Of a DNA stretch of 64,000 nt, positions 1 through 64,000 are shown in pieces. Every line of letters starts with the position of its first letter. Within the stretch, counting starts at the first letter, position 1. Under the pieces are notes generated by a model. The model was not told the DNA's origin, made no database searches, and saw only the letters and a list, made by a program, of their open reading frames with translations. The stretch is from Chloroflexota bacterium (GTDB lineage Bacteria > Chloroflexota > Anaerolineae > Anaerolineales > Villigracilaceae). The position numbers were made by a program, and so were the translations under genes. Location of the stretch: NCBI GenBank assembly GCA_021787595.1, contig JAJYLQ010000011.1, forward strand, positions 1 to 64,000, written 5' to 3'.

Positions 1-119
1 TCGTTCAGCAATGTCTGTTCCTCTTCACTCAAGTCCACCATATATTTCTTCACCATGCCTGTCTCCTTTGTATGGAGACAGGATAATCCGAATCGCACTT
101 ATCAAAGCATGCTTGACAC

Positions 120-343
120 AGTACTACCTATTCGAGGTGCATTATGAAGAGCCTTTCGAGCGCGTCTGGAAGTTCGTCAAGAAGAAATGTCTGTACTCGC
201 ACTACTATGAAAAGTTTCCTGCCTTCAAAGCGGCCATTTCAAAATGCCTGGAGGAAACTACCACAAAGCACAAATCCGATCTCGATTCTTTGCTTACCTT
301 GCGTTTTCAACTCTTTCAAAAAGCGCAATTTGTGACCGTGTAA
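120..343 (+). pseudogene. IS630-family transposase C-terminal remnant
   Basis: Translation ..EEPFERVWKFVKKKCLYSHYYEKFPAFKAAISKCLEE..LDSLLTLRFQ resembles the IS630 DDE transposase C-terminus (ERxWKFxKKKxLYNxYYExFxxF..). The upstream catalytic region is absent. Confidence 0.6.
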
Positions 344-394
344 GGTATAGTAGAGAATCCGCCCAAACAAGATCAGACTCCGCTGCGTCGAGCC

Positions 395-1240
395 ATGCTA
401 TTCAATCGCACGGAGGCGTTTTTGCTGGATATTATGACATCGGGATATACGCCAGAAGAGGTCGAGCAGTCTTTGCGTGCGGCACTCGACCGCTGGCGAA
501 CGTTTTCCAGTATGCCACCGGAAACATTTCCTCCCGGCGTTCTGCGTTTCGTTGGAAGTCACGACCCAGCGATGGCGCTCGTCGCCGCTCATTATCATGA
601 AGTGACCCCAGGCTTTACGTTGCAATTAACTTTTACCGGCAGTATGGGCGGACTGATCGCTTTAGCGGAGAAGAAAGCCGACTTGGCAGGTTGTCATCTG
701 TGGGACGAAGCCACCGATACGTATAATGAACCTTTCGTTCGCAAATTATTGCCCGGACAAAAAGTGGCCCTGTTGACATTGGCGCATCGCCGCGTCGGAT
801 TGATCCTTCCGCCGGGGAATCCGCAAGGCGTCAAACGCTTGGAAGATTTAACTCGATCTGGAATCCATTTTGTGAATCGGCAACCAGGCTCCGGCACACG
901 CGTCTGGCTGGATGCCCAGCTTCGCCGCGCGCGAGTCGAGCCATCGCAAATTTCAGGCTATCAAGATGAAAAGATGACTCACTCCGAGGTGGCGCGCTCG
1001 ATCAGTCGCGGGGAGGCGAATGTCGGTCTGGGAGTCGAGACCGCCGCGTTGGTCTTCGGCTTGGACTTTCAATTGTTGACCACTGAACGTTATGATCTCG
1101 TTATCCCCGCAGAAAAATGGGAAATGGAGTCGGTCCAAACTTTGTATCAGTGGCTGGATACGGTGCAAGCCAAAGCCGCCATTAACAATCTCGGCGGTTA
1201 CGATACGACTGAAACCGGCATCATCACTTGGATTTCATAA
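395..1240 (+). CDS. PBP-like (molybdate-binding type) substrate-binding domain protein
   Basis: 281 aa ORF with 'LRFVGSHDPAMALVAAHY', 'LTFTGSMGGLIALAEKKADLAGCHLWD' and 'RQPGSGTRVWLD', typical of PBP-like domains related to ModE-linked binding domains; adjacent to moaA. Confidence 0.75.
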   Translation: MLFNRTEAFLLDIMTSGYTPEEVEQSLRAALDRWRTFSSMPPETFPPGVLRFVGSHDPAMALVAAHYHEVTPGFTLQLTFTGSMGGLIALAEKKADLAGCHLWDEATDTYNEPFVRKLLPGQKVALLTLAHRRVGLILPPGNPQGVKRLEDLTRSGIHFVNRQPGSGTRVWLDAQLRRARVEPSQISGYQDEKMTHSEVARSISRGEANVGLGVETAALVFGLDFQLLTTERYDLVIPAEKWEMESVQTLYQWLDTVQAKAAINNLGGYDTTETGIITWIS

Positions 1241-1305
1241 ACATTCCTCGCGGCCCTGCTCGTCGACGCGGGCTTTGACCAATTGTTTTTGATTCATGAA
1301 TAAGC

Positions 1306-2295
1306 CTATCCTCCAATTTGCGCCATGCGGCGGGACTCGGGGTAATGCTGCATCAGTAATTCATGACCTTCTGGCTTGGAGTCCACGGCCCTTTGGAGCA
1401 ATGGAAGGATTGGCTCGTTCGAGCGCAACGCTTCGCGCACATTGATCTCGCCATCCAGTAAAAGGCAGGGCCTTAAATAGCCATCGGCGGTGAGACGCAG
1501 GCGATTGCAGTTCTGGCAAAAATGTTCGCCGAGCGGCGAGATGAATCCAATCGTGCCCAACGCGCCGGGAATGCGGAATGTGCGCGCCGGCCCGTTGCCT
1601 TTGGGTTGCGTTGCAGGTTCAAGGTTGAAGGTGGAAAGTTGTGCGCGCATTTCTTGCAGAGAAAAATATCTTTCGCTCCGCACAGGAAAACCTTCGCCCC
1701 AATCCTGTGCGTTGCCCACCGGCATCAACTCAATGAAGCGCACGTGCCACGGATTCTCGATCGTCAGACGCGCGAGCGCGGGCAATTCGTCAGCGTTGAG
1801 TCCGTTCACGACAACGGTATTCAGTTTGAGCGGAGAAAGACCCGCCGCCTCCGCCGCGGCGAGCCCGCGCCAAAGCCGATCAAGGCTTCCGCCGCGCGTG
1901 ATCCGCTTGAACTTATCCGCATCCAATGTATCAAGGCTGACGTTCACGCGTTTCAACCCCGCGTCTGCCAATGGACGCGCGAGTCGTTCGAGCAGCATCG
2001 CGTTCGTCGTGAGACTGACTTCTTCGATGCCCGCGATGGACGCAATGCGCGCCACGATCTCAGCCATGTCGGGACGAACCAACGGCTCGCCGCCCGTGAG
2101 ACGAATCCGCTTCACCCCGACCCGCGCCGCGGTTTCAACAACCCGCGCAATCTCCTCCACTGACAATTGATTCTCGCGCGCCAGCCATTGCGCGCCATGT
2201 TGAGGCAGACAATACACGCAGCGCAAATTACAGCGGTCCGTGACCGAGATACGCAAATACGTGATGGCGCGGCCAAAGCGATCGGTGAGTGTCAT
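1306..2295 (-). CDS. moaA: GTP 3',8-cyclase MoaA
   Basis: Radical SAM motif 'RISVTDRCNLRCVYC', 'RLTGGEPLVR' and C-terminal 'FCQNCNRLRLTADGYLRPCL'. Confidence 0.97.
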   Translation of the reverse strand: MTLTDRFGRAITYLRISVTDRCNLRCVYCLPQHGAQWLARENQLSVEEIARVVETAARVGVKRIRLTGGEPLVRPDMAEIVARIASIAGIEEVSLTTNAMLLERLARPLADAGLKRVNVSLDTLDADKFKRITRGGSLDRLWRGLAAAEAAGLSPLKLNTVVVNGLNADELPALARLTIENPWHVRFIELMPVGNAQDWGEGFPVRSERYFSLQEMRAQLSTFNLEPATQPKGNGPARTFRIPGALGTIGFISPLGEHFCQNCNRLRLTADGYLRPCLLLDGEINVREALRSNEPILPLLQRAVDSKPEGHELLMQHYPESRRMAQIGG

Positions 2296-2556
2296 CTATC
2301 CGCCGCCGACGGGAGGGAACATTCCGACCACATCGCCATCTTTGAGTTTCGAATCGTTCTCCACGATGATGTTGTTGACGAATACAACATGAGTCTCTTC
2401 AGGCGGGATTTTCAAATGGTCAATCAAATCCCGCACGATGGAAGCATCCGGCAGATCAACTTCAAAAGGCTTGCCGGCGCGCGTGCCATCCTTGAAGCGA
2501 ACGAGGGTGGCAAAGAGTTTTACGGTGACGCGCATCTTCATCGCCTCCTCATGCAA
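2296..2556 (-). CDS. MoaD/ThiS-family ubiquitin-like sulfur carrier
   Basis: 86 aa, ends in -VGMFPPVGGG (C-terminal GG); start overlaps the next gene; directly upstream of moaA. Confidence 0.85.
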   Translation of the reverse strand: MHEEAMKMRVTVKLFATLVRFKDGTRAGKPFEVDLPDASIVRDLIDHLKIPPEETHVVFVNNIIVENDSKLKDGDVVGMFPPVGGG

Positions 2557-3346
2557 CCTTTAGCACGACATTTGCCGGGCTGGAGGCGGCGATCGTGCCC
2601 GACGGATCGTAAGGCATCATGCCCAGCATGATCTTCGAATCGCCTCGGCGCAATTGAAGACGCGCGAAGCCCAGGTCGGATGAACTGGGGAAAGGCACAT
2701 ATTCTTCCATGTCCCAATTGTGAATCGGAACTTCACGCAGATAAAATGCTTGTAACGCGCCGATGCCAGCCTTGCCCGAATACGCGCGCCAATTTTCGGG
2801 ATCGAGAATATCGGCCAGGATGGTTGTGGGGTCAACCGGTTCATATTCCGGCGGCAGGGGGATTCCCTCACGGCTGACTTTGATTCCAAGGATTCGATTA
2901 GGGAATCGCAAACTGGAAATGACTTGTGTTGCCACCGGCTCGAACTCTGCGCGCATTTCTTTTGGATGCGTGACCATGAAGTGCAGAACGCGAAAGTCGC
3001 GCATGAGAATGCCCGTCCACAAACGGCGATTATCTTTTTTCGGCAAAACGATTTCTGCTTCGAGTCCAACCGCCTCGCCGAGTTTCCATGGCGCTGAGCC
3101 GACTTCCTTCGCGCCCATCATCCCCGCCAGCATTCCAATGTGACGATTCCACAACGGCTCAATGGGTTGGCGCTGCCAATTCCATTCGCCGCGCACGACC
3201 AATTGAGCGGGCTCCGCTCCAAGGTCCGGATTGAGCGTATCCATCGGCGCGGTAAACGCATCTGCATCCTCGACCGCTTGATGTGTCCACGAATCGGGAT
3301 ACGTCAGCTCATATCCCCAAAGGATATGTTGGAATTGGATGGGCAT
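2549..3346 (-). CDS. hypothetical protein in Mo/W-cofactor operon
   Basis: 265 aa ORF co-oriented with and overlapping the MoaD-like gene. Confidence 0.6.
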   Translation of the reverse strand: MPIQFQHILWGYELTYPDSWTHQAVEDADAFTAPMDTLNPDLGAEPAQLVVRGEWNWQRQPIEPLWNRHIGMLAGMMGAKEVGSAPWKLGEAVGLEAEIVLPKKDNRRLWTGILMRDFRVLHFMVTHPKEMRAEFEPVATQVISSLRFPNRILGIKVSREGIPLPPEYEPVDPTTILADILDPENWRAYSGKAGIGALQAFYLREVPIHNWDMEEYVPFPSSSDLGFARLQLRRGDSKIMLGMMPYDPSGTIAASSPANVVLKVA

Positions 3347-3418
3347 AATTTATTTTCAGAGGCGACAGTCGCTTCTGTATAAAAATGGAATAATCATGGA
3401 AGCGACTGCCACCTTATT

Positions 3419-3454
3419 AAATCTTCCGGGCGAGGTTCTGCCCGGAAGATTTTA
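3419..3454 (-). terminator. intrinsic terminator after aldehyde:ferredoxin oxidoreductase
   Basis: Perfect inverted repeat AAATCTTCCGGGC-GAGGTTCT-GCCCGGAAGATTT immediately after the stop codon. Confidence 0.75.
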
Positions 3455-3460
3455 ACGAAA

Positions 3461-5227
3461 TCAAGCTGCGTGCCCGTCATGCACCCACGCAAAGACGGAA
3501 TCGAGTTGCTCGTTGGTGATGGTCCACTTCACGTTGTGAGGCGGCAGAGCTTCGTTGAGCATGAACTCCGGCGGGCGGTCATCTTCGGCAGTGAAGCCGG
3601 CGCGTTCGTTGAAGAGACGCTCCATCTTCAAAACCTCTTTGCCAATCGGAACCACATCCGCGCCGGTGATGTTTTGTCCGGTCACTCCCGCAACCGACTC
3701 AGCCATGCCTTCCCAGCCTTTCGCAATATCGAGGATCGGGAATGCAATGAACAAGCAATAGCCTGTGCTGTCAATGAACGCGGTAGCGGCTTGGAAGGTG
3801 AGCGAGAGTTCTGCTTTGCCTTCATTGGAGAGCGGATCGAGTTTGCCGCTGACGCCCGCGATTTCCGGCGCGATGGTGTAACCCGCAGTGTGATCTGCGC
3901 CCATTGGCGTCGTTGCATAAGTGACGCCGATGCCTTTGACTGCGCGCGGTTCATAGGCAGGCATGGATTGGTGTTTGACGACCGGCACGCGGCTCACACC
4001 GAACGCTTTGGCTGTCGCTTCCACGCCTTGACCAAGAATGCGGCCCAGCGGCGTACCCTTGCGGATTTCATCGAAGGTTGCGAGTGCGCCTTCCGCATCA
4101 CCAAATTTGAGCAAGCCGCCTTCCATTGCAATGGCAACGGTATTGCCCGCTTCAATCGTATCGAGGCCGATGTCGTTGCATTCGCGCGTCATCTTGGCGA
4201 TGTAATCCAATTCGTCAATGCCGCAGTTTGCGCCGAGCGCCCAAGTGGTCTCGTATTCAACGCAAGAGGCAACCGCATTACCATTTTCATCCGGGATGAT
4301 ATTGGAGCACTTGATGATGCATCCGGGATGGCAGCCGTGCCCCATCATGCCTTCGCCGCCGCGCTTCTCGCATAACTCAGCCATAGCCTCACCTGAAATC
4401 TTTGCCGCGCCCTCAAATTGACCCGCGCTGAAGTTGCGAGTCGGCAGGCCGCCCGCTTCATTCAGGATGTTGACCAGCACCGCGGTGCCGAAGGCGTTCA
4501 AGCCGCCGGCTTTTTTCGTCAAGCCATGTTCCTGAATCGACTCGGTCAATTTCCTGCGGCCCTGTTTGAAGAGTTCTTTATCCACAATGTCAACGCCGGG
4601 ACCGCCTGTGTCAATGATGACCATGGCTTTGACGCCGCGCGCGCCCATGACCGCGCCCATGCCGCCGCGGCCCGCATAGCGTCCCGGTTTGTTTTCGGGG
4701 TCGTTCACCGAGATGCCCGCATTGGAGAGTTTCATCTCGCCGGCTTGCCCGATACCAATGACAGCGGTCTTGGGATACTTCTTCCACAAAACTTCGTCCA
4801 CTTCGTACATGCCTTTGCCGAGAAGATCCGCCGCGTCTTCGAACTTGACCCCATCCTTGCTCACTACCAGCGTGTACCACTTTCCCTTTGCGGGGGTCCC
4901 CTCGATGATGATTGCCCCCAAACCAAGTTTGGCGATCATCTGTCCGCTCAAACCGCCCGCATTCGATTCCTTGATGCCGCCCGTGAGCGGACTCTTGCCG
5001 CCGAACGAAGTGCGTCCACTGCTTGGTGCGGCGGGCGTGCCAGTCACCCAGCCCGGAGCGATCACGAGCTTGTTGTTCGGTCCGAGCGGGTGGCATAGCG
5101 GATCCACCTCGTCGCAGGTGATTGCGGAGGTCAGGCCGCGGCCCGCCCAACGCGCCCACTTTTCGGGTACATCTTCGTAAGCGGCTTTCAGGGTGCTCAT
5201 GTTGATTCTCAAAATTTTCCTTGCCAT
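3461..5227 (-). CDS. aldehyde:ferredoxin oxidoreductase (tungsten enzyme family)
   Basis: 'MARKILRINMSTLKAAYEDVPEKWARWAGRGLTSAI..', 'GGMGAVMGARGVKAMVI', 'CHPGCIIKCSN' and 'TTPMGADHTAGYT' are AOR-family hallmarks. Start placed at internal Met with AAGGAG RBS (ORF track start 5308 is too long). Confidence 0.93.
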   Translation of the reverse strand: MARKILRINMSTLKAAYEDVPEKWARWAGRGLTSAITCDEVDPLCHPLGPNNKLVIAPGWVTGTPAAPSSGRTSFGGKSPLTGGIKESNAGGLSGQMIAKLGLGAIIIEGTPAKGKWYTLVVSKDGVKFEDAADLLGKGMYEVDEVLWKKYPKTAVIGIGQAGEMKLSNAGISVNDPENKPGRYAGRGGMGAVMGARGVKAMVIIDTGGPGVDIVDKELFKQGRRKLTESIQEHGLTKKAGGLNAFGTAVLVNILNEAGGLPTRNFSAGQFEGAAKISGEAMAELCEKRGGEGMMGHGCHPGCIIKCSNIIPDENGNAVASCVEYETTWALGANCGIDELDYIAKMTRECNDIGLDTIEAGNTVAIAMEGGLLKFGDAEGALATFDEIRKGTPLGRILGQGVEATAKAFGVSRVPVVKHQSMPAYEPRAVKGIGVTYATTPMGADHTAGYTIAPEIAGVSGKLDPLSNEGKAELSLTFQAATAFIDSTGYCLFIAFPILDIAKGWEGMAESVAGVTGQNITGADVVPIGKEVLKMERLFNERAGFTAEDDRPPEFMLNEALPPHNVKWTITNEQLDSVFAWVHDGHAA

Positions 5228-5279
5228 TGTGTTACTCCTTCTTGTTGAAAAAATTTGTATTCTTCTATGGAAACGATTT

Positions 5280-5624
5280 CTATTTATAGGAATGATGCAT
5301 GGCGCCACGTTCCCCCAACGCGGCTTTCAATCCCTCCGACATACGGATCCCGTCCCGGTATTGATAAGGCCATAAGCGATCAATTGAAAAGATTCCCACG
5401 TGATCGCCATCCTTGAGCAATTCGTTCGATCCGGTTTCCATGCCCGGCACTTCACACAGCACTGAGTTGATGAACAAATATCCCCTTTCCTCCCTTGGAA
5501 TGCCAAGTTGATTCAACAATTCCATCTTGCCGGAATCTGGCCCCAGATCAACGCTCATCTGGGCGACATATCGTCCGCCGCCAAATCTTGCCAGGGAGCC
5601 ATATAAAAACAAATTGACCTTCAT
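5280..5624 (-). CDS. MoaD/ThiS-like protein upstream of AOR
   Basis: Internal start 'MKVNLFLYGSLARFGGG..'; beta-grasp-like protein with 'LLKDGDHVGIFSIDRLWPYQYRDG'. Upstream ORF extension lies in a structured leader. Confidence 0.65.
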   Translation of the reverse strand: MKVNLFLYGSLARFGGGRYVAQMSVDLGPDSGKMELLNQLGIPREERGYLFINSVLCEVPGMETGSNELLKDGDHVGIFSIDRLWPYQYRDGIRMSEGLKAALGERGAMHHSYK

Positions 5625-6029
5625 TTTTGATGATTGCACATTGGTACGCAATAAATAGTATAGTGGCAACATTTCCCCAACGGCCTGGCTGAAAGCAGAG
5701 TCTTCTTTATTAAGCTCCAATCACAATACCTGTACTTTCGGCCAGGCGAGTCCTCCTATTCAGGTTAACCTTGATTGGTTTACAAAGTCATGCTCTCGGC
5801 GGCGCTCCATGGGAGTGCTTCGCGAAGGACACTCGAAGGACAAAGTGCAAGCGGCGGCTGAAGCAGAAATTGCTTGTCGGGCAATTCATGTTAACCAGAA
5901 TAAATTGGTATCCACTTGTCATTGCAAATTTGCGCTGATATTTTCAATTGACCGTCCCTGAAGATTCGACCTGTTCCTTTTCAATTTCAATCAATCCTGA
6001 CCCCCTTGCAGCTGGAACCTCTCGGAAAA

Positions 6030-6053
6030 TAAAAAAGCCGAGCCAAGCTCGGC
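6030..6053 (-). terminator. intrinsic terminator of the 412 aa ORF
   Basis: On the minus strand GCCGAGC-TTG-GCTCGGC followed by TTTTTTATTTT. Confidence 0.85.
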
Positions 6054-6115
6054 AATCTAATGTAAATTGCCCTGCCAAGTCATAGGAAGGCTTGAATCAA
6101 ATCTCTCACCGCCGA

Positions 6116-7354
6116 TTACTTTTTGGCGCGGTCCGTGATGGTCAGATACGCCATCGTTTGATTCAATAGCTGGTAAACCACCTCGCCGAACGTGGTCGGC
6201 CCCGTGATATCCCCGGTGCGCTTTCCTTCCAATTCCGAATATAAATAATTCAATATGCAATTGCATGAGAAAGCAGGATTCTTGTTTAAATGCAATGGCA
6301 TTTTCGCAGTGAACTGCTGGACATAATCCTTGAAAGGCTTCGCATGTTTATAAGAAATTCCTGCAAAGACTGGCGCATAGAACCGGACTTCCTGAGCCGC
6401 TGCGTCCACGTTTTGAAAGCTGACGTTGACCATCGCCCCAAAGTAATCGGCAACGAGGGGCAATCTCGTATCCAAATGTTGACGCGTCACATACTCCGCG
6501 AAATTCACCCGGACGCCGTTGATATACGCCTCGCGCGCGCTGAAACCATCTTGTGAAAATGTAATCGTATCGCCGTTCCCCTGCTCGAAAATATTCAGGT
6601 AGTCCACTTCGGCCACGTGAGTGGACGGCAATAAACAATGCATGACCACCGCACTGTCTTCAAGCACGGCCTGGGTCTGCCCGTTGAACACCTTGGGCGT
6701 GACCTTTCCAAGATCATCGAGATGCACGCCGGCGATCCAGCCGATCAAAGGGCTGTGCCCAAAATCCTTATATTGCGGCGCGCGCAGGGCGAATGCAAGA
6801 TGGGTCTTGGATGAGCCCGGCATGATGATGACGCTAAAGCCGTTGCCGGTCATATCTGTATAAACGCTGGACAGCGTTTCCGAATCGTAGACTTTCACCG
6901 AGAAGTCCAAGACGCTATCTGGTAGTGTAGTGACATAGATTTTTTGCCGCGTGGACAATCCTCCCTGTTCGGTCATAAAGTATGGAATTGAACCGCCAAT
7001 CCAATTTCCTGCAGGCAACGATCTGAGCAGGCTTTCATCTCCTGCCAGCAACAATCTTTCGCCGCGAGCGATCTTTGCCTTGACCTCAATGGGATCATAC
7101 ATGTATCCCTGCACCGAATCCCTGCCGAAGATTTTGATCAGATCGCGTTGCACGGAAATCAGATCCGCATTGCGGGCAAAAATGTCGTGGAGCTCCTGCG
7201 CGGATCTCTGGATGGTACGCGGCGATGGATCCCTGGTCACCTGGCGTGTCAAATAACCTAAAAGGAATTTTGTCGCCAGAAAGTCAAACTGGTATCTGGC
7301 TTTGCCAGCGACGATATTGCTCCATGTCGGGTGCGAAACGGGCGGTACATCCAC
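6116..7354 (-). CDS. hypothetical protein (412 aa)
   Basis: Long ORF with non-random composition and a clear terminator; family not recognised by eye. Confidence 0.65.
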   Translation of the reverse strand: MDVPPVSHPTWSNIVAGKARYQFDFLATKFLLGYLTRQVTRDPSPRTIQRSAQELHDIFARNADLISVQRDLIKIFGRDSVQGYMYDPIEVKAKIARGERLLLAGDESLLRSLPAGNWIGGSIPYFMTEQGGLSTRQKIYVTTLPDSVLDFSVKVYDSETLSSVYTDMTGNGFSVIIMPGSSKTHLAFALRAPQYKDFGHSPLIGWIAGVHLDDLGKVTPKVFNGQTQAVLEDSAVVMHCLLPSTHVAEVDYLNIFEQGNGDTITFSQDGFSAREAYINGVRVNFAEYVTRQHLDTRLPLVADYFGAMVNVSFQNVDAAAQEVRFYAPVFAGISYKHAKPFKDYVQQFTAKMPLHLNKNPAFSCNCILNYLYSELEGKRTGDITGPTTFGEVVYQLLNQTMAYLTITDRAKK

Positions 7355-7713
7355 ATTGGCCTCTTTTCAGCTATCTCTCTAATTGCAAGCTGCGCGATCT
7401 TCCAGGTTGCAATTATCACGCTGGAGATTTTGCCGTCAATTGACATATGACACAAAAAAACCATTATTCTTGACTGGTTTTGTCCATAAATTTTCATGAA
7501 TGAAAGGTACCGGCCTCGGGGCAAGCCTCGAACCATTTTTCCACTGCAAGTGGCGGCGTTATGACATGCTCCTTGTTCTACATGCTTGCTCATTATCTGA
7601 CTCTCGAATTGAACTGCAAAATCACATTGCTCGGTATTCAACCCGTCTCTGTCGAATTGAACGAGCCTCTCAGCCCGGAAGTCGAATGCGCGGCGAACGA
7701 AGCTGTCGAAGCG

Positions 7714-8382
7714 CTAACCTCGACTCTTCTTTGAATCGGAAGTATTGATCAAACCTTCGCGCATGGCCAACGACACGGCCTCGGCGCGATTGGATACATT
7801 CAATTTATTGAGAATGCTGCTGACGTGAAACTTGGCCGTGGAAAGACTGATGACCAGCTCACGTGCAATCTCCGCATTGCTCAACCCGCCTATGATGCAA
7901 GCCAGCACTTCCCTCTCGCGCTCCGATAAATTGTATTTTGAAAATTGAGATGGAGATGACCGCCGGCCGCGAAGCAGGTCTTGAATTTCTGGCGAAATCG
8001 TGGCCTTGCCATCGCTCGCGTCTCGGATTGCTTTCGCCAACTCGGTGGCTGAAATGCTTTTCAACAGAAAACCGATCGCGCCGGCATCGAGCATTTTCTG
8101 AATCATCTCCGTCTCGTAAAACGTGGTCAGGCCAATGACGCGCGTGTGCGGAAACTGCGAACAGATTTGCTGCGTGGCGCCCGCGCCGTCCATCACCGGC
8201 ATGACCATGTCCATCAGCACCACATCGGGTTTTTCGCGGGCACACAGGCGCACTGCCTCTTCGCCGTTCATCGCTTCGCCCACCAGCTTCAAGTCCTCGA
8301 ACGCCAATAAGAAGAGACGCAGGCCGCTGCGAACCATCACGTGATCATCCGCAATGATGACGCGTATCTGTCCTTTTTTCAT
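7714..8382 (-). CDS. NarL/FixJ-type response regulator with LuxR HTH
   Basis: 'IRVIIADDHVMVRSGLRLFL', 'PDVVLMDMVMPVMDG' and 'LSEREREVLACIIGGLSNAEIARELVISLSTAKFHVSSILNKL'. Confidence 0.95.
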   Translation of the reverse strand: MKKGQIRVIIADDHVMVRSGLRLFLLAFEDLKLVGEAMNGEEAVRLCAREKPDVVLMDMVMPVMDGAGATQQICSQFPHTRVIGLTTFYETEMIQKMLDAGAIGFLLKSISATELAKAIRDASDGKATISPEIQDLLRGRRSSPSQFSKYNLSEREREVLACIIGGLSNAEIARELVISLSTAKFHVSSILNKLNVSNRAEAVSLAMREGLINTSDSKKSRG

Positions 8383-8491
8383 AGTTCCATCTGCCTCATA
8401 ATAAAAAATTTAGATACGAGGGTCACAAAGCGCATAAAGGAAAGACTCTTTTTTCCCTTGCGCCGTGGTGTTCTTCGTGTTCAAAGAAAAC

Positions 8492-9739
8492 TCAATGCTC
8501 CACCTCGGGCCAGTGGAGCAAAACTTCCGTACCCTGACCCTGCCTGCTCCGCACGGACAAAGCGATTTGCGCGTTGGAGGCGCGTTCGCGCATAATGCCC
8601 AATCCCAAATGCTCGCCCATCACATATCTTGAATCAAAGCCCAGGCCATCGTCACGGATCGTCAGCGAAACGGATTTAGAAAACGCTGGCGGATCAGAAT
8701 CCGCTTTCTTTCGCCTGCTGCGCGATGACGAACCAGGAATGGATTCGATCTCGATCTCCACGTTATCCGCACCTGAATGTTTTGCCACGTTGTTCAACGC
8801 CTCCTGGGCAATGCGATAAAATGCCAGCTTCACTTCTGTCGGCAAAACGGCTGTTCCTTCCACATGAACTTTTACCTGCGCTCGAATACGCCCCGAAACA
8901 CCTTCAGCCAACTGCTTGAGCAAATCCTCCAACCCAACTTCACCGAGACCGATGGGTCGCAGTTCGAGAAGCAACGTCCGCATTTCGGCCAGCGCACCCT
9001 TTGTCAGCTTACGGAGGTCATCCAAACCCTGCTGGGCCTCATCGGGGTCACGCGTCCAGATGGTTGGCAGGACCTCCGCGATCAGGCTGGCAGAGAAGAT
9101 GGTTTGGGTGACCGAGTCGTGCAATTCCCGCGCGAGGCGGTTGCGTTCCGCCGTCACGGCCTCCTCCTGAGCCTGTTCGCGCAGGCGGGCATTTTCGATG
9201 GCGAGCGCGGTCTGGTCGCAAAACGATACGGCCAGATCAATGTCATCCTGAGTGAAAACGCGCGGTTTGGCATAATAGAGATTCAAAGCGCCGACGATAT
9301 CCTGTTTGACGATAAGCGGCACAGACAGTTCGGAGCGATAACGCTTGGAGAGAATTTTCAATAGCCGCGTCATTTCCGGATCGAGAGGCCGGGTTAGGAC
9401 ATCCGTAGCATGTTCTATATCTGTGACGGCGACCGGCTCGCCCAGATTCACCGCCTGCCCTGTGGGCCCTTGTCCGAGGATCACCGTGGAATGCTGCAAG
9501 TATTCACGGCTCAACCCATGCGAAGATTGGATTTTGAGCAAATTGGTTTCGGGCTGCAGGCGGTAGATCGCGACCGCGTCTGCTTCCAGCAAACGGCCAG
9601 CGTACAAGGTGATGTAATCGAGGATCGCGTCCAGCGGTTTGTTGGAGTTCAGCACCGCGAGAATCCCGCGCAGCCCCTCGGCGATGCCCCGGCGGCGTTC
9701 GCGTTCCTGTGATTGTGCATCTATGGCTTCAGGCATCAT
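8492..9739 (-). CDS. GAF-domain sensor histidine kinase (HisKA_3/NarX-DegS type)
   Basis: GAF region followed by 'ERNRLARELHDSVTQTIFSASL' and the HATPase 'IAQEALNNVAKHSGADNV..RDDGLGFD'. Confidence 0.93.
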   Translation of the reverse strand: MMPEAIDAQSQERERRRGIAEGLRGILAVLNSNKPLDAILDYITLYAGRLLEADAVAIYRLQPETNLLKIQSSHGLSREYLQHSTVILGQGPTGQAVNLGEPVAVTDIEHATDVLTRPLDPEMTRLLKILSKRYRSELSVPLIVKQDIVGALNLYYAKPRVFTQDDIDLAVSFCDQTALAIENARLREQAQEEAVTAERNRLARELHDSVTQTIFSASLIAEVLPTIWTRDPDEAQQGLDDLRKLTKGALAEMRTLLLELRPIGLGEVGLEDLLKQLAEGVSGRIRAQVKVHVEGTAVLPTEVKLAFYRIAQEALNNVAKHSGADNVEIEIESIPGSSSRSRRKKADSDPPAFSKSVSLTIRDDGLGFDSRYVMGEHLGLGIMRERASNAQIALSVRSRQGQGTEVLLHWPEVEH

Positions 9740-9931
9740 GGAAGAACTCTATAATCCTTCCAGATTGTACTCCGTAACGATAAAACAGAGAGCCTGACGG
9801 AAGCCACAGGGCGTACTCAAAGTTTGTTAGCAAACCTGCTCCGGTTGCCGCCTGCACTTTGTTCTTTGAGTGTCCGCGGCGACTGCCTGCAGGCAAATCT
9901 TGCGCCGGGGACAGCGCAAGGAGCAACCGAA

Positions 9932-9984
9932 TTGACAGCCCTCCTCGGTCCGGTATATACTAGTTATGGGCATATGCCCATAAC
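9932..9984 (+). promoter_or_regulatory. sigma70-like promoter plus 22-bp perfect palindromic operator
   Basis: TTGACA (9932-9937), 18-nt spacer, TATACT (9956-9961), then GTTATGGGCATATGCCCATAAC (9963-9984), a perfect palindrome over the predicted TSS. Confidence 0.8.
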
Positions 9985-10005
9985 ATCCAACGAAAGGATT
10001 TTTTT

Positions 10006-10275
10006 ATGGCAAAGATATTCGTGCGCGAGCGCACTCGCATCAGCAAAGGCGAAGGCCTGCCTCGCTTCGCCATTGTCGGCGTAGAAGGAAGCGATCTAAA
10101 GTTCTTCCAGATTCACGTCCGCAAATCGGAACTGGACGCCATCGCCCAATCCATCGGCGCAGAGGTCGTAATGCTGCCGCGCGGGACGGGCCAGGACGCC
10201 GGTGAAGGCTCCGGAGGCGGCAGGCGCCAGAAGCGAAGCAACCGTCGGCGCGCGAACCGGGGAGGCAATGCCTAG
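10006..10275 (+). CDS. small conserved-type protein, first gene of the DUF134 operon
   Basis: 89 aa ORF with RBS (GAAAGGA) downstream of the promoter/palindrome; end overlaps the DUF134 start. Confidence 0.7.
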   Translation: MAKIFVRERTRISKGEGLPRFAIVGVEGSDLKFFQIHVRKSELDAIAQSIGAEVVMLPRGTGQDAGEGSGGGRRQKRSNRRRANRGGNA

Positions 10276-10717
10276 ACCGCGCAAACGCCGCCGCGTCTGG
10301 CGTGAAGCGACGCCCGCAATTTTCAAACCGGTGGGCGTGCCGCTTCATCAACTGAATACGATCACGCTCTTCCATGAGGAACTCGAAGCCCTGCGCCTCG
10401 TTGATCTGGAAAACCGTTATCAGGAGGAAGCCGCTGAGCAGATGAACGTCTCACGCTCTACGCTTCAACGCATCGTGAATGAAGCGCATGTCAAAGTGGC
10501 ACAGGCGCTGACCGAAGGGGCGGCCTTGCACATCGAGGGCGGGACCTTTCGCGTGGCCACTCATTACTGGCAATGCGCCGATTGCGGCCACGTTTGGGAG
10601 GTCGAGCACGGCAGCGGCCAGGGCGCGCCGGCGCGCTGTCCCAGGTGTCGTAGTTCTTATATCCGTTTGCGGCGAATGCGAAGGCGTCGTATGGATCGAA
10701 AATCGGGTATCCGCTAA
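10268..10717 (+). CDS. DUF134-family HTH protein with C-terminal zinc ribbon
   Basis: 'MPRPRKRRRVWREATPAIFKPVGVPL..LTLFHEELEALRLVDLENRYQEEAAEQMNVSRSTLQRIVNEAHVKVAQAL', then 'CADCGHVWEVEH..CPRC'. Internal ATG overlaps the preceding stop. Confidence 0.85.
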   Translation: MPRPRKRRRVWREATPAIFKPVGVPLHQLNTITLFHEELEALRLVDLENRYQEEAAEQMNVSRSTLQRIVNEAHVKVAQALTEGAALHIEGGTFRVATHYWQCADCGHVWEVEHGSGQGAPARCPRCRSSYIRLRRMRRRRMDRKSGIR

Positions 10718-10796
10718 TCTTCGCGGACGTCCGCCGGCCTTTTTCTATTCGCGCGGACGCGCTCCCGAAGAATTGGCGTAAATCCGCGGATACTTG

Positions 10797-11627
10797 TCAC
10801 GCCTTGACATAAATCCGCGTGCCCACGTTCTCGCCATCCAACGCACGCGGAATATTGTTCTGCACCAAACCATTGACGATAAATACCTCGCGCACACTTC
10901 GCGCGGTCTTCAGACTCTCCAGCATCGTGCGCTCAATGGCCAAATCGTTCAGGTCAAGAGCGAGCAGCTCGTTGACCTCGATCTCCGAGATGAACTTTGC
11001 CGACGCGTCCTTCTTCGGGTCGGCGGTATAAAGTCCCTGTTCATCTTTGATCAACACACAGCGTTCCGCGCCCATCACTTCTGCCAGCAGGAACGCACCA
11101 ACATCTGTGCGATGCGGCGGGATTCGTCCCAGCGCGGGCGGACGCTCGAACAAACCATAGGGCGGCATCGCATGAGTGACCGGCAGAATGCCGGGCATCA
11201 TGTAGTTGGGGAGTTTTGCCAAATCATCGTGGCCGATCTTGATTCCGCCGCGCTGGCTAAGCAGGATCGCCACCATCAACGCATTCTGTTCGCTGATACT
11301 CGTGCCCAGTTTGGCAAGGACACCTGTGGGCATGCCAAGGTCAATCGCGATGGCGTAGGCATGGCGGGCGCGCGTTCCTCCGCCGGTAGTGATCAGAATC
11401 TTATGAGTCTTTCGCGCTTCGACCAATTCATCCAGAATCGGAAATAACGCCTCGCGCCCGCGATCAATAATGCTTTGCCCTCCTACTTTGACCACGATCA
11501 GGTCGGGCATCAGCCGATAAATGGGTCCGCCGTCCGTGCTGGCAAGCAGAGATTTATCCATCATCGATTCACCCATGAAGGGCGATTCGATATTCAGGCG
11601 TCCGCTGGGATCACGTCGAATGCTCAT
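10797..11627 (-). CDS. molybdenum storage protein (MosA/MosB)-like amino acid kinase family protein
   Basis: 'LIVVKVGGQSIIDRGREALFPILDEL', 'ILITTGGGTRARHAYAIAIDLGMPTGVLAKLG', 'GRIPPHRTDVGAFLLAEVMGAERCVLIKDEQGLYTADP' and 'VNGLVQNNIPRALDGENVGT' match the remembered MosA/B pattern ([22 protein letters not shown]..). Confidence 0.8.
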   Translation of the reverse strand: MSIRRDPSGRLNIESPFMGESMMDKSLLASTDGGPIYRLMPDLIVVKVGGQSIIDRGREALFPILDELVEARKTHKILITTGGGTRARHAYAIAIDLGMPTGVLAKLGTSISEQNALMVAILLSQRGGIKIGHDDLAKLPNYMMPGILPVTHAMPPYGLFERPPALGRIPPHRTDVGAFLLAEVMGAERCVLIKDEQGLYTADPKKDASAKFISEIEVNELLALDLNDLAIERTMLESLKTARSVREVFIVNGLVQNNIPRALDGENVGTRIYVKA

Positions 11628-11707
11628 AAACGATTGCCTCTTCCATCGAATTGTTAAAGGGCAGTATATCATGTTGGTGTGCCGCGTCATACAAAAAACT
11701 CCGCCCT

Positions 11708-11930
11708 TCATTTGTCAAGAAACCTTGCTGTGTAATCGTTGACTGGTTGTACGAACACATCCTGCGGCATTCCGGCTTGTTCGATGCGTCCGTTTTGCAT
11801 CACAACCATGTGCGTTGCCAGACTGAGCGCTTCCTGAAAATCGTGCGCGATTAAAATGGCGGTCGTCTCCGTACCAGCCAACGCAGGTTTCAAATCTTCG
11901 AGCAGATGTGAGCGCGTCGGTGCAGCAAGC
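11708..11930 (-). pseudogene. truncated ABC transporter ATPase (C-terminal fragment)
   Basis: Frame reads 'APTRSHLLEDLKPALAGTETTAILIAHDFQEALSLATHMVVMQNGRIEQAGMPQDVFVQPVNDYTARFLDK*', i.e. the end of the D-loop through the H-loop. No Walker A/B upstream. Confidence 0.75.
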
Positions 11931-12143
11931 CGTTAAATTAGCCATCCGCAGACGCAGGATCATCATCCAGCGCGAGTCGGAAGGAAGTTTGATCCGATCA
12001 AAAGCACTCAGAGTCCGAATCGAATCCATTGCCATTAAAGAAAAAAACTTAATCGCAAGCCTATCACAAAGACTCACAACCGGTCAATTTGACATTCCCC
12101 TGCCGCCGTGATAGACTCCCGCAACAATTCAATACGAGCTGTA

Positions 12144-12314
12144 CTCATCCAGAGAGGCTGAGGGACCGACCCGTTGAAGCCTCGGCAACCGATGTTAGTC
12201 TATGGTCGAAAAGTCGCTTAGTCTTGTGGTCAACCGACCATGCGACTACCAGACCAAAAGACCACGTGACCAACTACGGTGCCAATTTCGGCAGACAAGA
12301 GTCTGGGAGATGAG
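12144..12314 (+). ncRNA. SAM-I (S-box) riboswitch aptamer
   Basis: CTCATCCAGAGAGGCTGAGGGACCGACCCGTTGAAGCCTCGGCAACC...CTACGGTGCCAATTTCGGCAGACAAGAGTCTGGGAGATGAG matches the S-box consensus; P1 CTCATC/GATGAG. Confidence 0.95.
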
Positions 12315-12336
12315 AGATGATGTTGTTATGATCATG

Positions 12337-12365
12337 TCGCCTCTCATTTCGAGAGGCGATTTTGT
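12337..12365 (+). terminator. riboswitch-controlled intrinsic terminator
   Basis: TCGCCTCTC-ATTTC-GAGAGGCGA-TTTTGTT. The aptamer 3' P1 strand GAGATGAGAG can pair with CTCTCATTTC as antiterminator. Confidence 0.9.
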
Positions 12366-12373
12366 TGGATAAT

Positions 12374-12453
12374 GTCATTGCGAGTGGCGCCCCCGCGTGT
12401 GCGGGATCTTCGACTTGGCGCCACGTGGCAATCCCGCGTTATCTCGCAATGAC
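12374..12453. repeat. MITE-like interspersed repeat (GTCATTGCGAG...TCGCAATGAC)
   Basis: Terminal inverted repeat GTCATTGCGA/TCGCAATGAC; internal module GTGGCGCCCCCGC..GATCTTCGACTTGGCGCCACGTGGCAATCC recurs at 39182. Confidence 0.85.
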
Positions 12454-12471
12454 AACTGAAAAGAGAGAGCT

Positions 12472-12948
12472 ATGTCTTCACTTGAACTGATCGAGACTTA
12501 CATCGAATATCACATTGCCACGACGCGGCGCGTCTGGGATTCGATTGATCAAATCACCGACGAACAATTTTCCGCGGACGATTCTTATTCGCGCGGCTCC
12601 ATTCGAAATCTGATGGTACATCTCACCAGCGTGGATCGCCGTTGGCTGGCGGGATTGAAGAACCAACCGGATGTCGGCCATTTGAAATCCGAAGATTATC
12701 CGACGCGCATCGCGGCCCGCGAAGTCTTCGAAAACGTAGCAAACGATTTGACCGATTACATAAATCACCTGAGCGAAGATGAATTGTCACAAACCGGGAA
12801 GGATATGTCTGAACCGCGCTGGCAAATTCTTTTACACATCGGCAATCATGGCACTGACCATCGCGCAACCGTCTTACAAAAGCTCAACGATTTTGGCGCA
12901 CCGACCTTCCCACAAGATTTTGTCATCTGGTTGTGGGAGAAGAAATGA
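12472..12948 (+). CDS. DinB-family protein
   Basis: 'LIETYIEYHIATTRRVWDSIDQITDEQF..SIRNLMVHLTSVDRRWL..LLHIGNHGTDHRATVLQKLNDFG'. Confidence 0.85.
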   Translation: MSSLELIETYIEYHIATTRRVWDSIDQITDEQFSADDSYSRGSIRNLMVHLTSVDRRWLAGLKNQPDVGHLKSEDYPTRIAAREVFENVANDLTDYINHLSEDELSQTGKDMSEPRWQILLHIGNHGTDHRATVLQKLNDFGAPTFPQDFVIWLWEKK

Positions 12949-13373
12949 ACTGTCCCGAATGCGGCGCGGCTGACAATTTATGTCAAGCGCGCTTCGATGA
13001 ATTGATGGCGCTGGAATTTTCAGATCCGGCGTACTTTGGCACGGTACATAATTTGACGGTGGCGACGTTCATGCTTCAACACTCCAGCAAGTTGACGCGC
13101 GAAGGCTGGCTGTACGAGCGAGAGTTATTGAGAGAATTTCTCGTGGAAAATAAATCGCCCGAGTTCATCAGAAGGCAAAACAAGGACTTGGTGGACAGCG
13201 GTAAGAGAAAGTTCAAAATCACATCTAAAGATGGCAAGCCCGTGATCAATAAAACCACATGGACGAAAACGATTCTGGATGTCCGCGCGGAGAACGCGGA
13301 AGTGTATTGCGAAGATATAAAGGCGTGGGCGAAGTCCGCGCTGGAAGAAGCGGAAGAAATCAATGAATCGTAA
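12945..13373 (+). CDS. DUF5946-like protein
   Basis: 'MNCPECGAADNLCQARFDELMALEFSDPAYFGTVHNLTVATFMLQH'; overlaps the preceding stop. Confidence 0.7.
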   Translation: MNCPECGAADNLCQARFDELMALEFSDPAYFGTVHNLTVATFMLQHSSKLTREGWLYERELLREFLVENKSPEFIRRQNKDLVDSGKRKFKITSKDGKPVINKTTWTKTILDVRAENAEVYCEDIKAWAKSALEEAEEINES

Positions 13374-14025
13374 GCTGGCTTTCTACAGTGACCAACAAAT
13401 TGGGCAGTCGTCAGCAATGGACGAGCAATTAATCAATTTGATTGATAAACAACGCCCAACAATAGGATACATTCCCTCATCTACTGATCCTGAAAGGATA
13501 TGGTTTAAACAACAACAGATTTATTATCAATCGTTGGGTGCCGACTTATCTGTCTATTTTGAACTGGAAATAGAATATGCGCCCAGCAAAATCAATGAGC
13601 TTTTTGCATGTGATGCAATCCATTTGTCAGGAGGCCGCACATACAATTTCTTATACTGGCTACGCAAACGAGAATTATTTTCTTCTTTGCGTGAATATGT
13701 AGCAAACGGTGGTGTATTGATCGGTGTGAGCGCGGGTGCGATATTAATGACGCCAGAAATATCCACAACACACATTTGCGGAGAAAAACCATCCGACGAC
13801 ATCAAAGACCTCTCCTCGCTAAACCTCGTTGACTTTGCTTTCTTGCCGCATGTGAATAAGATTGAGTCAGCAGAAAGTAAAATGGTTGAATACTCCGTAA
13901 CTCGTGGGCGTAAAATATTTGGCTGCAAAGATGGTGATGGGATCATTGTCAACGGCGAAAACATTGAGTGGATCGGCAACTTGTTGTTTGCCGAAAATGG
14001 TAAATTGGAATCTCTGGTGATTTAA
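13363..14025 (+). CDS. peptidase E-like / type 1 glutamine amidotransferase-like (S51)
   Basis: 'IGYIPSSTDPER', 'AIHLSGGRTYNFLYWLRKR' and 'GGVLIGVSAGAILMTPEI'. Confidence 0.88.
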   Translation: MNRKLAFYSDQQIGQSSAMDEQLINLIDKQRPTIGYIPSSTDPERIWFKQQQIYYQSLGADLSVYFELEIEYAPSKINELFACDAIHLSGGRTYNFLYWLRKRELFSSLREYVANGGVLIGVSAGAILMTPEISTTHICGEKPSDDIKDLSSLNLVDFAFLPHVNKIESAESKMVEYSVTRGRKIFGCKDGDGIIVNGENIEWIGNLLFAENGKLESLVI

Positions 14026-14044
14026 TTTTACGAAGGAAACAAAC

Positions 14045-17000
14045 ATGACCGAAAGAAAATATACAAACAGAAAATACCTCGATGCCCTCGAAAAGAAAGT
14101 CCTCGTCTTCGACGGTGCGATGGGCACAAGTTTACAAAATCAACATCTCACCGCTGAACATTTCGGCGGCGAACAATATAACGGATGCAACGATTACCTC
14201 GTCATCTCCTATCCCGAAGCCGTGGAAAAAGTCCATCGCTCGTTTCTCGATGTCGGCGTGGACGTGATCGAGACCGACACCTTCCGCTCGAATCGAATCA
14301 CGATGAAGGAATATGGCCTGCAAGACCGCGTCATCGAGATCAACGAAACCGCGGCAAGGTTAGCGCGCCGTTTGGCCGACGAGTACTCCGTTGTAAGGGC
14401 TGACCTAAGTGTCAGCCCTGTAAGTGTCAGCCCAGAAGGCGCACACACAGGTGCGCCCCGACAGCGCTTTGTTGCCGGCTCCATCGGTCCCTCCGGCAAA
14501 CTTCCATCAACGAACGACCCCGAACTTTCCAACGTCAGCTTCGATGAACTCGTTGACGTTTTTCGCGAGCAGGCTGTCGGCCTGATGCGCGGCGGCGTGG
14601 ATATCCTCCTCATCGAAACCTCGCAGGACATTCTCGAAGTCAAAGCTGCGATCACGGGTTGTCACAAAGCCTTCGACGAGACTCAAATTGTTTTGCCGCT
14701 GCAGGCCCAGGTCACGCTCGACACGACGGGACGCATGTTGCTCGGCACCGACGTAGCCGCCGCGCTTGCCATCCTCGAAGGCATGGGCATTGACGTTATC
14801 GGCCTCAACTGCTCCACCGGCCCCGAACACATGCGCGAGCCCATCCGCGTCCTCGGCGAAAATTCCACGCTGCCCGTTTCGTGCATCCCCAACGCGGGCC
14901 TGCCATTGAACGTGGATGGGCAGGCCGTATATCCGCTCGAACCCGAACCGTTCGCGAATGACCTTTATGAATTCGTGACCAAGCACAACGTCCGAATCGT
15001 TGGCGGCTGCTGCGGGACGACTCCCGACCACCTGCGCCTCCTCGTTGACCGCCTCGCCAATTACCAATTACCAATTACCGACCAACCGCTTCATTCGGAT
15101 CCGAAGCTGGCTTCCGCCATGTCGGCGACTCTCATGCGACAGGATCCTCCGCCAACCCTGCTCGGCGAACGATGCAACGCGCAAGGCTCGCGCAAGTTCA
15201 AGAAGATGCTGCTCGAAGAAGATTATGATGGCATCTTGGAATTGGCGCGCGAACAAGTCAACGGCGGCGCGCACGCGTTGGACATTTCCTGCGCGGTCAC
15301 CGAGCGTCCCGACGAAGTTGAGCTGATGCGCAAGGTCGTCAAGAAACTTGAGATGGGCGTGGATGTTCCGTTGGTCATTGACACAACCGAATTGGATGTT
15401 CTTGAAACCGCGTTGAAGACCGCGCCAGGACGATGCTTGATCAACTCGACTCACCTCGAATCTGGCCGCGCCAAAGCCGACAAAGTTTTCAAGTTGGCGA
15501 AAGAACATAACGCGGCTGTGATTTGTTTGACCATTGATGAAAATGGCATGGCGAAGACTCGCGAACGCAAACTTGAAGTCGCCAAACGCATTTACGACAT
15601 TGCCGTCAATGAACACGGACTCAAGCCGGAGGACTTGGTCTATGATGCATTGACCTTCACATTAGCAACCGGTGATCCTGAATTCTCCAATTCAGCCATT
15701 GAAACCATCGAAGGCATTCGACTCATCAAACAAAATCTGCCCGGTGTGATGGCATCCTTGGGCGTGAGCAATCTTTCATTCGGTCTTGCGCCTCACGCGC
15801 GGCCTGTTTTGAACTCGGTCATGTTGTATCACTGCATGCAAGCCGGCCTCGACATGGCCATCGTCAACGCCGCGCAGGTCAAGCCGTATGCCGAGATTGA
15901 CGAAAAGGAACGCGAACTGGCCGAAGATTTGATCTTCAACCGCCGCCCCGACGCGCTCCAGCATTACATCGAGTATTTTGAATCTGTAGGGGCGGACCGC
16001 GTGTCCGCCCAAACCGTTGCCAGCCCCACCGCGGACATGACGCCCGAACAACGTCTGCATTGGGCCATCCTGCATCGCCACAAGGAAGGCGTCGAAGCGG
16101 ATATTGATGAGATTATCAATCGCGGCATTTTCCCTCTCCCTTCGGGAGAGGGCAGGGTGAGGGCCGAATCTTCCTCTCCCGTTGGGAGAGGGAAGGGTGA
16201 GGGCGAAAAGCCAATCAAACACAACCCGCGCCTCCCCGAAGAACTCAAAGGACGCATTCGCGAGTTACGTCAAAACGCCACCGACGCAGAAAAATTGATG
16301 TGGCAGCTTCTTCGCAATCGCGGCGTTCATGATGCAAAATTTCGCCGACAACATCCTGTTGCAGGATTCATCCTTGACTTCTATTGCCATGAAGCAAAGT
16401 TTGGCATCGAACTAGATGGAAGCCAGCACAGTGAAGGCGAGCAAATCAAATATGATGAAGAACGAACAAAGATTTTGCAGGAGCAACATGGAATCAAAGC
16501 AATCAGGTTTTGGGATAGCGATGTGCTGAATAAAACGCAAGATGTACTCAATGTAATTTGGGATGTCTTAGAAGAGAAATTGCCCGCCGCGTCCCTCACC
16601 CCTAACCCCTCTCCCGTAGGAGAGGGGAACTCTGGCTCCCTTCCATCTTCGGGAGAAGAGTCGGGGATGAGGGCGAGCAAACACGAGGTTGCCGTTACCA
16701 TCCTCAACACCGTCTTGCTCCCCGCCATGAAAGAAGTTGGCGACAAGTTCGGCGCGGGCGAATTGATCCTGCCCTTCGTGTTGCAATCCGCGGAAGTGAT
16801 GAAGAAAGCCGTCGCGCATCTCGAAAATTATCTTGAGAAGAAAGAAGGCGTGAGCAAAGGACTCGTTGTGTTGGCAACCGTCTACGGCGATGTGCATGAC
16901 ATTGGAAAAAATCTGGTCAAAACGATTCTCTCCAACAACGGATACGATGTGATTGATTTGGGCAAGCAAGTTCCTGCGGAAAAAATTATTACCAAGGCCG

Positions 17001-18166
17001 TTGAAGTCAACGCGACCGCGATTGGATTAAGCGCGCTATTAGTTTCCACGTCCAAGCAAATGCCGTTGATCGTCAACGAGTTGCATCGCCGCAATTTGAA
17101 GTTCCCGGTGTTAGTGGGCGGCGCAGCCATCAACCGCCGCTTCGGACGTCGCATCCTGTTCGCCGAAGATGGCAGCGCCCATGAGCCGGGAGTCTTTTAT
17201 TGCAAGGACGCGTTCGAGGGACTCGACACGATGGACCAGCTCATCGTCCCGGAGAAGCGCGAAGAGTTATTGATTCAGATCCGCCGCGAGGCGGACCTCG
17301 AGATGGGCCGCGCTTCGCAGGTGCCGGAGCATCGCAAAACGGCGACCCGCTCCCGGGTCCAGCCTGAGCCGATCAATCATCCGCTCAAATGGGGTCCGCG
17401 CGTCGTCAAAGACATGCCGCTGGAAATCGTGTTGAAGCATCTCAGCCTCAATGAGTTGTATCGGTTGTCGTGGGGCGCGAAGAACGCGCACGGCGGCGAA
17501 TGGGAAAGGTTGAAAGCCGAGTTCGATGCGCGCTTGCAGAAGATGACGAAGGATGTATTGCGATTCAAATGGCTCAAGCCGCAGGGCGTTTACGGTTTGT
17601 TCCCGTGCCAATCCGATGGCGATGAATTGATCCTCTACAATCCTGAAACCATTAACTCCGCCTCGCCCGATGAGTTGACACGCTTTGCCTTCCCGCGCCA
17701 ACCGTATGACGATCATCTCGCGCTGTCGGATTATTTCGCGCCAGTTGATTCCGGGAAGATGGATGTGGTCGCTTTCCAGGTTGTAACCGTTGGACAGGAA
17801 GCCACCCAAAAATTCGACGCGCTGCAAGCCAAAGGCGATTACTCTGAAGCCTACTTCACGCACGGACTCGCCGTTCAAGCCGCCGAAGCGACTGCCGATT
17901 ATTTGCACAACCATATCCGCCGCGAACTCAGCATCGGCGAGGAACAAGGCAAGCGTTACTCGTGGGGTTATCCCGCCATCCCTGAACTGGAAGACCACAA
18001 AAAGGTTTTTGGGTTACTGCCCGCCGTCACGACCGAACTCGGCATGAGTCTCAGCTCGGCGTATCAATTGATCCCTGAACAATCCACCGCCGCGATCATC
18101 GTCCACCACAAGGACGCGAAATATTACAGCGTGGGCGAGAGCCGCGTGGAACAGTTGATGAAATAA
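14045..18166 (+). CDS. metH: cobalamin-dependent methionine synthase with in-frame insertions
   Basis: Hcy-binding domain (VLVFDGAMGTSLQ; VGGCCGTTPDHL), pterin domain (LGERCNAQGSRKFKK), B12 domain (VYGDVHDIGKNLVKTIL..NGYDVIDLGKQVP) and activation domain. A DUF559-like domain lies between the pterin and B12-cap regions. Confidence 0.96.
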   Translation: MTERKYTNRKYLDALEKKVLVFDGAMGTSLQNQHLTAEHFGGEQYNGCNDYLVISYPEAVEKVHRSFLDVGVDVIETDTFRSNRITMKEYGLQDRVIEINETAARLARRLADEYSVVRADLSVSPVSVSPEGAHTGAPRQRFVAGSIGPSGKLPSTNDPELSNVSFDELVDVFREQAVGLMRGGVDILLIETSQDILEVKAAITGCHKAFDETQIVLPLQAQVTLDTTGRMLLGTDVAAALAILEGMGIDVIGLNCSTGPEHMREPIRVLGENSTLPVSCIPNAGLPLNVDGQAVYPLEPEPFANDLYEFVTKHNVRIVGGCCGTTPDHLRLLVDRLANYQLPITDQPLHSDPKLASAMSATLMRQDPPPTLLGERCNAQGSRKFKKMLLEEDYDGILELAREQVNGGAHALDISCAVTERPDEVELMRKVVKKLEMGVDVPLVIDTTELDVLETALKTAPGRCLINSTHLESGRAKADKVFKLAKEHNAAVICLTIDENGMAKTRERKLEVAKRIYDIAVNEHGLKPEDLVYDALTFTLATGDPEFSNSAIETIEGIRLIKQNLPGVMASLGVSNLSFGLAPHARPVLNSVMLYHCMQAGLDMAIVNAAQVKPYAEIDEKERELAEDLIFNRRPDALQHYIEYFESVGADRVSAQTVASPTADMTPEQRLHWAILHRHKEGVEADIDEIINRGIFPLPSGEGRVRAESSSPVGRGKGEGEKPIKHNPRLPEELKGRIRELRQNATDAEKLMWQLLRNRGVHDAKFRRQHPVAGFILDFYCHEAKFGIELDGSQHSEGEQIKYDEERTKILQEQHGIKAIRFWDSDVLNKTQDVLNVIWDVLEEKLPAASLTPNPSPVGEGNSGSLPSSGEESGMRASKHEVAVTILNTVLLPAMKEVGDKFGAGELILPFVLQSAEVMKKAVAHLENYLEKKEGVSKGLVVLATVYGDVHDIGKNLVKTILSNNGYDVIDLGKQVPAEKIITKAVEVNATAIGLSALLVSTSKQMPLIVNELHRRNLKFPVLVGGAAINRRFGRRILFAEDGSAHEPGVFYCKDAFEGLDTMDQLIVPEKREELLIQIRREADLEMGRASQVPEHRKTATRSRVQPEPINHPLKWGPRVVKDMPLEIVLKHLSLNELYRLSWGAKNAHGGEWERLKAEFDARLQKMTKDVLRFKWLKPQGVYGLFPCQSDGDELILYNPETINSASPDELTRFAFPRQPYDDHLALSDYFAPVDSGKMDVVAFQVVTVGQEATQKFDALQAKGDYSEAYFTHGLAVQAAEATADYLHNHIRRELSIGEEQGKRYSWGYPAIPELEDHKKVFGLLPAVTTELGMSLSSAYQLIPEQSTAAIIVHHKDAKYYSVGESRVEQLMK
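16128..16676 (+). mobile_element. in-frame DUF559 (Vsr-like endonuclease) insertion flanked by CCTCTCCC palindromes, within metH
   Basis: Reads LPEELKGRIRELRQNATDAEKLMWQLLRNRGVHDAKFRRQHPVAGFILDFYCHEAKFGIELDGSQH..IKAIRFWDSDVLN. Flanks CCCTCTCCCTTCGGGAGAGGG, CCTCTCCCGTTGGGAGAGG and CCCCTCTCCCGTAGGAGAGGGG. Confidence 0.85.
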
Positions 18167-18171
18167 GCCCG

Positions 18172-19710
18172 ATGAAGAAGATTCTTCAAAGCCAATCCTT
18201 TCCCATCCTCGCTTTACTGGCCGTCAGTCTTGTCATGGGTCTTGTGACTCTCAAAGATTACGGGCAAAGCTGGGACGAGCCGACGATTTACAAATACAGC
18301 GATTACGCGATCAACGCGTATCATTATCTTTTTCGTCCGCAGGGCCTTGCAAGCTTTCCCTTTGACCTGAACTACTATGGCCCGGCTTACTTCATGCTGG
18401 CAAACCTGCTGGCGCGATTCTTGATGATGGTCATTCCATCGTGGACCATCGTCAATGCGTGGCACCTGGTTTATTTCCTGACCTTCCTCGCCGCGGTCTT
18501 GCTTATTTATCTCTTTGCCAAAAGGTGGATGAGCAATGGGGCGGCGTTTGGCGTCGCGCTTTTGTTCCTGACCCAGCCTTTATTGTGGGGGCACGCATTC
18601 ATGAATCCCAAAGATATGCCCTTCCTGACCTTCTTCCTGGCGAGTATCTATCTGGGATTTTGCATGGCGGATGCGCCCGCCGGGTCACGGCGACAAATTA
18701 TCCTGGTTCTCGCAGCCGGGATCATTCTAGGGCTGACGATTTCCATTCGCGCCATCGGTCCGCTTGCCGGATTGTTCGTGTTGATCTACGCGCTGGCAAA
18801 AAATCGTCTGAAGGCAGTTTATTCCACCATCCCTTATTTCTTGCTCGCAGGCCTGGTCGCTTATCTGACATGGCCTTTTCTTTGGAAAGCGCCGCTGGCC
18901 GATTTTCTCAAAAGCGTCCACTACATGTCGCAGTTTCCCTTTACCAAGAACGTTTTATTCCGGGGACAGCGTTACGAAGCCGATAAGTTGCCGCGCTCCT
19001 TCTTCCCAACCATTCTATCTTTGCAGCTCACTGAACCTTTGCTGATTTTGTCGCTGGCGGGTATTGTCATCACGGCTTTATCCCTGCGAAGGAAAGAAAA
19101 TCTGGAAGCCATGCTTCTATTTCTTGGATGGTTTCTTATTCCCGCGACTGCAATCGTGATCTCGAACAGCACGTTGTACGACAACGCACGCCAGCTTTAT
19201 TTCTTGTTCCCGCCGCTTTTCTTCGCCGCCGGTTTTGCTTTGGATTTGGCATTCAAATACATTGAGGCTGCTCCGGCCCGCGCTGCGATTCTAGTGATCA
19301 TGATTTTGCCGGGCGTTTACCCTGCCGTTCGATTGCATCCGTATGAATACGTTTATTACAACAGCTTCATTCGCGGGACGGGCGGCGCATATCGTCAATT
19401 TGAAATGGATTATTGGGGCACGTCCATTCAGGAAGCCATGCAATATCTTGATGCGAACGCGCCGCAGGGAGCCGGGATTTACGCATTCGGTCCCGACCCG
19501 GTGGTCAGCCAGTATGCGCGGCCCGATATGAAAGTCCTGACGTCTGGCGACGACCCTCCGCAAAACAGTTATGATTACGCCGTGATTTTGACGCGTCAGA
19601 ATTTAGACGAACGCAATTGCAAAAAAGCGACGACGGTGTACAGCATCGGACGGCGCGGCGCCACCTTCGCCCTTGTCAAAGAACTTGGCCTTGGAGAACA
19701 ATGCAGGTGA
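18172..19710 (+). CDS. GT39/PMT-like multipass membrane glycosyltransferase
   Basis: Multipass hydrophobic protein with 'LVTLKDYGQSWDEPTIYKY' (acidic first loop) and 'MNPKDMPFLTFFLA'. Confidence 0.7.
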   Translation: MKKILQSQSFPILALLAVSLVMGLVTLKDYGQSWDEPTIYKYSDYAINAYHYLFRPQGLASFPFDLNYYGPAYFMLANLLARFLMMVIPSWTIVNAWHLVYFLTFLAAVLLIYLFAKRWMSNGAAFGVALLFLTQPLLWGHAFMNPKDMPFLTFFLASIYLGFCMADAPAGSRRQIILVLAAGIILGLTISIRAIGPLAGLFVLIYALAKNRLKAVYSTIPYFLLAGLVAYLTWPFLWKAPLADFLKSVHYMSQFPFTKNVLFRGQRYEADKLPRSFFPTILSLQLTEPLLILSLAGIVITALSLRRKENLEAMLLFLGWFLIPATAIVISNSTLYDNARQLYFLFPPLFFAAGFALDLAFKYIEAAPARAAILVIMILPGVYPAVRLHPYEYVYYNSFIRGTGGAYRQFEMDYWGTSIQEAMQYLDANAPQGAGIYAFGPDPVVSQYARPDMKVLTSGDDPPQNSYDYAVILTRQNLDERNCKKATTVYSIGRRGATFALVKELGLGEQCR

Positions 19711-21539
19711 TCACGCTCAACAAAATTCGATCCATCAAACAGTGGCCGATCATCCTGCTCCTCCTCATCGCTCTTTTGATCGCCATTCTCACCCTCACGC
19801 AATACGGCGAGTCGTGGGATGAATTGCAATTCTTCAAATACGCCGATAACGCGCTGAAGTCTTATTCCACGTGGCCGCTGACCGGCACGATTCCACTCAC
19901 CGGCAACACGTACGACAATTATGGTCCCGCGTATGTCATGATTGTCGCGTTGGGTGCGCGCTTCCTCCATCTTTTCCTTCCCTACAACATCTCTGATCTG
20001 CGCCATTTGATTTACTTCATCACCTATCTCGTTTGCACCTGGGCCTTCTATGAACTTTGCAAACGCTGGTTGAGTCAAAACGCCAGCTTTGGCGCGGCTT
20101 TGCTTTTCGCTACACAGCCGCTTTTTTGGGGCCATGCCTTCATCAGCCCGAAGGACATTCCGTTCCTCACCTTCTTTCTTCTTGCCCTTCTTTTGGGATT
20201 GAAGGCTTTTGATTCGCTGGTAACCGTTTCGTTCGATGGGCTTTCTCCGCGCTTCAAGCCGACTCTCCTCGTTCTGACCGCCCTCTGGCTGGCTTCCGTT
20301 TTCGGACTTTATCTTGCCACCCCAACCTTTTCCGCGTGGATCGAGGGCCTTGTCCGCGCCGCGGCCGCGGGAAACACATCGTTTTTCCCATCGTTGATCG
20401 CAAGCCTTGCATCCGGAATCCACAAAGTCAAGCCCGAAGTTTATATCGAAAAATTCTTCGTCTTGTTCTTATGGACTCGCGCCCTCTTCTTTCTTCTCTC
20501 CTCTTTCTTTATCTTCTGGCTTTGGCGCAAAGTCCCTTCCGCCTTCCACGTTCTACTTTCTATTCTGCCCGCCGCCATTTTTCTCGGCGTTGCCACATCC
20601 ATCCGCATCCTCGGTCCGTTTGCGGGGTTGATGGTCGTCGCCTACGCGTTATGGAAATGGAGATGGAAATCCGTCCCGGCGTTGATCGTGTATGGAATCG
20701 CCGCGCTCATTGCGATGTATTTAACATGGCCTTATCTCTGGCCCGATCCAATCGGACACTTCATCGAGAGCGCGCGCGTCATGTCAGAATATCCGTGGCG
20801 CGGACAAGTTTTGTTCGACGGTACTTTTTATTTATCCACGGAAATTCCTCGCTCGTATCTGCCTGTTCTGCTTGGGATTCAGTTAACGGAGCCGGTCTGG
20901 TTTTTGTTCGCGGCTGGTTTGGCGGTGACCGTTTACGGGTCCGTGAAGAAGCGGATCGAGAGCCGCATGTTGCTGATCCTGACTCTCGTCTGGTTCATCC
21001 TTCCGCTCGTCGGATTCATCGTCACGCGTTCGCCGTTATATGATAACTTCCGCCAAGTCTTTTTTATTCTGCCGCCAGTCTTTATGATGGCCGGCGTTTT
21101 GTTCGAGAAGATCAAACGTCCCGCGCTGCAAGCCGCGTTGATCGGGCTTCTTGTATTGCCGGGAATCATCGGCGGCATCAATCTGCATCCGTACGAATAT
21201 ATTTATTACAACCGTTTCATCGGCGGCGTGCATGGCGCGTACCGAAAGTTCGAATTGGATTATTGGGGCACATCTTACCGCGAAGCCGCGGAATGGCTCG
21301 ACAAAAATGCTCCGGCGAACGCGCCGATCTGGGTCGAAGGCCCGACGCATATTTTGGAACTATATGTCCGGCCCGATTTGAAGATTTATTCGACTTACGA
21401 AGCGGCCCGCGCCGATCATTATGATTACGTGGTTGCGACCAGCCGCTATAATCTCGACCTGACTTCGTATCCGAACGCCAACGTGGTCTACACGATCACG
21501 CGCGATGACGCGGTGTTGACTGTGATCAAACAACCTTGA
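19701..21539 (+). CDS. GT39/PMT-like multipass membrane glycosyltransferase (paralogue)
   Basis: 'LTLTQYGESWDELQFFKY' and 'GHAFISPKDIPFLTFFL', similar to the preceding gene; internal ATG overlaps the preceding stop. Confidence 0.7.
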   Translation: MQVITLNKIRSIKQWPIILLLLIALLIAILTLTQYGESWDELQFFKYADNALKSYSTWPLTGTIPLTGNTYDNYGPAYVMIVALGARFLHLFLPYNISDLRHLIYFITYLVCTWAFYELCKRWLSQNASFGAALLFATQPLFWGHAFISPKDIPFLTFFLLALLLGLKAFDSLVTVSFDGLSPRFKPTLLVLTALWLASVFGLYLATPTFSAWIEGLVRAAAAGNTSFFPSLIASLASGIHKVKPEVYIEKFFVLFLWTRALFFLLSSFFIFWLWRKVPSAFHVLLSILPAAIFLGVATSIRILGPFAGLMVVAYALWKWRWKSVPALIVYGIAALIAMYLTWPYLWPDPIGHFIESARVMSEYPWRGQVLFDGTFYLSTEIPRSYLPVLLGIQLTEPVWFLFAAGLAVTVYGSVKKRIESRMLLILTLVWFILPLVGFIVTRSPLYDNFRQVFFILPPVFMMAGVLFEKIKRPALQAALIGLLVLPGIIGGINLHPYEYIYYNRFIGGVHGAYRKFELDYWGTSYREAAEWLDKNAPANAPIWVEGPTHILELYVRPDLKIYSTYEAARADHYDYVVATSRYNLDLTSYPNANVVYTITRDDAVLTVIKQP

Positions 21540-21575
21540 TTTATTTTTGCGCGAATTAGCAGATAAAGGAAACCA

Positions 21576-23435
21576 ATGAACGATTTATTGGAACGGCTTA
21601 TAAAAGAAACTTTGCTCGCCGACGGCGCGATGGGAACCATGCTCCACAGCCGCGGCATCGGCTTTGACAAATGCTTCGATGAACTCAATCTCACCAATCC
21701 TGCCGCTGTGGCCGACGTTCACCGCGAATATATCGAGTCCGGCTCGCAGGTCATTTTGACAAATACGTTCGGCGCGAACCGATTCAAATTGAGCAAGCAC
21801 GGACTTGAAAAGCAAACGATCGAGATCAACAAGGCCGGTGTCGAACTTGCCAAACGCGTCGTCGCGGCATCGTTCAAGAATGTTTTGATCGCAGGCGATG
21901 TCGGTCCGCTGGGTGTGCGCCTCGCGCCGTTCGGACGCGTCCAACCCGAGCAGGCGCGCGCCGCCTTCTCGGAACAGATCAACGCGCTTTGCGAGGCAGG
22001 CGCAGACTTGATCGTCATCGAGACCATGGCTGACCTGCATGAGATCCGCGAGGCGATAAAGGCCAAGAAGGAAACTTGCACCCTGCCGGTGGTCGCGTCG
22101 GTGACTTTCACGCGCGATGATCGCACAGTATTGGGCGATGATCCCGTCAAGGTGGCGTGCACACTTAAAGAGGCTGGAGCCGATGTGATCGGCGTCAATT
22201 GTTCCGGCGGCCCGGCTCAACTCCTGCGTATTCTGAAACAAATGCATCAGGCCGTGCCCGATGGAAAGTTTTGGGTCAAGCCGAACGCGGGCTGGCCCGA
22301 ACAAGTCGGCGGGCGGATCATGTATCCGGCAGACCCCGATTACTTCGGCGATTACGCGCTTTCGTTTCGCGAGGCAGGCGCGCACATCGTCGGCGGATGC
22401 TGCGGCACAACTCCGCAGCACATCGCGGCCATGAGAAAAGCGCTCGATACCGCGCCGCAAATCAATCCATCGCATATCACGATGATGCCCGCCGATGAAA
22501 TCGTCGAAGCTGCACAGGAACAACCGACTCAACTGGCGCAAAAACTTGCGGATGGGAAATTTGTGATTTCGGCCGAGATGGATCCGCCGCGCGGACTTTC
22601 GACACATAAATTGATCGCGGGCGCATCGCTCCTGACCGAGGCCGGCGCGGACGTAATCAACATCGCCGACAGCCCGATGGCGCGCATGAGAATGTCTGCG
22701 TGGGCAGTCTGCGATGTGGTCCAGCGCCGCGTGAATGCGGAGACGACGCTTCACTTCCCGACCCGCGGCCGGAATCTGCTTCGAGTGCAGGGCGACCTGC
22801 TCGCGGCACACGCGCTCGGCATCCGAAACGTGTTCGTCATCATGGGCGATCCAACCGCCATTGGGGATTATCCCGAAGCGACGGACAATTATGATCTTGT
22901 ACCTTCGGGCTTGATCAAACTTATCAAGCAGGGATTCAACGCCGGCGTGGATCACTCCGGGACGAGCATTGGCCAGCCGACCAATTTCTTCGTCGGCGCG
23001 GCACTGAATCTCTGTCCGCCTGATCCCGATCACGAGATCAAGAATCTCCGCCGCAAGGTCCGGGCTGGAGCCGATTTCTTCATCACCCAGCCAATCTATC
23101 ACGCGGAAGACGGGAAAAAATTCTTGGCGAAAAATGAATCGCAGCACGGGCCGCTTGATCGTCCGGTGCTGATCGGTGTTCTTCCATTGGTCAGTTTGAA
23201 GCACGCCAACTTTTTGAATCACGAAGTGCCCGGCATTTCCATCCCGGATGAAATCGTCGAACGAATGGAAAAAGCAGGCGATCATGCCGCAGAGGAGGGC
23301 GTGCGGATCGCGGTAGAATTGATTGAGCAGATCAAGCCGTGGGCGCAGGGCGTTTACATCATGCCGCAGTTCAGCCGCTTCGACCTGATCGCGGAGATCA
23401 TCGAGAAAGTGAAACAGCCAGAGAGCGCCGCATGA
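21576..23435 (+). CDS. bifunctional homocysteine S-methyltransferase / 5,10-methylenetetrahydrofolate reductase
   Basis: N-terminal 'LLADGAMGTMLHSRGI..VGGCCGTTPQHIAAM', C-terminal MTHFR 'FVISAEMDPPRGLS..FFITQPIYHAEDGKKFL..'. Confidence 0.93.
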   Translation: MNDLLERLIKETLLADGAMGTMLHSRGIGFDKCFDELNLTNPAAVADVHREYIESGSQVILTNTFGANRFKLSKHGLEKQTIEINKAGVELAKRVVAASFKNVLIAGDVGPLGVRLAPFGRVQPEQARAAFSEQINALCEAGADLIVIETMADLHEIREAIKAKKETCTLPVVASVTFTRDDRTVLGDDPVKVACTLKEAGADVIGVNCSGGPAQLLRILKQMHQAVPDGKFWVKPNAGWPEQVGGRIMYPADPDYFGDYALSFREAGAHIVGGCCGTTPQHIAAMRKALDTAPQINPSHITMMPADEIVEAAQEQPTQLAQKLADGKFVISAEMDPPRGLSTHKLIAGASLLTEAGADVINIADSPMARMRMSAWAVCDVVQRRVNAETTLHFPTRGRNLLRVQGDLLAAHALGIRNVFVIMGDPTAIGDYPEATDNYDLVPSGLIKLIKQGFNAGVDHSGTSIGQPTNFFVGAALNLCPPDPDHEIKNLRRKVRAGADFFITQPIYHAEDGKKFLAKNESQHGPLDRPVLIGVLPLVSLKHANFLNHEVPGISIPDEIVERMEKAGDHAAEEGVRIAVELIEQIKPWAQGVYIMPQFSRFDLIAEIIEKVKQPESAA

Positions 23436-23857
23436 CAATAAAATGGCTGCAGCGAGGCCTGCTCGCGTTGATCGTCGTGGTGAGCCTTTATGCAAGCATC
23501 CAAAATTTGATCGCCACGAAAGACCTTGGCAGTCTGACCGATGACCCGGTGGCGGATTTTTCCAAACGCTTCGATCCATTGAAAGCAAAACTTCCATTCA
23601 AAGTTGGAACGGTCGGATATATTTCTGACTCGAGCGTTCCCGGAATCAAATACGACGCGGCCAATGACGAGGGGGAATATACGCTGACGCAATACGTGAT
23701 GTCGCCGATCGTGATCGTCAAAGGCACAAATCAGGAATGGGATATTGCTTTGCTGACTCCAGCAGCTTATAAAGTTTGGAGCCAATCGAACAACGGCCAA
23801 TTCGAAGTGTTTCCTTTCAAGGGAAATTTATATCTCCTGCGCAGGTTGAGCAAATGA
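23432..23857 (+). CDS. hypothetical membrane-anchored protein
   Basis: ORF from an internal ATG overlapping the preceding stop; N-terminal TM segment. Confidence 0.6.
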   Translation: MTIKWLQRGLLALIVVVSLYASIQNLIATKDLGSLTDDPVADFSKRFDPLKAKLPFKVGTVGYISDSSVPGIKYDAANDEGEYTLTQYVMSPIVIVKGTNQEWDIALLTPAAYKVWSQSNNGQFEVFPFKGNLYLLRRLSK

Positions 23858-23873
23858 CGTCAAATCGTTTTAT

Positions 23874-24011
23874 GTCATTGCGCGTGGCGCTTCAGCGCCA
23901 CGCGACATCGTACTCGAAGAGTAAGCAATCTCTTCCCGGAGATTGTGAGGAGATTGCCGCACTGAGAGAACGTAGTGCTTCGGCACTCGCTTCGCTCGGC
24001 CTCGCAATGAC
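23874..24011. repeat. MITE-like interspersed repeat (GTCATTGCG...CTCGCAATGAC)
   Basis: Same terminal inverted repeats as at 12374 and 39182 but a different interior (GTGGCGCTTCAGCGCCAC hairpin). Confidence 0.8.
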
Positions 24012-24032
24012 ATGTGAAAGGTGGTTGAGCAG

Positions 24033-25547
24033 ATGAGTCTGTTGAGTCCAACTGTCTTTATCCTGCCAACCCTAATCGGCGCATTGCTCCTGCATTTGGT
24101 TTGGTCCGAAAGACAATTATCGCTTTTATTCTTTAAGGTATTCTTGGGAATCGGAATTGGCCTTGGCATTTCGTCTTTGTTGTATTTACTTTACATGCTT
24201 TTGTTCGCCGGACAACATTGGTTTATTTTTGTCCAAATTGCCATCGCCATGGGTTTGCTGATTGCTGTTATTTGGGTCGAACGCAAACGCGGCGGACTTT
24301 ACCTTCCGCGATGGAATTTGACTCGCATTCAAAATATTTTCCTTGGTATCGCCCTCGTCATTTTTGTTGTTTCCTCGTTGAGTACGGTCAGTTATCTTTT
24401 GCGAAGAAAGCAAGGCGACTGGGACGCGTGGATGATGTACAACCGCTCCGCCCTTTTTGCGTATCGCGGTCAATCGAACTGGATGGCCGCGTCCTTCTCA
24501 CGCCAGATGGACCCGATCTTCCATCCCGATTATCCTTTGCTGCTGGCCATGAACACCGCCTGGGGCTGGGACACAGTTGGCGGCGAAACGCCGCGCATCC
24601 CGATGACGCAGAGCGCGCTGTTCGCAATTGCCTGCGTTGGAATTCTGGTCAGCGCGCTGGCCTCGACCAAATCGCCCGGCCAGGCGGCGCTCGGGCTGAT
24701 CATTTTGTGGGGCACGCCGACGCTGGTCAATGAAGGCGCGCGCGAAATGGCAGATCTGCCGCTGGCATTTTTCATTCTCGCAACCGGCATTTTGATTTAT
24801 TTTTATGTGATCCATAAAAAACCGGCATTGATCGCGCTGGCGGGTCTGACCGCCGGTCTCGCGGCATGGACAAAAAACGAGGGCAGTCTGTTCGTAATCT
24901 CCGCGGGGGTTGCGCTGGCCGCGGCATTTTTATTTGAGCATGCAGTTGCCGCAAAGACACAAAATCACGAAAATACTAAAAATGAAAACTTCGCGACTTC
25001 GCGTCTCCGCGATTTGGCGGTGAAATTTTGGAACAATTCTTTGCGCATTTTGCTTCTTTACGCGCTTGGGCTTGCTTTTCCATTTGCGGTTGTAATCGGC
25101 TTCAAACTTTTCCTCGCGCCTCCCAGTGATGTTCTGAGCAATGGGCCAACGCGTTCGATCCAGCAAATTCTCGAATTGCCGCGCCATCTGGAAATCCTCC
25201 AATTTCTCGGACGCGAGTTGTTTTACTTCGGCGGCTGGACAAGTCTGATTGGCGTCATTCCCATCTTGATTATTTATCTTCTGTTCTTTCGTTTGCCAAT
25301 CAACCAGGATTTGCGCCCGGCTTTCATTGCCGGAATTACAATGATCGCTGTTCAACTTCTTGGTGATTATGGCGTTTACTTGATTACGCCGTATGATTTG
25401 ACCTGGCATCTTTCCTATTCCATCGAGCGGATCGTTTTGCAGATATTTCCCTTGATCGTATTTCTGATTCTGTGTACCAGCAAAACACCGGAATCCATCT
25501 TCGGCGGAGAATCGGTAAAATTATCTACAGAGAATAAAATTGCTTGA
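24033..25547 (+). CDS. multipass membrane protein, glycosyltransferase-like
   Basis: About 12 predicted TM segments with 'KQGDWDAWMMYNRSALFAYRG'; internal ATG start. Confidence 0.6.
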   Translation: MSLLSPTVFILPTLIGALLLHLVWSERQLSLLFFKVFLGIGIGLGISSLLYLLYMLLFAGQHWFIFVQIAIAMGLLIAVIWVERKRGGLYLPRWNLTRIQNIFLGIALVIFVVSSLSTVSYLLRRKQGDWDAWMMYNRSALFAYRGQSNWMAASFSRQMDPIFHPDYPLLLAMNTAWGWDTVGGETPRIPMTQSALFAIACVGILVSALASTKSPGQAALGLIILWGTPTLVNEGAREMADLPLAFFILATGILIYFYVIHKKPALIALAGLTAGLAAWTKNEGSLFVISAGVALAAAFLFEHAVAAKTQNHENTKNENFATSRLRDLAVKFWNNSLRILLLYALGLAFPFAVVIGFKLFLAPPSDVLSNGPTRSIQQILELPRHLEILQFLGRELFYFGGWTSLIGVIPILIIYLLFFRLPINQDLRPAFIAGITMIAVQLLGDYGVYLITPYDLTWHLSYSIERIVLQIFPLIVFLILCTSKTPESIFGGESVKLSTENKIA

Positions 25548-25580
25548 TCCGCAAAATCTGCGGAGGAATCGGAACAAACC

Positions 25581-26345
25581 ATGTTGCTCACCATTGATGT
25601 GGGAAACACCAATTTGACTCTCGGCCTTTACGAAGCCAATCAACTCGGACCGCACTGGCGGCTCGCCACCGACCATGATCGGATGCCGGACGAATACGGC
25701 CTGCAATTTCTTGGACTGCTCGAACACGTTGGCGAGTCGGCCAATGACTTGACCGGCATCAGCCTCGCCTCGGTTGTGCCGCAATTAACGCAGCGAGTCC
25801 TCCAGGCCTGCCGCGAATATTTGAAACAGGAGCCGCTCGTTGTGGATACCGGCGTCAAGACCGGCATTCGGATTCGTTATGAAGATCCCAAAGCGGTCGG
25901 CGCGGACCGCGTCGCCGACGCGGTGGCGGTGATGAATCTGTACGGCGGTCCGGCCTGCATCGTGGACTTTGGCACGGCCACCACCTTCAACGCGCTGACC
26001 AAAGACGGCGATTATCTCGGCGGCGCAATCACCGCGGGGATCAACCTCGCCGCAGACGCGCTCTTCACGCACGCCGCCAAACTCCAGCGCATTGACTTGC
26101 AGCGCCCGCCGTCGGTCATCGGGCGGAACACCGTCCACGCCATGCAATCGGGACTCCTCTTCGGGTACGTGAGCATGGCCGAGGGAATGGTCGCCCGCTT
26201 CCGGTCCGAGTTGGGAAGCGACATGAAAGTCATTGCCACCGGCGGCCTTGCTGGAATCATCGCACAGGAAACCAAAGTCATTGATATCCACGCGCCGTGG
26301 CTCACGCTCGACGGCCTGCGGTTCATCTGGGAACTCAACCGTTAG
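25581..26345 (+). CDS. coaX: type III pantothenate kinase
   Basis: 'MLLTIDVGNTNLTLGLYE', 'GADRVADAVAVMNLYGGPACIVDFGTATTFNAL' and 'GAITAGINLAADALFTHAAKL'. Confidence 0.97.
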   Translation: MLLTIDVGNTNLTLGLYEANQLGPHWRLATDHDRMPDEYGLQFLGLLEHVGESANDLTGISLASVVPQLTQRVLQACREYLKQEPLVVDTGVKTGIRIRYEDPKAVGADRVADAVAVMNLYGGPACIVDFGTATTFNALTKDGDYLGGAITAGINLAADALFTHAAKLQRIDLQRPPSVIGRNTVHAMQSGLLFGYVSMAEGMVARFRSELGSDMKVIATGGLAGIIAQETKVIDIHAPWLTLDGLRFIWELNR

Positions 26346-26415
26346 AATTCGATAAGCAGATTTCTTCGACACGCGGATTGGGGATACAATCGCCATTCGT
26401 GTTTTCAGGAGACAA

Positions 26416-27435
26416 ATGAATCGTCGTGTTTTGATTTTTATTTTGCTGGCGTCCGCGCTGATGGCCGGATGCGGCGTCAACGTTTTTGCCGCGCCCGTGC
26501 CGGCTGCCACGCAGACGGAAACGCCGCTTCCCCCGACCGAAACGGCCACCGCGTTGCCGACCTTCGCGGTCACTCCCGACACCGCAACGCCATCGCTCAC
26601 GCCAACGCCGACATGGGTGGCGCAGGGCCCGGATCATGTTCTCGTGCCGATCCTGATGTATCATCACATCGCAGTCTCGCCGGTTGACAGCATCTTCTAC
26701 GTTCCGCCCGACAAGTTCGAAGCGCAGATCAAGCTTCTTCGCGATTGGAATTACACATCCATCACAACGTCCATGCTGGCGCAGGCCATCACGCAAGGCG
26801 CGTCCCTCCCGCCGCGCCCTGTCATCATCACATTCGATGACAGCTGGGGAAGTCAATATACCCATGCTTTTCCCATCATGAAGAAGTATGGATTCACCGG
26901 CGTGCTTTATACGGTGGTTTCTTATATCAACAAACCCAGCGGCTTGCCTGCCGATCCCAATTACCTGACGACGGCCCAGCTCAAAGAAATGGCCTCGGCC
27001 GGCTGGGAAATTGGTAGCCACACCGAGACGCATCCCGATTTGCTGGCGGACGCCACAGCCTTGCGCTATGAAATCGTCCAATCCCGCAAGGATTTGCAGA
27101 CCTTGCTCGGCGTTCCGGTATTGACCTTTGCGTACCCGTTCGGCGATGCGGGCAGCGCCGCCGTGGATTACGTTCATTTTGCCGGATACATCGCCGCGAT
27201 GGGAGCCACCGGTTTTGCCGCCGATCAGGGCAGGGGGAATCTGTTTGTGCTGCAGCGGGAGGAAATCCGAGGCACGGAAGATGTAAAGAGCTTTATCCGC
27301 TTCCTGCCGTGGCTGGGCGATCCATCCTTCCTGCCCACGGATACGCCCACGCCCACGCCGACAGCCTCGCGCACACCTGTGCCAACCTACACTCAATATC
27401 CAACGCGGACTCCGAAGACAACACCAACGCCATAA
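26416..27435 (+). CDS. polysaccharide deacetylase (NodB-like) lipoprotein
   Basis: Lipobox 'LMAGCG', 'VLVPILMYHHIA', 'RPVIITFDDSWGSQYTHAFPIMKKYGF', 'IGSHTETHPDL' and 'TFAYPFGD'; Thr/Pro-rich tails. Confidence 0.93.
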   Translation: MNRRVLIFILLASALMAGCGVNVFAAPVPAATQTETPLPPTETATALPTFAVTPDTATPSLTPTPTWVAQGPDHVLVPILMYHHIAVSPVDSIFYVPPDKFEAQIKLLRDWNYTSITTSMLAQAITQGASLPPRPVIITFDDSWGSQYTHAFPIMKKYGFTGVLYTVVSYINKPSGLPADPNYLTTAQLKEMASAGWEIGSHTETHPDLLADATALRYEIVQSRKDLQTLLGVPVLTFAYPFGDAGSAAVDYVHFAGYIAAMGATGFAADQGRGNLFVLQREEIRGTEDVKSFIRFLPWLGDPSFLPTDTPTPTPTASRTPVPTYTQYPTRTPKTTPTP

Positions 27436-27511
27436 CTTCCGGGACAAGCCCGCAAAGGTAGCCGGAACAAAGTTAACCGCTGGGGAGTCTTACGGAAGAA
27501 AGGAGATTCCT

Positions 27512-27973
27512 ATGTTTATTAAATATGTCCTCGCGGTATCTCTTCTCATGCTTGCGGCTTGCGCTCCCGTGCCGGGCCAGGCGGTCATATTTGCATCAAC
27601 AACAAATCCATCGGCTATACCGACATTGACAGCGGCGCCGATATCAACGCCCGTGCCCAACTCAACAGGCGATAGCGGCATCTATGGACAGGTCACCGTT
27701 GGCCCAACGTGCCCGGTGCAGCGGATCAATGATCCGTGTCCCGATAAACCGTACCAGGCCACCCTTACCGTTTTGACAACCACAGATCGCAGCAAAGTTA
27801 TACAATTCCAGACCGACGCAAACGGAAACTTCCGCGTTGCGTTGGCCGCCGGGGAATATATCCTGCACCCGGAATCGCCCGGCTTCCTGCCGCGCGGACA
27901 CGACCAAAACTTCACTGTCCCTCCGCATGAATTTGTCCAGTTGAATGTAAGTTATGACAGTGGAATCCGGTGA
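27512..27973 (+). CDS. putative lipoprotein
   Basis: 'LLMLAACAPVPG' lipobox; secreted domain 'GIYGQVTVGPTCPVQRINDPCPDKPYQATLTVL..'. Confidence 0.7.
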   Translation: MFIKYVLAVSLLMLAACAPVPGQAVIFASTTNPSAIPTLTAAPISTPVPNSTGDSGIYGQVTVGPTCPVQRINDPCPDKPYQATLTVLTTTDRSKVIQFQTDANGNFRVALAAGEYILHPESPGFLPRGHDQNFTVPPHEFVQLNVSYDSGIR

Positions 27974-28014
27974 CCGTCGAACCTTTTGATGAAATCGCAA
28001 CGACTAATTAAAGG

Positions 28015-28770
28015 ATGGATAGCGCAGTCTCAAAAACACGGGCCACTCTAATTCGCAAACTGCTGCGGCAGCATGGAGCAATCAGAGTAACGATAGGCGT
28101 CACTCTGACCGTCATGTTGTGTTCCCTCGTCATTACAACTGTCCTTGACTTCGTCATCGAACACGAAATCTCGATGTATGCCACTGCGTTGTCCATAGGG
28201 ATTCCGCTCATCCTGGCGCCGGGCTTCGAGTATCGCTCGTTCCGCCTGCTGGAAGAATTGGATGGGGCCGAGCAAAGACTCAGAGTTCTGGCGACTACCG
28301 ATGATCTGACCGGCTCCTACAACCGCAGACATTTCATCGAGCTGGCAAACACGGAGCTGGCCCGCATCGAGAGATACGGCGGCGGGCTTTCGCTCGCCAT
28401 CCTCGATTTCGACAACTTCAAGGCGGTCAATGACCATTACGGGCATCTGGCCGGTGACCAGGCATTGGTGCTGGTCAGCAATATTTGCCGCGCCAACATC
28501 CGTGAAACGGACATCTTTGCCAGGTACGGCGGCGACGAATTCGTCATGTTGTTCCCGGAAACCGATGAAGCGCAGGCCCGCGAATGTCTCCAAAGGATTC
28601 TTCTTCGTTTGGAGGAAGTGGAGATCAGCTGCGCGGTGAAAGTTCACCCGCGGGTCAGCATCGGGCTGTTTACCTTCAACACAGCCGCAAGCACGCTGGA
28701 TGAGTTGCTATACAAAGCGGATATTGCTCTCTACCGCGCCAAACAAACCGGCGGCAACAAAATCATCTAA
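28015..28770 (+). CDS. membrane GGDEF diguanylate cyclase
   Basis: Two TM segments; 'LTGSYNRRHFIELAN', I-site-like RETD, 'ARYGGDEFVMLFPETDE'. Confidence 0.93.
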   Translation: MDSAVSKTRATLIRKLLRQHGAIRVTIGVTLTVMLCSLVITTVLDFVIEHEISMYATALSIGIPLILAPGFEYRSFRLLEELDGAEQRLRVLATTDDLTGSYNRRHFIELANTELARIERYGGGLSLAILDFDNFKAVNDHYGHLAGDQALVLVSNICRANIRETDIFARYGGDEFVMLFPETDEAQARECLQRILLRLEEVEISCAVKVHPRVSIGLFTFNTAASTLDELLYKADIALYRAKQTGGNKII

Positions 28771-28777
28771 GCGGCAC

Positions 28778-28807
28778 TTGACATTCAAATCTTTTTGCAG
28801 ATAATTA
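28778..28807 (+). promoter_or_regulatory. sigma70-like promoter of the T-box/pheS transcript
   Basis: TTGACA (28778), 17-18-nt spacer, TAATTA/ATAATT near 28801. Confidence 0.6.
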
Positions 28808-28813
28808 CAGCAA

Positions 28814-29110
28814 CAAGCAAAGGCAGTGACAGAGGAAAGTAAACTGATGCAAGCCGCCAGAGAAGCACAGGAGCCATGCTGAAACCTGCGCCCGGTAGAA
28901 ACCAGTCGAAGTTCCCTCTTGAGCCGTTCGGGTGAAAGCAGCATAAGATATTATCTTATGTGCTAAGTAGTCTGAACCGTAACTCCGACGTTATCAGGAG
29001 AGCCGATGTCAGTCGGCACAAGCGGGCCGCGATGCGCGGTCAATCTGGGTGGTACCACGGGATGCTAACGCACCTCCCGTCCCATTTGCGGGCGGGAGGT
29101 TTTTGTTTTT
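28814..29110 (+). ncRNA. T-box leader with terminator (upstream of pheS)
   Basis: GTGACAGAGGAAAGTA stem I motif, CCAGAGAAGC, GGTAGAAACC, the T-box sequence AATCTGGGTGGTACCACGGG, and terminator ACCTCCCG..CGGGAGGTTTTTGTTTTT (29072-29110). Confidence 0.95.
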
Positions 29111-29117
29111 ACAAACC

Positions 29118-29337
29118 GTAGGGGCACAGCGGGTTCATAATTCGTCAAGGGACTGGCAAGTCTCGCTGTGCCCTTACAAAGGATCGTTTTATGTGGACGT
29201 AGGGGCACAGCGAATCGTAGTTCGTCAAGAGATTTGCAATTCTCCGCTGTGCCCTTACAAAGGATCGTTTTAGTAACGTAAGGGCACAGCGAATCGTAAT
29301 TTGCCAAGGGACTTGCGATTCTCCGCTGTGCTCCTAC
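29118..29337 (+). repeat. three tandem ~80-bp hairpin repeats in the pheS leader
   Basis: GTAGGGGCACAGCG...CGCTGTGCCCTTAC at 29118-29177, 29199-29258 and 29278-29337. Confidence 0.92.
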
Positions 29338-29354
29338 CAATGATCGGAGGTTGT

Positions 29355-30413
29355 ATGTTAGACAAATTAAGTGAGATCGAAAAATCTGCATTGGATGCGC
29401 TGCAAGCTGTTGATGACGAATCATCCCTCGACGCGTGGCGGGTCGCCCATCTCGGGCGGAGTTCGCCGCTGATGATGGTTTTCTCCGAATTGGGAAAACT
29501 CTCGAAAGAGGAACGTCCAACGATCGGACAAGCCGCGAACCGCGTCAAGGCGGTGCTCGAGGCGGCATTCGCCGAAAAAACGGAAGCCGTCAAACGGTCT
29601 GCGTTGGAACGTTCGTTGAGCGAAGAAAAATTGGACGTGACTCTGCCGGGCCGCCCGATTCAACGCGGACGTTTGCATCCGTCCACGCAGCAACTGCGGC
29701 GCGTGTTGGCCATCCTGGCCGAGATGGGATTCCAGGTTTATACGTCGCGCGAAGTCGAGACAGATGAAATGAATTTCCAATTGCTCAACTTCCCGCCGCA
29801 TCATCCCGCGCGTGACATGCAGGACACTCTTTATGTAGATGCAGGTGAGCGCGGCGACAATCCGATTCTCTTGCGAACACATACTTCGCCCGGGCAAATC
29901 CACGCCATGCGCGAGTTTGCCGCGATGAATCCAAAAGACCCGCCGCCGATTCGAATCGCGTTACCCGGCATGTGTTTCCGCGCTGAACAAATCACCGCGC
30001 GCTCGGAAGTCCAGTTCAATCAAGTGGAAGGACTGGCGGTTGGCAAAGGCATCACGTTCAGCGATTTGAAAGGCACGCTGATCGAGTTCGCACACCGCAT
30101 GTTCGGACAGAATGCGCGCACGCGTTTCCGCGCTTCGTATTTTCCGTTCACGGAACCGTCCGCCGAAATGGACGTGGAATGTTTTGTCTGCGGAGGAAAA
30201 GGCTGCGCGGTCTGCAAGAATTCAGGCTGGCTCGAAATCCTCGGCTCCGGCATGGTGCATCCGGTCGTCCTTCAAAACGGCGGATACGACCCAAAGATCT
30301 ATTCTGGCTTCGCCTGGGGCATGGGGCCTGAACGCCAACTGATGCTGCGCTACAAAATCGAAGACATTCGTTATTTCTTGGGAAACGATATTCGATTCCT
30401 GGAGCAGTTTTAG
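29355..30413 (+). CDS. pheS: phenylalanyl-tRNA synthetase alpha subunit
   Basis: 'HPARDMQDTLYVD', 'LLRTHTSPGQIHAM', 'EGLAVGKGITFSDLKGTL' and 'GMGPERQLMLRYKIEDIRYFLGNDIRFLEQF'; ATG after GGAGG. Confidence 0.97.
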   Translation: MLDKLSEIEKSALDALQAVDDESSLDAWRVAHLGRSSPLMMVFSELGKLSKEERPTIGQAANRVKAVLEAAFAEKTEAVKRSALERSLSEEKLDVTLPGRPIQRGRLHPSTQQLRRVLAILAEMGFQVYTSREVETDEMNFQLLNFPPHHPARDMQDTLYVDAGERGDNPILLRTHTSPGQIHAMREFAAMNPKDPPPIRIALPGMCFRAEQITARSEVQFNQVEGLAVGKGITFSDLKGTLIEFAHRMFGQNARTRFRASYFPFTEPSAEMDVECFVCGGKGCAVCKNSGWLEILGSGMVHPVVLQNGGYDPKIYSGFAWGMGPERQLMLRYKIEDIRYFLGNDIRFLEQF

Positions 30414-30440
30414 GTTGGCGGATGTTCGGTCTGGTAAAAA

Positions 30441-31020
30441 GATATTCGATGATTCGGTATTCGATAATTCGGTATTCGATATTAGATTGGAGCGATTAGC
30501 ATGAGCATCAGTGGATTGGAAAAATTGGATGTATGGTGCAAAGCAATGGGTTTCGCGGTTCGCGTCAACAAAGAAGTATTGCCCGCGCTTCCACAGGAAG
30601 AGAAATGGTCTCTCAGCCAGCAGCTCCGACGCGCCTCGCAAAGCATCCCCGCGAATATTGCTGAAGGCCATGGACGTTTTTACTTTCAAGAGAATGTTCG
30701 GTTTTGCTATATTGCTCGTGGGTCGCTTGAAGAGACATTGAGTCACATTGTTTACGCAAATAAAGTCAGCTACCTTTCCGAAACGCTTTGCAAGAATCTC
30801 GCAACGGATGGAGAAAATCTAAATCGGTTGATCAATGGCTATATTGGCTTTCTCAAAAAGAGCAAACAGGGAATCAATGAACCCGGTGCGAATTTTGTCG
30901 TTCGTGAGTTTTCCTCAGATTACATTGTTGAAGATAATTTGTCACCGCTATCAGACTCGAATATCGAGTAACGAATATCTAATATCGAATTACGAATAAC
31001 GAATATCGAACTCCGAAGGA
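30441..31020. mobile_element. candidate S23/IVP element bounded by inverted short tandem repeats
   Basis: Upstream ATTCGATG/ATTCGGT units, downstream nine CGAATAT-type heptamers; perfect inverted repeat ATTCGATATTAGAT (30474-30487) / ATCTAATATCGAAT (30977-30990). Confidence 0.6.
30501..30971 (+). CDS. four-helix-bundle protein (S23/IVP family)
   Basis: 'KLDVWCKAMGFAVRVNKEVLPALPQEEKWSLSQQLRRASQSIPANIAEGHGRF' is the S23/IVP signature. Confidence 0.92.
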   Translation: MSISGLEKLDVWCKAMGFAVRVNKEVLPALPQEEKWSLSQQLRRASQSIPANIAEGHGRFYFQENVRFCYIARGSLEETLSHIVYANKVSYLSETLCKNLATDGENLNRLINGYIGFLKKSKQGINEPGANFVVREFSSDYIVEDNLSPLSDSNIE

Positions 31021-31026
31021 GCAATT

Positions 31027-33714
31027 ATGAAGATACCTCTATCATGGCTAAAAGATTTCATTGACCTCGACGGTCTATCCGTTGAAGATATCGCGCGCAA
31101 ATTGACTCTCGCAGGTCTCGAAGTGGATGAGATTCAATATGTTGGTTTGCCGATGCCAGGTTATGCCGCGCAGGACATGCACTCCAGCGAACGGCATGAA
31201 TTCAAAACCAGCGGCATTGCATGGGATCGCGACAAAATCGTCGTGGCCGAGATTCTGGAAGTCAAACCGCATCCCAACGCGGACCGATTGACTTTGCTCG
31301 ATCTTTATGATGGTCAGCAGACTCAGGTGGTTTTGACCGGCGCGCCGAATATCTTCCATTTGAAAAGCACGGGCAAATTGTCGAAGCCGATTAAAGTTGC
31401 GTATGCCAAAGAAGGCGCGACGCTGTACGATGGTCATGCCGATGGACTTGTGTTGACCACGCTCAAACGCGCCAAAATCCGCGGCGTGGATTCGTATTCG
31501 ATGGTCTGCTCGGAAAAAGAGCTTGGCATCACCGAAGAACACGAAGGCATCATTTTGCTCGATGACGATGCGCCCGTTGGGATGCCGCTGGCGGATTACA
31601 TGGGCGACGCGGTGCTGGATATTTCCATCCTGCCGAACATGGCGCGCAACGCCAACGTCATCGGCGTGGCGCGTGAGCTCGCTGCGTTGACCGGACGAAA
31701 ATTGAAGCCACCGACCGTTGACCGTAGACCGAAGACCGTCCACCGTCCACCGTCCACCGTCGGGAATATAAACGAACTTGTCTCGATCCAGATCACGAAT
31801 CCCGAACTCAATCCCCGCTTCGTGATTGGATTGATTCGGGACGTCGAGATCAAACCCAGCCCGTATCAAGTCCAGCGCCGGCTCAAACTGGCGGGCATGC
31901 GTCCCATCAACAACATCGTGGACGCGACGAACTACGCCATGCTCGAACTCGGTGAACCGCTTCACGCCTTCGATTACGATGTGCTTGTAGGTCGGACTGG
32001 CAGTCCAACCCACAAAATCAAGATCATTACGCGCTCCGCCAGGGACGGCGAGAAACTCACAACACTCGATGGCGTAGAACGAACTCTTTCTTCGATGAAC
32101 GTTCTCGTCTGTGATGAAAAAGGTCCGCTCTCGATAGCCGGCATCATGGGCGGCGCGGAGAGCGAAGTGACCGATAAAACCAAAAACATTCTGCTCGAAG
32201 GCGCGGCATGGAACTTCATCAACATCCGCCGCACGGCGAAGCAGCATAATCTTCCATCTGAAGCATCGTTCCGATTCTCGCGCGGCGTCCATCCGGCCAT
32301 GGCAGAAATCGGCGTCAAGCGCGGACTGCAGCTCATGGCCGAATGGTCCGGCGGAATGGTCGCGCCGGGACTCGTGGACGAATACCCGCTCAAGCCAAAA
32401 GATGCAACTGTCACCCTCACGACGAAAGATGTCAAACGTTTGCTTGGCATTGATTTGAGCGCGGAAGAAATTGTGGAATTGCTCGAAAGGCTCGAGTTCA
32501 AATGCAAGATACGCAGTCCGCAAAACGCAAAACGCAAATCATCAAAGAGAGCCCAACCAATTACCAATTACGAATCGCCAATTATGGTTATTGCCCCGCC
32601 TCACCGCCTCGATATCGGCGAAGGCGTTGTTGGTTTGGCCGATGTACTTGAAGAAATCGCGCGCGTCTATGGCTATGACCGCATCCCGTCCACAACCATG
32701 GCCGACGCGCTCCCGCCGCAGATCGGCAATCCCGTCCACGAATGGGAAGAACATCTGCGCGATGTTCTGGTTGCGCTTGGCTTCGATGAAATTGTCTCCT
32801 ATCGCCTGACCTCCGCCGAAAATGAATCACGCATCACGCAATACGATGAATATGTTCGCATTGCCAATCCGATTGCGCCCGAACGCAGCGTCATGCGCCG
32901 CAGCCTGCTGGCATCCGTGCTGGACTCGCTCGAACATAATATCCGTTTGAGTGAAACGCTGGCCTTCTTCGAGATTGGATCCGTGTTCGAGCCGACGAAC
33001 AACGAACTGCCTAATGAGCCGCGCAAACTTGCGGTTGCGATGACAGGCAAGCGCGAGCCGAACGCGTGGGACGTAAAAGATTCGCCCGCGCTGGATTTCT
33101 TCGACATGAAGGGCCGCATCGAACTCCTTTTGAGCGGACTCCGCTTAACAGATGTCGTTTACACTGCAATCGGCGCTTCGACCCTTCGACAAGCTCAGGG
33201 CGACGCTCCGCTCCCCAGAAGAGCGCTGGGACTTCGCAGCGCGACGTATCTGCATCCGGGCAAAGCCGCGGAAATAAAGATCAACGATGAAGTCGTCGCC
33301 GCGTTCGGCGAGCTGCATCCGCTCGTCAAGGAAAAATATGATCTCGGCGATTCGCCTGTGCTCGTCGCGGAATTCGATCTCGATGTTCTGCGCGGCATCG
33401 CGCCGACGTACGCCATCAAGCCCGTGCCTGAGTTCCCGCCCATCCTCGAAGACATTGCTGTCATCGTGGACGAATCAGTCGCCGCGTCACGCCTCGAAGC
33501 GTTGATCCGCCAAACGGGTGGAAAGAGCGTCACGAACGTCCGCCTGTTCGACGTTTATCGCGGCGATCAAGTCGGCGCAGGCAAGAAGTCACTGGCATAC
33601 AGTCTGACCTACCAAGCGCCGGATAAAACGATGACCGATGCCGAAGCCGCCGCGATCCGCAACAAAATTGTCAAGCGACTCGAACAGGAGGTTGGCGCGA
33701 AGCTGAGAAGTTGA
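31027..33714 (+). CDS. pheT: phenylalanyl-tRNA synthetase beta subunit
   Basis: 'MKIPLSWLKDFIDLDGLSVEDIARKLTLAGLEVD', 'LPNMARNANVIGVARELAAL', 'IVDATNYAMLELGEPLHAFDYD' and the C-terminal anticodon-binding-like domain; contains repeat insertions. Confidence 0.97.
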   Translation: MKIPLSWLKDFIDLDGLSVEDIARKLTLAGLEVDEIQYVGLPMPGYAAQDMHSSERHEFKTSGIAWDRDKIVVAEILEVKPHPNADRLTLLDLYDGQQTQVVLTGAPNIFHLKSTGKLSKPIKVAYAKEGATLYDGHADGLVLTTLKRAKIRGVDSYSMVCSEKELGITEEHEGIILLDDDAPVGMPLADYMGDAVLDISILPNMARNANVIGVARELAALTGRKLKPPTVDRRPKTVHRPPSTVGNINELVSIQITNPELNPRFVIGLIRDVEIKPSPYQVQRRLKLAGMRPINNIVDATNYAMLELGEPLHAFDYDVLVGRTGSPTHKIKIITRSARDGEKLTTLDGVERTLSSMNVLVCDEKGPLSIAGIMGGAESEVTDKTKNILLEGAAWNFINIRRTAKQHNLPSEASFRFSRGVHPAMAEIGVKRGLQLMAEWSGGMVAPGLVDEYPLKPKDATVTLTTKDVKRLLGIDLSAEEIVELLERLEFKCKIRSPQNAKRKSSKRAQPITNYESPIMVIAPPHRLDIGEGVVGLADVLEEIARVYGYDRIPSTTMADALPPQIGNPVHEWEEHLRDVLVALGFDEIVSYRLTSAENESRITQYDEYVRIANPIAPERSVMRRSLLASVLDSLEHNIRLSETLAFFEIGSVFEPTNNELPNEPRKLAVAMTGKREPNAWDVKDSPALDFFDMKGRIELLLSGLRLTDVVYTAIGASTLRQAQGDAPLPRRALGLRSATYLHPGKAAEIKINDEVVAAFGELHPLVKEKYDLGDSPVLVAEFDLDVLRGIAPTYAIKPVPEFPPILEDIAVIVDESVAASRLEALIRQTGGKSVTNVRLFDVYRGDQVGAGKKSLAYSLTYQAPDKTMTDAEAAAIRNKIVKRLEQEVGAKLRS

Positions 33715-33722
33715 CGAGGAAA

Positions 33723-33760
33723 CTGGATGCGGGATTTACTTGCATCCGGTTTCTTTTATC
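33723..33760 (+). terminator. intrinsic terminator after pheT
   Basis: CTGGATGC..GCATCCGG followed by TTTCTTTT. Confidence 0.75.
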
Positions 33761-33800
33761 TGTATACTGAAATCAAATTGCCCTGAGAGAAGAATGCAAA

Positions 33801-34109
33801 ATGGATAAGAGAACGACCGGCATTATTGCTACCATTGCCGCCGTTGTTTTGTGCGGGTGCCCGGGAATCTTTCTGTGCATTTTTGGCGTCATAGGAGCCA
33901 CCGGCACAATGCCGTACAGCGCCACCCTCAATGACGTGACAAGCACAGGCACCATGCCCGCCAGCTATGGATTTGCCATGCTTTGCCTGTCGCTCATTTT
34001 CATTGCCATTCCAATTGTGGTCGGCTTCCTCACGCTTCGTAATAAGCCTGCGGCTGCGCCCGCGACTCCGCCCTCGCCGCCAAGCGAGCCGCTTCCGCCT
34101 GCATCATGA
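33801..34109 (+). CDS. small hypothetical membrane protein
   Basis: Two TM segments with a Pro-rich tail; followed by a terminator. Confidence 0.6.
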   Translation: MDKRTTGIIATIAAVVLCGCPGIFLCIFGVIGATGTMPYSATLNDVTSTGTMPASYGFAMLCLSLIFIAIPIVVGFLTLRNKPAAAPATPPSPPSEPLPPAS

Positions 34110-34117
34110 ATTGCAAA

Positions 34118-34148
34118 CAAGAGCAGCCACATTGGCTGCTCTTGTCAT
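34118..34148 (+). terminator. intrinsic terminator
   Basis: CAAGAGCAGCC-ACATT-GGCTGCTCTTG. Confidence 0.7.
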
Positions 34149-34290
34149 TTGATTTCCAGCGTCAGAAAATCCATCTACAGATTTCGCGCACTTTTCATGC
34201 GTAGGATCTGTGAAATCTGTGGATCATTCTTTCTACATGGCCGGCAGACGCGCACCAGCAGGCGCAGTACGGACGCGCTGCTCGCTTTCC

Positions 34291-34989
34291 TCATAACCTG
34301 CATATCGAATCCTGTATACGACAAGTTGACTCAGTACAGACGCGCTGCTCGCTTTCCTCAGCCAGCTCATGTATCTTTTCCATCATTTTCATCGTCACTG
34401 ATTGAACAAGATTTTGATCTTCGACATTGCCAGAGAACCGCATTGGCTCGCCGATGGTCATCCCGTACGGGCCGCGCAAATACCAGTATGCCGCGGTATG
34501 CCTCCCGCTTAGTCTGGATGAAATATAGACGCTGCGTTCGCGCGGTAGATAAATCCCAACCGGAACGACCGGCACACCCGTGCTGATGGCCAGCCGCGCC
34601 GCGCCTGTCCGCGGCGGATGGCAGCCTCCGCTTCGAGGGCTGACCAGCCCCTCGGGGAAGATGCCGACCGAATGTCCGGATTGGAGGCGTTGCCGCGCTT
34701 CATCCAATGCGGCTTTGCCCTGGCCCTGGGATACGCAAATCTGTCCGCAGTGATGAAGGTAATCTCCAAACAGAGGCATGGCAAAGGCGTTCCCACTGAT
34801 CAAAACGCCAAGGTGCTTCGATGAAAGCAGGGGCAGGAGAAACGGGTCGGTGGCGCTGGGATGATTGGCCGCAAAAAGTTTCGGGCCGATAGGCAGTTCG
34901 CTGTTGTACCGCACATCAAGCTGGAACATGATGCGGGAATACAATCGAACGACACGGACGGATAATCCATAAAGAAAGTTTGAGCGCAT
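34291..34989 (-). CDS. 1-acyl-sn-glycerol-3-phosphate acyltransferase-like (PlsC)
   Basis: 'LFAANHPSATDPFLLPLL' (NHxxxxD-like) and 'VGIFPEGLVSPRSGG'. Confidence 0.82.
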   Translation of the reverse strand: MRSNFLYGLSVRVVRLYSRIMFQLDVRYNSELPIGPKLFAANHPSATDPFLLPLLSSKHLGVLISGNAFAMPLFGDYLHHCGQICVSQGQGKAALDEARQRLQSGHSVGIFPEGLVSPRSGGCHPPRTGAARLAISTGVPVVPVGIYLPRERSVYISSRLSGRHTAAYWYLRGPYGMTIGEPMRFSGNVEDQNLVQSVTMKMMEKIHELAEESEQRVCTESTCRIQDSICRL

Positions 34990-35135
34990 AAATTTCCTCT
35001 CAGCGCATGGAAGATAACACGGAATTGAGGCACAGTTATTTACAGATTTAACAAGCGGCCCGATAAATTCAAAGTGCATCTTGTTCGCAGGACGCCGGAG
35101 GATGATTCCGCGGATTCCCGGTGTGAAGGCAAAAT

Positions 35136-35165
35136 AAATTCCCGGTCTCAAAGGGTCGGGAATTT
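35136..35165 (-). terminator. intrinsic terminator after aconitase
   Basis: AAATTCCCG..CGGGAATTT followed on the minus strand by ATTTTG. Confidence 0.65.
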
Positions 35166-35195
35166 ACTGCCAATTCAAGAACGTTTCGTTCTCAA

Positions 35196-37979
35196 TTATG
35201 CAACAAGGTTTCTCAGCACCGTGTGGAGAATGCCGCCGTTGCGATAGTAATTTACTTCAACTTCAGTGTTGAGCAGCGCAGTGGTTTTGAATTCCACGAC
35301 TTTACCGTCCGCCTTTTTCGCTTTGACGGTGACCACACTTTTTGGCGTCATCCTGTCGCTGAGACCCACGATGTCGAAGACTTCATCGCCTTTAAGTCCA
35401 AGCGACTCCGCATTTTGGCCGTTCATGAAAGTCAAAGGCAGGATTCCCATGCCGACCAGATTCGAGCGGTGGATTCGTTCGAACGATTCAGCGATCACCG
35501 CGCGGACGCCTTGCAGGTTCGGACCTTTCGCGGCCCAGTCGCGGCTGGAACCGGTTCCGTATTCCTTGCCCGCGATGATAATGGCAGGAATGCCAGCCTG
35601 CTGGTAAAGCATAGCCGCGTCATATATCGCCATCTCTTGACCGTAGACCGTAGACCGTTGACCATCGATCTGTGCCCTTTCAAGGCCGTCCATCGTCCCA
35701 AAGTATTTCGTCCAGTTGCCTTCCTTTGGCGCGACAAGCAAATTCTTCAAACGGATATTGGCAAACGTGCCGCGCGCCATCACAAGGTCATTACCGCGCC
35801 GTGTACCATATTGGTTGAAGTCTTTCGGCTGAATGCCGCGCTCCTGCAAAAATTTCCCAGCGGGAGAATCAGCGGCGATGTTGCCCGCAGGCGAAATGTG
35901 GTCGGTCGTGATCGAGTCACCAAAAAGTCCGAGAACGCGCGCGCCTTGGATGTCGCCAACGGAAGGTACATCCAAAGTCAAAGTCTGGAAATATGGCGGA
36001 TGATGAATGTACGTCGAAGACTCGTCCCATTCGTAAATGTCGCCGCCCGAAACTTTGATGTTCTTCCACATGTCCGAGCCTTCGAAGACGCTCGCATAGC
36101 GATCCTTGAACATCTTCACATCGAGGCTCGATGCAATTGTATCGGCGATTTCTTTTTGCGTCGGCCAAATATCTTTGAGATAGACCGGGCCATCCTTGCC
36201 CTGGCCGAGCGGCTCTTTATCGAGATCAATATCAACGGTTCCGGCCAGTGCGTACGCGACGACGAGCGGCGGCGAAGCGAGGAAGTTGGCTTTGACCAGC
36301 GGATGCACGCGGCCTTCGAAGTTGCGATTGCCGGAGATGACCGCTGCCGCAACCAGATCGGACCCGGTAACGGCTTTCGCCACCTCGCCGGGAAGCGGGC
36401 CGCTGTTGCCGATGCAGGTCGTGCAGCCATACGCGACGATGTTGAATCCAAGTTTCGCCAGCGGATCAATCAAATTGGCCTGTCTGAGATATTCGGTCAC
36501 GACGCGTGAGCCGGGAGCGAGCGATGTTTTGACATAAGGCTTGACGCTCAAACCTTTTTCGACGGCCTTCTTTGCCAGCAATCCCGCGCCGATCATTACG
36601 GACGGGTTCGATGTGTTCGTGCATGAAGTGATGGCAGCAATCACCACCGCGCCATGCTTCATCTTCATCGAGCCGCCGTTCGTGCCGAACGTCGCTTCGG
36701 TGTTAATGGCTTCGGGCTTCAATTCAAAGCCGCGCTCCTTGACCGGCGCGGTCAACGCCTTTTTGAAAGTCTCTTTCAGTTCAGCCATCGGCACGCGGTC
36801 TTGCGGACGCTTGGGTCCGGCCAAGGAAGGCACAACGGACCCGAGCTCGAGCTCGAGCGTATCGGTGAATTCGGGATCAGGAGTCGAATCATCGCGGAAT
36901 AATTCCTGTTCGCGGCAATACGCTTCGACGCGTTCCACAACTTCATCGGGCCGCCCGCTTGTCTTCAAATAACGAAGCGTCTCCGCGTCAACAGGGAAAT
37001 ATCCCATCGTTGCGCCGTACTCGGGAGCCATGTTGCCAATCGTGGCGCGGTCGGTGAGCGACATGCTGTCGAGGCCGGTGCCATAGAACTCGACGAATTT
37101 GTCCACCACGCCTTTCTTGCGCAGCATTTGCGTCACAGTCAGAACCAAATCCGTTGCAGTGACGCCGTCTTTTAACCTGCCATGCAATTTGAAACCAATC
37201 ACATCCGGCAAAAGCATATCCATCGGTTGACCCAGCATCACGGCTTCCGCTTCGATTCCGCCCACGCCCCAACCCAAAACGCCGAGGCCATTGATCATCG
37301 TGGTGTGCGAGTCGGTGCCGACGAGCGTATCGGGAAAAGCCATCAAACCATCCGAAGGTTCTAAACCTTCGGATGGTTTGGTTCTTACAACTTCAGCGAG
37401 ATATTCGAGATTGACCTGATGCACGATGCCGGTCATCGGAGGAACGACGCGGAAGTTGCTGAACGCCTTTTGTCCCCATTTCAAAAATTCGTAGCGCTCG
37501 CGGTTGCGCTGGAATTCGACTTCCGCATTGCGGTTGAGCGCGTCCGCGGTGGCAAAGAAATCAACCTGCACAGAATGATCAATGACGAGATCAACCGGCA
37601 CAAGCGGATTGATCTTCTTCGGGTCGCCGCCGAGACGGGCAACGGCCGCGCGCATCGCAGCCAAATCCACAACTGCGGGCACGCCCGTGAAATCCTGCAT
37701 GATGACGCGCGCAGGCAAAAACGGAATGCCGGGGCGCGCCCTCACCCCATCCCCTCTCCCACCGGGAGAGGGAGTCCACGCGGCAATATTCTTTACATCC
37801 TCCTGCGTGATCTCCTTGTCGTTGCATTGGCGGAGGGCCGCCTCGAGCATGATGCGGATCGAGAACGGGAGCCGCTTCAAGTCCGTGAGACCCGCCTTTT
37901 GCAATGCGTCGAGCCGGTAGATCATGTATTCCCTTTTCCCCACTTTCAAAACATCACGTGCTTTAAAGAAATCGTTCAT
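35196..37979 (-). CDS. acnA: aconitate hydratase
   Basis: '[20 protein letters not shown]', '[35 protein letters not shown]', '[25 protein letters not shown]' and '[16 protein letters not shown]'; contains repeat insertions. Confidence 0.97.
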
Positions 37980-38120
37980 ATGGCTAACTCCTTTGATGGT
38001 GAAATTCGCAGGTCGTTCGAAGCATAACCCGCGTTCACCACAAAGTAAGCAGGGCACAAAGGAGCGCCTTTGTTGTCCTCTCGCCCCCGCTCTTTGGGGG
38101 TGGGGTCTTTGTGGTGTGTT

Positions 38121-39161
38121 CTACAACTTTAGATCCATCTTCAATCGTTCCACCAGTGCCGCGCGTTCCTTATCCGGCAGGAACGCGGCCTGCGCCGCGG
38201 CCAGGATGCGCTCCTTGAGCGTGTTCATCGGGACACCCAGATCATCACACGCAACGTGATATTCGTGACTCAACGTGATGCGCGAAATGCTGGGATCGTC
38301 GGTGTTGAGCGTAACATTGAGCCCGCGATCGAGCATTTGACTCAATGGATGCGATTCGAGCGCTGGCACAACACCCGATTGAAAATTGCTGGTCACACAG
38401 ACTTCAAAAGCCGTGCCGCGTTCTTTCGCAAGCCTGGTAATGTAATCATCTTCAAGTACGCGGACGCCGTGACCAATGCGTTCTGCACCAAGTTCCTCAA
38501 TAGCCTCTTTGACATTTGCTGCCGGGCCCCATTCGCCCGCGTGAATGGTAATGTGCAAGCCGGCCTGCCTCGCTTCCTTGAAAACGCCATAGAACGGCTC
38601 GGACTTGAACTCGGCCTCATTGCCAGCCAAATCCATCCCGATCAATCCGCGCTCCTGATTCTCAGCGGCCACCCACGCCACCTGTTCGGCCAGTTCGCTG
38701 CTCTCATGGCGATTGACGGATGCGATCAACCGCACGATAATGTCAAATTCCTTCGCCGCGCCCTGGGCGCTGGTGATGACCCAGTCCACCACATCGTGCA
38801 ACGGGAAGCGTTCCGCGCGGCTCAAAGCCACGGGGGTGAAGCGAAGCTCCAAATACCTGAGGTTATCTTTCGCCGCGTCTTCGATTGCTTCGCGCGTGAT
38901 GCGATGGATCACCTCCGGCGAACGATAGAACAGCCGCAGTGTATCGAACTTGGAAAGAAAATTCTGGAACGAATATTTCTCTTCCTCCTGCATCTGCACG
39001 AGATTGCTGAGATGCAGAACGTCCTCAGGGATTGTAATCCCATGCTGGCGGGCGATATCGAGCATGGTATCCAAACGCAATGTGCCCTCCAGGTGGCGAT
39101 GCAGTTCAACCTTGGGGAGGGCGCGGTAATTTGTCAGTCGTGCGGTCACTCGGTCGGACAT
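38121..39161 (-). CDS. add: adenosine deaminase family protein
   Basis: 'LPKVELHRHLEGTLR', 'HAGEWG', 'RIGHGVRVLED' and 'LNTDDPSIS'. Confidence 0.93.
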   Translation of the reverse strand: MSDRVTARLTNYRALPKVELHRHLEGTLRLDTMLDIARQHGITIPEDVLHLSNLVQMQEEEKYSFQNFLSKFDTLRLFYRSPEVIHRITREAIEDAAKDNLRYLELRFTPVALSRAERFPLHDVVDWVITSAQGAAKEFDIIVRLIASVNRHESSELAEQVAWVAAENQERGLIGMDLAGNEAEFKSEPFYGVFKEARQAGLHITIHAGEWGPAANVKEAIEELGAERIGHGVRVLEDDYITRLAKERGTAFEVCVTSNFQSGVVPALESHPLSQMLDRGLNVTLNTDDPSISRITLSHEYHVACDDLGVPMNTLKERILAAAQAAFLPDKERAALVERLKMDLKL

Positions 39162-39181
39162 ACCTGTAATTATTTCCAGAC

Positions 39182-39354
39182 GTCATTGCGAGTGGCGCCC
39201 CCGCTTGCGCGGGATCTTCGACTTGGCGCCACGTGGCAATCCGCGTTTTCGATCAAACAATTGTTTGAAGGTTGCTTGAGATTGCCGTATGGCCTTGGTC
39301 TCGATACGTGGCGCTTTTAGCGCCACTACTCGACCAGCGGCGGTTCGCAATGAC
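39182..39354. repeat. MITE-like interspersed repeat (GTCATTGCGAG...TTCGCAATGAC)
   Basis: First ~60 bp nearly identical to 12374 ff.; same terminal inverted repeats. Confidence 0.85.
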
Positions 39355-39360
39355 AATTCA

Positions 39361-42300
39361 TCAATGTCGCTTTCGTTTCTTCTTGCCGCCTTCGACTTGT
39401 GCCGGCGCGGATTGCGCCGCGACAGGCGTTTCGGATACCTCGGTCGGTGTGATCTCGATGTGCCGCGGCTGGTACGAGAACACACGTCCGATCACGGCGG
39501 CGCGCACGTCGGACAACAATTGCTGGAATAATTCAGAAGCTCGGCCTTTGTATTGTACCAGCGGGTCGCGCTGTGCGTAAGCCTCCAGGCCAATCGAGAC
39601 TCTCAAGGCCTCGACTTTCGTCAAATATTCGACCCACAACTCTGTGATGGAAGACAAAAGCAACTGGCGTTTGACTTCATTCAGGATGTAGGAGCCGATG
39701 GCCTGGATCAACTTCTCCCGGTCGGACTCGCTCAAAGCGGACACCGGTTCATTGAGCCAATCTTCGCCTGATCCTTCGACTTCGGGCGCCGCTTCGCTCT
39801 GCCCTCCGCTCAGGACTTGCGCGGCAGGACCGAAGTCCGCGAGGCGTGTGGCATTTTGACTTAGCTGCGCGTACTCGCGCTGTCCCCACGCGGTTTGCAA
39901 AGCCGACTCAGCCTGATCCAAATGTTCAAGCACCGCATCGGTAACATCTTCCGCTGTTCGATTCTCGAGCAAATGTGCCGCAAGATAGATATAACTAAAA
40001 CGATTGAAAAGCTGGCGGATCTGGCGATGTGTGCGCTGGTCGAACATCGTGCGCGCGCCCTGCGAGAGCGACAACAACAATCGGAGTTTGCTGGTGTCAT
40101 CCCTCACCCCTTCATCTCCTCTCCCAGTGGGAGAGGGGTCAGAGGTGAGAGCTGGCTCGCGCTGTAACAACTCATCCACATCTCGATCCACCTGCGAAGT
40201 CAATCGCTCGCGCTGGCGCTGCATCAAATCGCGGGATGCGGCCATGATCTGATTCGCAGCATCATCCCAGCTTTCGGCTTCGATCTTTTGTCCGAGCGGC
40301 TCACCGAGGCGGCGCTCGATCGCACCGGCCACGCGGCTGGCGTTGATGCCGATCAGATTCGCTTCGACATATTCTTCCAGCCACTTTTTGAATTCATCCG
40401 GGTCTTCAGTAAACAAACGCGATTGCTCGCCGTTCAAACGCAATTGAAAATGGATCAAACCACTTAATTCTTCCGCGGCTTTTTGCGGGCGGACTTGTTC
40501 TTCTGAATCGCGCAAGCCCTGGAAGTAAGCATCCAGCGCGTCGGCGCGCTCGGCGATCTGATTGTCGAGAGTCTCTTCGGTTTTGTCAATCAAAGATTCG
40601 ATGGCGCGCAGCGTGTGTGTCTGCTCGGCTTCGATGGCGCGCTCGACCAATTTAACGGTGGCCGTTTTGAGATCCGAGCCCGATGCGCTCGTATCGAATT
40701 CATCGAGGACGAGTTTCAATCCGAACGTCGGAATCAATTTGCCTTCCGACTCGAACGGCGGTTGGACTCCTTCAAGCCAGGCGATCAATTTCCACGGGCC
40801 TTCCTCATCCGCCCGCCCTGCGTTCTTCAGGGTCAGTCCGAGTTCGACGCGCTTCTCCACTTCGGATTCCAGCATCTCAGCCACATCTTCGGTCAAATCC
40901 TGCTTGACGAAGATTCGATCACGCTGGGAATAGATTTGTTCGCGCTGTTTGTTGAGCACATCGTCGTATTCGAGCAGATGTTTGCGGACATCGAAGTTGG
41001 CGCCCTCGACGCGGTGCTGCGATGACTCGATGATGCCGCTGACCATGCGCGCTTCGAGCGGAAGCGAGTCATCCACTTTGAGACGCTGCATCAAACCGCT
41101 GACCTGGTCGCCGCCGAAGAGCCGCATGAGATCATCTTCGAGCGAGAGATAAAAACGCGACGAACCGGGATCGCCCTGGCGCGCAGAACGCCCGCGCAAT
41201 TGATTGTCAATGCGGCGCGCTTCATGTCGCTCTGAGCCGATCACATGCAGGCCGCCCAACTGCTTGACGCGTTCCATGTCTTCGAAATATTGCAGGAAAA
41301 GTTTGACCTCGCTTTCGTAGAGGCCGTAAAGCGACGGGTCAACTTTTTGCAAAGCCTGGCGGCGTTCCTCGAGCGGCATGTCGAACGGATCTTCGTAACC
41401 TGCGCGGCGCAAAACGCGATTGACCGCCGAGATGACTTCTTCCGCGAGCTCGCCGCCGAGTTTGATATCCACGCCGCGTCCTGCCATGTTGGTGGCAATG
41501 GTCACCGCGCCGAACGCGCCTGCTCCGGCGATGATCTGCGATTCTTCCGTGTGCTTGCGCGCATTCAAGACCTGATGCGGCACACCGGCCTGCAAAATCG
41601 TTTTCAGCCGGTCCGTTGATTCTTCGGTCAGGCTGAGGATTTCAAGAAGCGTTGCGAAGTTCGCCGGGTCATCGAGACTGATGCTCGTCATTCCCCCCAC
41701 CCCTTCCCCTCTCCCGTTGGGAGAGGGCAGGGTGAGGGCGAATTTGCGCAAAGCATCCGGCGTGATCGTCTCCAGCGGCTCATTGAACGGCTGGAGTTCA
41801 GGAATCAAACGGCCGTCTTCCTCGCGATGATTTGAGTTTATGAATCCATGCCGGACCAATGCGACCTGCAGCATGCGCCGGATCGGCTCGGCGCGCAAAC
41901 GATTGGACAAACGATCCGATGATTCGACCGATGTCGTACCGACCAGCATTGGCCGTCCCAGTGCGTGATAGCGCACGATCTCCATCACAATGGAACGCAG
42001 TTTTGATTCAGCGGTTCGATAAATAACATCGGGATAATCTTTGCGGCGAAAATAAATTGGTTGATCGCCATCATCACGTTTGGAATAGTATGAATATTGA
42101 TATCCCTCTTCATCCTTCGCTTTGACTTCAACCAGCGGCGTATCTTTTCCAAAAGCCTGATATTCCAGATTGGTCGGGATGGGCGTGACTTCAAGTTTAT
42201 AGATTTTGCTGAACTCCTCGGCCTCGGTCAGCGCCGTACCGGTCATGCCCGCCAGCTTTTTATACATGCGAAAATAATTTTGCAGCGTGATGGTCGCGTA

Positions 42301-43515
42301 CGTGACGTTTTCCGGCTCGATGCGGACACCCTCTTTGGCCTCGACCGCCTGATGCAAGCCGTCCGACCATCTTCGTCCGGGCATGAGGCGGCCCGTGAAC
42401 TCATCCACGATGATGACCTTGCCGCCCTGCACAAGATAATCCTTGTTACGTTTGAACAGGAACTGGGCGCGCATCGCCTGTTCGAGGAAGCCCGTCAAAT
42501 GCGCCTGCTCCGGCGTGACATCTTCGGGCCGGTCCGGATCCATGAGCGGCTGGCCGATTAATTGTTCCGCGTGCGCCACCCCGGCTTCGGTCAGATTGAC
42601 GGCGCGGTCTTTTTCGTTGGCTTCGTAATCCTCGGCCTTGAGCTGCTTGACGACCTGTGCCATCCTGCCATACCATTCCAGCTCGCCCTGTGCCGGGCCG
42701 GAGATGATGAGCGGCGTGCGCGCTTCATCAATCAGCACGTTGTCCACTTCGTCCACGATGGCGTAATGATGTCCGCGTTGGACGCGTTCATCGAGGCGCA
42801 TGGTCATGTTGTCGCGCAGATAATCGAAACCGAATTCGGAGTTGGTTCCGTAGGTGATGTCGGCGCGATACGCTTCGATGCGATCCACAAGCCGCAGATG
42901 ATGCTGGTCTTCGTGCGGCGACTCTTTTTCGAAATCCACCAGATACGCTTTCTTGCCGTTCTCGGTGGCAGCGGCCATCTGCAAAACGCCGACCGAAAGT
43001 CCGAGCATGTGAAAGATCGGAGCCATCCAGCGCGCATCGCGCCGCGCCAGATAATCGTTGACCGTGATGAGATGCACGCCGCGGCCGGTGAGCGCGTCGA
43101 GATACAGCGGCAGTGTCGCAACCAGCGTCTTGCCTTCGCCGGTTTTCATCTCGGCGATGCTGCCGCGGTGCAGAACGATCCCGCCGATCAATTGAACGTC
43201 ATAATGACGCAGGCCAATCGTCCGTTTGGACGCTTCGCGCACAGCAGCAAAGGCTTCAGGCAGAATCTCCTCGAGCGCATCCTGCTCGGCTTCAAACTCA
43301 CCCTCATCCCTTTCCCCTCTCCCAATATTGGGAGAGGGGCTGGGGTGAGGAAGTTTCGCTTTGAACTCGTCCGTTTTGGCGCGCAGGGCATCGTCGCTCA
43401 ACTTCTCGAATTCGGCTTCGAGCGCGTTTACCTGTTCAGCCTCTTCGCTTAATTTTTCGATTTCGCGCTGGTGCGGGCGGCTCCCAGCGACTACTTTTAC
43501 GAATTTTCCAAGCAT
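39361..43515 (-). CDS. secA: preprotein translocase ATPase SecA
   Basis: '[20 protein letters not shown]', 'FDYLRDNM', '[21 protein letters not shown]', '[14 protein letters not shown]' and '[27 protein letters not shown]'. Internal start [11 protein letters not shown]. Confidence 0.97.
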
Positions 43516-43683
43516 AATTGCCTTTCGGCGGGGGATTATAACAGAGGGGAATTGGAGGAATATAAGAAAACGCATTTCGGCAAGGACCATCATTCACAGG
43601 CAGACTCCCGGATTTCACGGCGCGGTTGACCGCCGCGAACCTCCTTCATCCAAACTTCATCTTTCCGCTATACTATTCGTGCT

Positions 43684-44370
43684 ATGCGGATTCTGCTCGT
43701 CGAAGATGAACCGAAAATCTCGGCTTATGTCAAGCGCGGACTGGAAGAATCGGGCCACGCGGTGGATGCGGTGTACACGGGCCGCGACGCGCTGGATTGG
43801 GCCGCCGCCGCGGTTTATGATTTGATCATCCTCGATATTCTCCTGCCTCAAGTGGATGGCTTGACGGTTTGCCGCGAGTTGCGCGCCGGCAGGAACCGCA
43901 CGCCGGTTTTGATGCTGACCGCCCGTGATACGGTGGACGACCGCGTCAGCGGCCTGGATGCCGGCGCGGATGATTACCTCGTCAAGCCGTTCGCCATGAA
44001 GGAATTGCTGGCGCGTGTCCGCGCCCTCGCCCGCCGCGTGAACGAAGCGCCCAAGTTCGCGATGTTGGCACTGGCCGACCTGATGCTCGATCCTTCCGCG
44101 CATCGCGTGACCCGCGCCGGCAAGGTGATTCAACTGCCCGCCAAGGAGTTTTCCATCCTGGAATATCTGCTCCGCAACGCCGGGCGCGTGCTCACCCGCA
44201 CGATGATCGCCGAGCACGTCTGGAATTACGATTCCTATAACCAGTCCAATGTCGTGGACGTTTACATCCGCAATCTGCGCCGTAAAATGGATGACCTGTT
44301 CGAGCCAAAGCTCATTCACACGATTTGTAATGTAGGTTACCGTCTCTCTGTCGAGGCTGATGAAAATTAG
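43684..44370 (+). CDS. OmpR-family response regulator
   Basis: 'MRILLVEDEPKISAYVKRGLEE', 'DLIILDILLPQVDGL' and a C-terminal winged helix 'VDVYIRNLRRKMD'. Confidence 0.95.
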   Translation: MRILLVEDEPKISAYVKRGLEESGHAVDAVYTGRDALDWAAAAVYDLIILDILLPQVDGLTVCRELRAGRNRTPVLMLTARDTVDDRVSGLDAGADDYLVKPFAMKELLARVRALARRVNEAPKFAMLALADLMLDPSAHRVTRAGKVIQLPAKEFSILEYLLRNAGRVLTRTMIAEHVWNYDSYNQSNVVDVYIRNLRRKMDDLFEPKLIHTICNVGYRLSVEADEN

Positions 44371-45739
44371 GTCGCTGCGTTTTCGCCTGGCATTATGGGT
44401 GGGCGGCTTCCTGCTTGCCTCGCTCCTGCTTTTTGGCGTGTATGTGTACGTGAGCATGTCGAACAATCTCAACGCCGCGCTGGATGACGCCCTGCGTTCG
44501 AACGCCGTGCAGGCAATGGGGACGGTCAACGTGAACAACGACCAGATCGTTTTGCCGGATGGTCTCGCTGAAAACAGCAGTGACGCCGAATCCGCGCAGG
44601 CGCGCGGATTCACGGTGCGCTTTCTGGATGCAAAGGGCACCCTGCTTGGGGGCTTCGGCGCGAATTGGACTACGCCTCTGCCCGCCGCCCCAACCGGCAA
44701 ACAAGCTTCCTTCACCACCGTCACAAGCGGAAACAGGGAACCCGATGCCCGCGTTTATACCCTGCCGATCACGGACAACAACCGGATCGTTGGATACGTT
44801 CAAACCTCGCAAAGCCTCGAAGCCATCCAGCAAACCCTCGAACGTTTGCAGCTTTCCCTTTTGCTAGGCATTCCCTTCCTTACGCTCCTCGCCGCTCTGG
44901 GCGGATATTTCCTGGCGGGACGCGCTCTCGCACCGGTGGATGCCATCACCCGCACGGCGCGGCGCATCTCGGCGGAGGATTTGTCAGCCCGCCTCCACCT
45001 GCCCGATAACGGCGACGAAGTGGGACGGCTCGCCTCCACCTTCGACGATATGCTGGCGCGGCTCGACGATTCCTTCCGCCGCGAGCGGCAATTCACCTCC
45101 GATGCCTCACATGAACTCCGCACGCCGCTGGCAGCCATGCAGACCATCATCGGCGTAACACGCTCACAGAAACGCCGCGCTGCGGAGTACGAACAGGCAC
45201 TGGACGATTTAGGTGAGGAGACGGGCCGCCTGAGAGCCATGACCGAAAACCTGTTGATGCTGGCGCGCGGCGAACAACCGGTCGAGGCGCAACGGGAACG
45301 CGTGGACTTGTCGTCCTTGCTGTCCGATGTGGCTGAATCGCTTGCGCCGCTGGCTGATTCAAAAGGTCTGAAGCTGGAGTGCCGCGCCAGCCCTAATATA
45401 ACGGTGCAAGGCGACCGGGACGCGTTGATTCGGCTCTTCGTCAATTTGGCGGATAACGCCATCAAGTTCACCGAGTCCGGCGGCGTCACGCTGTCCGCAC
45501 AGTTGAACGGGAAAAATATCCGCGTCGCAGTGGCGGATACCGGAAAGGGCATTCCTCTCAAACACTTGGAGTACATCTTCGACCGTTTTTACCGCGTCGA
45601 CTCATCACGCGCACAAACCGGCGCGGGGCTGGGATTGGCAATTGCGTTGCAGATTGCCCGCGCACATGGCGGGGATGTTGCGGTGAAAAGCGAATTGGGC
45701 AGGGGCACAACGTTTTGGGTGACATTGCCCGCCTCGTAA
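44360..45739 (+). CDS. HAMP sensor histidine kinase
   Basis: Two TM segments, HAMP, 'FTSDASHELRTPLAAMQTI' and 'VADTGKGIPLKHLEYIFDRFYRVDSSRAQTGAGLGLAIA'. Confidence 0.95.
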   Translation: MKIRSLRFRLALWVGGFLLASLLLFGVYVYVSMSNNLNAALDDALRSNAVQAMGTVNVNNDQIVLPDGLAENSSDAESAQARGFTVRFLDAKGTLLGGFGANWTTPLPAAPTGKQASFTTVTSGNREPDARVYTLPITDNNRIVGYVQTSQSLEAIQQTLERLQLSLLLGIPFLTLLAALGGYFLAGRALAPVDAITRTARRISAEDLSARLHLPDNGDEVGRLASTFDDMLARLDDSFRRERQFTSDASHELRTPLAAMQTIIGVTRSQKRRAAEYEQALDDLGEETGRLRAMTENLLMLARGEQPVEAQRERVDLSSLLSDVAESLAPLADSKGLKLECRASPNITVQGDRDALIRLFVNLADNAIKFTESGGVTLSAQLNGKNIRVAVADTGKGIPLKHLEYIFDRFYRVDSSRAQTGAGLGLAIALQIARAHGGDVAVKSELGRGTTFWVTLPAS

Positions 45740-45827
45740 TTTCACTTCACGACGGCTTCATTTACACAATCTAGAATGACGGCATCAACAGCAAGCGGCT
45801 GTTGAAATTCAGAAAGGAGTTCTAAAA

Positions 45828-46235
45828 ATGAAAATCAACCGCTTTATCGCTTTGGCTGCTGTTGCCCTGCTCGTGGTGGGCGCGATGGGAGCCATGGCAA
45901 CCCGCTCGTTCGCGCTGGGTACGCAAACCGCCGCCGGGACGCAGGCGCCCGCATCCATTGTCACTCAATCCCCGGCTTGCGCGCAGGATCAGGCGGACGG
46001 CACGGAAGTGAAATCGTCCGCTGACACGGATAACGTTGACCTGCAATGCGGCGACCAGACTACTTTGGATAGCAGCTCGACAGTTGCGGAAACCGTCGGC
46101 AGTGCGGAAGCGCCCGCTGGCGTAGAATCTGCCAGCGCAGAGACCGCCGGCGAAGCCCAGCCCTCCGATGGTCCGAACGGTCCCTCCGTTCAGATTGATC
46201 AATCCGGACAGAGCGATGGACAGTTTGGGCAATAA
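45828..46235 (+). CDS. small secreted low-complexity protein
   Basis: N-terminal signal peptide; Ser/Gly/Gln/Ala-rich; RBS AAAGGAG. Confidence 0.6.
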   Translation: MKINRFIALAAVALLVVGAMGAMATRSFALGTQTAAGTQAPASIVTQSPACAQDQADGTEVKSSADTDNVDLQCGDQTTLDSSSTVAETVGSAEAPAGVESASAETAGEAQPSDGPNGPSVQIDQSGQSDGQFGQ

Positions 46236-46264
46236 CCTGACACAGCAGCACGCAGGATAAGACG

Positions 46265-46298
46265 ATCGAGCCGCGGCATCAAAGTGCCGCGGCTCGAT
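46265..46298. terminator. perfect 14-bp-stem hairpin (terminator-like, no U-tract)
   Basis: ATCGAGCCGCGGCA-TCAAAG-TGCCGCGGCTCGAT. Confidence 0.5.
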
Positions 46299-46389
46299 CT
46301 GTCCGCCACAGCGCCAGAATATGTCGATTCCTGCCCTGTAACTTACGGCGGCAGCCATCGTCTTGATTACATCAACACAGGCATATTTT

Positions 46390-47412
46390 ATGGACAGGCC
46401 GATTGCTTTAATTATCGAAGATGACCGGGATGTTGTTACCCTGTTCCGGCATGTTCTCGACTTGGCAGGTTACCAGACCGAGATCATTTTGCACGGTCAG
46501 GCGGCGGTCAGGCGTCTCTCGGACGCAGAACAACCAGAACCGGATGTCATCCTGCTGGGCCTGATCCTGCCGGAGGTTTCCGGCACCGAGATCCTTCACC
46601 TGATCCGTTCCAATGAGCGCCTAAAAGACAAACCCGTTATCGTAATTACTGCTGAGTCGAACGCGGCGAGAAATCTCGAGGATCAGGCTGAACTGGTTTT
46701 GCTGAAACCGGTCAACATCGAGCAGCTTAGCACCCTGGTCAAGCGCCTGCATCCGGTCGAAAAGCTCGCCGACGAATCCCCCACTGATGAAATAACAGGC
46801 TTGTTCAATCACTCCTTTTTTACCAGCCTGCTGGATTACGCGCTGGCGCGTTCGAAGCAGGTTGGCTTTGGTCATTTCTCGGTACTTTTGGCAGACCTTG
46901 ACCAATTCAAAAAGATCGAAGAACAGCTTGGCACAGAGTACAGCCGCTTGCTGTTGCAGGACACGGCCAGGGCCTTGAAGAGGGTTCTGAGACCCACGGA
47001 TACCATTGCCAGGCTGGAAGGCGCGCAGTTCGCCATCCTGATCGAAGAAGTGACCAATTGGGATATCCCCCTCTATATCGCAAACCGCGTACTCGAACGA
47101 CTCACCAGTACTATGGAAGGAAAATTCATCCAGAGCCGGAGCCACGTTGGAGTCGTTCTGTGTGATGCAGGATATTTCAGCGTTGATGAAATCCTGAAGG
47201 ACGTTAAGGTCGCGCTTTCCTTGGCAAAGGCTGAAGGGCATGGAGGGTATAAGTTCTACGCGCGGGACGAGTTCAACAACGCCTACGATATTGATTTGAT
47301 CTCTTCATTGCAAAACGGTCAGGTCATGGGACAAACGCCGATCAAGAAGCGGGAAATCGTTGTAAAGCCGGCTGGTGCGGACTCGTCCCTGCCAGCCCAC
47401 ATGCAACCCTGA
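46390..47412 (+). CDS. response regulator with degenerate GGDEF domain
   Basis: 'IALIIEDDRDVVTLFRHVL', then a GGDEF-fold-like segment with signature replaced by 'LEGAQF'. Confidence 0.8.
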   Translation: MDRPIALIIEDDRDVVTLFRHVLDLAGYQTEIILHGQAAVRRLSDAEQPEPDVILLGLILPEVSGTEILHLIRSNERLKDKPVIVITAESNAARNLEDQAELVLLKPVNIEQLSTLVKRLHPVEKLADESPTDEITGLFNHSFFTSLLDYALARSKQVGFGHFSVLLADLDQFKKIEEQLGTEYSRLLLQDTARALKRVLRPTDTIARLEGAQFAILIEEVTNWDIPLYIANRVLERLTSTMEGKFIQSRSHVGVVLCDAGYFSVDEILKDVKVALSLAKAEGHGGYKFYARDEFNNAYDIDLISSLQNGQVMGQTPIKKREIVVKPAGADSSLPAHMQP

Positions 47413-47742
47413 ACTTCCTCTCCCCTGTTTTTTCGGAGGTTTCCAGCCGCCCGTTCAATAATCCGGGAATATCCCCGCGCTCTTCCGGGGTCGAACTCTC
47501 TGCCCGGCTTAATTGCCTGGCGCTGCCTTTCCCGCGAATCGGGTTTTGTACTCACATTGTCCGCCCCAAGAAAATCTTCCAAAAATAATTGCGCCCCCCT
47601 TTCTCCGCCCTTCCTGGGCATTCCCCTATAATGCCTGGAAAAATCGCCTGTAATGGCCCCACAGCCTGAAACGTTCATTAAGGGATTGCACGTAGATTGT
47701 ATACATACCTGTGGTACAAGCCAATAGGCATTTGTACTGATT

Positions 47743-47772
47743 TTGACAGAAACCCTTGAAACGCGGTATGCT
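47743..47772 (+). promoter_or_regulatory. sigma70-like promoter of a LuxR response regulator gene
   Basis: TTGACA, 18-nt spacer, TATGCT. Confidence 0.6.
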
Positions 47773-47802
47773 TTTTGTTACTCTTGGAACATACGAGGGA
47801 GC

Positions 47803-48507
47803 ATGATTATGGCAAAAGAAATCCGCGTGACGATTTTAGATGACCATCAGACGATCATTGACGGCTATCTTTACCGTTTAAAGGAAACGTCCAATGTTGT
47901 GGTAGCCGCAACCATCAGTTTCGGCGAGGAACTTGAGCCGACACTGAAAAGGAATCCAACCGATGTTTTACTGCTGGACGTGAACGTTCCCACCTCACCC
48001 GAAAATTCCAATCCTTACCCCATCCTGAACATTGTTCCCAACCTGCTGCAAATTTATCCCGAACTCGATGTGCTGGTCATCAGCATGTACACCGAACGCG
48101 GACTGGTCCGGGCTGTGATGGAAGCCGGGGCCAGCGGCTACATTGTGAAGGACGATCAGGATTCGATCCGCAGGCTGGGGAGCATTATTGATTCGATTGC
48201 CAGAGGCGAAATTTACCTGAGCGAGAAAGTGCGCCAGCATTTTTTGGCAAGCCAGCAAGCGGAAGGCGACCGTCTTCTGACCAAACGCCAGCGGGAAGTG
48301 CTTTCCCTGTGCCTGGCTTATCCCGATTCCTCGACGGAGCAACTGGCGCACAAGATGACGGTGGCAAATTCGACAATCCGAAATCTATTATCCGGCGCCT
48401 ATCTCCGGTTGAATGTCCGCAACCGGGCGGCAGCCATTGCCAAAGCACGTCAGTTGGGATTGATCACGCCCGATAGCCCCACCACACCGATCCGATCACA
48501 CTCGTAA
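47803..48507 (+). CDS. response regulator with LuxR-like HTH
   Basis: 'IRVTILDDHQTIIDGYLYRL', 'DVLLLDVNVP' and 'LTKRQREVLSLCLAYPDSSTEQLAHKM..'. Confidence 0.9.
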   Translation: MIMAKEIRVTILDDHQTIIDGYLYRLKETSNVVVAATISFGEELEPTLKRNPTDVLLLDVNVPTSPENSNPYPILNIVPNLLQIYPELDVLVISMYTERGLVRAVMEAGASGYIVKDDQDSIRRLGSIIDSIARGEIYLSEKVRQHFLASQQAEGDRLLTKRQREVLSLCLAYPDSSTEQLAHKMTVANSTIRNLLSGAYLRLNVRNRAAAIAKARQLGLITPDSPTTPIRSHS

Positions 48508-48708
48508 AAGCCGCCCTTCGGAGCCGCAATTTATCTGACTGGAAAATTCATGGACTGGCTGGATATCTTTCAGCCAGTTCATGCTATACTGAAACCCGCT
48601 GCTTTTGCCGCTGAAATCCGACTGACTTACCTTTCCCAGGTTATATCCAGTAACTTATATAACGCACGCTTGTTTAACATCCCAGACATCACGAATGGAC
48701 AATAAACC

Positions 48709-50973
48709 ATGAACAAGCAAGAACCGTTCAGGCCGTTTTTCGAGCGTGTCCTGCCTTGGCTGGTTCTGGCGATTCTGCTGACCTACAGCTACGCTAAATT
48801 CTTCCAGCATCCCTATGGCTTTAGCTGGGACTCAAACGGTGTGGTGGACAAGGTCTTTCTGTCCCATCCAGCCCCAACGCTTAACGTTGGCGACCACCTC
48901 GTTCAGGTTGGTTCGTTATCCTGGCAAGCCTTCCACGCCAATTTACGGAAAACTTTTTTCGAGGGCGTAAAGCAGGGCGATGTTGTACCTGTTGAAGTGG
49001 AGCGGAACGGGCAAACCCTAACTGTTCAGTGGAAACTGCCAGGCATGAACCGGGGCGAGGTCCAGGATCAACTTCTCAGCGAATGGCCGGTTGCTTATTT
49101 CTTTTGGTTTGCCGGTACACTCACCCTGATGTTTCTGAGGCCAAAGGATGAGCGCTGGTGGCTCCTATCGGCTTTCGACTTTCTGACCGCTCTATGGTTG
49201 GAAAGCGGCGGAGGCGCATCCAACTTTCACATTTGGTACAGCGCTCTCGTCCTGCGCGTGATCATCTGGCTCAGCGTTCCTGTTTACCTGCACCTGCACT
49301 GGGTGTTCCCGCGCCCGCTTGGGAAGTTGAATCCGATTTTGGCCAAAAGCGTTTACGCGGCTTTCGTCGGATTGGCAGCTGCGCAGTGGTTCCAGCTCTT
49401 TTCGTCAAGTCTCTATTTCCTGGCCTTCCTGCTGGCCGTCGTTGGAAGCTTGATTCTGTTGGTTATTCATTTCTTCCGCCAGGCCGAAGCGCGCCGCGAA
49501 GTGCGCCTGTTCGCGGTTCTCGTATTCTATGCCTTCCTGCCCACCATCATTATGGGAGTAATCAGCGCATTTTATGGCGCATCGGCGCGGCTGGACTCTC
49601 TCGCCCTGGTAAGTTTTGCTGCGATTCCATTTGCTTATCTTTACAGCGCTTATCGCCCACAGCTGGGCGGACTCGAAATTCGCGTCAATCGAATCGTCTC
49701 AGCTTATTTATTCCTGATCCTGCTCGGCATAATTGGATTGCCCCTCCTGGCAATGGCCGATCGGGCACTTCCCTCTTCGGACGGCACCTTGATCCTTGGG
49801 AGTCTGTCTGCCCTTGCAGCAACCGTGCTTGCGATTTGGGTATTCCCACACTTTCAAGACCTTGTGGAGCGCCGTTTGTTCGGGGTTTCGCTCCCATCCA
49901 AACACCTCCAGGAAATTTATTCCGCCCGCATCACTACCAGCGCATCCTTATCGGATTTGCTGAAGGTGATCAACGACGAAATCATTCCAAGCCTGCTGGT
50001 GCGCCAGTTCATCTTTTTTAGATTTGATAATGGATCGCACACGCCGCTATTATCCATCGGCATGAAGGACCAAATCCCCGATGGAAACGACATGGTTGAT
50101 TTCGTACTCACCGGGGAATCAAATGCGATGCAGCCTGCCAAAATCGGCAGCCGTTGGGCGTGGGTCCGGCTGGCGCTGCCGCTGAAGATCGAGGATGAAG
50201 TGCTGGGATTCTGGCTGTTCGGACGCCGTGACCCGGATGATGCCTATTCACAGGCAGAGATTCCGATCCTCCAGGCACTCGCCAACCAAACCGCGATTGC
50301 ATTGAGCAATATTCTCCAAACCGAGCGTCTCAAGTCCTTGTATGGGGCCGACATCAATCGTTATGAAGAAGAGCGTCTGCGCCTGGCATTGGACCTACAC
50401 GATAACGTGCTCAACCAGATGGCTACGCTTCAGATGAATATGGATGAATCGGCGCGCACGCTGAGATTCCAGGAAGCCTACAACGGGCTGACCCAGCGGC
50501 TGCGCGAAATCGTCAGCGACCTTCGCCCGCCAATGCTCCTCTACGGCCTCAAGCCTGCCATCGAAGCGCTGGCTGATAACATGATGGAACGCAGCAACGA
50601 CACTATGGACATCACAGTGGACATCCAGGCGGAGAATCAAAGATATTCGCAAGAATTGGAACAGCACATTTTCCGCATCGTGCAGGAAGCCTGCCAGAAC
50701 GCGCTGAAACATTCCGGCGCAAAAAGAATTTCGATCTCCGGCCGGCTGGAAGCGCAGAGAATTCAATTAAGCGTCGAAGATAACGGCGCCGGTTTTGATG
50801 CTGGAGAAAAACCGGATCTAAAAAACCTGCTCGCCAACAAGCACTTCGGGCTGGCCGGGATGATCGAGCGCGCCGAAATGATCCAGGCCGAAATCAAGAT
50901 TGCTTCGACGAACGGAACCGGCACACGCGTTCGAATTACATGGAATTCTGATGCACCCATCGAAAATATGTAG
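48709..50973 (+). CDS. membrane sensor histidine kinase (HisKA_3 type)
   Basis: PDZ-like N-terminal segment, multiple TM, GAF-like region, 'EERLRLALDLHDNVLNQMATLQ' and 'IVQEACQNALKHSGAKRI'. Confidence 0.9.
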   Translation: MNKQEPFRPFFERVLPWLVLAILLTYSYAKFFQHPYGFSWDSNGVVDKVFLSHPAPTLNVGDHLVQVGSLSWQAFHANLRKTFFEGVKQGDVVPVEVERNGQTLTVQWKLPGMNRGEVQDQLLSEWPVAYFFWFAGTLTLMFLRPKDERWWLLSAFDFLTALWLESGGGASNFHIWYSALVLRVIIWLSVPVYLHLHWVFPRPLGKLNPILAKSVYAAFVGLAAAQWFQLFSSSLYFLAFLLAVVGSLILLVIHFFRQAEARREVRLFAVLVFYAFLPTIIMGVISAFYGASARLDSLALVSFAAIPFAYLYSAYRPQLGGLEIRVNRIVSAYLFLILLGIIGLPLLAMADRALPSSDGTLILGSLSALAATVLAIWVFPHFQDLVERRLFGVSLPSKHLQEIYSARITTSASLSDLLKVINDEIIPSLLVRQFIFFRFDNGSHTPLLSIGMKDQIPDGNDMVDFVLTGESNAMQPAKIGSRWAWVRLALPLKIEDEVLGFWLFGRRDPDDAYSQAEIPILQALANQTAIALSNILQTERLKSLYGADINRYEEERLRLALDLHDNVLNQMATLQMNMDESARTLRFQEAYNGLTQRLREIVSDLRPPMLLYGLKPAIEALADNMMERSNDTMDITVDIQAENQRYSQELEQHIFRIVQEACQNALKHSGAKRISISGRLEAQRIQLSVEDNGAGFDAGEKPDLKNLLANKHFGLAGMIERAEMIQAEIKIASTNGTGTRVRITWNSDAPIENM

Positions 50974-51121
50974 CGCGGGATTCATCCCGCAGCCAAAGGC
51001 GGTATAAATATTGCGCTGCAAAATCTTCGCGGCGGATGTGGCTTTCGCGGAGTCATACTATGACAAGTCGTGTTTGCGAATTCCCCGGCGGGGAAACGTG
51101 ATCCGCAAAGGTCGAAATAGT

Positions 51122-53725
51122 TCATTCGCGCGGTGAAGGCACTGCGCGCGGTTTGACCGCCTGGCCAACTTCAGGGGGAGTCTCTGCGCGGGGAGCCGAA
51201 GCTTTTCTGTTTCTTGCGCGCCATAATACAGTCAGATATAAGACGATCCCAAAGTCAAAATAATTCGTGCCGCGGATGTTCGGCACCATGCCGATGTATA
51301 CGCCCTGCGGCCAAAGCGCGGATAACAAAGCAAACAATTGCGGAACGAACGACTTGTCGTAGAAATACACCAAAGCCGTGCCCAGCACCGCGCCGCCAGC
51401 GCTTCCCGCGCCGCCCAGGATGACCATTGCCAGCAGCATCGAAGAAACATTGAAGGCCGCGATGCCTGGGTCAATATAGCTGAAGGTGCTGGCATACAAT
51501 GCACCGGCAATCCCCGCCAGCGCGGAACTGAAAACAAAAGCCAGCAGGCGATAGCGCGAGGTGTCCACGCCAAACGAGGCGGCCGCGGTCTCATCTTCCG
51601 ATGAAGCCAGCCAGGCGCGGCCCGTGCGCGAGGTCATCAGCCGCCCGCTGGTGAAGGCGGCGAGGAGGACAAAGCCGAGGACAAGATAATATTGTGCGGA
51701 CGGCGCGGCCAGCACAAATCCGAAAAGATGCGGGGGCGGCAGTGCGCTCACTCCGCTCGATCCGCCGGTCACATCGCCGCCGTTCATGATGATTTCCTGT
51801 GTCATCAACCCAAGCGCAAGCGTGGCAACCGCCAGATAATCGCCGCGCAGCCGCGTGGCCGTTGCGCCTTTGAGCGCACCGAACAAACCCGCCAGCACCG
51901 CGCTGACCAGCAACACAACCAGGATATCCAGCTGAGGCAGATGCAAAACTCCATAACGGTTCGTCAGCAGGGCCGCAACATATCCGCCGATGCCAAAACT
52001 CATGGCATAGCCCAGGTCGAGCACGCCGGCCAGGCCAAGCAGAATGTTGAGGCCGAGCGTAAGCAGGATGAAGATTCCCAGCCCGCGCAAAAGAACATCG
52101 CTCTGCAGATCGAAGACATGCGTTAGGATCGGAAGCGCGGCCAGCGCGATGAACAACGCGATCAACCACCGCTTCGCGCGCGGACCCGAGGCGGGCGCCG
52201 TTAAAACGACCGAATCGCGCATCCCGCTTTCGATCATGCCTTCGTCGCGGCCAAGCAGGCCGCCGCGCCGCCAGACGAGGATCGCGGTGAGAAGACCGAG
52301 CAGCAAAACCGGCGTCCATTGCGCGCTGATGAAGTAGTCGCTGAACGAACCGACCACGCTCAGCACCAGCCCGCTTGCCAACGCTCCCACCGGGCTGCCA
52401 ATGCCGCCCATCAGCGCCGCGGCAAACGCGAACAATCCGCTTTGCTGGCCGTCCGACCCAAACGGGCGCGAATAATACAACGCAAAGATGAACGCCGCCG
52501 CGCCAGCCAGTGCGCCGCCCAAAATGAAGGCGCGCCGGATTGCGCCATCGCGATCCACGCCGACGATCCGGGCCAATTCTTCGTTCTGCGCCACGGCGCG
52601 GATCGAACGCCCAAGTTTCGTGCGCGAGAGAAAATAGGTTGTGACCAATACAAACAGAATCGCGGCGATGAGCACGAACGCGTCGGAAAATTGAAAGACA
52701 ACCCTGCCATGCAGCAAATTGCCCAGCGGCAGGAAATTCGGGATGCCATCGGTGGGAACTTCGGGAAGCCCCGGCACGCTGCGATGTTCGCCGCGAATGA
52801 ACGATTTCTGATACGTGCGCCAGACAAGCGCACCCTGGTACAGAATGAACGAAAGGCCCAGCGACGCGATCAACGGTGCGAGCTTCGAGCGTCCGCGAAA
52901 TGGACGGAAAGCCAGTTCCTCCACGCCGAGGCTGAGCAGCGCGCCCACTAGGATCGAACCAACCAGGATGGCGGCCAGGATCAAAATTCTCGACCCGACC
53001 GGCCAATCGAGATTCAAACCAATGATGTTGATCGTGGATGTGACGAACGCGGTCGTAAGAGCATACACGTCGCCGTGCGCCAGATTCAAAATGCGGACTG
53101 TGCTGTAAATGACCGTCACGCCGATGGCATTGAGCGCAAGGATCGCGCCATTGACAAGCCCGAAGATCAGCAATTGAATAACAAGGTCACTGCAATTCGT
53201 GTTCTTCCCGCACCACGCCACAGTCACCGGCGCAGCGGCGACCGGCGCTTGCGCAGCTTGCACTTGTTTGGCCGCCGTCCATGCCGCCTGCAGGCTTGCC
53301 ACACATCCGCTCGTGTAGCGGTCCTGCCAGACAAAGGAAATGTGCCCGGAGGCGGAATCCGGCGATGCGAACGCCCCGTCAAAAGTCAGGTCGGGACCAG
53401 TTATCGAAAATGAATTATTCGCAATGTGGGGCTGGGAATCGGGAGCGATGGAGATGTTATCAAGGTTGGTGCATGAAATGCTGTGATCCGCTTTGGGATA
53501 GGAATAAATGAACGAAGAGATTGCTCCAGCTTCTATCGTAAATTTGACCGTAACGATGCGTCCATCCTGGGCTGTGCCCTGTCCCTGCCAATTCCCATCG
53601 TAAGGGCTGGCAGATACAGATATGGTTGTTGGGGCAGGCGTCGGGGATTGGGCTATTGACGAACAGGCAGACAAGAGCGCGGCAAGCACAACCAGAAGAA
53701 CGATAAATATCCATTTGCGAGACAT
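51122..53725 (-). CDS. fused LivH-LivM branched-chain amino acid-type ABC permease with N-terminal lipoprotein-like domain
   Basis: Lipobox 'LAALLSACSS', LivH-like 'VNGAILALNAIGVTVIYSTVRILNLAHGD', LivM-like 'LLGLAGVLDLGYAMSFGIGGYVAALL' and 'SSMLLAMVILGGAGSAGGAVLGT' in one ORF. Confidence 0.88.
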   Translation of the reverse strand: MSRKWIFIVLLVVLAALLSACSSIAQSPTPAPTTISVSASPYDGNWQGQGTAQDGRIVTVKFTIEAGAISSFIYSYPKADHSISCTNLDNISIAPDSQPHIANNSFSITGPDLTFDGAFASPDSASGHISFVWQDRYTSGCVASLQAAWTAAKQVQAAQAPVAAAPVTVAWCGKNTNCSDLVIQLLIFGLVNGAILALNAIGVTVIYSTVRILNLAHGDVYALTTAFVTSTINIIGLNLDWPVGSRILILAAILVGSILVGALLSLGVEELAFRPFRGRSKLAPLIASLGLSFILYQGALVWRTYQKSFIRGEHRSVPGLPEVPTDGIPNFLPLGNLLHGRVVFQFSDAFVLIAAILFVLVTTYFLSRTKLGRSIRAVAQNEELARIVGVDRDGAIRRAFILGGALAGAAAFIFALYYSRPFGSDGQQSGLFAFAAALMGGIGSPVGALASGLVLSVVGSFSDYFISAQWTPVLLLGLLTAILVWRRGGLLGRDEGMIESGMRDSVVLTAPASGPRAKRWLIALFIALAALPILTHVFDLQSDVLLRGLGIFILLTLGLNILLGLAGVLDLGYAMSFGIGGYVAALLTNRYGVLHLPQLDILVVLLVSAVLAGLFGALKGATATRLRGDYLAVATLALGLMTQEIIMNGGDVTGGSSGVSALPPPHLFGFVLAAPSAQYYLVLGFVLLAAFTSGRLMTSRTGRAWLASSEDETAAASFGVDTSRYRLLAFVFSSALAGIAGALYASTFSYIDPGIAAFNVSSMLLAMVILGGAGSAGGAVLGTALVYFYDKSFVPQLFALLSALWPQGVYIGMVPNIRGTNYFDFGIVLYLTVLWRARNRKASAPRAETPPEVGQAVKPRAVPSPRE

Positions 53726-53919
53726 CACAATGCACACACCTCAAAAATGGTCAACCAGCAGAAGCCTGCTTTTGCCAGGCTGTTTGTCTTATCGAACGGA
53801 CGCCGGACAGAACGCGTCAACAGCTGTCAATGATAACACCAATGAAATTTATTATACTGGTGTCATTATATTAGGTGGGGTCAGGGGCTGTCAAGATGCT
53901 TTGTGAAAATAGAAGCCAA

Positions 53920-54540
53920 TCATGATCCGGCTGTCATTTTGTGACGCGCGTGACGGCGGCGCATCTTGGCGCGGTTGCCGCATTTGTCCATGGAACACCA
54001 GCGGCGCAGATGATTGCGGCTCCGGTCCACGAACAGCCAGTCACATCCGCCGCATTGTTTGACGCTTTGCGCCTCTTCCGATGTGAGTAATTCGACTGCC
54101 GAGTCTACGATTGGCCACAACATGCGATCCAAAGCAAACCCGCCCTCCCAGCCTCGACGGAAGCCGTCGGCGGATTCGAGCAGGCGTGAATGAGCCATCG
54201 CATCCAGCCAGGCAGAATGGAGGGCGGACAGGTCGCCCGCTTTGGGCGGGTGCACCCGCGCGATCCCGGCAAAGATGCGATAGATCGTTTCGCGAATGAA
54301 AATCGCCCGGCGAAAGATCACCTCGGCATCTGCTGGACAACGCATCGACTCGCGAAGCAATCCGCGCGCATCTTTATCCGGCAGGATACCTGCGTGACGG
54401 CTCCAAAGAACCAGATCGCGGTAATCGAACAGGTATTCGTGGAGAGGCGCGCCCTCATGCCCGTAGAGCGTATCGGCAAAATTCAGGCATGCTTCGCCTC
54501 CAATCAAATGATGGATTTCCGCGTCTCTGATTTCTTTCAT
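53920..54540 (-). CDS. CGNR zinc-finger (ABATE) transcriptional regulator
   Basis: 'CGGCDWLFVDRSRNHLRRWCSMDKCGNRAKMRRRHAR'. Confidence 0.92.
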   Translation of the reverse strand: MKEIRDAEIHHLIGGEACLNFADTLYGHEGAPLHEYLFDYRDLVLWSRHAGILPDKDARGLLRESMRCPADAEVIFRRAIFIRETIYRIFAGIARVHPPKAGDLSALHSAWLDAMAHSRLLESADGFRRGWEGGFALDRMLWPIVDSAVELLTSEEAQSVKQCGGCDWLFVDRSRNHLRRWCSMDKCGNRAKMRRRHARHKMTAGS

Positions 54541-54640
54541 GGCCGAGGTCGAGAATCATTATAACTGTGATTTTTTAAGCCGGGCGAATGTTATATCTTT
54601 GAACATGCGTGCTATAATCGCGTTTAGTTTGGTCGTTGCA

Positions 54641-54704
54641 TAGTTCGATAGTCGTGTAGTTGAACTACCCAACTATCGAACTACTGAACTATCTAACTAA
54701 AATG
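54641..54704 (+). repeat. octamer tandem-repeat hairpin in the dnaE leader
   Basis: TAGTTCGA TAGTCGTG TAGTTGAA CTACCCAA CTATCGAA CTACTGAA CTATCTAA CTAAAATG. Confidence 0.85.
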
Positions 54705-57700
54705 TCCTTCGCCCACCTTCACGTTCACACTGAATATTCCCTGCTCGACGGCTTCTCGAACATCAAGAAGCTGGTCAAACGCGTCAAGGAAATGGATATG
54801 CCGGCGGTTGCCATCACCGACCACGGCACGATGTTCGGCGTGATTGATTTTTACAAAGCGGCCAAAGCGGAAAATATCAAGCCGATCATCGGACTCGAAG
54901 CGTACATGGCCGCGCGCGGGATGCAGGACCGCGACTCCAAACTGGACCGTTCATCCTATCATCTGCTTCTTTTGGCAGAAAACGAAACAGGCTACAAGAA
55001 TCTTTTGAAGATTGCCTCTGCCGCGCAGCTCGAGGGTTTCTATTATTATCCGCGCATTGACCATGACTTTTTGGCGGCTCACTCCGAAGGGCTGATCTGC
55101 ACTTCGGGCTGCATGTCTGCCGAAATTCCGAGCGCGCTGCTCGAAGAGAATCCGCAGGAAGCCGTGCGGCGCATGAACTGGTATTACGATGTCTTTGGCC
55201 CCGATCGGTTCTTCGTCGAATTGCAGCAGCATAACATCAAGGAAATCACCGATCTCAATCGCAGACTGGTCGAGATGGGTGCGCGCTATTCCGCTAAATT
55301 CATCGCGACGAACGACGTGCATTACATCAATCCCGAAGACGCGCGCTTGCAGGACATTCTGCTTTCGATTCAGACGCAATCGTTGTTGTCCGATCCCAAG
55401 CGCATGCGGATGACGGATGACTCGTATTATCTCCGCACGCCGCAGGAGATGAGTCAATTGTTCGCGGAAGTGCCGGAGGCTTTGAGCAACACCTTGCTCA
55501 TCGCCGAGCGCTGCAACGTTGACCTTTCCTTCAAGGGTTATCATCTGCCCGATTTTCCCGTGCCTCAGGGATATACACCTGAAATGTATCTCCGCCACCT
55601 GTGCGAAGAAGGAGCGCAGAATCGTTACGGGGCTCGCGCTGAGCTGAGTCGAAGCGTCCGCGAAAGACTCGAATACGAGCTGGGCGTCATTCATAAGATG
55701 GGCTTCGACGCGTACTTCCTGATCGTGTGGGATTTGTGTCGCTATGCGCGTGAAAATGGAATCTGGTACAACGCACGCGGGTCCGCCGCCGGCTCCATTG
55801 TCGCGTACACGTTGAACATCACGCTCGTGGACCCGATCCAGCACGATTTGATCTTCGAGCGCTTCCTGAATCCGGGCCGCATCTCGATGCCCGATATTGA
55901 CCTCGATTTCCGCGACGACCGCCGCAGCGAAATGCTGGCGTATTGCGCGTCCAAATACGGCGATGACAAGGTCGCGCAGATCATCACATTCGGCACGATG
56001 GGCACAAAGGCCGCGCTGCGCGATGTGGGCCGCGTGATGGACATTCCGTTGAACGAAGTGGATCGAGTCGCGAAGCTCGTGCCGTTCGTCTCAGGCCGCA
56101 CAACGACAATGCAGGACGCGCTCGAAATTCCAGAGTTCAAGGAAATCTACGACTCGCAGGAACATTTGCATGATTTGATTGATGTTGCCGCCAGGATGGA
56201 AGGCACCGTGCGCAACGCGGGCACACATGCCGCGGGCGTGGTCATTTCCGATAAACCGATCATCGAATATCTGCCGCTGCACCGCCCGACATCCGGCTCG
56301 GAAGAAACGCCCATCAAAACGGTGACGCAGTTCGAAATGGGCATCCTCGATTCGCTCGGCATGTTGAAGGTGGACTTCCTCGGGCTCATCACGTTGAGTG
56401 TGATGGCCAAAGCCTGTGACCTGATCGAGAAGCGCCATGGCGTTCATCTCGATTTGAGCAACATTCCACTCGACGACCCGAAATCGTTTGAGCTCTTGGG
56501 TTCTGGTCAAACCGCGGGTGTCTTTCAGGTGGAAGGTTGTTTAAGCGGCGACACTTACATTGGACATCGCACCATAAAAGAACTGTATCTCGATTTCAAA
56601 GCGCGGGAGAACGTGGGTTCTCTTCAGGGTAGGGGACTCCTACGGACGGAATCATGTTACTTAGACGATGGTCATTTCAATCCGAATGTGATTATAAGGG
56701 TGGTGTATAGTGGAGTAAAACCTGTTTATCGTTTGAGCGCGGAAAACCATTGTTGGATCAAAGCCACTGCCGACCATCATTTCCTTACCCAACGTGGTTG
56801 GGTTACGTTGGGTGAATTGGATCCCCAGACCGACCAATTACTATTCAAACAGAACATCAGCCGATCGGGGCGTTTGTGCATTGATTGCGGTGAGCCAATG
56901 AAAAGTGATGGTAGGAGGTCTCAACGATGCAAACACTGTTCCGCCCGTTTATCAGCCAACCCCAGCCATCTCGAAGTGAGGAAACGTATTTCTCAAGGCA
57001 AATTGGGAAACGTCCCATGGAACAAGGGATTAACCGTAAAAACAGCAGCCGATACCCTATGGATCAAAAATCTGAGCATTTACAATGAGAAGCAAAAAGG
57101 GGTGTCCCTAGAAGCCCGTCATGGTGCTGAAAAAGCTGCAGAAATTAGAGCAAAACTTTCTGCGAAGCTTTCGGGTACTGGGAATCCAATGTATGGACGC
57201 CCACCGAAAACAACCAAGACCTATGCTAAAGATGGCTATCGCGAGGACTTGGGCCATTACGTCCGTTCCTCTTGGGAGGCGGACATGGCTCGAGTGTTTC
57301 GCCATTTGGGATGGGAATATCAATATGAACCGCGCACTTTTGGGTTGGTGCGAACTGACGGCTCAGAGTTGACCTATACACCTGATTTCTTTATACCAGA
57401 ACAGGATGCTTGGTATGAAATAAAAGGCTGGATGGATAACGCTAGCGCTGAAAAGATTGCCCTCTTCCGGCAACAATATCCCGAATGCAAACTGATCGTA
57501 ATCGACAAGACACTTTTTGCTGAATTCCAACTTAAGTACGCCAACGTTGTTGATTGGGAATGCCCGGAATTTCCATCGAATAGTGAGTGGGTAAGGATAA
57601 GAGATATCGAACTCGTGGGGAAAGAAGATACTTACGATTTGCAAATGCTTGCACCTGGCAACAACTTTGTCGCTAACGGTTTTGTAGTCCATAACAGCGG

Positions 57701-60700
57701 CATGACGCGCTACATCGTCCAAATGAAGCCGACCAAACTGGATCACGTCATCGCCATGGTCGCGGCGTATCGTCCCGGCCCGATGCAGTTCATCCCCGAT
57801 TACATTGCGCGCATGCACGGCGAAGCGGAAGTCGAATATCGTCATCCGGCGATGAAACCCATTTTTGAATCCACGTACGGCATTCCGCTCTACCAGGAAC
57901 AGTTGATGCGCGCCGCGGTGGAGCTGGCGGGATACACGCCATCTGAATCGGATGAGTTACGCAAAGCCATCTCGAAGAAAAAGAAGGAAGACATCGAGAA
58001 GCACCGCAAGAAATTTGTAAAGGGAGCAGTTGCTAAAGGGATGGATCAATCCATCGCCGAAGCAATTTACAGCGATTGGGAAGAGTTTGCGCGTTATGGA
58101 TTCAACAAGTGCTTGCCGGGCAATACAGAAATAGTAGATGCTGCAACAGGCAAGATAGTGAAGATCGAAGATCTATATTGCGGTAAAGCAAATGTAAACA
58201 AGATCATTACTTGCAAAAGTGATTCCCTGCGATTGCAAGTGGGCAATGTTTCAAAGGTGATGGACAATGGTATCAAGCCAGTATATCGCTTGACTACCGC
58301 GCTTGGCAGGCAAATCGAAGCAACAAGCAATCATCCATTCTATACTTTTTACGGCTGGCACAACCTTGAAGAATTGAAAGCGGGAGATTTAATCGCAGTT
58401 CCGCGTTGCCTGCCCATAGAAGGCAAAAAGGAATGGCAGGAACATGAAGTTATCGTCTTGGGACATTTGCTGGCAGAAGGAAATTTATGTCATCTTTCTT
58501 CAGTCTACTTTTACAGCCAGGACGATAAACAAGTTAAAGATTTCGTGCGCGCTGTAGAAACCTTTGATAATGTGAATTGTTCGGTCGCCATGCATAAATC
58601 CACCTGGTCTGTTTATGCTGGCCGCATTGACCGGAAGATTGAACCAGCGATCGTTCCATGGGCAAAGCGGCTTGGCATTTGGGGCAAAAACGCCCGCGAG
58701 AAGACAATTCCTGACGAAGTCTTTACATTGACCAATCGGCAGATTGGTTTGCTCATCAGCCGTATGTGGCAGGGCGATGGACATATTGATAAGACTAGCC
58801 GTGCTCTCTTCTATGCAACCGCATCAGAGAAGATGGCTCGACAATTGCAGCATTTGCTACTGCGATTTGGAATCATCAGCCGCTTGCGTAGTGTGACTTT
58901 CCCATATAAAGAGGGTCGCGTTGGTTATCAGTTATTTGTTACTGGTACCGAAAATCTTCGAGCCTTCCAGACTCATATCGGTTGTTATTTCCTCGATGGA
59001 TATCGAAAACAGGATTTGGAAAATATTTTAAGCGTCCAACCGGATGGGGCTGTCGGCACAAAAGATATCGTCCCGATGCCTGTCAAGGAATTGGTACGCG
59101 AAGCAAAAGAGCTGACTGGCATTACATGGATTGAAATGAATGAAGCAGCAGGCATTGCTCAACGCGAATTTTATCCAGTACATACAGCCACCCAGCGCGG
59201 ATTCACTCGACAGACCATCGGGAGGCTGGCTGCTTACCTCGATGATCCGCGGTTACAACGCTATGCTGAGAACGATATTTACTGGGATGAGGTCATCAGC
59301 ATCGAGTATGTTGGTGAGAAGCAAACTTATGATTTGGAAATTCCCGAAACCCACAACTTTCTCGCCAATGACATCCTTGTCCACAACAGCCATGCGGCAG
59401 ACTACGGTGTGATCGCGGTCGAGACTGCCTATCTCAAAGCGCATTACACCGCCGAATACATGACGGCATTGCTTTCCGCCTCGGCGGGGCAAACAGAAAA
59501 AGTCGCGTTGTATGTTGCGGACGCACGCAGCATGGGTGTGCCGGTCTTGCCTCCCAATATCAACGCATCGGATTGGGATTTTGGAATCGAAGACCTTCCT
59601 GCTTCAGGCGGCATCTCGGAGATGCCGCGTAGCGGTACCGCCGCCGAGGACGGCGGCTCAAGCACGATACCCAACATTCGTTTCGGTTTGGGCGCGGTAA
59701 AAAATGTCGGTCAGGGCGCGGTCGAATTGATCGTCGAAGAACGCAGGAAGGACGGCAGGTTCACTGACCTTAATGATTTTGCGCGCCGTGTGGATCTGCG
59801 TTCGGTGGGTAAGCGCGGACTCGAATGTTTGATCAAAGTCGGCGCAATGGACGTCTTCGGCAACCGCGCCGCGCTGCTGGCTTCGCTGGATCGCATCACC
59901 GCCATCAGCAGCAATCATTTCCGCGCGGCCGAAGCGGGGCAACTCAGTTTGTTCGGCGCGGCCACCGGCGTGACCGAAACCCTCACATTGCCGGACGTCA
60001 ACAATGTTGATAAACGCGAGATGCTCAACTGGGAACGCGAACTCATCGGGCTTTACATTTCCGACCATCCGCTCACGCCATACCAACAAACGCTGTCACA
60101 GATCGTCACGCATTTCTCCGGCCAGTTGAGCGAAGTGCAGAATCAGGAAAAGATTCGTGTGGCAGGCCTCGTCACCGCCGTCCGCCCGTATATGACCAAG
60201 ACCAACAAGCCGATGGGCTTTGTCACCATCGAAGACATCCAAGGCAACATCGAACTCGTGCTCTTCCCGCGCACCTGGGAAAAATGTCAGGGCATGCTGG
60301 CCGTTGGGCAGATCATCATCGTCGAAGGCAAAGCGGATACCGGAAGCACGCCGCCGAAAGTTTTGGTGGACGCGATCAGGACTGAGATGAAGATGATTGA
60401 GTCAGTGGATCATGCTTCGACCCTTCGACAAGCTCAGGGCGACGCTGCGGTCAAACCGACTGTAAAGCCGCCTCCATCGAAGCCGATCACGGCTCCCGTT
60501 TCAAAACCTGTGATGCGTCCCGCGCTGCAGCCCGTCAAACCCACGCTGACGCCTGCGCGACAAGCGACGGAAAAGCCAGCGGCTTATGCTGTTAAACCCT
60601 CACCCCTGCCCCCCTCTCCCACGGGGAGAGGGGATGGAGGTGAGGGAGAAATCCCTCCTCCGCCCGATAACTTTCCTCCCGATTGGGACGCTGAATGGCA

Positions 60701-61202
60701 GCCGTCGTTTGATAACGCGGAGATCGCCGCGCGTTCTGAGCCAAAAGTTGATGACAAGCCACTTGAGCCGCGCGAAGATTTAACGGAATCCGCTGAAGCC
60801 GAATCAGAAGCCGAAGAACGCGAGCCAGTTGACGCCCCGCGCGAAGAGGCGGCACTTCAGCCCATTGAAGAGACCGCGGCCGAGCCGCAGATTCCGCCGT
60901 CGCTTTATGTCCCGCTTGTCAAGGAAGAAAAAGATCAGGATCATCCGCCGAAACAGATCACGGTACTGCTGCGTTCGACCGGCGACAAGGACCGCGACAA
61001 GCGCCGCATCAAGACCATCTACGGCACGCTGATTTCGTATCACGGCCGCGACAAGTTTTCGTTCCACATCTTCGAGAACGGCAAGGGACATTTGATTGAT
61101 TTCCCCAGCGACACGACGCGCATCTGCCCCGAAATGCTGGCGCGCCTGGGCAAGTTGATCGGCGAGGAAAGTTGGCGCGTGGAGGAGATCACGTTTCAGT
61201 AG
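54702..61202 (+). CDS. dnaE: DNA polymerase III alpha subunit containing two inteins
   Basis: PHP 'FAHLHVHTEYSLLDGFSNIKKLV', 'DIDLDFRDDRR', 'RYGFNK/SHAADYGVIAVETAYLKAHY' and OB-fold region. Start reassigned to MSFAHLH because the upstream ORF extension is encoded by the octamer repeat. Confidence 0.96.
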   Translation: MSFAHLHVHTEYSLLDGFSNIKKLVKRVKEMDMPAVAITDHGTMFGVIDFYKAAKAENIKPIIGLEAYMAARGMQDRDSKLDRSSYHLLLLAENETGYKNLLKIASAAQLEGFYYYPRIDHDFLAAHSEGLICTSGCMSAEIPSALLEENPQEAVRRMNWYYDVFGPDRFFVELQQHNIKEITDLNRRLVEMGARYSAKFIATNDVHYINPEDARLQDILLSIQTQSLLSDPKRMRMTDDSYYLRTPQEMSQLFAEVPEALSNTLLIAERCNVDLSFKGYHLPDFPVPQGYTPEMYLRHLCEEGAQNRYGARAELSRSVRERLEYELGVIHKMGFDAYFLIVWDLCRYARENGIWYNARGSAAGSIVAYTLNITLVDPIQHDLIFERFLNPGRISMPDIDLDFRDDRRSEMLAYCASKYGDDKVAQIITFGTMGTKAALRDVGRVMDIPLNEVDRVAKLVPFVSGRTTTMQDALEIPEFKEIYDSQEHLHDLIDVAARMEGTVRNAGTHAAGVVISDKPIIEYLPLHRPTSGSEETPIKTVTQFEMGILDSLGMLKVDFLGLITLSVMAKACDLIEKRHGVHLDLSNIPLDDPKSFELLGSGQTAGVFQVEGCLSGDTYIGHRTIKELYLDFKARENVGSLQGRGLLRTESCYLDDGHFNPNVIIRVVYSGVKPVYRLSAENHCWIKATADHHFLTQRGWVTLGELDPQTDQLLFKQNISRSGRLCIDCGEPMKSDGRRSQRCKHCSARLSANPSHLEVRKRISQGKLGNVPWNKGLTVKTAADTLWIKNLSIYNEKQKGVSLEARHGAEKAAEIRAKLSAKLSGTGNPMYGRPPKTTKTYAKDGYREDLGHYVRSSWEADMARVFRHLGWEYQYEPRTFGLVRTDGSELTYTPDFFIPEQDAWYEIKGWMDNASAEKIALFRQQYPECKLIVIDKTLFAEFQLKYANVVDWECPEFPSNSEWVRIRDIELVGKEDTYDLQMLAPGNNFVANGFVVHNSGMTRYIVQMKPTKLDHVIAMVAAYRPGPMQFIPDYIARMHGEAEVEYRHPAMKPIFESTYGIPLYQEQLMRAAVELAGYTPSESDELRKAISKKKKEDIEKHRKKFVKGAVAKGMDQSIAEAIYSDWEEFARYGFNKCLPGNTEIVDAATGKIVKIEDLYCGKANVNKIITCKSDSLRLQVGNVSKVMDNGIKPVYRLTTALGRQIEATSNHPFYTFYGWHNLEELKAGDLIAVPRCLPIEGKKEWQEHEVIVLGHLLAEGNLCHLSSVYFYSQDDKQVKDFVRAVETFDNVNCSVAMHKSTWSVYAGRIDRKIEPAIVPWAKRLGIWGKNAREKTIPDEVFTLTNRQIGLLISRMWQGDGHIDKTSRALFYATASEKMARQLQHLLLRFGIISRLRSVTFPYKEGRVGYQLFVTGTENLRAFQTHIGCYFLDGYRKQDLENILSVQPDGAVGTKDIVPMPVKELVREAKELTGITWIEMNEAAGIAQREFYPVHTATQRGFTRQTIGRLAAYLDDPRLQRYAENDIYWDEVISIEYVGEKQTYDLEIPETHNFLANDILVHNSHAADYGVIAVETAYLKAHYTAEYMTALLSASAGQTEKVALYVADARSMGVPVLPPNINASDWDFGIEDLPASGGISEMPRSGTAAEDGGSSTIPNIRFGLGAVKNVGQGAVELIVEERRKDGRFTDLNDFARRVDLRSVGKRGLECLIKVGAMDVFGNRAALLASLDRITAISSNHFRAAEAGQLSLFGAATGVTETLTLPDVNNVDKREMLNWERELIGLYISDHPLTPYQQTLSQIVTHFSGQLSEVQNQEKIRVAGLVTAVRPYMTKTNKPMGFVTIEDIQGNIELVLFPRTWEKCQGMLAVGQIIIVEGKADTGSTPPKVLVDAIRTEMKMIESVDHASTLRQAQGDAAVKPTVKPPPSKPITAPVSKPVMRPALQPVKPTLTPARQATEKPAAYAVKPSPLPPSPTGRGDGGEGEIPPPPDNFPPDWDAEWQPSFDNAEIAARSEPKVDDKPLEPREDLTESAEAESEAEEREPVDAPREEAALQPIEETAAEPQIPPSLYVPLVKEEKDQDHPPKQITVLLRSTGDKDRDKRRIKTIYGTLISYHGRDKFSFHIFENGKGHLIDFPSDTTRICPEMLARLGKLIGEESWRVEEITFQ
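56538..57695 (+). mobile_element. DnaE intein 1 (386 aa) with zinc-ribbon, NUMOD3-like and PD-(D/E)XK-like insert
   Basis: Starts CLSGDTYI after GVFQVEG; block B-like ATADHHFLTQRGW; insert CIDCGEP..CKHC, GTGNPMYGRPP, YTPDFFIPEQDAWYEIKG; ends TYDLQMLAPGNNFVANGFVVHN before SGMTRY. Confidence 0.92.
58110..59387 (+). mobile_element. DnaE intein 2 (426 aa) with LAGLIDADG-type endonuclease
   Basis: Starts CLPGNTEIV after RYGFNK; block B ATSNHPFYTFYGW; LGHLLAEGNL and LISRMWQGDGHID; ends TYDLEIPETHNFLANDILVHN before SHAADYG. Confidence 0.95.
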
Positions 61203-61233
61203 CTCATAAAGAAACCAAAACGGAGAACGTTTT

Positions 61234-62091
61234 ATGGTAAAGGTTTTTGAAAAGGAAGGCCACAGGATAATTTGGGGCGATGCGCTTGATGCGTTGTCCA
61301 AAGATATTCCCGATGGCTCCATTGACCTTATCTTTGTTGACCCGCCTTACAACATTGGCAAGGATTTTAATGGCAGGAAGGATAAATGGAATTCAGACAA
61401 CGAATATTTGGCGTGGTGCTATCAATGGCTTGATTTGTGCGTCCAAAAGCTCAAACCAAGTGGCAGCATGTATATCATGGCCGCCACCCAAAACATGCCG
61501 CACATTGATATTTATTTGCGAAGCAAATTGGAGGTATTATCCAGAATTGTATGGTATTACGATAGTTCTGGAGTTCAAGCAAAGCAGTACTACGGTTCAC
61601 TGTACGAACCGATTTTGTTTTGTGTAAAAGACAAGAGTCAATATACATTCAACGCAGATGACATTTTGGTTGATGCTAAAACCGGAGCGCAACGAAAGCT
61701 GATAGATTATCGTAAGGCTGTACCGACCATGTACAACGCCAAGAAGGTGCCTGGAAACGTTTGGGAGATACCAAGAGTTCGTTACAGGATGAAAGAATAC
61801 GAAGACCATCCAACCCAAAAACCTACAGCGCTTTTGGAACGCATTATCGCGGCAAGTTCGAATCCCAACGATTTAATCCTCGATCCCTTCTCTGGAACAT
61901 TTACTACTTCTTTTGCCGCAAAACAACTGGGACGGCGCTCGATCGGTATTGAAATCGAAGAGAAATATGTGAAAATCGGGCTTCGACGATTGCAAATTCT
62001 CTCAGAATATAAGGGTGAAGAACTTAAGCGAGAACCTAAAAGTTACGAGCGAGCTATGCCTCAGCAAAAAGCATTGTTTGAACGGAAATAA
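61234..62091 (+). CDS. DNA amino-methyltransferase (beta-class arrangement, DPPY)
   Basis: 'IFVDPPYNIGKDF' N-terminal and 'LDPFSGTFTTSFAAKQLGRRSIGIEIEEKY' C-terminal. Confidence 0.92.
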   Translation: MVKVFEKEGHRIIWGDALDALSKDIPDGSIDLIFVDPPYNIGKDFNGRKDKWNSDNEYLAWCYQWLDLCVQKLKPSGSMYIMAATQNMPHIDIYLRSKLEVLSRIVWYYDSSGVQAKQYYGSLYEPILFCVKDKSQYTFNADDILVDAKTGAQRKLIDYRKAVPTMYNAKKVPGNVWEIPRVRYRMKEYEDHPTQKPTALLERIIAASSNPNDLILDPFSGTFTTSFAAKQLGRRSIGIEIEEKYVKIGLRRLQILSEYKGEELKREPKSYERAMPQQKALFERK

Positions 62092-62093
62092 AC

Positions 62094-63200
62094 ATGGAGC
62101 ACGAGTTCACTGCTCAGATCAAACAGATACTTGCCAAAGAGTTTGGCGATGATTCAGAATCCATCTATGGAGCAAGTCCGTTAATACAATATCTGAACAT
62201 CAAAACCAGATCGGCAACAAGCGGCTCAAAGGCTCGTGGAAGCTTCGCAAACTTGTATGCTGTTTATGTGCTTATAGAAGATTATCTAAAAAACGGTTTT
62301 GATAGACAAAAGAATTACTCTGATTACAAAGGGGCGAAATTTTCCGATTTGTTTCAGCGGCAAAGAGAATTGCCTTTTGGAAGCAAGCTACAAAATCATG
62401 CGCTTAACAGCCGCATGAATGAAGAGTTTAAGAAATACTTTCCTCAAGTCGAATATACGCCAATCCTAAGAAATTTAAAGACAAATCGCTATTGGATCAA
62501 CGAAAATCTGCTTCGCATTGCTGTCGGGCGCAAGGAATACAACATATCAAAATCCATTATCGCAATTGTCGATAAGTATGTTGAAACAAAGCGCGATGCC
62601 TTTAAAAGATTTATTGAGACGTCCGAACGCCTGAAAAGAATCGAAACCGAGGACGACCCACGAGTCGAAAGTTTCATAATGGGCTTACTTGCGCCCAATC
62701 AAGACGCCCGCATTTTCGAAATCGTCAGTTATGCCATTCTGAAGTATTTCTATCATGACCAAACTGTGTATTTCGGCTTTGACTTGGAAAATATTCAAGA
62801 AGAAAATCTAAAACTTTACAAGACAGGACGCACCAATGCTAATGACGGTGGCATTGACTTTGTAATGCGCCCATTGGGAAGATTTTTTCAGGTTACAGAA
62901 ACCCTGGACGTTAGAAAGTATTTGCTGGATATCGACAAATTAGAAAAATATCCAATCACGTTTGTAATTAAATCTGAGGACAGCATTGAACGACTGAGAC
63001 AAAAACTTCAGGAAGGTGCAGAAAAAAGATATCTGGTTAAGGCTATAGTGGAAAGATACATGAATTGCATAGAAGAGATAATTAACTTACACATCCTGCA
63101 AGAACGGCTCAAAGAGTCGGTATCACAGGGTTATCTTCGGAACGTCTTAGATGAAATTATTCTGCAAAGCAAAGTCGAATTCAACTATGAAGAGGAATAG
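62094..63200 (+). CDS. putative type II restriction endonuclease
   Basis: Starts 2 nt after the methyltransferase stop; candidate nuclease motif 'NANDGGIDFVMRPLGRFFQVTE' (D..Qxx-like); no other family recognised. Confidence 0.65.
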   Translation: MEHEFTAQIKQILAKEFGDDSESIYGASPLIQYLNIKTRSATSGSKARGSFANLYAVYVLIEDYLKNGFDRQKNYSDYKGAKFSDLFQRQRELPFGSKLQNHALNSRMNEEFKKYFPQVEYTPILRNLKTNRYWINENLLRIAVGRKEYNISKSIIAIVDKYVETKRDAFKRFIETSERLKRIETEDDPRVESFIMGLLAPNQDARIFEIVSYAILKYFYHDQTVYFGFDLENIQEENLKLYKTGRTNANDGGIDFVMRPLGRFFQVTETLDVRKYLLDIDKLEKYPITFVIKSEDSIERLRQKLQEGAEKRYLVKAIVERYMNCIEEIINLHILQERLKESVSQGYLRNVLDEIILQSKVEFNYEEE

Positions 63201-63328
63201 ATAATTATCGTCTTCTGACCAAATCAACCGTCTGTTGGACTCTTAACCAGTGGACAGTTTGTTTCTCTGGATGTTGTCTAACCTCAGAATCAATGATCTA
63301 TCCCTTACAAGTAGCCAAAGAATAATTT

Positions 63329-63778
63329 ATGAGCGTCAGCGTTTGCCCAATTGCCGTTATCGAAGCGCCTATTGAACGAGTCTGGGAATTTCTGTCCGAG
63401 CCCGCGAATTATGCCTTATGGTGGGAGGCGCAGACGCGTTCGATCACTCCCGAAGGGCCCGCGCAACCCGGCCAAAGGATTTACGCCAAAACAAAAACAC
63501 CCGGAATGAAATTTGATGTAAACCTCTTGGTCGAGGGCGTGGAGGCGAGCAAGCATCAAATCCATTTGAAGACGATGCTGCCATTTGGCATCACGGTATT
63601 CAATCAGATCACTTGCACGCGCCTCGATGAGCGGCGCTGTCAGGTCTCGTTTGGCTGAGACTTTTCCATCTTACCCGTGTGGTGGGGTTGGCTGCTGGAA
63701 CACTTTGCGTCGAAGCAACTTCACGATGGCGTCGCCAATGCGCTGGCGCATTTGAAGCGTGCTGCGGAAAACATATAA
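63329..63778 (+). pseudogene. SRPBCC/START-like gene interrupted by an in-frame TGA
   Basis: '..RRCQVSFG*DFSILPVWWGWLLEHFASKQLHDGVANALAHLKRAAENI*'. Reading frame continues unchanged across TGA 63656-63658 to TAA 63776-63778. Confidence 0.75.
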
Positions 63779-63872
63779 TGTCACTCTGAGCGCAGCGAAG
63801 AGTCTCAAAGCGAGATTCTTCGTCGCTTCGCTCCTCACATCGTCCCGATGTCCTTCGGGAGAATGACATGTA
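63779..63872. repeat. interspersed repeat (GTCACTCTGAGCGCAGCGAAGAGTCT...GAATGACATG)
   Basis: Palindrome-rich intergenic element with GTCA...TGAC ends. Confidence 0.6.
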
Positions 63873-63956
63873 AGCTGAAAAGATTGGTGTCCGGGCGGTC
63901 ATCTCGCGTGGTATAATTCCAGAAATTCGGAAATTCCAGATTCTCTGGAGAAAATT

Positions 63957-64000
63957 ATGACCACAGTTCAAATGCGCGGCAAGGGCACGATCACCTTCCC
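63957..64000 (+). CDS. AbrB/MazE-like protein, truncated by the window end
   Basis: Frame begins MTTVQMRGKGTITFP, resembling the SpoVT/AbrB 'xxxKGQITLP' N-terminus. Confidence 0.55.
   Translation, partial: MTTVQMRGKGTITF

Follow-up and report, generated by a model that had tools for sequence, protein, structure and literature searches.

A palindrome-bounded nuclease-type domain inside methionine synthase is probably a mobile, homing-like cassette

We analyzed a stretch of 64,000 nucleotides (the window) from a Chloroflexota bacterium, in which the gene for the B12-dependent methionine synthase MetH contains a DUF559 domain between two palindromic units. It is probable that this segment is a mobile, palindrome-bounded, homing-like nuclease cassette, which remains part of the host protein as an additional domain; its nuclease activity, target, and copying mechanism are inferred. 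The cassette would be composed of a REP-like hairpin unit, the DUF559 domain, and a second REP-like hairpin unit, and the corresponding features of the window are as follows.

14045..18166, + strand: host gene metH, encoding the B12-dependent methionine synthase (1373 aa with the insert; Pfam PF02574, PF00809, PF02607 (split), PF02310, PF02965)
16129..16203, + strand: left hairpin unit, two hairpins, each with a GGGTGAGGGC tail; translation FPLPSGEGRVRAESSSPVGRGKGEG
16247..16570, + strand: DUF559 (PF04480) nuclease-type domain, in frame with metH; profile and fold matches
16592..16676, + strand: right hairpin unit, CCCTCACCCCTAACC tail, hairpin at 16606-16627, degenerate second hairpin, GGGGATGAGGGC tail; translation SLTPNPSPVGEGNSGSLPSSGEESGMRA

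The MetH ORF has no stop and reads open across the DUF559 segment. A Pfam profile search matched PF04480 at amino acids 735-842 of MetH (E 1.7e-29, 102.3 bits against the curated cut-off of 20.6), which confirms the proposal of the first-pass annotation that a DUF559 domain lies in frame inside metH. The homocysteine, pterin, B12, and reactivation domains of MetH were all present. The cap profile PF02607 was aligned solely from its position 29 on, after the insert, indicating that the insert splits the MetH cap domain in a loop. In insert-free MetH homologues, ...VEADIDEIINR runs straight into ...HETAVHTLNNVLLPAMKEVG. The insert had been placed between the pterin and cap domains, but the cap alignment and the homologue junctions locate it inside the cap. 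In the left flank, the first hairpin is CCCTCTCCC ttc GGGAGAGGG (16132-16152) and the second is CCTCTCCC gtt GGGAGAGG (16173-16191), both followed by GGGTGAGGGC. The right flank starts with the CCCTCACCCCTAACC tail, continues with the hairpin and the degenerate hairpin, and closes with the GGGGATGAGGGC tail near 16675. Palindromes followed by tails had been described for both sides; hairpins are indeed found on each flank, whereas on the right a tail precedes the hairpin. The right unit matches the single unit carried by the palindrome-only MetH protein of a related genome (L035). No match to MetE (PF01717) was found in the window's genome (99.6% complete), and thus the window MetH is probably its only methionine synthase. 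A second variable loop is found in the homocysteine domain of MetH (14387-14500, VVRADLSVSPVSVSPEGAHTGAPRQRF in the window), which is strongly divergent among relatives; the same loop holds the palindrome-coded sequence PALLPKGEGSESSSLTGEGLGVRE in L023.

The window domain was assigned to DUF559/PF04480 of the PD-(D/E)XK superfamily by its score above the cut-off and by the presence of the E, D, and ExDGxxH residues. YcjD, an E. coli relative, was assigned to this superfamily in 2005, and Vsr was found by its profile (PMC1189080). In 70 of 70 aligned in-frame copies, the conserved residues E (TxAE), W, R and Q (FRRQ), D (LDF), E/D/H (ELDGxxH), and the following D were intact, where two of these motifs had served as search patterns for the named loci described below, not for the MetH set. 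One copy (L022) was retrieved in part, and its full translation has the catalytic residues. Since the host protein has no need of catalytic residues, the nuclease function itself seems to be maintained in the in-frame copies. The inserts are under purifying selection as judged by low dN, with dS mostly saturated. In the AlphaFold2 model, pLDDT was mostly 70-87 in the DUF559 part and below 40 in the two hairpin-coded linkers, the left one being a disordered linker in the model; with an overall pLDDT of 64 and pTM of 0.35, no meaning can be given to how the domains are placed relative to one another. In a Foldseek comparison, the DUF559 part matched 3hrl (TM 0.84) and, with a TM of 0.80, the I-Bth0305I homing endonuclease domain, while the remainder of the model matched MetH cap and B12 domains. 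Apart from the nuclease fold, DUF559 contains no recognizable domain for DNA binding.

To quantify the link between DUF559 and palindromes, a hairpin was defined as a pyrimidine-only 7-bp arm and its reverse complement within 45 bp, and 250 bp were searched on each side. Hairpins were detected on both sides of 46 of 66 in-frame DUF559 copies (28 of 44 outside the MetH cap site), compared with 0 of 1011 control ORFs and 0 of 732 random places of the same loci. Free-standing DUF559 genes from other taxa had hairpins on both sides in 13 of 21 cases, and those of the window's own family on both sides in 5 of 30 and on at least one side in 24 of 30. The pattern CCTCTCCCN{1,6}GGGAGAGG occurs 172 times in the window's genome as compared with 0 times for the reversed control. 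The two units are direct repeats in many MetH copies and inverted repeats in most proteobacterial copies, so that the cassette ends differ between the groups. Solo palindromes of the window's genome are also found in frame inside long ORFs (L004, L014, and L015), for example in that of a zinc-dehydrogenase-like protein.

It could be assumed that the hairpin units are mobilized by another transposase, either of the RAYT/Y1 type or acting on MITEs, and that DUF559 is a passenger between two units. In agreement with this, Y1_Tnp genes are present in 117 of 120 genomes of the family, and the window's genome (G000) has a MITE of ~190 bp that carries such a REP-like double hairpin. The MITE is present in at least 40 copies at 95-99% identity (L280-L309; outside the window, for example, at C1:140392-140562 and C19:68946-69102), has its own terminal repeats TTACAGCGCAAAGTT / GCGCTGTAA and target duplications of ~4 bp, and accounts for 8 of 15 sampled palindromes. 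The copy number of the palindromes is therefore weakened as evidence: since many of them belong to an ordinary MITE, their number alone is no proof of DUF559-driven spread. Nevertheless, we consider it unlikely that DUF559 is a mere passenger. Pyrimidine-armed hairpins were found on both sides of 0 of 20 Y1_Tnp genes and on any side of 1 of 20, whereas the DUF559 copies have them, and RAYT was rejected as the mobilizer because the Y1_Tnp genes carry different palindromes. The median number of palindromes in the 120 family genomes is 1 without DUF559 and 10.5 with DUF559, values that are not corrected for relatedness, and invariant catalytic residues in every in-frame copy would be unexpected for a passenger. 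The MetH-occupied genomes have a median of 33.5 palindromes and the empty ones 6, again with no correction for relatedness. The Y1_Tnp (RAYT-like) genes of the family have their own palindrome families, such as GTCGGCTTTAGCCGAC, ACCCCTTCGGGGT, and GGCGGCTCAAGCCGCC, which are unlike those of DUF559 (L253, L256-L272).

When 121 related genomes were searched with a 533-aa MetH region spanning the insert, some gave full-length matches including the insert and many gave two pieces meeting at the site. The cap linker of related MetH proteins was empty (for example, VEADIDEIINR-GDFPTKHETAVHTLNNV), contained a palindrome unit alone (in frame in L033, L035, L039, and L041), or contained unit-DUF559-unit. 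Within the window's genus, DUF559 is present at the MetH site in two genomes, a palindrome remnant in one, and no DUF559 in two. The absence of the insert from sister MetH genes, which the first-pass annotation proposed to look for, was thus observed, the same site being empty or palindrome-only in relatives. In the pairs of empty and occupied MetH, no clear target duplication was identified, though the linker is variable enough to hide one. The cap linkers of L037, L040, L048, L220, L221, L225, and L241 contain other in-frame translated repeats (of the ITNYQLP, QVDTYASTQ, GTGLAPVQGAGASPAPT, and TTDYTDYTDF types), as though this linker were open to short repeats in general.

The history of the insert was compared with that of the host gene using a MetH tree of 68 rows computed without the linker. 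DUF559 occupies 21 of the 68 rows, a fraction that is not a frequency because the occupied rows L105, L135, L165, and L175 came from a DUF559-selecting search. The tree requires at least 17 state changes, of which 13 are forced by well-supported branches; shuffled labels gave a mean of 18.3 changes, barely above the 17 seen, indicating no clustering. In the AU test, the DUF559 data rejected the MetH tree (delta lnL 199, p 6e-4), and the MetH data in turn rejected the DUF559 tree. Pairwise identities also disagree: the inserts of L023 and L030 are 84.6% identical and their MetH genes 73.5%, whereas the inserts of L023 and L081 are 71.6% identical and their MetH genes 83.0%. The occupancy changes, the mutual rejection of the trees, and these identities indicate that the insert has moved between metH genes independently of the host gene. 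Homing is the natural reading of such movement, although ordinary homologous exchange could give the same conflict.

On the DUF559 tree, the MetH-cap inserts are mostly nearest relatives of one another (3 changes as compared with 22 when shuffled), and the occupied MetH alleles of relatives share a common insertion position. Both observations would also be expected if a single ancestral insertion into MetH had been inherited vertically with many losses, the tree conflict being caused by ordinary homologous recombination of metH alleles. This is quite improbable, since the state changes do not cluster on the MetH tree, the tree conflict is strong, and the same cassette is found in many other genes; in L028, the insert in MetH clusters with helicase and HMG-CoA reductase inserts (support 97). 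From the many other host genes, the state changes, and the tree conflict, it follows that mobility is needed at least sometimes. A vertically conserved MetH linker domain with no link to palindromes, the alternative named beforehand, was rejected by the occupancy and the tree conflict, and the link to hairpins is strong.

A wider search for DUF559 first covered long open frames from genomes of the family and order and afterwards 80 named loci from GTDB species genomes. The first-pass annotation had proposed to look for other palindrome-flanked DUF559 ORFs; in-frame copies with the same kind of palindromes were found in more than 10 unrelated, often essential gene families of Chloroflexota and Pseudomonadota. 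The hosts include ValS, MetG, HrpA (two positions), HsdM, HsdS, HsdR, HMG-CoA reductase, an aminotransferase, a UvrD-like helicase, a PIG-L deacetylase, an APH-family kinase, and DNA methylases (MmeI-, Eco57I-, and Type-ISP-like), and the MetH of Stagnimonas aquatica has a DUF559 insert at a position different from the cap site. The host domains resume beyond the insert or are divided by it into two segments (as in the aminotransferase, HMG-CoA reductase, and Type ISP hosts). The recurrent linker peptides, PSPxGRGAGGEG in the left linker and SPLTPLPxGEG in the right one, are translated hairpin DNA. Among the 80 named loci, 56 are in ORFs longer than 260 aa, a fraction biased upward because the query was built from in-frame copies. 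On the DUF559 tree, HrpA positions 1 and 2 form one clade, and HsdM is mixed with HsdR. At L002 of the window's genome (G000 C61:28284-31601), palindromes flank a free-standing DUF559 that is located between two reading frames resembling the parts of a formate-dehydrogenase-type gene, the upstream one with a ferredoxin-like part and the downstream one with a TCPYCGVGC start, and this gene may be split by the cassette.

Restriction-modification genes (HsdM, HsdS, HsdR, methylases) are frequent hosts, which together with the conserved active site and the purifying selection judged by low dN might indicate that the fused nuclease has been retained because it serves the host, for instance in restriction, repair, or palindromic-repeat processing, the insertion being incidental. 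This is very improbable in view of the patchy occupancy at one site, the frequent absence in close relatives, and the very different functions of the hosts, such as methionine synthase, tRNA synthetases, and HMG-CoA reductase. Although assembly can go wrong at repeats and metagenome-assembled genomes are the source of many copies, an artefact is unlikely for the window insert because the same in-frame arrangement recurs independently in many genomes, and the joining of a free-standing DUF559 gene to metH through repeats is hardly credible when the frame is kept over both junctions in dozens of independent assemblies, cultured isolates included (Ferriphaselus sp. R-1, Nitrosomonas nitrosa Nm90, Nitrosomonas sp. 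Nm166, Stagnimonas aquatica, and Methylomonas sp. WSC-7).

The probable cassette shares features with several known systems. No Hint family was found among the Pfam matches of the window MetH, in line with the earlier remark that intein splicing motifs are not evident, and the junctions are hairpin-coded variable linkers. No Rfam intron match, group I or group II, was found in 15600-17200, where nothing scored above the gathering threshold and the ORF is continuous. An intein or intron identity was rejected, as there is neither a splicing domain nor an intron RNA. With homing endonuclease elements (inteins, intron-encoded and free-standing HEGs, including that of the EDxHD enzyme I-Bth0305I), the cassette has in common a related nuclease fold, a fixed site in a conserved gene, patchy occupancy, and movement independent of the host gene. 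The MetH insert shows the fixed site, occupied and empty alleles, and host-independent transfer of such elements, the last of which ordinary recombination could also produce. In contrast to these elements, the cassette has no self-splicing protein or RNA, its nuclease remains a domain of the host protein, it is bounded by palindromes, and one family is present in many unrelated genes; homing itself is a proposal here. As in REPINs/RAYTs (PMC3116915), two REP-like hairpin units surround an enzyme gene and many solo units are present in the genome, whereas the cassette enzyme is a DUF559 domain of the PD-(D/E)XK type, not a HuH Y1 transposase, and the cassette is found in frame within genes. No HuH Y1 transposase is linked to the cassette, and the two inverted REPs of a REPIN apply to most proteobacterial copies while many MetH copies have direct ones. 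Rickettsia palindromic elements (RPEs) are likewise palindromic repeats translated in frame within host proteins, and the palindrome-only MetH linkers, which contain such a repeat in frame, look alike in arrangement. RPEs are ~150 bp and carry no enzyme (PMC10969869), whereas the cassette has a complete nuclease domain between the palindromes. No known transposase domain of a classical insertion sequence was found inside the cassette by Pfam. No description of DUF559 with palindromes, mobility, or in-frame insertion was found in the literature covered, outside which most subscription journals lie; the cassette may thus be undescribed, for which such silence is weak evidence.

We propose that such cassettes form a family whose members enter loops of many host genes and preserve the reading frame. 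The cassette would stay in the mature protein with no splicing out, its nuclease domain being held on flexible hairpin-encoded linkers. The DUF559 domain may cut DNA at hairpin-bearing or cognate empty sites, or close to them, and the cassette would then be copied into the cut during repair. Because the inserts cluster by site, the spread would occur mostly by homing between alleles of one gene; new genes would be reached less often, as the groupings of the L028 insert, of the two HrpA positions, and of HsdM with HsdR suggest. In indispensable genes, the copies could persist since the hairpin units are open in most frames and frame-breaking alleles would be lost. Loss of the cassette would leave a palindrome-only or empty linker. 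The hairpin units are probably the cassette ends and may be preferred landing sites as well, because palindrome-only linkers occur at this position of MetH, but recombination between two units would leave one unit behind just as well. The mobile-cassette reading is weakened by the lack of a recognizable DNA-binding domain besides the nuclease fold, the missing target duplication, the differing ends, the palindromes spread by the MITE, and the few free-standing copies of the window's family with hairpins on both sides. The suggestion of the first-pass annotation that a mobile endonuclease element is tolerated in frame in an essential gene is retained as to a palindrome-bounded, recurrent nuclease-type domain that is mobile by occupancy and trees, whereas the DUF559 nuclease is a candidate driver of the movement and the palindromes may be target, ends, or both.

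In E. coli, the DUF559 gene ycjD is located between sapF and fabI and is free-standing, unlike the cassette, which is inside a gene. The repeats downstream of ycjD have a near-same consensus, GGGAGAGGGTTAGGGTGAGGG (L273, L278), and similar repeats are found at a median of 18 places per genome. The sapF-fabI repeats are presumably BoxC. The BoxC family is listed in PMC2267715. A long perfect inverted repeat spans the ycjD start. The presence or absence of ycjD was rejected as a clean empty site, as strains without ycjD have efflux genes (eef) in the interval, which was already known (PMC12817139). We see an even chance that palindrome-bounded DUF559 cassettes of several phyla are translated, non-splicing homing elements that parasitize essential genes, and that the widespread CCCTCACCC/CCTCTCCC repeat family, probably including E. 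coli box C, provides their recognition ends and non-autonomous relics. The position of ycjD beside repeats of near-same consensus in E. coli laboratory strains provides a handle for direct tests. If the homing reading is true, this would be a selfish nuclease that lives in essential genes without an intron or intein. It would provide a natural route for proteins to gain whole domains, and would be a candidate for the origin and mobilizer of those palindromic repeats, a large class in bacteria, that have no link to RAYTs.
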